Below are positions 1 to 35,738 of a DNA stretch of 35,738 nucleotides, piece after piece (the stretch's first letter is position 1; the number at the start of each line of letters is the position of its first letter). The DNA comes from Methanobacteriota archaeon (lineage in GTDB: Archaea; Thermoplasmatota; Thermoplasmata; Methanomassiliicoccales; UBA472). A program made the translations under genes and the position numbers. The DNA is taken from assembly GCA_012729095.1 (NCBI GenBank), contig JAAYDU010000036.1:1-35738 (forward strand), written 5' to 3'. The notes under the pieces are model-generated. The model had not been told where the DNA came from. It worked only from the letters and a program-made list of their open reading frames with translations, and made no database searches.

Positions 1-615
1 TACTCGCTCAGCCTCTACACGCTGAACGGGTTGTACGCGGCCCGCTCCGTCGTGTACGTGGACGGTTCGACCATAGAGGTGCTGGACGACGCTATCATCA
101 TGGAGTCCTCCAAGGGCTATATCGAGGGCGCCACGCTACTGGCGGGCGATCTCGACTACTTCGTCTTCGGCGACTCCGAGGTGTACAACACCGCCACCAA
201 CTACTCCAAGGCCAAGGTCATGGACTCCCACAGCCTCAACGAAGGCACCTGGCTGACCCTGACCGCCCTGGACGAGGGCGAAGCGGCAGCGAACGTCTCG
301 GTGGTCATAAAGAACGCCAAGGGCGAGATAGTCTTCAACGGCACCACCGATGCGAACGGCCAGGTCAAAGTGCTGCTGACGCAGTACTCCTACACCTCCG
401 AGGGCAAGGACGATGGGTTCAACCCGTACACCATAACCGCTGACTTCGAGTCCGGTGAGGAGTCCATAGAGCTGGTCTTGAGCCAGTCCTACCAGGACGC
501 CACCATCGAGGGCGAGGAGGAGAGCGACATGGGCGCAATCCTGGCGGTCGTCGGGGTACTGGTCATCATCCTGCTCATCGTGGCCGCGGTCGTGGTCATG
601 AGGCGCCGGATGTAA
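1..615 (+). CDS. Membrane-anchored surface protein, C-terminal part (5' end outside window)
   Basis: The reading frame is open from base 1, so the gene starts upstream of the window and only about 204 C-terminal residues are visible. The visible part is acidic. It contains a beta-rich segment with an Ig/CarboxypepD-like signature (ISVVIKNAKGEIVFNG then TTDANGQV), typical of extracellular beta-sandwich domains that decorate archaeal surface proteins. A Glu-rich linker is followed by one hydrophobic helix of about 23 residues and a short Arg-rich tail (MRRRM), so the bulk should lie outside the cell, held by a C-terminal anchor. The same tail design is seen in the beta-helix protein at 11957-14278. 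The true function cannot be told from this fragment. It ends in TAA, and the following 100 bases are pyrimidine-rich with T tracts that could terminate transcription. Confidence 0.75.
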   Translation, partial: YSLSLYTLNGLYAARSVVYVDGSTIEVLDDAIIMESSKGYIEGATLLAGDLDYFVFGDSEVYNTATNYSKAKVMDSHSLNEGTWLTLTALDEGEAAANVSVVIKNAKGEIVFNGTTDANGQVKVLLTQYSYTSEGKDDGFNPYTITADFESGEESIELVLSQSYQDATIEGEEESDMGAILAVVGVLVIILLIVAAVVVMRRRM

Positions 616-715
616 CGGGACCCAAACCCCTTAGTTCCAAACCTTTTCCCCGTTTCTCATTTTTCCCCTCTAAGATACTTTGTTAAGGAGGTAGTTGCAT
701 TCCCGACCGAGCGAA

Positions 716-2008
716 ATGACCTATTCCGAAATGGCCCGACAGCTATTGGCCAGTGGCCACGCCTCAGAAGGCGATGCCGTGTATTTGCGAGCGGGAGGCA
801 AGGAGCACTCTGGCATACTCATGCCCCATCACGAGTTCAGCCATCCCGATGTCATAGTGATCAAGCTGAGGAGCGGTTACAACATCGGGGTGATGGTGGA
901 TGACGCCTCCGAGCTAAGGGTGGTATCCAAGGCTCAGGACCGGCCCTCAAGGCCCAGATCACCCGAACGGCAGAGCGGCCTTCCCACCGTTTCCTTTCTG
1001 GGCACGGGAGGCACCATCGCCAGTTACGTCGATTACAGGACCGGCGCCGTCCATCCTGCCCTGAGGGCGGAAGAGCTGGTGGCCACCGTTCCCGAGCTTT
1101 CCGATATATGCAACATGCGCTCCAAGGTCGTGTTCTCCATATTCAGCGAGAACATGGACGTGGCCCGCTGGCAGGAGCTGGCCAACGCCGTGGCCGATGA
1201 ACTGAGCTCCGGGGCGGAGGGGGTCATTATACCTCACGGAACGGACACCCTCGGCTTCACGTCCGCCGCGCTATCCTTCATGCTTGGCGACCTGCCGAGG
1301 CCTGTGGTCCTAGTAGGAGCGCAGAGGTCTTCCGACCGACCCTCCTCCGATTCCTACGGGAACCTGTTATCGGCGGCAAGGTTCTGCGTGAACGCCGATG
1401 CCGCCGAGGTGTTCGTCCTGATGCACGGCGAGACGTCGGACACCTGCGCCCATGTTCACCGGGGAACGAAGGTAAGGAAAATGCACTCCAGCCGTCGCGA
1501 TGCCTTTAAAAGCATGAACGGGTCCCCCGTGGCCTCCCTTGACCTGCAGGGAGGGCTGGAAATGCTCTCCCCCTGCCGCTCCAAGGGGAACTTCAAGGTG
1601 GAACCGGACACCCGCATGGAACCGAAGGTGGGTATGCTGCACTTCTATCCCGGCATGAGCCCCGAGGCCGTCCGCAGGTTCGCTGAAGGGCTGAGGGGAA
1701 TGGTCATCGCCGGAACCGGCCTCGGGCACGTGTCCAGGGACATGGTGGGCTGCCTAAAGGACCTCGTCCGCAAAGGAATGCCGGTGGTGATGACCACCCA
1801 ATGCCTTGAAGGCAGGGTCAACCTGAACGTTTACGACACCGGAAGGGACCTGCTCTCGGCCGGTATAGTCCCGGGCGAGGACATGCTCCCGGAGACGGCG
1901 CTTGTAAAGCTCATGTGGGTGCTGGGCCGCACCGACGGACCGGAAGAGGTCAGGAAAACGATGATCGCCAACCTGCGCGGCGAGATATCGGACAGGAGGG
2001 GGCTTTGA
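716..2008 (+). CDS. gatD: Glutamyl-tRNA(Gln) amidotransferase subunit D
   Basis: GatD is the asparaginase-type subunit of the archaeal GatDE amidotransferase. It releases ammonia from Gln (or Asn), and GatE uses it to turn Glu-tRNA(Gln) into Gln-tRNA(Gln) in the cytoplasm. An N-terminal SH3-like region of about 80 residues leads into an L-asparaginase I fold. Catalytic signatures are visible: TGGT at residues 97-100, HGTDT at 174-178 and the Lys of GTKVRK near 252. The ATG at 716 is chosen because MTYSEMARQLL aligns with the usual GatD N-terminus. A TTG at 695 is also in frame but sits only 3 nt from a GGAGG motif. The stop codon overlaps the gatE start (TGATG), so the two are translationally coupled. 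Length (430 residues) is normal for the family. Confidence 0.95.
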   Translation: MTYSEMARQLLASGHASEGDAVYLRAGGKEHSGILMPHHEFSHPDVIVIKLRSGYNIGVMVDDASELRVVSKAQDRPSRPRSPERQSGLPTVSFLGTGGTIASYVDYRTGAVHPALRAEELVATVPELSDICNMRSKVVFSIFSENMDVARWQELANAVADELSSGAEGVIIPHGTDTLGFTSAALSFMLGDLPRPVVLVGAQRSSDRPSSDSYGNLLSAARFCVNADAAEVFVLMHGETSDTCAHVHRGTKVRKMHSSRRDAFKSMNGSPVASLDLQGGLEMLSPCRSKGNFKVEPDTRMEPKVGMLHFYPGMSPEAVRRFAEGLRGMVIAGTGLGHVSRDMVGCLKDLVRKGMPVVMTTQCLEGRVNLNVYDTGRDLLSAGIVPGEDMLPETALVKLMWVLGRTDGPEEVRKTMIANLRGEISDRRGL

Positions 2009-3867
2009 TGGAGCAGGTGACCTGCGGTATCGAGATACACCAGCAGCTGGACACCCACAAGCTGTTCTGCTCCTGCCGCTCCCGCCTGGTGGACGACGAG
2101 GGGAAGTGCTTCCGGCGGCGTTTGCGCCCCACGCAAAGCGAGATGGGGGAAGTGGACCGGGCCGCTCTGGCCCAGTCCGAACGACGAATGCACTTCGCCT
2201 ATCAGGCTCCCGCAGAGGTCTCCTGCCTGGTGGAGGCGGACGAGGAGCCTCCTCACGATGCCGATGCGGAAGCGATGCAGGCCTCCCTGATCGTATCGTC
2301 CATGCTGAACTGCCATGTGGTGGACGAAGTGCATTTCATGCGCAAGATAGTCATAGACGGTTCGAACACCAGCGGCTTCCAGCGCACGGCGCTGGTGGCC
2401 GTCGACGGCAACCTGGACCTCAACGGCCGTCGGATCGGGATATTGTCCCTGTGCCTGGAGGAGGACGCCGCCCGCAAGGTTGAAACGAAGGACAGGGAGG
2501 TGACTTACCGCCTTGACCGGTTGGGTATACCGCTGATCGAAATAGCAACCGCCCCGGACATGCACGATCCCGACGAGGTGAAGGAGGTGGCGCAGCGCTT
2601 GGGTTCCATACTGCGCTCCACCCGTAAGGTGAAACGCGGGCTTGGAACCATAAGGGAGGACATCAACATCTCGGTTCCAGGTGGCGCCAGGGTGGAGATC
2701 AAGGGGGCCCAGGACCTTTCCCTGCTGCCGGCGTACGTGCGCAACGAGATGGAAAGGCAGCGCTCCCTCATCGAGATCAAGGAGCTGCTCCGGGAAAGGG
2801 GTGCCATGCCGGTCCCGGTCATGGTCAGGAACGTCTCCTCATTGCTGAAGGACAGCCGCTCCAAGGTCATCCGTTCCGCTCTATCCAAGGGGGGGAAGGT
2901 GTTCTGCTCCGCGCTGCCGTTGTTCGCTGGCACCCTGCGCAGCGCTGACGGCCATCTCCGTCTGGGGGCAGAGATGGCCCAGTACGCCCGCTCCCACGGC
3001 GTGGCCGGCATATTCCATTCCGATGAACTGCCGGCATACGGCATAACCGCCGAGGAGGTTCAGGCGATAGGCAAGGAGCTCGAACTCCGTGAAGGTGACG
3101 CCTTCGCCCTCTGCGCCGACATGGCAGATAGGGCGGAACCCGCGCTCCTGGCCGCGGTGGCCCGGGCGAACCAGGCCTTGATAGGCGTTCCGGAGGAGAC
3201 CCGGGACCCCCTTCCGGACGGAACGTCCGTCTACAGCCGGCCATTGCCCGGTGCGGGGCGCATGTACCCGGAGACGGACGTGCGGCCGATACCGATCGGA
3301 CGCGACCGCCTCGAGGCCATACGGAACGACCTGCCGGAGCTCCCCGAGGTGCGCATGCTGCGCATTTCAAAGGAATACGGCATCAACGAGCAGCAGTCCC
3401 GCCAGCTGGTGAAGGACGGCCACGACGATCTGTTCGAGGAATTGTCCACGGACCGCACCATGGCGGCGGTGGCCGCCCGCACCTTCCTGAACACCTATCC
3501 GGAGATGCAGAAGGAGGGCGTGGACCTAGATCCGCTGACGGACGAGATGGTAAGGAACGCCTTCGCCGCCCTGTCCGCCGGCCGCTTCGCCAAGGAGGCG
3601 CTCCCCTCCCTGCTGAAGGAGCTGGCCAGAGGCTCCGACGTGGACAAGGCCATAGTCTCCCTCGGCCTGGGCCAACTGGACCAGCAGGACGCCGCCGGTA
3701 TCATAGATACCATCATCAGGGAACGAGCCGACTTCGTGCGGGAGAAGGGAGAGGGCGCCGTTGGACCGTTAATGGGCGTGGCCATGAAGGAGCTGCGCGG
3801 CAAGGTGGATGGAAAGAAGGCCGCCGACCTGCTGAAGGAGAGGGTGCAGGCTTTTCTCAGAGGGTGA
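2008..3867 (+). CDS. gatE: Glutamyl-tRNA(Gln) amidotransferase subunit E
   Basis: GatE is the archaea-specific GatB-like kinase/amidotransferase subunit that phosphorylates the Glu of mischarged Glu-tRNA(Gln) and then amidates it with ammonia from GatD. The 619-residue protein opens with the family hallmark GIEIHQQLDTHKLFCSC and continues through the cradle domain. An AspRS-like (GAD) insertion lies around residues 280-400, and the C-terminal helical/YqeY tail contacts tRNA (ends GPLMGVAMKELRGKVDGKKAADLL). The ATG overlaps the gatD stop by one base. The open frame extends upstream into gatD, but only this ATG matches the GatE N-terminus. The 3' end overlaps the convergent methyltransferase gene by 11 nt. 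Presence of gatDE implies that Gln-tRNA is made by the indirect route. Confidence 0.96.
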   Translation: MEQVTCGIEIHQQLDTHKLFCSCRSRLVDDEGKCFRRRLRPTQSEMGEVDRAALAQSERRMHFAYQAPAEVSCLVEADEEPPHDADAEAMQASLIVSSMLNCHVVDEVHFMRKIVIDGSNTSGFQRTALVAVDGNLDLNGRRIGILSLCLEEDAARKVETKDREVTYRLDRLGIPLIEIATAPDMHDPDEVKEVAQRLGSILRSTRKVKRGLGTIREDINISVPGGARVEIKGAQDLSLLPAYVRNEMERQRSLIEIKELLRERGAMPVPVMVRNVSSLLKDSRSKVIRSALSKGGKVFCSALPLFAGTLRSADGHLRLGAEMAQYARSHGVAGIFHSDELPAYGITAEEVQAIGKELELREGDAFALCADMADRAEPALLAAVARANQALIGVPEETRDPLPDGTSVYSRPLPGAGRMYPETDVRPIPIGRDRLEAIRNDLPELPEVRMLRISKEYGINEQQSRQLVKDGHDDLFEELSTDRTMAAVAARTFLNTYPEMQKEGVDLDPLTDEMVRNAFAALSAGRFAKEALPSLLKELARGSDVDKAIVSLGLGQLDQQDAAGIIDTIIRERADFVREKGEGAVGPLMGVAMKELRGKVDGKKAADLLKERVQAFLRG

Positions 3868-4423
3868 GCTCCAGCGCTCGCAGCTCCTCAAAGAAAAGCG
3901 TCCTGCTGCCAACGGTCTTCGCCTGCCAGCCGGAGAGGGCCTCATTCAGTGCCGAGCGGTCCATATCGTCGGAGACGAGCAGCAGCACCCTTCCTCGGGG
4001 CTCCAATCGGTCCCTCGCCTCACGCAGGAAGCGGGCCGTGAGCCGCGTTCCATCCTCCCCCCCGGCCCAGCACAGGTCCTCCGGCCCCTGGACCTCTCCG
4101 CGAAGGTAAGGAGGGTTGAACACTATCAGGTCGAACCTGCCTGGAACGTCCGCGAACAGATCGCTCTTGAACACTCGCACCTTGAGCCCGTTCATACTCG
4201 CGCCGTTCCTGGTGGCCCTCACCGCCCTCTCATCCAGGTCCGCCGCGGTGACGATGGCGCCAGCCCTGGCCATGTGCAATGATATGGTCCCGGAGCCGCA
4301 GCCCATCTCCAGCGCCCTCTCCCCCTTCTCCACCTCTATGGCCGAGAGAAGGAGGTAGGTGTCCTCGGACGGCGCGTAAACGTCCGGATGAACGTCCAGC
4401 TGAACGGAGCTATCGCGCTGCAC
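3857..4423 (-). CDS. Mtq2/HemK2-type class I methyltransferase
   Basis: This 188-residue Rossmann-fold protein carries the SAM-binding motif EMGCGSGT (residues 39-46), the acidic residue AADLDE (60-65) and the catalytic NPPY tetrapeptide (103-106) typical of enzymes that methylate a Gln or Asn amide nitrogen. The length and the opening segment DVYAPSEDTYLLL match archaeal/eukaryotic Mtq2 (HemK2/N6AMT1), which methylates the GGQ glutamine of release factor aRF1. It lacks the N-terminal helical domain of bacterial PrmC. A TATA-like element (4445-4454, minus strand) is centred 26 nt from the ATG, so the mRNA is probably leaderless. The role in termination is inferred from family membership; RNA or other protein substrates are possible. 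Confidence 0.88.
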   Translation of the reverse strand: MQRDSSVQLDVHPDVYAPSEDTYLLLSAIEVEKGERALEMGCGSGTISLHMARAGAIVTAADLDERAVRATRNGASMNGLKVRVFKSDLFADVPGRFDLIVFNPPYLRGEVQGPEDLCWAGGEDGTRLTARFLREARDRLEPRGRVLLLVSDDMDRSALNEALSGWQAKTVGSRTLFFEELRALELTL

Positions 4424-4443
4424 GGACGCTCAGAGGCGCGGGG

Positions 4444-4472
4444 GGTAATAACCTTTCCCGAAGGGTTTAAAC
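4444..4472. promoter_or_regulatory. Divergent TATA boxes for methyltransferase and rhomboid operon
   Basis: On the minus strand, AGGTTATTAC (4445-4454) lies 26 nt from the methyltransferase ATG at 4423. On the plus strand, GGGTTTAAAC (4462-4471) lies about 27 nt from the GTG at 4495. Both distances fit archaeal TATA-to-start spacing for leaderless transcripts. The second box is what decides the rhomboid start. Confidence 0.55.
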
Positions 4473-4494
4473 GGGGACGGTGTATCGGACGAAC

Positions 4495-5391
4495 GTGGAC
4501 CTATACAGCCTGCTCGGTACTGGCATCATCATAGCAGCCCTGCTGCTTGCGTACCTGAGGCGGTATCCGCTGGCCCAGGTGCTGGTGCTTGTCAACCTGG
4601 GGCTGTTCCTGTTGACGATAATCGCCAACTGGGGCTCACCTTATTACCTTTCAGAGGTGCAGCGCGAGCTCGCCTTCCAACCGCGCTACGTGGGCGAGCC
4701 CTACAACTGGTACACCGTGCTGACCCACATGTTCGTGCACGCCGACCTGATGCACGTGCTGTTCAACATGATATTCCTGATGCTGATAGGCGTTCCCTTG
4801 GAGGAGCGCATCGGGAGGCGCAACTTCGCCATGTGCTTCTTCGTCCCGGGAATACTGGCCCTGGCGCTGGAGGCAACGGTGAGGTCGGGCGATCCCGGCA
4901 TCCTGATACTGGGGGCGTCTGGAGCGGTGGCCGGGACCATGGGCGCGCTTCTCTTCCTCTATCCCAAGGACGAGATACCCATGTTCCTCGGCTTCATCTT
5001 CCTGCCCCGGGTCCCGGTCTGGATATCCGTCGGCGCCTGGTTCGCCATACAGGCAGTGTCGGCCTTCACCCTGCCTTCCGGGATAGCTTCCGGCGGCGTG
5101 GCCTACGCAGCGCATATCGGGGGCTTCGTGGCCGGCATGGCCGTGGCGTTCCTTCTGCCCGGGGAGAGGGAGCGCGCTGCCGACGACGCTCTCGACCTGA
5201 ACGACCTGGCGACCAGCGACGAGCTCAGGGAGATCAAGGAGCGCATCGAGAGCGAGACGGAACCGGATGTCAAGCGAGCCTGGCTGGAAAGGTTCGTTGA
5301 ACGATCCGCGTGCCCCTCCTGCGGTTCCAGACCCGTGCTGGAGGGAAACCGTATTAAGTGCGCATGCGGATGGGAGAGGTCGGTAAGATGA
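4495..5391 (+). CDS. Rhomboid intramembrane serine protease with C-terminal zinc ribbon
   Basis: A six- or seven-helix membrane protease that cleaves substrates within the bilayer. Counting from the GTG at 4495, the Ser nucleophile is in GASGAVAG (S142) and the partner His is in AAHIGGFVAG (H207). The loop 1 segment HMFVHADLMHVLFNM is the usual rhomboid HxxxH-N region. After the last helix comes an acidic cytosolic linker and a four-Cys ribbon (CPSCG...CACGW, residues about 274-295), an uncommon addition. GTG 4495 is chosen because a TATA box lies 27 nt upstream; an in-frame GTG at 4480 would add five residues. The stop codon overlaps the next gene by 4 nt (ATGA), making it the first gene of a four-gene operon. 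The substrate is unknown. Confidence 0.93.
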   Translation: MDLYSLLGTGIIIAALLLAYLRRYPLAQVLVLVNLGLFLLTIIANWGSPYYLSEVQRELAFQPRYVGEPYNWYTVLTHMFVHADLMHVLFNMIFLMLIGVPLEERIGRRNFAMCFFVPGILALALEATVRSGDPGILILGASGAVAGTMGALLFLYPKDEIPMFLGFIFLPRVPVWISVGAWFAIQAVSAFTLPSGIASGGVAYAAHIGGFVAGMAVAFLLPGERERAADDALDLNDLATSDELREIKERIESETEPDVKRAWLERFVERSACPSCGSRPVLEGNRIKCACGWERSVR

Positions 5392-5981
5392 GATCGAACA
5401 GGGTGGAGGTGCTCTGCCCGGGGATGATCGTTCGCGACGGGCAGGTCGTCCTGGAGGCCCGTTCCACCGCGACCCTGGTAAGCAGGGGCGAGAGGCGGCT
5501 TCTGGTGGACACCAGCGGCCCGGAGAACCGCCAGGCGTTGATGGGCGCCCTTCGATGCCGGGGGGTTTCCCCCTCCGACATAGAGATGATCGTTCTCACG
5601 CACGCCCACGGGGACCACGATGGCAACCTGTGCATGTTCCCCGGCATCAAGGTGCTGTCGCACCGCGCGGAAGGCGGCGATCTGAACTTGGATAAGGATG
5701 TCGAGGTATGGGAGGGCGTGCGGATTGTCCACACACCTGGTCACACGCCTGGAAGCATCAGCGTGATCGTCGATGCGGGCGAGACCTACGCGTTGGCCGG
5801 GGATGCCATACCGACCGAGGACAACGCCCGGAAGTGGGTGCCCCCGGGGCATCATTGCGACCGCCGGAAGGCCATGGATTCCATGGTCATGCTGATAGGG
5901 ATGGCCGATATCGTGGTCCCCGGGCACGGGCCGGCCTTCCGGACGGCCGAGTACAAGGAAAAGGCGAGGCGAGGCGAATGA
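5388..5981 (+). CDS. Metallo-beta-lactamase fold hydrolase
   Basis: A 197-residue MBL-fold protein with the dinuclear zinc motif THAHGDHDG (H72, H74, D76, H77), the third-motif His in HTPGHTPGS, the bridging Asp in LAGDAIP and a terminal PGHGPAF His. Everything needed for a glyoxalase II-like or related metallohydrolase is present, but nothing fixes the substrate. The ATG at 5388 overlaps the rhomboid stop (ATGA) and the stop overlaps the next start (ATGA), so translation is coupled on both sides. The open frame extends upstream to 5358, inside the rhomboid gene; the coupled start is preferred because the family begins near here. Confidence 0.9.
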   Translation: MRSNRVEVLCPGMIVRDGQVVLEARSTATLVSRGERRLLVDTSGPENRQALMGALRCRGVSPSDIEMIVLTHAHGDHDGNLCMFPGIKVLSHRAEGGDLNLDKDVEVWEGVRIVHTPGHTPGSISVIVDAGETYALAGDAIPTEDNARKWVPPGHHCDRRKAMDSMVMLIGMADIVVPGHGPAFRTAEYKEKARRGE

Positions 5982-6577
5982 ACGTACCTAACGCGATATA
6001 TGTGGAATGCCCGGACTGCGGCGAGGAGACCCTGCACGAGGTGCTAAAGGGCAGGTTGGGAAAGGACGGCGACACCTTGGAAGGCACCCTCCGCTGCCAG
6101 GAGTGCGGCCGTGTGCACACCGCGGTGGTCAGGGAACCCAAGACCGTGATGGTCCCGGTCATCGTCAGCGACCAAGGGGAGTCCAGAAAGGCGGAGATCG
6201 AGCTACCCGAGGACGAAGAGGTGCGGGTGGAGGACGAGCTCCTCCTGGACGACCTTCCGATAATAGTCAGCTCTTTGGAGAAGGGCAACGGCCGGGTGCC
6301 GAAGGCCCTGGCCAAGGACATAACTACCATATGGGCCAAGCGCTTCGACAGGGTGCACGTCAAAATATCCATCAACGACGTGCACAAGACCATACCCGCG
6401 GAGATAGTCGTGCTTCCGGAGGAGGAGTTCTTCATCGGGGACCTTATGACCGTCGGACGTTACAACGTGGTCATCACACAGATCAAGACCACGGATTCAA
6501 TGGCCCGCCGCGGTTCGGTGCTTGCCCGGGATATCGTGAGGATATATGCTAGGAAGACCCGCACCACGTATTCGTGA
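5978..6577 (+). CDS. HVO_0476-family zinc finger protein
   Basis: This 199-residue protein starts with a zinc ribbon: CPDCG at residues 11-15, then CQECG about 25 residues later. A beta-rich domain of roughly 150 residues follows, with acidic strands (ELPEDEEVRVEDELLL) and a basic C-terminus. This layout matches the archaeal HVO_0476 zinc-finger family. The family has no established biochemical role; the ribbon suggests nucleic acid or protein binding. The start overlaps the upstream stop by ATGA, and the stop overlaps the pcm start (TGATG). A gene of this kind embedded in a membrane-protease/protein-repair operon is suggestive but not proof of a shared pathway. Confidence 0.85.
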   Translation: MNVPNAIYVECPDCGEETLHEVLKGRLGKDGDTLEGTLRCQECGRVHTAVVREPKTVMVPVIVSDQGESRKAEIELPEDEEVRVEDELLLDDLPIIVSSLEKGNGRVPKALAKDITTIWAKRFDRVHVKISINDVHKTIPAEIVVLPEEEFFIGDLMTVGRYNVVITQIKTTDSMARRGSVLARDIVRIYARKTRTTYS

Positions 6578-7230
6578 TGGTCATGGAAGAGCGTCGGCGA
6601 ATGGTCGTCGGGCTGCGCGGTCGCGGCCTGTCGCTCTCAGAGGAAGTGGAGAGCGCCCTGCTCAAGGTCCCCCGCCATCTTTTCCTGCCGGAGGACGTCC
6701 GCTCCTGCGCCTATAGGGACGCCCCTCTTCCGATAGGGGACGGGCAGACCGTGTCCGCACCGCACATGGTGGCGATCATGGCCGAGGCACTGGAGCTGCG
6801 CGAGGGGCACAAGGTCCTGGAGATCGGCGCCGGCTCCGGCTACAACGCCGCGATAATGGCCGAGCTGGTGGGCCCCGGAGGGAGGGTTATCACCATGGAG
6901 AGGCACGGTTCCCTGGCCAAGAGGGCCGCCCGGGTATTGCTCGAACGCGGTTATTCCAACGTCCAAGTGGTGGTGGGCGACGGTTCGTTAGGCTATCCTG
7001 AAGAAGCGCCTTACGACAGGATAAGCGTGACCTGCGGGGCTCCCGGCGTGCCCGGCCCGCTGGCCGAACAGCTTGGGGAGGGGGGAGTCATGGTCATTCC
7101 CGTGGGCGGGTTGGAACACCAGTCCTTGCTGAGAGTTAGGAAGGTCGGCGGCAGGACCGCCACCGAGGACCTGGGGTCGGTGATCTTCGTTCCCCTGATC
7201 GGGGAGAGGGGGCATCGATCAAAGCAGTAA
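6577..7230 (+). CDS. pcm: Protein-L-isoaspartate O-methyltransferase
   Basis: PCMT methylates L-isoaspartyl residues in aged proteins so that they revert to Asp, a cytoplasmic protein-repair reaction. The 217-residue protein shows the family signatures: substrate-binding loop DGQTVSAPHMVAIM, SAM motif EIGAGSGYNAAIM, post-motif ERHGSLAKRA and YDRISVTCGAP. Length is typical. The ATG at 6577 overlaps the preceding TGA; an ATG two codons later is a possible alternative. It is the last gene of the rhomboid operon and converges with the HAD gene, sharing 12 nt. Confidence 0.94.
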   Translation: MVMEERRRMVVGLRGRGLSLSEEVESALLKVPRHLFLPEDVRSCAYRDAPLPIGDGQTVSAPHMVAIMAEALELREGHKVLEIGAGSGYNAAIMAELVGPGGRVITMERHGSLAKRAARVLLERGYSNVQVVVGDGSLGYPEEAPYDRISVTCGAPGVPGPLAEQLGEGGVMVIPVGGLEHQSLLRVRKVGGRTATEDLGSVIFVPLIGERGHRSKQ

Positions 7231-7875
7231 CGGCAGAACGGCGCTCAGACTGGCGTCCCTGACCACATGATGGGCGCCCCTGACCACGTCGTCGTCTATA
7301 GGGTTGAACGCTATGCCCAGGGAGGCCGCCTGGAACATGGACACGTCTATGGAGCTGTTGCCGATGGCAGCGGTCCTTTCCGGGGAGACGCCGAACAGTA
7401 GCTGCGCCTCCTCCAACGCCTTCCGCTTGTTGCAAAGCTCCACCCTGAGTATGCCCTCCCCGGTGAGCCTGCCAGACCCGTCCGAGGCCAGGCCGTTGGA
7501 CCACTGCGCGTCGAAGCCGTACCTCTTGGACAGCCTGTCCGCTATGATGTCCAGCCCGCCGCTCACTATCACCATCTTGGTGCCCCTTTCCCGCAGGGCC
7601 TGGACGGTGGCCTCGATGCCCGGGTTTATGGGAAGCCTCGCCAGCTCCATCTCCACGTCCCGCACCCGCAGGTCTGGGCGATGCTTGAGCCAAAGCGCGA
7701 TGTCGCGGCGCATGAACTCCAGATCGTCGATCTCCCCGTCCATGAAGGAGATGACCGACTCCTCGTTGCTGACCCCGAACCGGTCGTGCACCCAGGTCCA
7801 GGAGGAAAGGTAGTCGACCAGCACCCCGTCCATGTCGAATGCCACCAGGTCGAACTTCCGCCCGTTACCGCTCAT
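7219..7875 (-). CDS. HAD-family phosphatase, SerB-like
   Basis: A 218-residue haloacid dehalogenase superfamily enzyme. Motif I is FDMDGVLV with nucleophile D14 and general acid D16, motif II is the Ser of IVSGG, and motif III/IV is AIGNSSIDVSMF. A helical cap between motifs I and II makes it HAD subclass IB, close to phosphoserine phosphatase. The usual GDS is GNS here, a change seen in some family members. Serine biosynthesis is plausible, but other phosphorylated metabolites cannot be excluded. Transcription is probably leaderless from a TATA box shared with the divergent TraB gene. Confidence 0.85.
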   Translation of the reverse strand: MSGNGRKFDLVAFDMDGVLVDYLSSWTWVHDRFGVSNEESVISFMDGEIDDLEFMRRDIALWLKHRPDLRVRDVEMELARLPINPGIEATVQALRERGTKMVIVSGGLDIIADRLSKRYGFDAQWSNGLASDGSGRLTGEGILRVELCNKRKALEEAQLLFGVSPERTAAIGNSSIDVSMFQAASLGIAFNPIDDDVVRGAHHVVRDASLSAVLPLLL

Positions 7876-7895
7876 CCGTCAAAGCCAGGAGGGAA

Positions 7896-7907
7896 TGATT
7901 ATAAGAA
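7896..7907. promoter_or_regulatory. Single symmetric TATA box between HAD and TraB genes
   Basis: The only A/T block in the 53-base gap is TGATTATAAGAA, whose core TTATAA (7899-7904) reads the same on both strands. Its centre is about 26 nt from the minus-strand ATG (7875) and about 27 nt from the plus-strand ATG (7929), the standard archaeal TATA-to-start distance in both directions. It therefore looks like one TATA box serving two leaderless genes. Confidence 0.6.
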
Positions 7908-7928
7908 AGTTGCTGCCATCCTCCGAAC

Positions 7929-8630
7929 ATGATCGTGCTGGTCGGGGTCGCACATGTGATGGACGTTTCAGTGCCGATAGGCTCCCTCATAAAGCATCAC
8001 TCCCCCGGGTCGGTGGGCGTGGAGCTGGACCCCGGGCGGTACCGGTCATTGCGGGAAGGGTCCTCACGGGGAAAGGTGCCGCTGCCATACCGCTTGCTGG
8101 CGGTAATGCAGCGCAGGCTGGCCGACCAGTTCGGCGGTGAGGTGGGAGCGGAGATGCTGGCCGCCGTGGACGCCGCCAAGGCCAGGGGGTCCCAGGTGCT
8201 CTTCATCGACATGGATGCCGGTCGCCTCTTCAATTCCCTGTTAAAGCAGATGTCCCTGAAGGAACGGGTTACCATGGTGCTCGCCTCCTTCGGCGGGCTG
8301 TTCATGACCCGCAGGCGGGTGGAGAAGGAGCTGCAGGAGTTCCAGGAGAACGAGGAACGGTACATGGAAACCCTTGGCAGGAGCTATCCGACCGTGAAGC
8401 GCGTACTCATAGACGAGCGCAACGAGCACATGGCCAGGAACATACTGAGGGCCGAGGGAGAGTACGGAAGCGTGCTGGCGGTAGTGGGCGACGGGCATGT
8501 GGAGGGCATTCGTCGGCTACTGTCCCGGGAGGACCTGGTGGTGTACCGTCTCAAGGACCTCCAGGACCTTCACCTGGAACATCCTGTGAACACCGCCGAG
8601 GCCTCCTTCTCCTTCACCATAGGGGAATGA
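7929..8630 (+). CDS. TraB/PrgY-family protein
   Basis: The 233-residue protein shows the TraB/PrgY (Tiki-related) pattern: GVAHV near the N-terminus, GVELDPGRY at about residue 34, a conserved DERNEHMARNI and a GDGHVEGI motif near the C-terminus. The His and Glu in these motifs are those proposed to bind metal in this superfamily, whose bacterial member PrgY blocks a peptide pheromone and whose animal relative Tiki is a membrane protease. Unlike many archaeal TraB proteins it has no C-terminal membrane helices. A soluble metalloprotease role is inference. A leaderless start is supported by the shared TATA box. Confidence 0.8.
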   Translation: MIVLVGVAHVMDVSVPIGSLIKHHSPGSVGVELDPGRYRSLREGSSRGKVPLPYRLLAVMQRRLADQFGGEVGAEMLAAVDAAKARGSQVLFIDMDAGRLFNSLLKQMSLKERVTMVLASFGGLFMTRRRVEKELQEFQENEERYMETLGRSYPTVKRVLIDERNEHMARNILRAEGEYGSVLAVVGDGHVEGIRRLLSREDLVVYRLKDLQDLHLEHPVNTAEASFSFTIGE

Positions 8631-8648
8631 GGGAAATCCTTTTTCCCC
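8631..8648 (+). terminator. Hairpin with T tract after the TraB gene
   Basis: GGGAAA (8631-8636) pairs with TTTCCC (8642-8647) around a TCCTT loop containing a five-T run, directly after the TraB stop codon. Archaeal termination relies mainly on T tracts, so this is a plausible 3' end between TraB and thyX. Confidence 0.4.
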
Positions 8649-8667
8649 TGATGACATACCCCATCCG

Positions 8668-9342
8668 ATGAAGGTAGTTCTCCTCTCGTACACCAAAGAC
8701 GCCGAGCGGCTGTGCGCCGCGGCGGCCCGCTCCTGCTACTCGCCGGACCCGGCGAGCGAGATCCTGGAAGGTGTGGAAGAGGGCAAGGCCGGCGCCTTCA
8801 TCGACAAGGTGGTGGGCATGGGCCATCATTCCGTGATCGAGCACGCCTCCTACACCTTCTCCCTGGAGGGGGTCTCCCGTTCCCTCACCCACCAGCTGGT
8901 GCGCCACCGCATAGCAAGCTTCTCGCAGCAGAGCCAAAGGTACGTGTCCCTGCTCGAGCCGGATTATGTTACCCCCGAGACGATCCGGTCCGACCCGGAG
9001 CGGAAGCGGGTGTTCGAGGAGGCCATGGACAAGGCGTGGGAAGCGTACCAGGAGCTGGCCACCGTGGTCCCGGTGGAGGACGCTCGTTACGTTCTGCCGA
9101 ACGCATGCACCACGAACATCGTGGTCACTATGAACGCCCGGGAGCTTTGGCACTTCTTCACGTTGAGGACGTGCCGCCGGGCGCAGTGGGAGATACGCAC
9201 CGCCGCCGAGCTGATGCTCAGGGAGGCGAGGAAGGTCTCGCCGACGATATTCAGGGATGCTGGCCCCGCTTGCCTGAGGGGTAAGTGCCCCGAGGGCAAG
9301 CTGAGCTGCGGCAAGCCCCGCACGGAGCTAAGATTTATATAA
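8668..9342 (+). CDS. thyX: Flavin-dependent thymidylate synthase
   Basis: ThyX makes dTMP from dUMP using FAD, NADPH and methylene-tetrahydrofolate or the archaeal pterin equivalent. The diagnostic ThyX motif RHRxxSxxxxSxR is present as RHRIASFSQQSQR (residues 79-91), preceded by HHSVIEHASYTF and followed by LPNACTTNIVVTMNARELWHFFTLRTCRRAQWEI, the dUMP/FAD-binding region. The 224-residue length is typical. No ThyA gene is seen in the window. The promoter of the downstream rps17e gene lies inside the last codons. Confidence 0.97.
   Translation: MKVVLLSYTKDAERLCAAAARSCYSPDPASEILEGVEEGKAGAFIDKVVGMGHHSVIEHASYTFSLEGVSRSLTHQLVRHRIASFSQQSQRYVSLLEPDYVTPETIRSDPERKRVFEEAMDKAWEAYQELATVVPVEDARYVLPNACTTNIVVTMNARELWHFFTLRTCRRAQWEIRTAAELMLREARKVSPTIFRDAGPACLRGKCPEGKLSCGKPRTELRFI
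9333..9342 (+). promoter_or_regulatory. TATA box for rps17e
   Basis: ATTTATATAA overlaps the thyX stop codon. It is centred about 43 nt from the rps17e ATG, giving a short 5' leader of about 16 nt. Confidence 0.6.
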
Positions 9343-9380
9343 CTCCAATACTTTGGCCGCATTTACCTGGGAAGATCGCT

Positions 9381-9572
9381 ATGGGCAACATCAGACCGAC
9401 TTACATCAAGAGGGTGGCCGTGGAACTGGTCGAGAAGTATCCCCGCGCTTTCAGCGCCGACTTCGAGAACAACAAGGTCCTGGTCCAGAGGCTCACCAAT
9501 GTCGATTCCATCATGATGAGGAACCGCATAGCCGGTTACATCAGCCGCTACTGGCAGAACAAGGACTTCTGA
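9381..9572 (+). CDS. rps17e: Small ribosomal subunit protein eS17
   Basis: The 63-residue product MGNIRPTYIKRVAVELVEKYPRAF... matches archaeal S17e throughout, including FENNKVLVQRLTNVDSIMMRNRIAGYISRYW. It is a core protein of the 30S subunit shared by archaea and eukaryotes and absent from bacteria. The ATG at 9381 is chosen because it is the family N-terminus; upstream in-frame sequence overlaps thyX and its promoter. It is transcribed from its own strong TATA box at 9333. Confidence 0.96.
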   Translation: MGNIRPTYIKRVAVELVEKYPRAFSADFENNKVLVQRLTNVDSIMMRNRIAGYISRYWQNKDF

Positions 9573-9581
9573 AACCCCAAG

Positions 9582-9603
9582 GGCCGTGCCGTTTGGCGCG
9601 GTC
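9582..9603 (+). terminator. Stem-loop after rps17e
   Basis: A nine-pair stem (9582-9590 with 9595-9603, two G-U pairs) closes a four-base loop 10 nt after the rps17e stop. No long T run follows, so it may be a processing or stabilising hairpin rather than a true terminator. The remaining bases to 9756 hold only an A/T-rich promoter-like stretch near 9722-9733 for the tRNA. Confidence 0.35.
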
Positions 9604-9756
9604 ATCGCGACGTCTTCTTCGATCTTCCATCCCGTTGCGCTTTCTCATATGCGTTCCTGCTCGATCGTAAGGTCTGGCGATGCCCTTTTACGCACTTCCG
9701 ACCGGCCCGGGCAGTAACAACGCTTTAGTAATTGGAGCATATTGTCCACAAATCAA

Positions 9757-9830
9757 GCCCGGGTGGGGTAGTTTGGATATCCTAAGAGGCTGCGGACCTC
9801 TAGACCCGGATTCGAATTCCGGCCCGGGCG
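9757..9830 (+). tRNA. tRNA-Arg(GCG)
   Basis: A full cloverleaf can be folded: acceptor GCCCGGG/CCCGGGC (9757-9763 with 9823-9829), a D arm with three pairs, anticodon stem AGAGG/CCTCT around loop CTGCGGA with anticodon GCG (9792-9794), and a T arm CCGGA/TCCGG around TTCGAAT. The discriminator is G73. CCA is not encoded and no intron is present. It reads CGC and CGU codons. It ends 6 nt before the 3' end of the convergent rqcH gene. Confidence 0.93.
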
Positions 9831-9836
9831 CTCTTA

Positions 9837-11753
9837 TCATTCAATTTCCATGCCGAAGGTCTCCTTGATCTCCAGGTCCCCAGGCGGCAGTATCCGTGAT
9901 ATTTCCTCCTCTGGCACGCCGAACGCCCTGGCGAGGGTCGAGGAGGCCTTGCCCTTCGGCATCTTTCCCTGGGAAACGATCACCACGCGTTCCGATGAAA
10001 CGCTGTCCCGCGGCGCGCAGACGATCTTGCGCGCCCCCTCTACCTGGACCTCCGCCACCGCCATCTCCAGCGGCAGATGGTGCTCGTAATTGCGCTTCCC
10101 CCGTATTATGAACGCCCCCCGGGGAGCGAACTCTCCCGCCTCGGGGCGCTTGGAAACCTGGTCCGGCAGCACCCAGTACGCCGTTCCCTCAGAGGCCCCG
10201 GAGTTCCAGGCCTTGGAATGGCACAGGGCGAACTGGCAGACCTCCCTCATCTCCTTGTCGCTGGCTTCCGCCCCTTCCTTGACCACTATGGACGGTGCCC
10301 CGTGGAAATCGGCGTGGGCATAGCGTCCCCTGTCCCCCAGGTGCTTCTTCACTACCTGGTCGTTGGACTTGGCGTCCCTCCCCCCCAGTACGAGGCGCCC
10401 TCCGGAGGTGAAGAACCACTTGTACGTCTCGAACCAGAGGCGCTTGGTCGGCTGCACGCGGTCCTTGGCCTGCTGTGCATCCTTGAGCCCCTTCGCCTCC
10501 CGCTTGGCCATGGCCTTCCTCGTTTCCTCCAAGGCCTCCCTTGCCCCGGCCGCCTTTTCCCTCATCTCCTTGGCCTGCGTGTACAGCCGGTTGGCGTTCT
10601 CGTCTATGCTCACCGAGTAGTCTAGCGATACCTGCCCGTCGCCCAGCTTCATGACGAAACCCCTTCTCCGCGGGTCCACCGAAATGACCAGCGGTACCTT
10701 GCTCCCGCTTTCCTTGAGGTTCTCCCAGGTACTGTCCACCGACAGTTCCCTCATCCTTTCCAGGGTCTGGGAGACATCGGCGTAGTTAGTGTACATGGCG
10801 TCGCCCTGCGCCTGCAGCGTGGACGCCTCTTGCTCCGTGGCCTCGATGCCCTTGAGCTGTTGATCGAGCTGCCTCTGCAACCTCTGCAGCTCCGGGTCGA
10901 CCTTCACCTCCACATCCTTCCTGTTTGCCAGGAAGGCCGATATGGCCGCGGAGAGCGTGGGCAGGTCCTCGCGCTCGAAGCCCTCGTTCACCATGAGGGG
11001 ATAGGGCGTGGCATCCACGGCCGCGTCCCCTTGGGACATCAGGCAGGCGAACTCCCTGCCCTCGAGCCCTTTGAAGAGTTCCAGGGTCGCCGAGCGCAGC
11101 GAAAAGATCTCCTCGGCGGTCATCCCGGACGCTTTCCTTCCCTTGTCCAGCCCGCTCCTGAGGCACACCTCCTCTCCGTACTGCCCTCCCAGGTTCACCG
11201 AGGTGGCCAGGGTTCGCACGAGATCGGACCTGGAGGAGAGAACGGCCTTATCGAACTCCTCCGCGGAGGCGGTGCGCGGGTCGAACCGTGACGGAGGGTA
11301 TGAGTACTCGGCGCCGATCAGCACGTCCCGGTGCCTCCAACGCTTCTGCTCCAAGGCGTTGATTATCTTCCCGTCCTTCACCACTATCAGGTTTCCTTCC
11401 CCGATGAGCTCGAAGACTATCTGGTACGTGCCGTCCCTGCCGGCAAGGTCCATGGTCACTACGCGATCGAACTCCCTCTGCGTCACGGAGACTATGCGGG
11501 TGTTGTACAGCACCTTGCGCAGGTGAACGGCGAATCCCGACGGCGTATCGGGGGTCTCCGGCCGATCGGCCACCAGGTGCAGCCATTTCCCGTCCTTGAG
11601 CGTCAGCTCCCTCTTGCCCTCCCCCTGCACGTTTATGCGCAGGAGCACGTTTCGGCCGTCCCAATGGAATATCTTGTCCAGGAAACCGCCGACCAGCCCC
11701 TGCATCTCCGACGTGATAGCCGCCACGTCGAACGCCGTCATCTCCTTCTTCAT
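9837..11753 (-). CDS. rqcH: RqcH/NFACT family ribosome quality-control protein
   Basis: Homologue of eukaryotic Rqc2/NEMF and bacterial RqcH, which bind the large ribosomal subunit carrying a stalled nascent chain and add C-terminal tails. The 638-residue protein has NFACT-N (residues 1-200), helix-hairpin-helix region, long coiled coil (about 320-470) and NFACT-R (about 480-600, GGRDAKSNDQVVKKHLGDRGRYAHADFHGA). Residues equivalent to those needed for tailing are present: D9 and the D96-R97 pair in EFDRVVTMDL. The ATG at 11753 is chosen because MKKEMTAFDVAAI is the family start and GAGGTGGTG precedes it; the open frame extends further upstream only as an artefact through tRNA-Thr. Tail composition in archaea is not evident from sequence. 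Confidence 0.93.
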   Translation of the reverse strand: MKKEMTAFDVAAITSEMQGLVGGFLDKIFHWDGRNVLLRINVQGEGKRELTLKDGKWLHLVADRPETPDTPSGFAVHLRKVLYNTRIVSVTQREFDRVVTMDLAGRDGTYQIVFELIGEGNLIVVKDGKIINALEQKRWRHRDVLIGAEYSYPPSRFDPRTASAEEFDKAVLSSRSDLVRTLATSVNLGGQYGEEVCLRSGLDKGRKASGMTAEEIFSLRSATLELFKGLEGREFACLMSQGDAAVDATPYPLMVNEGFEREDLPTLSAAISAFLANRKDVEVKVDPELQRLQRQLDQQLKGIEATEQEASTLQAQGDAMYTNYADVSQTLERMRELSVDSTWENLKESGSKVPLVISVDPRRRGFVMKLGDGQVSLDYSVSIDENANRLYTQAKEMREKAAGAREALEETRKAMAKREAKGLKDAQQAKDRVQPTKRLWFETYKWFFTSGGRLVLGGRDAKSNDQVVKKHLGDRGRYAHADFHGAPSIVVKEGAEASDKEMREVCQFALCHSKAWNSGASEGTAYWVLPDQVSKRPEAGEFAPRGAFIIRGKRNYEHHLPLEMAVAEVQVEGARKIVCAPRDSVSSERVVIVSQGKMPKGKASSTLARAFGVPEEEISRILPPGDLEIKETFGMEIE

Positions 11754-11810
11754 CACCACCTCTAGCGTCCCCTCAATCAAAAGGATTTTGCCCAGGACCA
11801 GTAGCAAAAG

Positions 11811-11818
11811 GTTTATGA
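11811..11818 (+). promoter_or_regulatory. TATA box for tRNA-Thr
   Basis: GTTTATGA lies about 31 nt upstream of the first base of tRNA-Thr, in the 92-base gap that separates it from the divergent rqcH gene. Confidence 0.45.
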
Positions 11819-11845
11819 ACGACCACCGGTTTGTCGGTGGAGCAG

Positions 11846-11920
11846 GCCACTGTGGCTTAGAGGTATAGCGACGCCTTGGTAAGGCGTAGGTCGAGGGTTC
11901 AATTCCCTCCAGTGGCTCCA
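11846..11920 (+). tRNA. tRNA-Thr(GGT), CCA encoded
   Basis: Cloverleaf: acceptor GCCACTG/CAGTGGC (11846-11852 with 11910-11916), anticodon stem ACGCC/GGCGT around loop TTGGTAA giving anticodon GGT (11878-11880), and T arm GAGGG/CCCTC around TTCAATT. The discriminator is T73, usual for archaeal threonine tRNAs. The CCA tail is encoded at 11918-11920. No intron is seen. It reads ACC and ACU codons. Confidence 0.95.
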
Positions 11921-11956
11921 TATCTTCTCAACAAATATTCATAACCAATCATTTCC

Positions 11957-14278
11957 ATGGGCACGGTCATGGTGGAGCGGGGCAGCTGGAACTGTAGCAT
12001 ACTCGTCGCGGTCCTGTTGTGCGTTCTTCTGCCGATCTCCTCACTCCCCCTGGGTTCGGAGGGGGCCTCCTACACATCGGAGCCTTTGATCGTGGAGGGG
12101 AACGACGGATTCGCCGGGGCGGGCTTCAGCGGAAGCGGCACCGCCGAGGAACCCTACCTCCTCAGCGAGATGAACGTCAACGCGTTCCAGAAACTTAGCG
12201 GCATCGTGGTCTCGAACACCACCGCCCACTTCCGCATAGTGGGATGCACGGTGCACGATGCATACTCCCCAGACCGCGACCCTCTCAACATGTCTGCGAG
12301 CGGGTCGGGCATCTTACTGATCAATGTCACCAACGCCATCATCGATGATCTCACGGGCGAGTCCAACGTGAGGGGTGTAACGGTCGTGGGGTCCAGGAAC
12401 GTGACGATCAACGGTTCCCGCTTCATTGACAACATCGAGGCCGGGGTGCATGTCGTGAACTGCCTGGACGGGAGCGTAAAGGTCACCAACAGCACGTTCC
12501 GCGTGGGTACCATGGACGACGGGGTGCTACTGGAAGGAAGCAGCTCGGTTCAGGTGACCGACAACGTCATCGAGGGGGGAAGAAACGGCATCGCTGTCCG
12601 GGCCAAAGGCCTGGGGCTTGGCGGCCACCTGCTGGCGGGGAACGCCCTCAGCGGCCAATCGGAGAACGGGGTGCTTCTCGGAGGGACCTCCTTGGGAGCG
12701 GGCGATCTGGTGCTGAACAACACGGTGTGCGGTGCCGCCGGGACCGGGGTTAACGTTCATTTCGGGACCTCCGGGAAGGTGTACGGGAACAGCATATCTG
12801 GATGCTCTTGCGGGGTCAGGGTGGATTGGAGCGACAACGAGGTGATCGGCAACGTGCTGTCGAACAACACCAACGGCGTCGTCTTGGGATCTGGCGCCGA
12901 CCGCAATCTCATAGACGGGAACCTCGTGCAGGACGGCACCGTCGGCGTGCTGGTGTCCCCCAGCCAAGGCAATCTCGTGCTGAACAACACCATAATGCGC
13001 ATGGACACGGTCTCAGGGGCAGGCGTCCATCTGGGGACCGGGGAGGTGAGGGACGCGCGGATCGAAGGGAACGGCGTGTCCTTCTGCACCGTGGGTATCA
13101 GGGCCTCCTCGTTCTCACCGGACATATCCGGTCTGAGGGTGTGGAACAACACGGTCATCGGTTCCCTAAGGAACGGGACGTACCTGCTCAACACCATAGG
13201 TTCCTCACTGCTCGGCAACAGCTTCCTGTCCGGAGGGGGCAGCGGCGTGTACCTGGGGCCCGGGTGCCGGGACATTGTCCTGAAAGGCAACGAAGCGTCC
13301 TTCAACGGCGGGGCCGGCCTCTACGTTCGTGATGCGGACGAATGCGCCATCTCCGAAAACATGTTCATCAGCAACGCCCTGGAAGGCGTGTACCTTGAGA
13401 GCGGGTCTGGGAACGCGATGCACGGCAACGCACTGCTGTTCAACAGGGATTCGGGAAGGCAGTATTCCGAGCTGCGCCCGCAGGCCTTCTGCGGCGAGGG
13501 GGGGAACAACTGGTCCTCGGGCACCGGCAACCTGTGGGCAGACTGGCTGTCCCCCGATGACAACGACGACGGCATCGTGGACCTTCCGTACGAGCTGGCC
13601 GGGGGATACCAGGACCCGTTCCCGCTTACCAGCATCCCCGGGCTGGATATACCGGTGGACATCACCCCACCTGAGGTGATCGGGCACTCCCCGCAGGGTC
13701 GCGACGCCGAGCAGGGCGAGGCCATATCGGTCACCTTCTCCGAGGACATGAACGCCAGTTCGGTGATCGTGATGGTTGAGAATTCCACGAGGAGCGGCAT
13801 CTGGGACGATCGCACGTTCATCCTCGACCTGGAACTGGAGTTCGAGACGGACTACCAGGTCGTGGTCACAGGTGAGGACCTCTCCGGCAACGCTCTCGAA
13901 CAGTTCGGCTGGACCTTCCGCACCGAGGACAGGAACGCCGGGGTCGCCGGCAGGGTAATCAACGAGAACGGCCAGCCGCTGTCCGGGGTCCTGGTCACCG
14001 TCGGCGAGCAGGAGGCCCTGACCAATGTCAACGGCAGCTTCATCATGACACTGTCACCGGGGGACCACGCGCTCAACATGAGCAAGGCCGGCTACCTGGA
14101 CAGGATGGTGATGGTGCACGTGGAGCCCGGCGGGGACATGGTCCTGGAGGACTCGGTGATGGAGACGGTGGCGGAAGGGAACGGGCTTTACACAGACGAT
14201 GTCGTCTACGCGGCCCTGGCCCTGCTGGCGGTGACGGCCGTCGCGGCCGTCGCGCTGTTGCTCAAGCGCCGCAGGTAG
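11957..14278 (+). CDS. Secreted NosD-like beta-helix surface protein
   Basis: A 773-residue exported protein. An N-terminal hydrophobic signal segment (about residues 12-33) is followed by a long right-handed parallel beta-helix built from PbH1-type repeats (about 45-530), visible as recurring N-x-I/V-x-x-N turns such as DNVIEGGRNGIAVRAKG and GNLVLNNTIM. Then come a SbsA-type Ig-like domain (about 568-655, starts TPPEVIGHSPQG), a carboxypeptidase-regulatory-like domain (about 662-735, VAGRVINENGQPLSGVLVTV), a membrane helix (about 748-767) and a KRRR tail. Such proteins are common on the surface of Thermoplasmatota and may bind or cleave glycans, but no catalytic residues are recognised. ATG 11957 is used; ATG 11969 is possible. 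It ends in TAG. Confidence 0.88.
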   Translation: MGTVMVERGSWNCSILVAVLLCVLLPISSLPLGSEGASYTSEPLIVEGNDGFAGAGFSGSGTAEEPYLLSEMNVNAFQKLSGIVVSNTTAHFRIVGCTVHDAYSPDRDPLNMSASGSGILLINVTNAIIDDLTGESNVRGVTVVGSRNVTINGSRFIDNIEAGVHVVNCLDGSVKVTNSTFRVGTMDDGVLLEGSSSVQVTDNVIEGGRNGIAVRAKGLGLGGHLLAGNALSGQSENGVLLGGTSLGAGDLVLNNTVCGAAGTGVNVHFGTSGKVYGNSISGCSCGVRVDWSDNEVIGNVLSNNTNGVVLGSGADRNLIDGNLVQDGTVGVLVSPSQGNLVLNNTIMRMDTVSGAGVHLGTGEVRDARIEGNGVSFCTVGIRASSFSPDISGLRVWNNTVIGSLRNGTYLLNTIGSSLLGNSFLSGGGSGVYLGPGCRDIVLKGNEASFNGGAGLYVRDADECAISENMFISNALEGVYLESGSGNAMHGNALLFNRDSGRQYSELRPQAFCGEGGNNWSSGTGNLWADWLSPDDNDDGIVDLPYELAGGYQDPFPLTSIPGLDIPVDITPPEVIGHSPQGRDAEQGEAISVTFSEDMNASSVIVMVENSTRSGIWDDRTFILDLELEFETDYQVVVTGEDLSGNALEQFGWTFRTEDRNAGVAGRVINENGQPLSGVLVTVGEQEALTNVNGSFIMTLSPGDHALNMSKAGYLDRMVMVHVEPGGDMVLEDSVMETVAEGNGLYTDDVVYAALALLAVTAVAAVALLLKRRR

Positions 14279-14279
14279 G

Positions 14280-15458
14280 TCATGCCATACGGTAATAAAC
14301 GAACCCGGACCACATCTTCGGCCAGAAGTAGGTGGACTTCTTGGGCATGCGGCGGTCCAGCCTGGCCAGTTCCCATATCTTGTCCACCGAGGGCGGCCTA
14401 AGCATCACCACCAGCCGGTATCCCCCGGCCAACGCCCGCTCCGTGTCATGCTCGTAGACGACGACGGGGTCATCCTTCCATGCCTTCCCCTTCAGCACCC
14501 ATTCCTGGCACACGTAGGAGTCCAGCTCCCACATGGGGTCCGCCGGCAGGTCCTTGGGGGAGGCCGCGAACGCCTTGCCGTCTATGACCAGACCGAGGTC
14601 CGAGGCCGGCCGCCCCTCCAATACCGAGGCCAGGTCATCGGGGCCGGGCACCTCCTGCAGGTCGAACCTCTCCCTCATGACCGCAAGGAATTCCTCGACC
14701 GGTAACTGCAGCTCCTTCACCAGGCGATGCGTGGGGAACACCAGCAGCCCGGGGTCGTTGGACGGCACCAGTGTGGCGAGCACGAACTGCTTGTCAAGCG
14801 ATCCAGGGTTCTCCTGGGCGTAACGGGAGGCGGTCTCGAAGCGGTGATGCCCGTCCGCTATGAGCACCGTCCTTTCCCTGAGCTCCCCGGATATGGCGGC
14901 AACGGTATCGGGATCGCACACGCGGAACAGGCAGTGCCGCACCCCCTGGGGGTCGGTGAACTCCATGACCTTGGTCTCCACATCCTCTATCTTGTCCAAG
15001 ACCTCCGCGGACAGCCTCTCGAATATGCCGAATATCGACTCGCAATGCGTTCCCGTGCCGCGCAGCAGGTTCAAGCGGTCCTCCTTGACCTTGGGGAAGG
15101 TCTCTTCGTGAGGCACGACCCCTTCCGCGTATCCCTTGGCGGCCATTATCCCTATTATGCCGGTCCTCTGCCAGCAATGCTCCCCCTCGCAGAACGTCTG
15201 CTTGTAGGTGTAGAAAGCGTCCCGCCGGTCCTGGGACAGGGCCCCCTGCTCCACCCAGGAGCGCAAGGCCTGCCCCGTAAGCGTGTAATCCCCATCCACC
15301 CCTCCCAAGGTTATGTTCGTCACGTTAAAAGGGTTCTCCTTCAACCTGGCGAGTTCCTCCGCGGAGATGACGTCGTAGGGCGGGGACACGCGATCGAGCA
15401 TTCTCTCGCCGTTCCCGAGGCGGGGTATGTAGGGGCGGAAGGGACGGAAATCGACCAT
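14280..15458 (-). CDS. DUF1015 family protein
   Basis: A 392-residue cytosolic protein matching the DUF1015 family in length and motifs: the N-terminal FRPFRPYIPRLG and VSPPYDVIS, a VVPHEETFPKVKEDRLNLLR segment, and the conserved ADGHHRFETA (about residues 200-210). Family members have no agreed activity, although bacterial ones are often located near serine or one-carbon genes. The ATG at 15458 is chosen over an in-frame GTG at 15473 because a TATA box (15478-15489) sits 26 nt from it. It is followed across only one base by the convergent beta-helix gene. Confidence 0.85.
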   Translation of the reverse strand: MVDFRPFRPYIPRLGNGERMLDRVSPPYDVISAEELARLKENPFNVTNITLGGVDGDYTLTGQALRSWVEQGALSQDRRDAFYTYKQTFCEGEHCWQRTGIIGIMAAKGYAEGVVPHEETFPKVKEDRLNLLRGTGTHCESIFGIFERLSAEVLDKIEDVETKVMEFTDPQGVRHCLFRVCDPDTVAAISGELRERTVLIADGHHRFETASRYAQENPGSLDKQFVLATLVPSNDPGLLVFPTHRLVKELQLPVEEFLAVMRERFDLQEVPGPDDLASVLEGRPASDLGLVIDGKAFAASPKDLPADPMWELDSYVCQEWVLKGKAWKDDPVVVYEHDTERALAGGYRLVVMLRPPSVDKIWELARLDRRMPKKSTYFWPKMWSGFVYYRMA

Positions 15459-15477
15459 GACCGGGCAACGCACTATC

Positions 15478-15489
15478 CGATAATATCTT
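15478..15489 (-). promoter_or_regulatory. TATA box for the DUF1015 gene
   Basis: On the minus strand AAAGATATTATC is centred 26 nt from the ATG at 15458, in the gap after the DUF362 gene, supporting independent leaderless transcription. Confidence 0.5.
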
Positions 15490-15495
15490 TTACAA

Positions 15496-16602
15496 TCATT
15501 TCAACCGGACCAGCTCGTATTCCTTTTTTCCGAGCCCTATGCGCTGGGCATGGTCCATTCCGGTCATCCAGTCCGTGTTCGGATGCACCGCCCTGAACTT
15601 GTCTCCCCGCATCCCACTGACGTCCAGCACGCTTCCTTTGGCCACGGAGGCCTCGTTCACCAGCGAGGCGCAGGCCATGTCCAATGCCACCGGGTCCTTG
15701 GAGGCGGCCATGCCCACGTCCGGCACGATAGGAACGTCATTGAAGGGCCAGCAATCGCAGTTCGGCGACACGTCCACGATCAGCGACACGTGCAGCGACG
15801 GCTTGCCGTGCACCACGGCGTAGGCGTACTCGGCGATCTTCCTGTTGACTATCTCCGAGGAACCCTCCCACTCCACCTCCGGCGCCCCGTAAGGACACAC
15901 GGCCACGCACTGCCCGCATCCCACGCATTTGGCATGGTCGATGAGGGCCTTCTTTCTCTCGGTAAGGGTTATCGCCCGCTCGGGGCAGTTCTTCACGCAC
16001 ATCCCGCAACCGACGCACTTCCTCGCGTTCACCTCGGGCTGGGAGGAAGCGTGCATCTCCATCTTCCCGCAGCGGCTGCCGCTCCCCATGCCCAGGTTCT
16101 TCAATGCCCCGCCGAAACCCGTGAGGTCGTGGCCCTTGAAGTGGCTCAGGGAGATGATCACGTCCGCGTCGGCTATGGCGCTTCCTATCTTGGCCGTTCG
16201 GCACAGCTCCTTCTCGATAAGCACCTCGCGCTGCTCGTTCCCCCGCAGCCCGTCGGCGATTATCACATCGCAGCCCACGGCTATGCGGTTGAAACCGTTC
16301 TCCATGGCCGAGTTGAGATGGTCTACGGCATTGGAACGCTTTCCCAGATAAAGGGTGTTGCAGTCGGTCAGGAAGGGCTTGCCCCCCTTCTGCACGATCA
16401 TACGGACAAGCACGGCGGCGAAGTTCGGCCGCAGGTACGCCATGTTCCCCGGCTCGCCCATGTGCAATTTTATGGCCACCAGCTTGCCGTCCAGGTCCAT
16501 GCGTTCCAATCCCGCCCTGCGCAGCAGCCTTTCCATCTTCTGAAGCAGGTTGCTGCCCTGACAGGTGTGCATGTCGGTGAAGTATACCTTGGGAGGAGCC
16601 AT
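15496..16602 (-). CDS. DUF362 domain protein with two 4Fe-4S clusters
   Basis: A 368-residue protein with a DUF362 region (about residues 30-175 and 245-340) interrupted by a bacterial-type ferredoxin domain. Two CxxCxxCxxxCP motifs are plain: CVGCGMCVKNCP (196-207) and CVGCGQCVAVCP (226-237). DUF362-ferredoxin proteins are common in anaerobes and methanogens and are presumed redox or metal-cofactor enzymes without known substrate. SHFKGHDLTGFGGALKNLGMG (154-174) is the DUF362 signature. It is probably leaderless from a TATA box at 16621-16632. It lies directly downstream of the hydantoinase-like gene, with a 38-base gap holding that promoter. Confidence 0.87.
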   Translation of the reverse strand: MAPPKVYFTDMHTCQGSNLLQKMERLLRRAGLERMDLDGKLVAIKLHMGEPGNMAYLRPNFAAVLVRMIVQKGGKPFLTDCNTLYLGKRSNAVDHLNSAMENGFNRIAVGCDVIIADGLRGNEQREVLIEKELCRTAKIGSAIADADVIISLSHFKGHDLTGFGGALKNLGMGSGSRCGKMEMHASSQPEVNARKCVGCGMCVKNCPERAITLTERKKALIDHAKCVGCGQCVAVCPYGAPEVEWEGSSEIVNRKIAEYAYAVVHGKPSLHVSLIVDVSPNCDCWPFNDVPIVPDVGMAASKDPVALDMACASLVNEASVAKGSVLDVSGMRGDKFRAVHPNTDWMTGMDHAQRIGLGKKEYELVRLK

Positions 16603-16620
16603 GCCGTAAAAAACGACATT

Positions 16621-16632
16621 CGGTTAATTAAT
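16621..16632 (-). promoter_or_regulatory. TATA box for the DUF362 gene
   Basis: CATTAATTAACC on the minus strand is centred about 25 nt from the ATG at 16602, within the 38-base gap after the hydantoinase-like gene. Confidence 0.5.
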
Positions 16633-16640
16633 GGTGCCCC

Positions 16641-18572
16641 TCATCTTGGCTCGCCCGTGGCCCGGGCGGTGACCTCTATCCAATCCACGCGTTCCATTCC
16701 CTCTCGGTCCTTAAGGAGGACCTCCCGGAGGTCCGTTCTAAGTACCACATCCCTGGCCCCCGAGTGCTCCGCCCTTCGCTGCACGTGCAGACCGGCGAGT
16801 TCCCGGGCCTGGGCGATGGCCTCGTCCACACTATGGTACTCCCGGGTGTCCCCGAAGGGGGTGACGAACTGGAAGTAGCCGTCGCTCATGGGCTGCACCC
16901 TGAGGGTCATGGTCTCCGAGATCCGGGAGCACACCGCGCCCATCGCGTTGCCGACCTGGGACCCCTCGGGCACGACCACCTCCGTCCCCAGCATGTCACG
17001 CAACGATGACATCAGGACCTTGGCCGGCCCCCCCAATCCCACCAGGGGTCGGTCCAAGCGCAGTCCCAGCCGCAAGGGGCCGGCGGAACGGTCCCTCACC
17101 AGCATTCGGACCAAACCGTCCACCGCGCTGTCGGCGGGAAGGTCCCCCGCCTCGTCAGTTATCAACTTGCGGGCTATCTCCTCGGCCAGGCGACCTACCA
17201 AACGGTGCATTACGCGCCCGCAGCATGATTCCAGGGTCATTACGGTGCCCTCCAGGAAATGCTCCGCCCCTGCCCTCGAGGACTGCAGGTCCCCCACACT
17301 GTGCAGCCCCTCCAGGTTGAAGATGTCCGTGGGCGTGAGCCCGGTCCTCAGCAGATGCCCGCTGCGCACCAGGTCGGCGACGGTGCGCTTCACCAGGTAC
17401 ATGTCCGGGAGGGCCTCTCTCACCTCCTCACTGTCGCAGAGCCCAAGCTCCTCCACCTTGCGATAGACCCTTGCCGGTCCTTCCGCGAGGCCTCTGGGGC
17501 CCCGGGAGGCGATCAGGAAATCCGTTCTCCTCCTGTCCATGATCCGTCGGGGAAGGTCCTTCGCCATCTGCCCGGCCAGGGCCAGCGGCATCACCCTGCT
17601 GGGACCTATGCGCATCCCGCCCTGCATGTCCGAGATGATCTCGGAGTCCCCTCCCAGGGCAACGGTGGTGGTCTCTATTGACCGGACCCGGGTGCGCTGG
17701 CCAGCCACCACGGCCCCCTCGCGGCTCAGGCGCGGGAACCCCTGATCGAAGCAGGCCATGTCGGTAGACGTGCCCCCCATGTCCACCACCAGGCAGTTAT
17801 CCAGGCCGGCCAGCCTGGTGCCGCCCAGAAGGGAGGCCGCCGGTCCTGATAGCAATGTCACCGCCGGCCTTACCCGGGCCTCGCCCGCCGGCATCAGGCT
17901 CCCGTCCCCCCGGAGGACGAACAGCCTGCCGCCGATGCGCAACTCACGCATTGACTCATCCGCGCTGTCCAGAAGTTCGTCCATGATCGGCAGCAGGCGG
18001 GCGTTGAGCACCGCCGCGGCGCTGCGCTCCTCCACACCCATGTCCCCGCCGAGCTCGTTGGCGGCCACCACGGGCATGCCTGTCATCTCATGCACGACCT
18101 GACGGGCCATCTCCTCATGCTCCGGCCGGGACGCGCTGAAAACGGAGGAGACCGCGAAGGCGCCGACCTCTCCAGCCATTGATGACACGGCCTCTCGCAA
18201 CGCCGGCACGTCCAGGGCGGCCAGCTCCTGGCCCTTGCTGTCATGGCCCCCCCTCACGAAGGCCCAGCGCTCGGCCCCCAAGGACCCTGCCCGTTCGGTG
18301 TCCCACCCTATGCCTATCAGTCCCACGCCGCATCCCCGCGACTCCAGAATCGAATCCGTAGCCAGGGTCGTGCACATGCTCACCAGTACCACGTTCCCCG
18401 GATCGAAACGATGTTCCCGGAGCAGGTCCCCCACGGAACCCACGATGCCCCCGGCCAGGTCGTGATGGGTGGTGCTTGCCTTGTTCCAAGCCATAAGCCT
18501 TCTGTCCCGCAGGTCCACGATGACCGCGTCCGTGAAGGTGCTTCCCACGTCTATTCCCAGCCCCAGTTCCAT
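16641..18572 (-). CDS. Hydantoinase/oxoprolinase family protein
   Basis: A 643-residue ATP-binding protein of the HyuA/oxoprolinase A group. The N-terminal Hydant_A_N domain begins GLGIDVGSTFTDAVIVDL and is followed by the acetate-kinase-like catalytic half with VVDMGGTSTDMACF near residue 265. Known members open cyclic amides such as hydantoin or 5-oxoproline with ATP, usually with a HyuB partner; no HyuB gene is adjacent here. Archaeal and methanogen homologues without HyuB are of unknown function. A GGAGG motif lies just upstream of the ATG. It diverges from the MoxR gene across a 100-base gap, and its last codons lie 38 bases before the DUF362 gene. Confidence 0.85.
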   Translation of the reverse strand: MELGLGIDVGSTFTDAVIVDLRDRRLMAWNKASTTHHDLAGGIVGSVGDLLREHRFDPGNVVLVSMCTTLATDSILESRGCGVGLIGIGWDTERAGSLGAERWAFVRGGHDSKGQELAALDVPALREAVSSMAGEVGAFAVSSVFSASRPEHEEMARQVVHEMTGMPVVAANELGGDMGVEERSAAAVLNARLLPIMDELLDSADESMRELRIGGRLFVLRGDGSLMPAGEARVRPAVTLLSGPAASLLGGTRLAGLDNCLVVDMGGTSTDMACFDQGFPRLSREGAVVAGQRTRVRSIETTTVALGGDSEIISDMQGGMRIGPSRVMPLALAGQMAKDLPRRIMDRRRTDFLIASRGPRGLAEGPARVYRKVEELGLCDSEEVREALPDMYLVKRTVADLVRSGHLLRTGLTPTDIFNLEGLHSVGDLQSSRAGAEHFLEGTVMTLESCCGRVMHRLVGRLAEEIARKLITDEAGDLPADSAVDGLVRMLVRDRSAGPLRLGLRLDRPLVGLGGPAKVLMSSLRDMLGTEVVVPEGSQVGNAMGAVCSRISETMTLRVQPMSDGYFQFVTPFGDTREYHSVDEAIAQARELAGLHVQRRAEHSGARDVVLRTDLREVLLKDREGMERVDWIEVTARATGEPR

Positions 18573-18625
18573 GGTCCTCCGGAAGTTATTGGCGCTTCCC
18601 CATCTTATCGATATCGTCCGCTACG

Positions 18626-18636
18626 ATTTTATAAAT
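18626..18636 (+). promoter_or_regulatory. TATA box for the MoxR-VWA operon
   Basis: TTTTATAAATC is centred about 42 nt before the ATG at 18673, predicting a leader of about 15 nt. It lies in the 100-base divergent gap shared with the hydantoinase-like gene. Confidence 0.55.
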
Positions 18637-18672
18637 CCTGCTACCACTCTGTTCGGTCCAGCAGGTGTTCCG

Positions 18673-20124
18673 ATGAGCGGGGGGCAGTTTCAAGACAATG
18701 CGGTCAGGGCGTTCCCGGAAAGGCTCGGCACGATCATGGCCGAGCTGCGAGAACAGTTCATGGAGAGGGAGGAGGAGATCGGCGGCGCCCTGCTGGCCAT
18801 GCTCGCCGGCGAGCACGTGCTGTTCATCGGCCCGCCCGGCACTGCCAAGAGCCAGATGGCCAAGGCAATGTGCGAGAGGCTGCGCGGCGCGTACTTCTAT
18901 TACTACCTGCTCACCCGTTTCACATCGCCCGAGGAGGTGTTCGGTCCGCTTTCCCTCAGCTCCCTGCAGAGGGACGAGTTCCGAAGGCGCACCGAGGGTT
19001 ACCTCCCGCAGGCCAACATAGCGTTCCTGGACGAGATATTCAAGGCCAACTCGTCGATACTGAACAGCCTGCTCACCATACTGAACGAGAGGCGGTTCCA
19101 CAACGGCAGCGAGGTGGTGAAGGTTCCCATACTCTCCGTCTACGGCGCCTCCAACGAGCTTCCCAACGAGGAGGAGGGTCTTGCGGCGCTATACGACCGC
19201 TTCCTGTATCGGTTCTTCATTGCCAACGTCCAGGACGAGGGCAACTTCCTGAAGGTGCTAACGGACACCGGCGGAACGGTCTCCGGGACGACCATGGAGG
19301 TCGAAGACGTGGACCGGATAAAGGAGGGGGCCCGGTCAGTGACGGTGGACGAGGAGGTGCTGCAGGCCTATCTGAGCTTGAGGAAGCACTTCCGCTCCCA
19401 GAACGTCTACGTGTCCGACCGCCGCTGGAACAAGACCCTGACGGTACTTCGGACCGCGGCCGCGGCCATGGGCCGTAGCAAGGTCGATCCGACGTTCCTG
19501 CCGCTTCTGCAGCACATGCTGTGGGACCGGCCCGAGCAGAAGGAAGGGCTGAGGGACATGTTGATCGACCTGGCCAGCAGCGGGGGGGTGGACCTTCGTC
19601 GTTTGCAGGCGAGCAGCGAGGAGCTGCTCTCTCTGCTGGCCAAGGCCAAGCAGAGTTCCGTCTCCGACGCGCAGTTCCCGAGGCCAGTTTGCTGCTACGA
19701 CTGCGGTTCCACATTCATGAGCGCCAAGGAACTTTGCCGGCACGGGGAGTCTTTCCCCAACCATGTGTACATGGACCCCTACGCCAAGGACGCCAAGGGC
19801 CTCAATCCCTCCTACCGCAAGTTCGAGCTGCCCGAGCTGATGCACGTGCTGGAGAACGTCAGGGGCTGGAAGGTGACATGCCTCAGGGGAGGGGCCGAAC
19901 ATCGCCTTTACGAAAGGGAGCTGCAGGAACTGCGCGCGGCCTATCAGAGGGTGAGAGAGACGCATGAGCTGGAGAGGGGGGAGCTTCGCGATCGTCTTGA
20001 CCAGAACATCTGGCTCAGCCAGAGGGACCGCCGGGACATACTGGCCAGGCAGGACCATCGTCTGGAATCGATGTCCGACATAGAGCGTTCCCTCAAGGAA
20101 GTGGAAGCGGAGCTCAAGGGGTGA
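18673..20124 (+). CDS. MoxR/RavA-type AAA+ ATPase with C2H2-like zinc finger
   Basis: A 483-residue AAA+ protein of the MoxR/RavA group, chaperone-like ATPases that usually work with a VWA-domain partner to activate or insert metals into target complexes. Walker A is GPPGTAKS (residues 53-60) and Walker B is IAFLDEIF (116-123), followed by sensor 1 GASNELP and an arginine-finger region LYDRFLYRF. After the lid domain comes an unusual segment, C341-x2-C344-x12-H357-x6-H364, which looks like a C2H2 zinc finger. The last 70 residues form a charged coiled coil. ATG 18673 is chosen because it follows a TATA box; the upstream open frame overlaps the divergent gene. The gene ends 4 nt before the VWA partner. 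Confidence 0.9.
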   Translation: MSGGQFQDNAVRAFPERLGTIMAELREQFMEREEEIGGALLAMLAGEHVLFIGPPGTAKSQMAKAMCERLRGAYFYYYLLTRFTSPEEVFGPLSLSSLQRDEFRRRTEGYLPQANIAFLDEIFKANSSILNSLLTILNERRFHNGSEVVKVPILSVYGASNELPNEEEGLAALYDRFLYRFFIANVQDEGNFLKVLTDTGGTVSGTTMEVEDVDRIKEGARSVTVDEEVLQAYLSLRKHFRSQNVYVSDRRWNKTLTVLRTAAAAMGRSKVDPTFLPLLQHMLWDRPEQKEGLRDMLIDLASSGGVDLRRLQASSEELLSLLAKAKQSSVSDAQFPRPVCCYDCGSTFMSAKELCRHGESFPNHVYMDPYAKDAKGLNPSYRKFELPELMHVLENVRGWKVTCLRGGAEHRLYERELQELRAAYQRVRETHELERGELRDRLDQNIWLSQRDRRDILARQDHRLESMSDIERSLKEVEAELKG

Positions 20125-20128
20125 TGCC

Positions 20129-21574
20129 ATGCTCCCTTCCCGTCAGGCACGTGATCTGATGGAGAGGCCAGAGGTGCGCGCGCTCCTCGCGGTACCCGGA
20201 ACGGTCCCCTTTAGGGAGAGGGAAATGGTCGCCACGCTCATGGCCGCCGACCTGCTTGGCGAGGGAATGTCGGTGGACCCGGTCGACCTGGCATCCATGG
20301 TCACGCGCTCCCTTTTTGAAAGCAGGGCCTGGAGGGACGCCAGGGACCTGGCCGAAGGCCGGCCTGATATGGTGCCGGAAATTCTCACCATCTCCCTCCC
20401 TCCCGTCCTGGAGGCCTTGGAGAAGGGCCTGGCCGGTCTTGACTGGAGCGAATTGCCCGAAGGGGAAAGAAGGCTTGCCGAGGGCCTCCTGGAGGCGCTG
20501 CTGGACCCCGAGGGGCGCGATGGGGGGCAGATCGATCTGGATGAGCGGCAGAGGGCGGCGCTTATGCTGGTCCTCAGGATGATGGTCAGGTCCCTGGACC
20601 GCAGCCTGGCGCCGCTCGTCGACGGGCTGCAGAGGGACGCCGAGGTCCTGGTCCGCCTCGAGGCCATGCTTCCCGGGCTGGGATGGGACATGCACCGGGT
20701 GGCGCCGCACAGGGGCAAGCTGGGGGACCTGGAGAGGTACGCCGCGTTCCTTCGCAAGCACAAGGACATCGACCGCCTGAAGGACATGCTGGGAAGGGTG
20801 GAGGGCGAGAGGAGGGCGCTCTCCGATGCCCAGTCCATGACCGAGACGCATTCTTTGGTGTTCTCGGGGGACGTGCAGCGAATGCTGCCCCAGGAGCTGG
20901 TCAACCTGGCCGACGAACGTCTGAAGCTGCTATTCTATGCCAGGATGTGCGAGCGGAGGCTTCTCACGTATCAGCTGCGGGGGAGGGAGCTCCGGGGCGG
21001 GGAGAGGGGAAAGCCCGGTCCGGTGGTGGCCCTGCTCGATTCGTCCGGTTCCATGAGCGGGGAGCCGGAGCTGGTAGCGAAGGCGCTGCTCCTGGCCCTC
21101 TCCAGGCGATTGTCGGAGGAGCGCCGCCCTTTGCGCGCCCTGATGTTTTCGGTGGACGTTCGCTCCTATGACCTTTGGGGGCCCTCAGGCGCTTCTCAGT
21201 TCCTGGACTTCCTATGCCAAACGTTCGGCGGGGGGACCGATTTCGATGCCGCCCTGCGTCAGGGGATAAAGAGCCTGAGCGAGCCGGAATGGAAGGGGGC
21301 GGACATACTCTTCATCACGGACGGGCTCGCCCGCATAAGGGACAGGGGCTGCCTTCACGACTGGAACTGCCTGAAGGAAAGGCAGGGCTGCCGCATATTC
21401 ACAGTGCTGGTCGGGGGAACGGAGCCCGGGGGTCTGCATAGGATATCCGACCGGGTGTTCCTTATGGACCGCCGCGGGGAATGGTCCTCCGGGTCGCTGC
21501 TGCAGGAGTTCACCCCTCAGCCGCGCTCCGCCGGTTCCTGCTGGGTGACGCAGTGTATGCCCCCGTACCCGTAG
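20129..21574 (+). CDS. VWA domain protein, ViaA/CoxE-like partner of the MoxR ATPase
   Basis: A 481-residue protein with a helical N-terminal region (about 1-290) and a C-terminal von Willebrand A domain. All three MIDAS elements are visible: DSSGSMS (304-310), the Thr of FGGGTDF (T370) and the Asp of ITDG, so it should bind Mg2+ or a similar metal. The arrangement is that of E. coli ViaA and CoxE-type proteins, which act with RavA/MoxR ATPases encoded next door. It starts 4 nt after the ATPase gene, implying a two-gene operon. Its last 58 nt overlap the convergent agmatine deiminase gene, a long overlap, and it ends in TAG. Target complex unknown. Confidence 0.88.
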   Translation: MLPSRQARDLMERPEVRALLAVPGTVPFREREMVATLMAADLLGEGMSVDPVDLASMVTRSLFESRAWRDARDLAEGRPDMVPEILTISLPPVLEALEKGLAGLDWSELPEGERRLAEGLLEALLDPEGRDGGQIDLDERQRAALMLVLRMMVRSLDRSLAPLVDGLQRDAEVLVRLEAMLPGLGWDMHRVAPHRGKLGDLERYAAFLRKHKDIDRLKDMLGRVEGERRALSDAQSMTETHSLVFSGDVQRMLPQELVNLADERLKLLFYARMCERRLLTYQLRGRELRGGERGKPGPVVALLDSSGSMSGEPELVAKALLLALSRRLSEERRPLRALMFSVDVRSYDLWGPSGASQFLDFLCQTFGGGTDFDAALRQGIKSLSEPEWKGADILFITDGLARIRDRGCLHDWNCLKERQGCRIFTVLVGGTEPGGLHRISDRVFLMDRRGEWSSGSLLQEFTPQPRSAGSCWVTQCMPPYP

Positions 21575-22569
21575 ACCAGCTCCCTGGCCTCTATGGGCAC
21601 TATCTCTCTCCCCGGGAAATGGGAGGCCATGATGTCCATGGCGACCTTGTCCATGGGATCCTCGAACACAGGCAGCAGCACCACCTTGTTGCCGATGTAG
21701 AAGTTAGCGTAGCTGGCCGGCAGGTTCCTACTCTCTTCCTCCAGGAAAAGGGGTTCGGGCATGGGGAGGCGCTGCAGCTCGAGCCCGAAGCGGTCCTTGG
21801 CCTTCTCGAGCAATGACCAGTTATTCTCCAGCACCGGAGCGTTCTCTCCCCTCTCGGAAAAAGCGCAGAGCACCGCGGACTCGGACGAGAAGCGCGCGAA
21901 ATCGTCTATGTGGCCGTCTGTGTCGTCGCCCTCTATGCCCGACGCGAGCCATATCACATCCGGAGCGGCTATGTAGCTTCGAAGGTACCCTTCTATCTGC
22001 TGGCGGTCCAGTTGCGGGTTCCGGTTCCTGTTCAGCAGGCACTGTTCGGTCGTCAAGACCAAACCGTTCCCGTTCACATCGATCGACCCTCCTTCCAAAA
22101 CAATGCCCGGTTTGAAATAGGGAACGCCCGAGCTTTCCACGACATGCTGTCCCGCGATGTCGTCATAAAGCAGATCGTCGTACTTCGCCCCCCAGGCGTT
22201 GAAGTCCCATTTCACCGCGGCCTTCCTTCCCGTCCCGTCATGCAGGAGGAAGGTAGGGCCGTAGTCCCTGATCCACACGTCCGCGCTCCTTATGCGCAGG
22301 AAACGGACCCGGGACATGTCCGCACCGGCCACGGCCACCCTGGCATAGGCCCTTTCCTCAAGGGCCTGGTCGTCAACAAGTATCTTGACCAGCTCCCCCG
22401 AGCTCAGGGCGGCGGCCATTTGAGCGAAGGTGCCTTCCACCTCCTCTATGACCTCATCCGGAAATGTCAGGGGGTTCTTGGGCCAGGAAAGCCAAGTGGC
22501 GTCGTGCTTCGCCCACTCGGCCGGCATGCGGTATCCCTTGGAGAGCGGGGTACCCTCCAGCAAGGACAT
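21517..22569 (-). CDS. aguA: Agmatine deiminase
   Basis: Converts agmatine to N-carbamoylputrescine and ammonia in the cytoplasm. The 350-residue protein has the guanidino-modifying enzyme fold with its signatures: WPKNP near the N-terminus, the substrate loop VWIRDYGPTF, LEGGSIDVNG, EGDDTDGHIDDFARF and the catalytic Cys of GYGGIHCVTQQ (C340) close to the C-terminus. The ATG at 22569 starts 2 nt after the aguB stop codon, so the genes form an operon in pathway-reverse order. The frame is open further upstream to 22641 but that part lies inside aguB. Its 3' end is antisense to the last 58 nt of the VWA gene. Confidence 0.93.
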   Translation of the reverse strand: MSLLEGTPLSKGYRMPAEWAKHDATWLSWPKNPLTFPDEVIEEVEGTFAQMAAALSSGELVKILVDDQALEERAYARVAVAGADMSRVRFLRIRSADVWIRDYGPTFLLHDGTGRKAAVKWDFNAWGAKYDDLLYDDIAGQHVVESSGVPYFKPGIVLEGGSIDVNGNGLVLTTEQCLLNRNRNPQLDRQQIEGYLRSYIAAPDVIWLASGIEGDDTDGHIDDFARFSSESAVLCAFSERGENAPVLENNWSLLEKAKDRFGLELQRLPMPEPLFLEEESRNLPASYANFYIGNKVVLLPVFEDPMDKVAMDIMASHFPGREIVPIEARELVYGYGGIHCVTQQEPAERG

Positions 22570-22571
22570 TC

Positions 22572-23453
22572 TCACTTCCCCCCGGTCATCCGCACCAGCA
22601 TCCCGTAGCATTCCGGACGGCGATTGTGAAAGAACCTCCACCCCTCCCTGACCCTTCTCCCGTGGTCCATGTCCACCTCCGCCAGGAGCACCTCCTCGTC
22701 CTTACCCGCCCTGGCCAGGGTCTTTCCGAAGGCATCGCATACGAAGGAGCCGCCGAAGAACTCGCTCTCCCCTTCCACGCCGACCCTGTTCACGGCGCAA
22801 ACCGGGACCGCGTTGGCTATGGCGTGCCCGCGCATGACACCCTCCCACGCTTCCTGCCAATCCCCCTCCGCCTGACCTATGCCGCGAACGGTGCCTATGG
22901 CCGTCGGATAGAATATGATCTCCGCGCCGAGCAGCGCCGAGCAGCGCGCGGCCTCCGGAAACCACTGGTCGTAGCATATCAAGGCCGATATTCTCCCTCG
23001 CGAGGTCTGGAACGCCCGGAAACCCGTGTCGCCCGGCGTGAAATAATGCTGCTCGTAGAAGCACTCGTCGTGCGGGATGTGCGTCTTGCGGTACTTGCCC
23101 AGCATGCTCCCGTCGCCCTCGAAGACCGGCGTGGTGTTGAAAAGGCCGTCCTCCGCCGCCTCGTACAGTGAACCGCCGATCACCACCGACCCGGTCCTTC
23201 TCGCCAGGTCGGACAGCGTTTCGCTGACCAGTCCAGGAATGGTGCTTAGGAATCCCCCGCGCTCCCTCTTGCCCTCCGGGTCCTCCTCCCTCGGGAAGTA
23301 GGGGGTTGTGAAGAGCTCGGGCAGGCAGATGATGTCCGCCCCCCGCGAGGCGGCCTCCTCGGACATGCGCACTGCCTTGTTCAGGTTGTCCGATACCTCG
23401 GGCGCCATGGCCATCTGCACCAGGCCTACTCTCAGGGTGCGTTCTCCAGGCAT
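22572..23453 (-). CDS. aguB: N-carbamoylputrescine amidase
   Basis: Nitrilase-superfamily (carbon-nitrogen hydrolase) enzyme of 293 residues that hydrolyses N-carbamoylputrescine to putrescine, CO2 and ammonia. The catalytic triad is present: E46 in LPELF, K123 in YRKTHIP and C160 in ICYDQWFPE. The sequences GGSFVCDAFGK and CFYEQHYFTPGD are those of AguB rather than of other amidases. It is the first gene of the aguB-aguA operon. A TATA box (23475-23486, minus strand) is centred about 28 nt from the ATG, so transcription is probably leaderless. Substrate assignment gains weight from the adjacent agmatine deiminase. Confidence 0.92.
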   Translation of the reverse strand: MPGERTLRVGLVQMAMAPEVSDNLNKAVRMSEEAASRGADIICLPELFTTPYFPREEDPEGKRERGGFLSTIPGLVSETLSDLARRTGSVVIGGSLYEAAEDGLFNTTPVFEGDGSMLGKYRKTHIPHDECFYEQHYFTPGDTGFRAFQTSRGRISALICYDQWFPEAARCSALLGAEIIFYPTAIGTVRGIGQAEGDWQEAWEGVMRGHAIANAVPVCAVNRVGVEGESEFFGGSFVCDAFGKTLARAGKDEEVLLAEVDMDHGRRVREGWRFFHNRRPECYGMLVRMTGGK

Positions 23454-23474
23454 GTTCTGCCGATTGGGGCCGCT

Positions 23475-23486
23475 GGGATATAACCG
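23475..23486 (-). promoter_or_regulatory. TATA box for the aguBA operon
   Basis: Minus-strand GGTTATATCCC is centred 27-28 nt from the aguB ATG at 23453, in the 39-base gap after the HEAT-repeat gene. Confidence 0.55.
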
Positions 23487-23492
23487 TTCCCA

Positions 23493-24248
23493 TCAAAGGG
23501 GGCGCAGGCGGTGTATGCGCTCCAGGGACCACGCCGCTCCCTTTCGAAGGTACTCGCTCTCGTCACGGAGCACTGCCTCCAGCAAGGAGACGGAGGAGGG
23601 CGAGGTGACCCTCATCTTGTCGGCCATCCTTCCCAGGGCCCAGGCGGCGATACATCTGACCTCCCGGTCATCATCGGTCAGCAGGATGTTCAATGCCTCG
23701 ATGGAGATCGCGTCCCCTATATGCATGCCGGCGAGCTCCCCCAGGGCCCAGGCGGCGTTGGACCGGACGCCCGCATCCCGGTCCGTTGTGAGCATCAGGA
23801 GGCTGTCCACAGAGCGAGGGTCCCCCAGCTTGAACAGGGCCAGCTTTCCCAGGCACCAGGAGGCGTCCCTGCGTACCTGTAGGTCCTCGGAGGAGGTCAG
23901 GGGCAATATCGCCAATAACAGCTTGCGGTCCGCCCAGCCCGCTTCCAGGAACTCCTTGGTATCCTCCAGTGCGGCCCGGCAATCAAAGACGTCCGGGGAC
24001 CTCAGTCCCACGACCATGCTCTCCAGGTCCATGCTGCGCGGGGTCGATCTATCGGCGGCAACGCCGTCCCTGAAAAGGTCGGGCCGGTAGAAAACACAGA
24101 TGAGGTGGTCCCCCTGGTCACCGCATTCACCGTATCTTTCCTTCATTCCAATGGCGTCAAAGCGGTAGCGACGGGCCTTGCAATTGGCGCATCTGCCGTC
24201 ACGCGTAAGCCAAATGCAGCGCGGTCCAATCCCCTCTTTCCCTTCCAT
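23493..24248 (-). CDS. HEAT-repeat protein with Cys-rich N-terminus
   Basis: A 251-residue protein of two parts. Residues 1-60 carry five cysteines (C11, C20, C23, C42, C51) in the pattern CIWLTRDGRC-ANC ... GECGDQGDHLIC, which could hold zinc or an iron-sulfur cluster. From about residue 75 onward there are four or five HEAT/PBS-lyase-type helical repeats, seen as repeated VRRDASWCLGKLA, VRSNAAWALGELAG, VRCIAAWALGRMAD and LRKGAAWSLERI. HEAT arrays bind partner proteins, so a scaffold or cofactor-lyase-related role is possible; no specific function is recognised. The promoter holds a duplicated GCGTATAT sequence (24273 and 24299), the first placed for leaderless transcription. Confidence 0.82.
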   Translation of the reverse strand: MEGKEGIGPRCIWLTRDGRCANCKARRYRFDAIGMKERYGECGDQGDHLICVFYRPDLFRDGVAADRSTPRSMDLESMVVGLRSPDVFDCRAALEDTKEFLEAGWADRKLLLAILPLTSSEDLQVRRDASWCLGKLALFKLGDPRSVDSLLMLTTDRDAGVRSNAAWALGELAGMHIGDAISIEALNILLTDDDREVRCIAAWALGRMADKMRVTSPSSVSLLEAVLRDESEYLRKGAAWSLERIHRLRPL

Positions 24249-24272
24249 GATGGTCGCCGTTAATGATCGTTC

Positions 24273-24306
24273 GCGTATATACGAATAATCTTCGGGCCGC
24301 GTATAT
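24273..24306 (-). promoter_or_regulatory. Duplicated GCGTATAT element upstream of the HEAT-repeat gene
   Basis: GCGTATAT occurs at 24273-24280 and again at 24299-24306. The proximal copy reads ATATACGC on the minus strand and lies about 30 nt from the ATG at 24248, a TATA position. The distal copy, 26 bases further out, could be a second TATA box or an operator. Nothing else is recognised between 24249 and 24405. Confidence 0.35.
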
Positions 24307-24407
24307 TCCTACAATGTCCCAACAGCTCGTCACCCAGGCCAGGTGATGTTCTATGGAGTTCGTGATCGGTGATGCACAAAGGCCATTGCGAGGATGCTTT
24401 TGACCAA

Positions 24408-24438
24408 GGACCAAAGGTCCGCCGTCCAAAAACGGCGG
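24408..24438 (-). terminator. Tandem hairpins downstream of tRNA-Val
   Basis: Reading the minus strand, the tRNA 3' end at 24442 is followed by a seven-pair stem (24432-24438 with 24419-24425) whose loop holds a five-T run, then by a five-pair hairpin GGACC/GGTCC (24408-24420). These look like a termination or 3'-processing site for the tRNA transcript. Confidence 0.45.
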
Positions 24439-24441
24439 TGA

Positions 24442-24514
24442 TGGGCCCAGCCGGATTCGAACCGGCGACCTACTCCGTGTAAGGGAGTCGTCATGACCGC
24501 TAGACCATGGGCCC
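24442..24514 (-). tRNA. tRNA-Val(TAC)
   Basis: The minus strand folds into a cloverleaf: acceptor GGGCCCA/TGGGCCC (24508-24514 with 24443-24449), anticodon stem ACTCC/GGAGT around loop CTTACAC giving anticodon TAC, and T arm GCCGG/CCGGC around TTCGAAT. The discriminator is A73. CCA is not encoded and no intron is present. It reads GUA and GUG codons. A minus-strand TATA box (TTTTTATAATCC near 24536-24547) lies about 28 nt upstream. Confidence 0.95.
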
Positions 24515-24579
24515 TTCGGGAACGGTCATGGTTCAGGGATTATAAAAAGGAAAAGGAAAAGGGTTTGTTCGGGTCCGAC

Positions 24580-26784
24580 CTAGTCAAATCCCATCATCGG
24601 GCCGCCCGACCAGAGTTCCCAATAACCGGAGTTCCCGTCATTGGACAGGAGTATGTACATCTCCTCATACCCTATCAGGGAACCCATCAGCTTCACGGCG
24701 GTCTCGTCCTGGTCAAGGGTCGGTACGTCGATGATCATCGGGGGCCTGTACTCATTTCCAGGCAGGTAGATGGTGACCATCCAGTCCATCTCCGGGTACA
24801 CCGGGGTCATGTCCAGGAGGTCCTGCTCCACGCCGTCCACCATCACGCCGTTTATGAACCATCCCTCATAGGAGGTGGCCCAATCGGTCATGTAGCGGAA
24901 CCCGACCATTATCTCCATGCCGTCGTAGGCCGACAGGTCGAAGCTGAGGTCCTGGTAGTCCCCCCAGGAACCAGGCCAGGAGGTCAGACCGGGTAGGTTC
25001 TCCGCTATGCTGGGCATGACCTCTGGGTCATGTTCCTCGGTGAACCATTCACCGGTGTCGTTCAGGGAGGTCCAGGTCTCGCCTCCATCGGTGGAGACCT
25101 GCACGAACCCGAAGTCCCAGTAGTCCTCGATGTCCCAGAATGTGGAGATGTTCAGCCAGTGCAGGTACTCGCCCTCCTCTCCGGCAGGCTGGGTCAGGTC
25201 GACCTCCATGGTCAGGAGATAGTCCTTCTCGTCGCCAGTCCCGGAACACCATTCCCAGTACTCCTCGTCGAACATCCATCCCTCTTCGCTGAGATCGCTG
25301 CCGTCGAAGTAGAGCTTGCTCATGATCTCACCCATTGCCGGGCCCATATCATCAACGTAGATGTAATCGGTCCCATAGGCGTCCATGGTGTAGATCCCGG
25401 TGTTGTGATCCTCCTTGGTGATGGTGGACCATTCCCAGCTGTCTAATCCGAAAGATGGGCCGCTCAGTTCGATATAATGCAGGCCGTTCTCTAGATCATC
25501 TATCCCTATGCTCTTGTAGGTGTAGGCACCGTTGGGCATAAGCGAGGACTCCAGTTCCATGGCTAGATTGGCCAGACGCCAGTCCCTGAACACCTTGCTG
25601 AAGCTCATGCGGTTGTAGCCCATGCCCAGAAGGGAGTCGTCAATGCTCTCTATGCCCTGCAGCTGGCTGTTGAATATGGCCTGAAGCATTTCCGTTCCGC
25701 CGTAGTTGTCGTACAGGAACAGGTGGAACATCAGGACGCACCCATAGTCGGCCAGGATGTTCTCGTCACCCTGGTCCCCCCATATGGTCAGGGAGTTGTC
25801 CGGGGTGACCATGAACCAGGCCATGTGGCTGGTGGACAGCGGATATCCGCACACGTACTCGGCCATCATGGACAGCCCCTCGTTTATCCAGGTCTCCTCG
25901 GCCTCGTCCATCTCATAGTGCAGGAGGTGCTGGTACTCGTGGGCCACGGTCGACTCGTAAACGTAGGAGTAGTGGCCGGACCCGGGCACGTCGGACTGCT
26001 CGCCGGTCCTGTTGCTCCAGTCCCAGCAGTCTATGTGCATGACGTTGCGGTCATACATCCAGCGAATGGTGCTCCAGTAGTAGCCGGCCACGTATCCGCC
26101 CTCCCAGTCGGGGTCATAGAAGCTTTCGTCCTTGATGTTGAAGATCATTATCATCAGCTTGCCGGTGTCGTTCGTCTCGAACAGGCCCGGATCTTCGGTG
26201 ATGTTGTCCTTGGTCAGCGTGTCATTCTCAAGCACGTACTGCCAGTTGGGCACGTACGGGTCGGAGCCGTTCAAGGCCGGGGCCTCCATGAAGGTATCTG
26301 TCATGGTCGGGTATATGTTGTTATCATACTCGTCCATGATATACTGGACCATGTCATCGGTGATGTTCACACGGTCGTTCCTGGGGTCCTCGGTGGTGTT
26401 GAACTCAAGGTCGGTGGCCACCCACACCTCGCAGTGATTGCCCTCTCCCCGCTTCATCATCTCCTCGAAGTAGAAGGCGTCAACGAAATCTCCCCGGAGG
26501 TCGCTCCAAAGAAGGCCAGATGCCAGGAAGTCTCTGGTGGTGTTCAATGGGTCGTTGTCGACCAGCGGCGACATCATGCTAAGGTCGATGAACTCCGTGG
26601 AGAGCTCCTCGACGCCGCGGTTCCTCATACTCTCATCCGCGTAAATAGGGATCTGGTCCGCAAATGGTAGTTCGCTCGGGGCCGATGATTCACCGGCCTG
26701 TGGGACCATGATCAACAAGGCCCCGGATATCATGGTGAACACTATTACCATAGCGACCATCTTTCTTAGACTATTCATCATCAA
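24580..26784 (-). CDS. Secreted M6/immune-inhibitor-A-like zinc metallopeptidase
   Basis: A 734-residue, strongly acidic exported protein. A signal peptide (about residues 1-34, hydrophobic MVAMVIVFTMISGALLIMV) precedes a gluzincin-type catalytic domain with HEYQH (282-286) and a downstream Glu in WINEGLSMMAEY (E302) as the expected third zinc ligand. The C-terminal half contains beta-rich MAM/ImmA-type segments (DWDFGFVQVSTDGGETW, GWFINGVMVDG) like those of immune inhibitor A. Substrates are unknown; a role in nutrient scavenging or surface-protein turnover is inference. The ATG at 26784 is preceded at 8 nt by GGAGGAG, an exact ribosome-binding site. No C-terminal anchor is seen, so it is probably released. 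It ends in TAG. Confidence 0.85.
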   Translation of the reverse strand: MMMNSLRKMVAMVIVFTMISGALLIMVPQAGESSAPSELPFADQIPIYADESMRNRGVEELSTEFIDLSMMSPLVDNDPLNTTRDFLASGLLWSDLRGDFVDAFYFEEMMKRGEGNHCEVWVATDLEFNTTEDPRNDRVNITDDMVQYIMDEYDNNIYPTMTDTFMEAPALNGSDPYVPNWQYVLENDTLTKDNITEDPGLFETNDTGKLMIMIFNIKDESFYDPDWEGGYVAGYYWSTIRWMYDRNVMHIDCWDWSNRTGEQSDVPGSGHYSYVYESTVAHEYQHLLHYEMDEAEETWINEGLSMMAEYVCGYPLSTSHMAWFMVTPDNSLTIWGDQGDENILADYGCVLMFHLFLYDNYGGTEMLQAIFNSQLQGIESIDDSLLGMGYNRMSFSKVFRDWRLANLAMELESSLMPNGAYTYKSIGIDDLENGLHYIELSGPSFGLDSWEWSTITKEDHNTGIYTMDAYGTDYIYVDDMGPAMGEIMSKLYFDGSDLSEEGWMFDEEYWEWCSGTGDEKDYLLTMEVDLTQPAGEEGEYLHWLNISTFWDIEDYWDFGFVQVSTDGGETWTSLNDTGEWFTEEHDPEVMPSIAENLPGLTSWPGSWGDYQDLSFDLSAYDGMEIMVGFRYMTDWATSYEGWFINGVMVDGVEQDLLDMTPVYPEMDWMVTIYLPGNEYRPPMIIDVPTLDQDETAVKLMGSLIGYEEMYILLSNDGNSGYWELWSGGPMMGFD

Positions 26785-26854
26785 TTGTCTCCTCCTGCCC
26801 CCCCGTTTGGTCCTTACGTCCCGTAGGGTGAATTAGAGCGAATATTTCTTTGTG

Positions 26855-26908
26855 GGTTATATAATGTTTTGATAGGTCAGCATCATTAATCGTAGAATCA
26901 TATAAATA
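26855..26908. promoter_or_regulatory. Divergent promoters for the metallopeptidase and VIT1-like genes
   Basis: The 208-base gap holds two TATA-like boxes: TTATATAAT (about 26857-26865), which on the minus strand lies about 75 nt before the peptidase ATG, and TATAAAT (26901-26907) on the plus strand about 90 nt before the transporter start. Both genes would then have leaders, and the peptidase leader carries the GGAGGAG site. A further TATA-like GGATTTAGA lies at 26972-26980. Confidence 0.4.
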
Positions 26909-26992
26909 CGCCCGAACGCGGGACGATCGGCGGGCGCGGCGATCGCCCCCTCCATCGGCCTCTCCCGAAAAGGATTTAGACGGCCTCCTTCA

Positions 26993-27616
26993 TTGGAGAA
27001 CGCGTTCAACGGTGGTTCTCAGTTGGCAAAAAAAGATCGCAACGGTTCTTGGTTCGAAGAGGCCATGAGCCTGCCGGAAACAGGTCCAGCGCTTCGTAGG
27101 TATTTCGTCAACACCATGTTCGACAGCACGTTCGCCGTGCTGGGCATTATCATCGGCTCGGCCCTCACCGCTGACGCGGACAGGAGCCTGGTCATCTCCA
27201 CGATAATCACAAGCTGCGTCGCCCTGGCCATATCCACCGGCAGCAGCGTGTACGAGGCGGAAACGCTGGAGCAGTCCAGGCGCATGGGCGAGATCGGAAG
27301 GGCCATGCTGCGCCCGGTGGAGGAGACGAACCTGGGCAAGGCATCCAAGGCCAGCGCGGCCATCATCGCCATTTCGAACTCCGTCGCCCCCCTGGTGAGC
27401 GGGGCGATAATCGTGTCTCCCTTCCTCCTTCTGGGCGAGGGGACCATGATCGTGGCGGCCGAGGTGGCCATTGTCCTGGCGATAGTGCTGCTGTTCTGCA
27501 CCGGTTTCACAATGGGCATGTTGAGCGAGAAGAACCCCTGGTGGAAGGGGATACGGATGTCCCTGGTAGGCATGGCCGCCTTCGTGGTATGCTATCTGAT
27601 AGCCGGGGCAGTGTGA
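26993..27616 (+). CDS. VIT1/CCC1-type transporter-like membrane protein
   Basis: A 207-residue protein with about five membrane helices. Residues near 37-60 (RRYFVNTMFDSTFAVLGIIIGSAL) resemble the first helix of VIT1/CCC1 Fe2+/Mn2+ transporters, and helix 2 with STIITSCVALAISTGSSVYEAE resembles their second helix ending in a conserved Glu. The cytoplasmic metal-binding insertion of plant VIT1 is missing, as in many archaeal members. Metal transport is inferred from this resemblance only. The start is uncertain: TTG at 26993 gives the listed product, and a second in-frame TTG at 27023 has a GGTGG motif 7 nt upstream and would remove ten residues. It converges with the methyltransferase gene. 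Confidence 0.72.
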   Translation: MENAFNGGSQLAKKDRNGSWFEEAMSLPETGPALRRYFVNTMFDSTFAVLGIIIGSALTADADRSLVISTIITSCVALAISTGSSVYEAETLEQSRRMGEIGRAMLRPVEETNLGKASKASAAIIAISNSVAPLVSGAIIVSPFLLLGEGTMIVAAEVAIVLAIVLLFCTGFTMGMLSEKNPWWKGIRMSLVGMAAFVVCYLIAGAV

Positions 27617-27617
27617 T

Positions 27618-28295
27618 CTAGGGCCTTCTCAGAAGCACCTCGTACAAAACGCGCGTGTATTGATCGGCCGGGTCCTCGAACTCCTTGATATGGACGATAT
27701 CGTACCCCTTGGACAATCTGCGCACCTTCTCCTCGGGGAAGAAGTGCACGACGAAGCCCGCGGGGCTTTGCCACATGTCCTCGCCCCTATGCACTCCCTT
27801 CCTGTAATGCGGGTCGTGGTCGTTACGCACCGAGAAAAGGTTGACGCCGCCGCCCCTCAGCACCCTCCGGCACTCGTCCAGGATGAACCGGACCTCCGCC
27901 TCCTTCAGCTCCATGGTGAAGAACATGTGCGAGTAAACCGCGTCAACCGAGGCGTCTGGAAGCGGTATCCCGGTCCGAATGTCCCTGACCAGGCAACGGA
28001 CCACGGGCGACAGGCAAAGTCCGGCGACCCTTTCCCTCATCTGGCGCACGCCCGTTTCTGAGTAGTCCATAGCGGTCACGTTCAGGCCTTCGCTGGCGAA
28101 GAGGCAGGAATCCCTTCCCTGCCCGCATCCCAGCTCCAGCACGTCCCTGGCACCCATGTTCCTGAATATGTCCAACGCTTTGTTTCCGAACTCGCTGGCT
28201 CCCTCTCCGAAGTAATTGCCAGCGACGCCGAACACCCGGTCCCAATGGGCTCTCTGGTCCGACCCTCTATCTCCCGTCATCTCCTTACCCGACAT
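27618..28295 (-). CDS. Class I SAM-dependent methyltransferase
   Basis: A 225-residue Rossmann-fold methyltransferase with motif I VLELGCGQGRDS (about 52-63), motif II acidic residue AMDYSETG, and a post-motif region with DASVDAVYSHMFF and RRVLRGGGVNLFSV typical of Methyltransf_11/25 small-molecule or thiopurine-like enzymes. No substrate is indicated; families with this start (HWDRVF) include tellurite-resistance TehB-like and uncharacterised methyltransferases. ATG 28295 is listed; ATG 28280 is equally possible given a TATA-like stretch near 28310-28320. The gene ends in TAG, one base from the convergent transporter stop. Confidence 0.83.
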   Translation of the reverse strand: MSGKEMTGDRGSDQRAHWDRVFGVAGNYFGEGASEFGNKALDIFRNMGARDVLELGCGQGRDSCLFASEGLNVTAMDYSETGVRQMRERVAGLCLSPVVRCLVRDIRTGIPLPDASVDAVYSHMFFTMELKEAEVRFILDECRRVLRGGGVNLFSVRNDHDPHYRKGVHRGEDMWQSPAGFVVHFFPEEKVRRLSKGYDIVHIKEFEDPADQYTRVLYEVLLRRP

Positions 28296-28352
28296 CGGAT
28301 CCGCGTGGCGATAGAAAAAGCTAGGGAAGCGTGTCAGGGGCGCCCGCCGGTG

Positions 28353-29399
28353 TCAGCAGATACGCGGCACCGGGTCTCCCACCGGCGGCTCCAGTATCCT
28401 GCGCCCGCCCACCTCGGTCCTCATCATGACATGCTTCACGTCCTTGCTGGCCCTCCCGATGATGGCCGCGTTACGCCCGCGCTCGTCGCCCCTCATGACC
28501 TTCAGGACCTCCTCTGCCATCTCCGGCACGCAGGCTATGATGACCTTGCCCTCGTTCCCGATGGTCAGAGGATCAAGTCCCAGCATCTCGCTGGCATTGC
28601 GCACGGCCTCCGCGATCGGGATGTCCCTTTCCACGAGCTCCATGCCCACCTTGGACTTGGAGCTCCACTCGTTTATGGCGTTGGCGAAGCCGCCTCGGGT
28701 GGCGTCCTTCATGGAGGTTATGCCGCCCACCTCCAGAAGCTTCTCTATCATATGGTTGAGGGGCGCGCAATCGCTCTGCACCTGGCTCTCGAATCCGTAT
28801 CCCTCGCGGAAGGACAGCAGCGCTATGCCATGGTCTCCCAGCGTTCCAGACACGAGTATCACGTCTCCCTCCCTGACGTTATCGTCCGTCAGCCATCTGG
28901 AGTCGACCTTTCGGTAGGACGATGACACCTGAAGATTGCGGTCCATGGCAGGGTGGCGCTTACCGACGGCGGCGGCCGATATGACCATTTTGTCTATGGC
29001 CCCCTTCTCCATGACCTTGGTGTCGCCGGTGACCACGGGAACGCCGGCGATCTCCGAATATCTGCCGATGCTCCGGTTCACCCTTTCCAGCACCTCGATA
29101 TCCAACCCCTCCTCCAGGATCATGGACATGGAGAGCGCCAAGGGCTTTCCCCCCATTACCGCGATGTCGTTGACCGTACCGCTGACGGCCAGGGAGCCGA
29201 TGTCCCCGCCCGGGTAGAAGATGGGCTTCACTGTATGCCCGTCCGTGGTGAAGATGATGTCATCGACGATGGCAGCGTCGTCCATGGAGTCCAGGGGAAC
29301 CTCTGTCCTTATCTTCGGTAGGAAAGGCACTATGGATTTGGCAATGAGCTCTTGCATCATCTCCCCGCCAGCCCCATGACCCATGGTGACCCGTTTCAT
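28353..29399 (-). CDS. hypE: Hydrogenase maturation protein HypE
   Basis: HypE converts the thiocarbamate on its C-terminal cysteine, supplied by HypF, to thiocyanate, the source of the CN ligands in [NiFe]-hydrogenase. The 348-residue protein belongs to the AIR-synthase (PurM) fold: MGHGAGGEMMQELI at the N-terminus, DDAAIVDD, GDTKVM and SGTLGDHGIALLS, and it ends exactly in the diagnostic PRIC, with C348 as the carrier. No other hyp gene is nearby. A minus-strand TATA box CTTAATAATC (29421-29430) is centred 26 nt from the ATG, indicating leaderless transcription. Its presence implies that the organism makes a [NiFe]-hydrogenase. Confidence 0.95.
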   Translation of the reverse strand: MKRVTMGHGAGGEMMQELIAKSIVPFLPKIRTEVPLDSMDDAAIVDDIIFTTDGHTVKPIFYPGGDIGSLAVSGTVNDIAVMGGKPLALSMSMILEEGLDIEVLERVNRSIGRYSEIAGVPVVTGDTKVMEKGAIDKMVISAAAVGKRHPAMDRNLQVSSSYRKVDSRWLTDDNVREGDVILVSGTLGDHGIALLSFREGYGFESQVQSDCAPLNHMIEKLLEVGGITSMKDATRGGFANAINEWSSKSKVGMELVERDIPIAEAVRNASEMLGLDPLTIGNEGKVIIACVPEMAEEVLKVMRGDERGRNAAIIGRASKDVKHVMMRTEVGGRRILEPPVGDPVPRIC

Positions 29400-29420
29400 G
29401 AGGTGCCGAAACAGGAGGCA

Positions 29421-29441
29421 GATTATTAAGGTTACCTAAAA
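29421..29441. promoter_or_regulatory. Divergent promoter with inverted repeat between hypE and the Cys-rich gene
   Basis: The 68-base gap contains an inverted repeat, TTAAGGT (29426-29432) and ACCTAAA (29434-29440) around one base, with one mismatched pair. It overlaps the hypE TATA box (29421-29430, minus strand) and the presumed plus-strand box TTACCTAAAA (29432-29441), so a protein bound there could control both genes. On the plus strand GGTGAGG (29456-29462) precedes the ATG by 5 nt. Confidence 0.4.
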
Positions 29442-29467
29442 CCAATTGCAGATGCGGTGAGGCGAAC

Positions 29468-30202
29468 ATGAAGGCGGACCTTTGGGAACCCCCTGCGGGA
29501 AAGGGGGCAAGAGCACTGTGCCTGGGCGGCGGGACCATATGCGAGGCGGTCATCGACCCCCTTCTGGACCTTGGTTGCAGGGTGGTAGTCGTGGACCGCG
29601 ACCGGAATTGCAAGGTCGCCCATCGCTGCCGCGAGGCCGGTATCGAGGACCGCCTCTGGTCCCATGCCGAACCATCCCTGGTCCTGGGGGACGCCATCTG
29701 GACCGCGGCGCGGCTAATGGAGCGTATGGAGGTGGATCTGCTGGTCCCCGGCGTTCCCGGCCACGCCCTCGCCAGGTTGGCCATGGTATGGGCCGATGGA
29801 AGGCTCTCTCCCCGGGGGTCCGCAGCGATACTCGGGTCTCTGAACGAAGCGCTATCGGGAAACGGCACGGCGACCATGGACCCGGACAATGGCACCACGA
29901 TCTCCACGTTGAACGACGGAACGGCCCCCTGTCCTCTGGAATGCCCGCAGGAGGGAGCATGCCCTCTCACCGGAAGGCCGAGGGAGCTTGATATGGACAA
30001 GGTTCTGGAACGGTTGATCGGAGAGATGTCGTTCAAGGGTTCGGTCGTCAAGCCCCTGCGCGTCGCCCATTACGGGGTGGTGACCGCGGAACAGATGCGC
30101 GATCTTAAGTTCATGCTTGACGAGCTGGAGAAAGGGGATGCCGTGGCCATCGCCACCAGCTGTTCCTGTCACGCCGTTATGAACATCTTCAAGGTGTGCT
30201 GA
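29468..30202 (+). CDS. Unrecognised Cys-rich protein divergent from hypE
   Basis: I do not recognise this 244-residue protein. The N-terminal part reads like a nucleotide-binding Rossmann unit: RALCLGGGTICEAVIDPLLDLGCRVVVVDRD (about residues 15-45), with the Gly-rich loop and a terminal acidic residue. A central segment APCPLECPQEGACPL (about 156-170) has three closely spaced cysteines, and the protein ends with TSCSCHAVMNIFKVC. About twelve cysteines in all suggest a metal or Fe-S site. Good codon use, a Shine-Dalgarno motif and a promoter-like gap support a real gene. The shared promoter region with hypE hints at a redox or hydrogenase-related role, which is inference. An oxidoreductase or a sensor of cofactor state are alternatives. 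Confidence 0.7.
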   Translation: MKADLWEPPAGKGARALCLGGGTICEAVIDPLLDLGCRVVVVDRDRNCKVAHRCREAGIEDRLWSHAEPSLVLGDAIWTAARLMERMEVDLLVPGVPGHALARLAMVWADGRLSPRGSAAILGSLNEALSGNGTATMDPDNGTTISTLNDGTAPCPLECPQEGACPLTGRPRELDMDKVLERLIGEMSFKGSVVKPLRVAHYGVVTAEQMRDLKFMLDELEKGDAVAIATSCSCHAVMNIFKVC

Positions 30203-30279
30203 GAGCAAGGGATGGAGGGTTCGGATCGCAATGGAAGGCCAATAGTATTAACTCCGCTTCCCTTATACGGAAAGGCGAC

Positions 30280-30357
30280 GGGCTCGTAGGGTAGCCTGGA
30301 TTATCCTTTCGGCCTTCGAAGCCGAGGACTGGGGTTCAAATCCCCACGGGCCCGCCA
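30280..30357 (+). tRNA. tRNA-Arg(TCG), CCA encoded
   Basis: Cloverleaf: acceptor GGGCTCG/CGGGCCC (30280-30286 with 30347-30353, one G-U pair), anticodon stem TCGGC/GCCGA around loop CTTCGAA with anticodon TCG (30316-30318), and T arm TGGGG/CCCCA around TTCAAAT. The discriminator is G73 and CCA is encoded at 30355-30357. No intron is seen. It reads CGA and CGG codons. A TATA-like AATAGTATTA (30241-30250) lies about 34 nt upstream. Confidence 0.93.
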
Positions 30358-30393
30358 TCACTTTCACACGGTCGTCGGTCGACCTGCCCCATC

Positions 30394-30966
30394 TCATACC
30401 CTCAACGAGCCACGGAACCCTCTGGCGCTGTAAAACGAGGGCGCGCTGTTGTGGTATACGAATACATGGCCGTAGCGACGGTCCGCGAAGAGGGCGCCAC
30501 CAAGCTCTCTGATGTTCTTTGGCGTTCTCACCCAGCTCGAGGTCCTTGTATCGAAATTGCCGAGCTTCTGCAGCTCCCTGTACCGCTCTTCGGTCAAAAG
30601 CTCGATGCCCATGGCAGCCGCCATGTCGATCGCGTTGCCCTCTGGGTGGATGCCTTCCCTCTCCCTCACCTCCTGTCCTTCGCGGTCGTAGCACACGTTC
30701 CTGCGGCCCACAGGGCTTTCCGCCGAGCAATCGTAGAAGACGTACTCGTCGGTCGATCTGTCATGGCCGACCACGTCCGGTTCGCCGCCGGTCCTTTCCA
30801 TCTCATTGAGCGACCTCAGCTTATCCGGGTTGGCGATCAGCCTTGACTGGACATTGGTCCATTCCAGCCCTTTATGGCGGTTCATGTTCCCCTCGAAACG
30901 GACCTTCAAGGTCATGAGCAATGCTTCCGGCTGCTTTGACGGTGCCCCCTCCTCCTTGCTCGCCAT
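30394..30966 (-). CDS. DUF4256 family protein
   Basis: A 190-residue protein that matches the DUF4256 family over nearly its whole length: LKVRFEGNMNRHKGLEW, LRSLNEMERTGGEPDVVG, VFYDCSAESPVGRRNVCYDREG, AIDMAAAMGIELLTEERYRELQKLG and GALFADRRYGHVFVYHNSAPSFYSARGFRGSLRV. The family is best known from bacteria and has no established function. Near-complete conservation of the motifs suggests an ancient or recent transfer from bacteria. ATG 30966 is used because a minus-strand TATA box AATCATTAAC (30991-31000) lies about 29 nt away; ATG 30975 is also in frame. It lies next to a tRNA gene, a frequent insertion context, but no att site was found. Confidence 0.88.
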   Translation of the reverse strand: MASKEEGAPSKQPEALLMTLKVRFEGNMNRHKGLEWTNVQSRLIANPDKLRSLNEMERTGGEPDVVGHDRSTDEYVFYDCSAESPVGRRNVCYDREGQEVREREGIHPEGNAIDMAAAMGIELLTEERYRELQKLGNFDTRTSSWVRTPKNIRELGGALFADRRYGHVFVYHNSAPSFYSARGFRGSLRV

Positions 30967-31119
30967 GTTCTTCATTTGGGAACGCGAGCAGTTAATGATT
31001 TCCAAAGACCACGATCGTGGGCGGGCCCCGGTACCGGTCCGACCACCACCGAAAGAACATTGATCATTCATCCAAGATGCGCGCCGAGGTCATTCCGAGC
31101 CGATAGGTATTGAACAGTG

Positions 31120-31172
31120 GTAAATAAGTAGGGGAAGCGCGTTCCCGAGTAATACGTATCCTTAGGGGGTGA
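31120..31172 (+). promoter_or_regulatory. Promoter and ribosome-binding site of the 34-residue gene
   Basis: GTAAATAAGT (31120-31129) is a TATA-like box predicting transcription from about 31151. GGGGGTGA (31165-31172) is a strong Shine-Dalgarno-like match, 13 nt before the ATG at 31186. Confidence 0.45.
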
Positions 31173-31185
31173 CACCATAGACGGC

Positions 31186-31290
31186 ATGATACTCATAATC
31201 GCACCGTTCCTTCCTACGATCGTCCTCTTGGCCATGGTATTCATGGTGCTCAACAAGAGGAAGAAGAAGGAGATGGCAGCCAGGAAGTAG
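31186..31290 (+). CDS. 34-residue single-helix membrane miniprotein
   Basis: A short frame of 34 codons. The product begins MILIIAPFLPTIVLLAMVFMVL, a single hydrophobic helix, and ends in a basic tail NKRKKKEMAARK, so the helix should insert with the tail in the cytosol. Reality is supported by a TATA-like box and a strong ribosome-binding motif upstream and by a perfect six-pair hairpin starting in the stop codon. Function is unknown. Small membrane proteins of this form often bind larger membrane complexes. The main doubt is the 13-nt spacing between ribosome-binding motif and ATG. Confidence 0.6.
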   Translation: MILIIAPFLPTIVLLAMVFMVLNKRKKKEMAARK

Positions 31291-31319
31291 GTCTCCTTAA
31301 GAGACCCCTCACTATTTTC
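31290..31319 (+). terminator. Hairpin and T tract after the 34-residue gene
   Basis: GGTCTC (31290-31295) pairs perfectly with GAGACC (31301-31306) around CTTAA. A pyrimidine-rich run ending ATTTTC follows at 31313-31319. This fits a terminator closing a monocistronic unit. Confidence 0.5.
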
Positions 31320-31404
31320 AATTCTCATTCATCTCAGCTGACATGGTAGATGTTCACGGTACCGACAGGAAATAATTATCTTTGCTGCCCTCGCTTTCCC
31401 CATC

Positions 31405-32364
31405 ATGGCAGAAGGCTGGAACTGGCGCGACGATCAGGTGCCTCGGGTCGACGGGAAGCAGGCTATAGTCACCGGCGCCGCCTCCGGGCTGGGGGCGCGG
31501 ATCGCGGAAGCCCTGTCCTTGAAAGGCGCAGCGGTGGTATTGGCCGACATCGATATCGGGGGCGCCAGATCCATCGCCGATAAAATCAGCTCCTCGGTGC
31601 CTAACGCTGACCTGTCCGCGCAGGAGCTGGACCTGGCCGACCCGGTCTCTATCGAACGGTTCGCCTCCTGGTACAGGGGCGGACACACATCCCTGGACCT
31701 TCTCATCAACAACGCCGGCATCATGACCCCTCCTTACGGGAAGACCGTTCTGGGGGCCGAGTCGCAGTTCGGGGTGAACCACCTGGGGCACTTCTCCCTC
31801 ACCTATCACCTGCTTCCACTGCTCTGCGCGACCCCCGGCTCCCGCCTGGTGACCCAAACCAGCATCGTGCACCGCGGGGGGCGGATAAACTTCCAGGACA
31901 TAAACTCGGAAAGGTCGTACAGTCCATGGAGGGCTTACAAGCAGAGCAAGCTGGCCACCCTGCTGTTCTCCCGCGAGCTGGACAGAAGGCTGCGCGCTCT
32001 GGGCATCGGGGCTCCGCTCAGCATCGCCAGCCACCCCGGGCTGGTGAACACCCAGCTGTACCGGAACCGGGAAAGGATGAGGAGGTGGCTGAGGCCGTTC
32101 ATGCACGGTGTGGACGAAGGGACAATGCCCGCCCTCCGTGCGGCCCTGGACCCCATGGCCAAAGGGGGCGAGCTGTATGGCACGGACGGCTGGATGGAGT
32201 TCAAAGGCCGGGCGGTGCTGGTCCATCCGCACGGCAAGGGAAAGGATCCGAGATCGGGGGCCAGGCTATGGGAGCTCTCGGAAAGGATGACCGGGCTGGA
32301 CCTCTCAGCTCGCCTGGAAGGATGCAGGCCCGCTGTTCTCGAGCCAACGGAAAAAGGTCAATAG
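31405..32364 (+). CDS. Short-chain dehydrogenase/reductase
   Basis: A 319-residue NAD(P)-dependent SDR of the retinol-dehydrogenase/WW-oxidoreductase-like type. Cofactor motif TGAASGLG (about residues 24-31), acidic ADIDIGG after the second strand, structural NNAG (about 104-107), and the catalytic YKQSK (Tyr and Lys of YxxxK) preceded by a Ser in QTSIVH are all present. The C-terminal extension of about 60 residues is normal for this subgroup. The substrate is not predictable. A TATA-like AAATAATTAT (31370-31379) is placed about 29 nt from the ATG. It is followed at once by the SemiSWEET gene, whose ATG directly abuts the TAG stop. Confidence 0.88.
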   Translation: MAEGWNWRDDQVPRVDGKQAIVTGAASGLGARIAEALSLKGAAVVLADIDIGGARSIADKISSSVPNADLSAQELDLADPVSIERFASWYRGGHTSLDLLINNAGIMTPPYGKTVLGAESQFGVNHLGHFSLTYHLLPLLCATPGSRLVTQTSIVHRGGRINFQDINSERSYSPWRAYKQSKLATLLFSRELDRRLRALGIGAPLSIASHPGLVNTQLYRNRERMRRWLRPFMHGVDEGTMPALRAALDPMAKGGELYGTDGWMEFKGRAVLVHPHGKGKDPRSGARLWELSERMTGLDLSARLEGCRPAVLEPTEKGQ

Positions 32365-32679
32365 ATGGCACGGCGCTGCCTTCTCATGGACCATTTGACA
32401 GTCATCGGGCTCATGGCCGGGCTCATAACCACATCCGGCTTCGTCCCCCAGGTCATCAAGGGCTACCGCAGCGGAAGCATGGAGGACGTGTCCCTGTGGA
32501 TGCCCCTGGTGCTCATGGCAGGCATGGCCCTCTGGCTGATGTACGGTGTTTTCCTGGGGGACATTCCGATAATGCTGTGGAACGGCGTGGCCATAGGCTT
32601 GAACGCGACGATGGTCTTGTTGAAGGTACGATCGGATGAAAAGAAAAAGAGGGGGGCGGACCCCCCGGTCACTCGCTGA
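32365..32679 (+). CDS. SemiSWEET/PQ-loop transporter-like protein
   Basis: A small membrane protein of 104 residues with three helices, the size of a SemiSWEET half-transporter that works as a homodimer for sugars. The signature PQ motif is in GFVPQVIKGYRSGSMEDVSLWM (about residues 25-46), and the third helix carries WNGVAIGLNATMVLL with the conserved Asn. ATG 32365 follows the SDR stop with no gap; ATG 32386 (MDHLTVIG) is a likely alternative because known SemiSWEETs start there. Its 3' end overlaps the convergent iron-sulfur gene by 11 nt. Specificity is not evident. Confidence 0.85.
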   Translation: MARRCLLMDHLTVIGLMAGLITTSGFVPQVIKGYRSGSMEDVSLWMPLVLMAGMALWLMYGVFLGDIPIMLWNGVAIGLNATMVLLKVRSDEKKKRGADPPVTR

Positions 32680-33388
32680 CCTTGGAGAACGGGCAGACCG
32701 ATATGCACCTGCCGCAGGCCTTCTCCGGCTTGCTGCCATCCCCTATCAGCCTAACCTCGTACGCCCCGCACTTGGCCCAGTCGATGACCATGTCCCGGCT
32801 CTCCGGGTGATGCTTGAAGTCGGTGTTCTTCAGCACCTTCATGGCGCAGCGGTCTATGCAGGCCGTGCAATCGCCGCACTTGTTCTCGATCATTTTGTTC
32901 GGCCGGTCAACAGGCATGTCCGTGAGCACCGCTCCCATGCGCTGCCGTGCGCCGTACTCGTCGGTTATGAGCAGCCCGTTCTTTCCTATCCAACCCATCC
33001 CGGACAGCGAAGCTATGGCCTTTTGGGAGATCGGCCCTAGCAGCTTCTCCGGGTCCACCCTCTGAGCAGGGTCGATGAACCTGGCCTTGTATCCGGCGTC
33101 GGTGAGCATGGCCACGACGCTCTCCCCCGTGGCCTTGAGCTTCTTGTTGCACATCTTGTAGGCCGATCTCATTTCCTCGCTGGGCTTGTTCAGGGAGGCC
33201 CGCGCGGCCTCCTTGGGTATCTCCACGGCAAAGGAGACCGCGTATGGGAACTCGAGCGTCGTGGGGTCCCCCTTGAGGATCCCCTTTAATGGAGACAGGT
33301 CCGCGAATCCCACTAGATCGGAGCCAGCCTCGCGGGCGGCCGCCTCTATCTTCTCGTAAAGAGGTTCCAATGAACCAGAGTTAGTCAT
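32669..33388 (-). CDS. QueG-like protein with double 4Fe-4S cluster domain
   Basis: A 239-residue iron-sulfur protein resembling epoxyqueuosine reductase (QueG) and related double-cluster proteins. GMGWIGKNGLLITDEYG (131-147) is the QueG hallmark. Cysteines are in CGDCTACIDRC (171-181) and, for the second cluster, C207 plus CGRCISVCPF (225-234). It is shorter than bacterial QueG (about 350) and lacks the C-terminal HEAT-like part, so a reductase acting on another substrate is likely. Archaea make archaeosine rather than queuosine. ATG 33388 is chosen because the TATA box ATATTTAAG (33414-33422) lies 29 nt upstream; earlier in-frame codons precede the promoter. Confidence 0.83.
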   Translation of the reverse strand: MTNSGSLEPLYEKIEAAAREAGSDLVGFADLSPLKGILKGDPTTLEFPYAVSFAVEIPKEAARASLNKPSEEMRSAYKMCNKKLKATGESVVAMLTDAGYKARFIDPAQRVDPEKLLGPISQKAIASLSGMGWIGKNGLLITDEYGARQRMGAVLTDMPVDRPNKMIENKCGDCTACIDRCAMKVLKNTDFKHHPESRDMVIDWAKCGAYEVRLIGDGSKPEKACGRCISVCPFSKVSE

Positions 33389-33413
33389 GCTCTCTCGATG
33401 GGGATGGACGCAT

Positions 33414-33422
33414 CTTAAATAT
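33414..33422 (-). promoter_or_regulatory. TATA box for the QueG-like gene
   Basis: Minus-strand ATATTTAAG is centred about 29 nt from the ATG at 33388. It lies in the 55-base gap after the ArsR-type gene. Confidence 0.5.
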
Positions 33423-33443
33423 TGTGCCTGAACGAACGTAATT

Positions 33444-33821
33444 TCAGATGATATCATCGCCGAGACAGGACAGGCCCCTATCGGTCAGGCGATACACGCG
33501 CCAGTTCTTGTTCTGGCTCCACGCGGCCAGCCCCGTCTTCTCCAGGATGCTGAGGTGATATGACAACTTGGAGTCGGTGAGGCCGGTCAGCTCCTTCAGG
33601 ACGCAGGGACAGAGATCGCTCGCCCCAAGCAGGTTCAAAATAAGAAGCCTCGCCGGGTCGGACAGAGCCTGGTGCCGGTCAGCCAATTCCTTTAGGCGAT
33701 CCCTATCGGGCACCCGGGACAGTATCCCCGCGCGCCCTCCGGCCTCACGGAGCCCGTCGGCCACTTCCCTGGGCAGGGATCCGTTGAACGCAACGGACCA
33801 TCCCTCGTCCTCACCTGACAT
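33444..33821 (-). CDS. ArsR-type winged-helix regulator with CPC motif
   Basis: A 125-residue protein with an ArsR/SmtB winged helix-turn-helix: LSDPARLLILNLLG (about 53-66), recognition helix DSKLSYHLSILEKTGL (83-98) and wing WSQNKNWRVYRLT. C71 and C73 (DLCPCVLKE) sit where ArsR-type sensors bind As(III) or other metals through a CxC pair in the same helix, so metal or metalloid sensing is plausible. The first 40 residues have no recognised domain. No metal efflux gene is adjacent; the next gene on the strand is the QueG-like iron-sulfur protein. Upstream at 33848-33878 lies a seven-pair inverted repeat that may be an operator. Confidence 0.85.
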   Translation of the reverse strand: MSGEDEGWSVAFNGSLPREVADGLREAGGRAGILSRVPDRDRLKELADRHQALSDPARLLILNLLGASDLCPCVLKELTGLTDSKLSYHLSILEKTGLAAWSQNKNWRVYRLTDRGLSCLGDDII

Positions 33822-33962
33822 CCGACCAGCTCACCGGTTACGAAAATGGGGACCTCGATTATCATACCTTCGGTCCCCCTTTCAGCGGAGAGGCCCCCAG
33901 GTCTTCGCCAGGTGGCGATCCCACCTCAGCCCCTTCGAGAACGCGGAGGCGCTCCGTACCCA

Positions 33963-34226
33963 TCAGAACACTTCCAGAACCTGGACGTACCGGTACAGCA
34001 GGTAGATTATCAGGGCGTAGGCCAACACCCTGATACCGACTATGAGCAGGTCCAGGTCATCGAACAACCTCATCAATATCAAGAGGTGGGACGTGCCGAA
34101 CAGGGAGAAGACCAGCGCCATCATCAAGGGCAGGGAATGCCTGCTGCGGCGGTACCCCACCAGTCCCAGGACCACTATGGACAGGCAAAGAACGAGGTTC
34201 GCCCAGATCACCAGTTCCGCATCCAT
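33963..34226 (-). CDS. Small three-helix membrane protein of unknown function
   Basis: An 87-residue hydrophobic protein with about three membrane helices (VIWANLVLCLSIVVLGLVGY, LPLMMALVFSLFGTSHLLILM, and IRVLAYALIIYLLYRYV). No family is recognised. ATG 34226 is chosen because a minus-strand TATA box CTTATAAACT (34251-34260) is about 29 nt away. In-frame ATGs at 34250 and 34238 lie too close to that box. The product is plausibly real because of this promoter and balanced amphipathic loops, but there is no clue to its role. Confidence 0.65.
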   Translation of the reverse strand: MDAELVIWANLVLCLSIVVLGLVGYRRSRHSLPLMMALVFSLFGTSHLLILMRLFDDLDLLIVGIRVLAYALIIYLLYRYVQVLEVF

Positions 34227-34279
34227 GTTCTGCTGCATATACGGTATCAAAGTTTATAAGACCATAACTCCCAAAGCCC

Positions 34280-35059
34280 TCATCTCTCCGATTGGCAGCC
34301 GGGGCACAGCACCGTCGTACGCCCACCGATGCGCATGCATCCCAGCACCGTGCCGCAGCGGGGGCATAAGGCTCCCTCCCTCCGGTCCCTCAGAAGGTGG
34401 CCATCGGGAAGCCGGGAGAGATCCGTACGCACAGCGATGGAGGTCTCCAGCACGTTCCTTACGCGTTCGCCAAGCCCGATCAGCTCGTTCCTGGAAAGAG
34501 CGTTCACTTTAACGGCAGGGTGCAACCTCTCCTGGAACAGGGCCTCGTCCGCGTACAGGTTCCCGACACCGGCTATGATGCCCTGGTCCAGGAGCAGGGG
34601 CTTGATGGAACCTTTCCTGCCCTCCATCCTGGAGGCGAACTCCTCTCCTGGCACGGTCAAGGCGTCCGGCCCCAGGCCCTTATCGGCGATCAGGTCCCGT
34701 ATGCTCCGGTAAAGGCCGAAACGGCCGAACCGCCTGGGATCGTCAAGGACCAGGAAGCCGTCCCCGATGCCGAGGCGCAGCCTCTCGTGCGGGGTATGGA
34801 CGCCTTCGCTCACCACACTAATCTCCCCGCTCATGCCCAGGTGCACGTACAGGTGCGTGCTCCCCACGCCGACCAGCAGGTTCTTTCCATGCCGACGGGC
34901 TTCGCCCACGGTCCCGCCCTGCAGCGCTGCCTTCAAGAGGTCCGCCGAGCAATTGGCCATCATCTTGTCATCCAGCACCTCGACGGTGATGACCTGCCGC
35001 TCTCTCAGACGGTACTGTACCAGCATCCTGGCCATCTCCACCTCCGGCAGTTCGGGCAT
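34280..35059 (-). CDS. mutM: Formamidopyrimidine/endonuclease VIII-type DNA glycosylase
   Basis: A base-excision-repair enzyme of the Fpg/Nei family that removes oxidised bases and cuts the strand. After Met removal the catalytic Pro and Glu of PELPEVE are at the N-terminus. K59 in RRHGKNLLV, LHLGMSGEI-type strand (VHLGMSGEI) and DDPRRFGR follow. The helix-two-turn-helix (LLLDQGIIAGVGNLYADEALF) and the C-terminal zinc finger CPRCG...CPGCQ complete the fold. Length (259) is normal. ATG 35059 is chosen because MPELPEVE requires it, and a TATA box AGTTATTAAC (35081-35090) is 27 nt away. Fpg is mainly bacterial and sporadic in archaea, suggesting transfer. Confidence 0.95.
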   Translation of the reverse strand: MPELPEVEMARMLVQYRLRERQVITVEVLDDKMMANCSADLLKAALQGGTVGEARRHGKNLLVGVGSTHLYVHLGMSGEISVVSEGVHTPHERLRLGIGDGFLVLDDPRRFGRFGLYRSIRDLIADKGLGPDALTVPGEEFASRMEGRKGSIKPLLLDQGIIAGVGNLYADEALFQERLHPAVKVNALSRNELIGLGERVRNVLETSIAVRTDLSRLPDGHLLRDRREGALCPRCGTVLGCMRIGGRTTVLCPGCQSER

Positions 35060-35156
35060 GAGCATGGTAAACGCAGGAACGTTAATAACTCGCTCGTGGT
35101 CACAAGTGTCCACGGCCGTTTAGTACTGTGCTCATACTAGTCCGTTCCAAGGAACA

Positions 35157-35618
35157 ATGGAGCGTGATGCACAGATGAGCGAGAACGAGTGGACCCGCGG
35201 TGATCGCGGGGATTGGAGGTCTTTGAAGGGAATGAAGCGGCGGGTCACGGCGAGCGCCGTGTCGGCGCTTCTGTGGTTCGGGGCCGTGATAGCGTGGCTT
35301 TTCTTCCTGGCCGACGGGTACAGCATACTGCAGAACATCGCCGCCCTCATGCTGTCGGTGGTGGCCCTGGCGATCGTCAACGTGGCCGTGTGGATGCCCT
35401 TCGCGCGGAACATGGGCGATCTGTCTGATATCGGCTGCGGAACGGAAAGGCATGGAGCAGTCAAGGGCGCGCTCGCCCTCGCCTGGCTGGTGGCCATCGG
35501 GCTCTGGCTGTTCCTGTATGCCGGTGACCACAGCATATACCAGAACCTGGCCGTGCTGCTGCTGTCCCTGGTCCCTGTGGCGTCCGCATGCATGCTGCTG
35601 GACAGGTGCGCCGCTTAA
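35157..35618 (+). CDS. Duplicated four-helix membrane protein
   Basis: A 153-residue protein with a charged N-terminal 30 residues and four membrane helices in two similar halves: ALLWFGAVIAWLFFLADGYSILQNIAALMLSVV and ALAWLVAIGLWLFLYAGDHSIYQNLAVLLLSLV. The shared W-L-F-x-x-D/G-xSI-x-QN-x-A core shows an internal duplication. The first half is followed by a polar loop with RNMGDLSDIGCGTERHG. No family is recognised. A TATA-like GTTTAGTAC (35118-35126) would give a leader of about 8 nt. The perfect repeat GTTCC-AA-GGAAC (35144-35155) at the predicted transcription start could be an operator. Confidence 0.7.
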   Translation: MERDAQMSENEWTRGDRGDWRSLKGMKRRVTASAVSALLWFGAVIAWLFFLADGYSILQNIAALMLSVVALAIVNVAVWMPFARNMGDLSDIGCGTERHGAVKGALALAWLVAIGLWLFLYAGDHSIYQNLAVLLLSLVPVASACMLLDRCAA

Positions 35619-35626
35619 GCAGCGAA

Positions 35627-35662
35627 AGAGGCGGAGCCCCTTCATCGCCCCCGCCTCTCTTA
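35627..35662. terminator. Hairpin after the duplicated membrane protein gene
   Basis: AGAGGCGG (35627-35634) pairs with CCGCCTCT (35651-35658) around a 16-base loop and is followed by CTTAATTCT. It could end transcription of the upstream gene. Nothing further is recognised from 35663 to the window end. Confidence 0.45.
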
Positions 35663-35738
35663 ATTCTGATCGACACGGCGTGCAACGGGGCGTCTATGCG
35701 GGCGCCCATGCCCGACCGTGTCGCGGTCCGAAACAGAA

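Follow-up and report, generated by a model that had tools for sequence, protein, structure and literature searches.

A RavA–ViaA-type gene pair of methanogenic archaea with a predicted C2H2 zinc finger at the probable LARA position of the ATPase

The window analysed here is the whole of a 35,738 nt stretch, contig JAAYDU010000036.1 of assembly GCA_012729095.1 from Methanomassiliicoccales UBA472, the genome of which is 99.4% complete. Near its centre an ATPase gene is followed on the forward strand by a gene for a VWA protein, and a hydantoinase-like gene diverges from the pair on the reverse strand. The features are located as follows.

16641..18572, − strand: hydantoinase/oxoprolinase-like ASKHA protein, 643 aa, divergent from the ATPase
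18628..18636: TTTATAAAT, TATA-like element between the divergent genes, picked by eye; putative shared promoter
18673..20124, + strand: zinc-finger RavA-type MoxR AAA+ ATPase, 483 aa, stop codon 20122–20124
18715..19572, + strand: AAA+ module with lid, residues 15–300; Walker A GPPGTAKS 53–60, Walker B FLDE 118–121
19594..19668, + strand: first helix of the three-helix bundle, residues 308–332 (AlphaFold model)
19669..19887, + strand: insert at the probable LARA position, residues 333–405; C2H2 finger, then a small second subdomain
19693..19764, + strand: C2H2 motif C341-x2-C344-x12-H357-x6-H364
19894..20118, + strand: second and third bundle helices, residues 408–444 and 450–482, with a conserved NIWLS turn
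20129..21574, + strand: ViaA-like VWA partner, 481-aa reading frame
20684..21469, + strand: region homologous to the ViaA middle and VWA domains, residues 186–447
21038..21322, + strand: VWA MIDAS, D304-x-S306-x-S308, T370-D371 and D398

The ATPase had originally been assigned to the MoxR/RavA type, and this was borne out by its Pfam matches (bpMoxR as the best domain, AAA_5 and AAA_lid_8), by NCBIfam, in which RavA was the best curated family at 235 bits against an equivalog cut-off of 681 bits, and by the 42% identity of the AAA+ module to E. coli RavA (E = 1e-65). The RavA-like AAA+ module with lid that marks the family is present in the window ATPase, and the closest solved relative is E. 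coli RavA, with the sequence match confined to residues 14–303. A 70-residue coiled coil had been placed behind this module. The region is indeed helical, but the AlphaFold model resolves it into two helices, residues 408–444 and 450–482, which pack with the helix at residues 308–332 as a RavA-like three-helix bundle. In Methanomassiliicoccales archaeon RumEn M1 (L015/L045) the frame of the finger-bearing ATPase is broken behind the finger, giving a 407-aa frame with the remainder in another frame.

The VWA gene starts at 20129, 4 nt behind the ATPase stop codon as the original prediction had it, and its product was confirmed as ViaA-type, with a middle domain and a VWA domain containing a MIDAS. 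Residues 186–447 aligned with residues 184–470 of E. coli ViaA at 32% identity (E = 5e-36), and the MIDAS was complete and did not vary among 16 homologues, E. coli ViaA included. ViaA was also the best NCBIfam match, at a score well below the equivalog cut-off. A PDB sequence search with the VWA protein returned nothing, and residues 1–185 gave no match to the N-terminal VAN domain of ViaA by pairwise BLAST or PDB search. The ATPase and VWA genes were found in the same genomes (61 genomes) and were adjacent in nearly all loci examined, the exceptions being G045, where they lie on different contigs, and L203, where no VWA ORF was clustered. Over the last ~30 residues of the window's VWA frame the aligned frame in relatives runs into stops, and because these codons align to stop-containing sequence the window gene may have lost an earlier stop. 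The tail runs over the 3′ end of aguA, which is convergent with the VWA gene, the shared stretch being 21517–21574.

Direct counting of the Cys/His motif gave the spacing first described, C341-x2-C344-x12-H357-x6-H364, and the pattern C-x2-C-x12-H-x3-6-H arose in 9 of 200,000 shuffles of the ATPase protein. The four ligands and F348 were invariant in 14 of 14 full-length orthologues, 13 of which were 44–84% identical to the window protein. Loss of the Cys/His set from close homologues, named beforehand as a refuting outcome, was therefore not seen. Among 21 diverse finger-bearing rows the ligands were the sole invariant residues of insert 333–405; these rows had been picked for carrying the four ligands, so that what the comparison adds is the lack of any other fixed residue in the insert. 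Mean pairwise identity over the same rows was 0.375 for the insert versus 0.609 for the AAA+ module. A cross-phylum alignment of 32 rows, which took in finger-bearing proteins only and spanned 20–89% identity, likewise had the two cysteines and two histidines, conserved together, as its sole invariant insert columns. In this alignment the finger surface was poorly conserved beyond the ligands and some hydrophobic or proline positions, and the net charge of the fingers ranged from −5 to +4, mostly ≤ +1. All 50 distinct finger-bearing tails keep C-x2-C and H-x5/6-H, with spacings of x12/x6 (44 tails), x12/x5 (2) and x35/x6 (4). The x35/x6 tails belong to one of two Methanosarcina-like paralogues, in which the loop is extended from 12 to 35 residues with the ligands kept. 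The paralogue sets in the Methanosarcina-like genomes comprise L170, L172, L177 and L183 on the one side and L164–L169 on the other.

The AlphaFold model of the ATPase had a mean pLDDT of 85.5 and the order helix, finger, two helices. Strands at residues 334–341 and 347–350 and a helix at 351–360 give the finger a predicted ββα arrangement, and the insert modelled alone gave the same finger with a pLDDT of about 95 over it. Scattered ligands had been named as the outcome that would speak against a metal site, and the model instead gathers them in a confident ββα finger. A profile of the finger matched C2H2 fingers in the PDB, although this is a motif-level match only, since whole-chain E-values are inflated by tandem fingers and single fingers scored about 14 bits. 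A Foldseek search with the isolated insert, a very short domain and for this reason without significant matches, gave nominal matches to CTCF, tramtrack and an archaeal virus finger. By its ligands, their spacing and their conservation this is a genuine C2H2 finger, its fold and zinc binding being predicted. In methanogens, the subdomain that follows the finger in the insert may be a second, degenerate finger.

The LARA domain of E. coli RavA comprises L336–A433 and binds LdcI (PMC10585395), and the middle domain of ViaA stimulates RavA via the triple-helical bundle (PMC10585395; see also PMC6987120). Insert 333–405 of the window ATPase is modelled with one helix before it and two after, and with the whole ATPase model Foldseek gave E. 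coli RavA as the best PDB fold match (E = 5e-26, ~506 columns). At the sequence level the hhalign alignment of the ATPase to LARA-type RavA stops at residue 316, and the comparison of finger-type and LARA-type helix bundles scored 15.3 against 14.0 for the reversed control, which is not significant; positional equivalence is therefore argued from domain order and the predicted structure. The LARA β-barrel is not present in the window ATPase and the C2H2 insert stands in its place. The finger is foreign to standard RavA, as had been supposed, and judged from the model it most likely occupies the LARA client-binding position inside the three-helix bundle and is not an extra appendage.

The 50 distinct finger-bearing sequences came from Methanomassiliicoccales, Methanocella, a Methanosarcina-like set and one Asgard archaeon (Borrarchaeum). 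The Methanosarcina-like set is a large group of 3–5.8 Mb genomes from the phylum of Methanocella, most with two copies. One two-copy genome we take to be Methanosarcina acetivorans, and the bpMoxR family was present in the control genome carrying that name. A tree built on the AAA+ core separated three clades. The first (97/84) united the archaeal proteins that bear the finger with four archaeal ones that do not, the second (100/98) held LARA-type RavA, and the third (100/98) consisted of short proteins without an insert, mostly from bacteria. The suggestion that the finger defines an archaeal variant was upheld, and it applies clade-wide. The pair L185/L186, presumably Methanothrix-like, and the Heimdallarchaeota member lack the Cys/His set, and the simplest reading of the archaeal clade is that the finger was gained once and lost in these members, which makes it dispensable in some lineages. 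A Thorarchaeota relative lacks the insert, and the Heimdallarchaeota relative (L072) retains finger remnants only. Candidatus Borrarchaeum (L068:5980–7404) has two tandem C2H2 fingers, CYNC...H-x5-H and CPYC...H-x4-H. LARA-type, E. coli-like RavA is found in a few Methanomassiliicoccales and Asgard genomes (L018, L153, L158, L159), apparently by lateral transfer.

When recurring neighbours were mapped across genomes, none was common to all clades. Of the flanking genes noted originally, the hydantoinase-like gene recurs, divergently paired with the ATPase gene, both within the window's genus and in one further family, whereas the polyamine genes aguA/aguB adjoin only in the window's genus; a polyamine target by analogy with LdcI was rejected on this ground. 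The two polyamine genes (21517–23453) encode an agmatine deiminase and an N-carbamoylputrescine amidase for putrescine synthesis from agmatine. The ATPase-linked hydantoinase-like copies form a group of their own, distinct from the remaining paralogues (support 69/95; recovered in 66% of bootstrap trees), and genus members without the ATPase are also without the linked copy and keep only the common paralogue. This dedicated paralogue is the best lead to a client in the window's lineage. In Methanocella the neighbours are cobyric acid synthase (cobQ) and a BtuF/BtuD-like ABC transporter, in a Methanomethylophilaceae-like clade a CobB/CfbB-type synthase lies downstream, Methanomassiliicoccus has a CobW-like GTPase nearby, and in the Methanosarcina-like genomes an E1/ThiF-like enzyme or MATE/MarR genes adjoin. 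In L034, L051, L053, L058, L061 and L065 the CobB/CfbB-type a,c-diamide synthase gene lies near the VWA gene and converges with it. Elsewhere in the window are a large predicted secreted protein with NosD-like β-helix, Big_5 and CarboxypepD_reg domains (11957–14278) and a CPxCG-related zinc-finger protein (PF19769; 5708–6574) near a rhomboid protease gene.

The gene pair, its domain order and phylogeny, and the identity, conservation and position of the finger are drawn from the sequences, trees and models, as are the intact MIDAS and Walker motifs. We consider it probable that the pair is a RavA–ViaA-type AAA+ chaperone in which the client-docking head has been exchanged for a zinc finger. 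By analogy with E. coli RavA–ViaA, the ATPase would form a hexamer with each subunit projecting a three-helix bundle, the ViaA-like partner would dock on this bundle by its middle domain, and ATP hydrolysis would remodel or mature the client. The bundle tip would carry a single C2H2 finger instead of LARA, and the partner would touch the client through its MIDAS. The Walker motifs, the MIDAS, the ViaA middle domain and the bundle support a remodelling machine of this style. As LARA is a partner-docking head, partner docking is the most economical role for the finger, which may be a small protein-docking module, held together by zinc, on which client specificity depends, and the low net charge of the fingers argues for a protein partner rather than nucleic acid. 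The poorly conserved finger surface would not, from the alignments, demand one common partner. Metal insertion into a client is possible. Far more tentatively, the bundle tip might be an exchangeable docking cassette, with methanogens having swapped LARA for a finger. That finger would bring in an enzyme peculiar to methanogens, perhaps a complex dependent on a corrinoid or on F430, or else the dedicated hydantoinase-like protein, to be matured or repaired at the expense of ATP.

The finger could instead be a structural spacer, its zinc merely holding the insert and capping the bundle while specificity comes wholly from the VWA partner. Such a role would fit the poor conservation of the insert beyond the ligands, the lineages from which the finger is missing, and the behaviour of E. 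coli RavA without LARA, which is still an active, ViaA-stimulated ATPase (PMC10585395). However, the four ligands are kept across phyla and through a 23-residue loop extension, which would be unexpected for a mere spacer, and in RavA a head known to bind partners sits at the equivalent position, so that we regard a spacer as unlikely. A zinc or redox switch, in which the finger would control the ATPase in response to metal status or oxidation, would suit hosts that are mostly methanogen lineages, methanogens being strict anaerobes, but C2H2 geometry is typical of stable structural fingers and redox-switch sites usually have four Cys. Although removal of LARA raises the activity of E. coli RavA more than twofold, which points to auto-inhibition by the head (PMC10585395), a switch is judged very unlikely. 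Recruitment of the hexamer to DNA or RNA by the finger, a nucleic-acid target having been proposed at the outset, finds a precedent in a known archaeal C2H2 DNA-binding protein (PMC3541406), and the PDB C2H2 fingers that match the profile are mostly DNA-binding. The present fingers are single and mostly neutral to acidic, however, and no nucleic-acid enzyme recurs beside the finger-RavA loci, which together make this role highly improbable.

The suggestion that the pair matures a corrinoid or other metallocofactor, in the manner of CobS/CobT, NorQ/NorD or CoxD/CoxE, concerns the client and is compatible with the finger as a docking head. It draws on the cobQ, BtuF/BtuD-like, CobB/CfbB-type and CobW-like genes near the pair in the three groups named above. 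These genes differ between clades and are common in methanogens, however, and the corrinoid theme, though suggestive, is for this reason within a rough estimate of chance expectation. CobN is absent from most finger-bearing relatives, and a CobN cobaltochelatase partnership was rejected for the window, the genome of which has no PF02514 match. A nitrogenase link was also rejected, with nifD in 4 of 61 relatives and no pattern. A corrinoid or other metallocofactor client appears unlikely.

The finger-RavA and ViaA-like pair is a real variant of a known machine and is widespread in methanogens. No description of a zinc-finger MoxR/RavA in methanogens was found in open-access full texts, which leave subscription papers mostly uncovered. 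To our knowledge nearly all understanding of RavA–ViaA comes from E. coli, and the partners of LARA besides LdcI are debated. A natural, clade-wide replacement of LARA by a finger therefore offers a clean handle on client choice by MoxR chaperones, and docking of a protein would be an unusual use of an archaeal C2H2 finger. Direct testing is possible because the two-copy host that we take to be Methanosarcina acetivorans is genetically manipulable.

Compared with E. coli RavA–ViaA, the window pair has a 42% identical AAA+ module, AAA_lid_8, the same ATPase-then-VWA gene order and, in the model, a similar helix-bundle arrangement, and its VWA protein shares with ViaA the middle and VWA domains with a complete MIDAS. 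It differs in the C2H2 insert that replaces the LARA β-barrel, in its separate clade, in scores below the equivalog cut-offs, and in the VAN domain, which neither pairwise BLAST nor PDB search detected in the window partner. The coupling of a MoxR ATPase to a VWA protein is shared with NorQ/NorD, CoxD/CoxE and CobS/CobT, and for such pairs it has been proposed that the VWA domain generally acts by plugging the pore of the ring (PMC9976466). Unlike CobS/CobT, the window pair occurs in a genome without CobN, and unlike the ATPase, NorQ consists of one AAA+ module and has no bundle that bears a finger. The bpMoxR ternary conflict systems (PF20030) combine MoxR, VWA and a β-propeller third component (PMC7159879). 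The window pair resembles them in its paired VWA and in bpMoxR as the best Pfam match of the AAA+ core, but no β-propeller was present among the flanking genes scanned, and neither the ATPase nor the VWA protein had a PADLOC match, on which basis a role in anti-phage defence was rejected. The finger itself resembles the C2H2 fingers of Zif268 and CTCF in its C-x2-C-x12-H-x5/6-H pattern, its predicted ββα arrangement and the largely conserved positions of F348 and L354, and differs from them as a single, neutral to acidic H-x6-H finger set inside an AAA+ chaperone.
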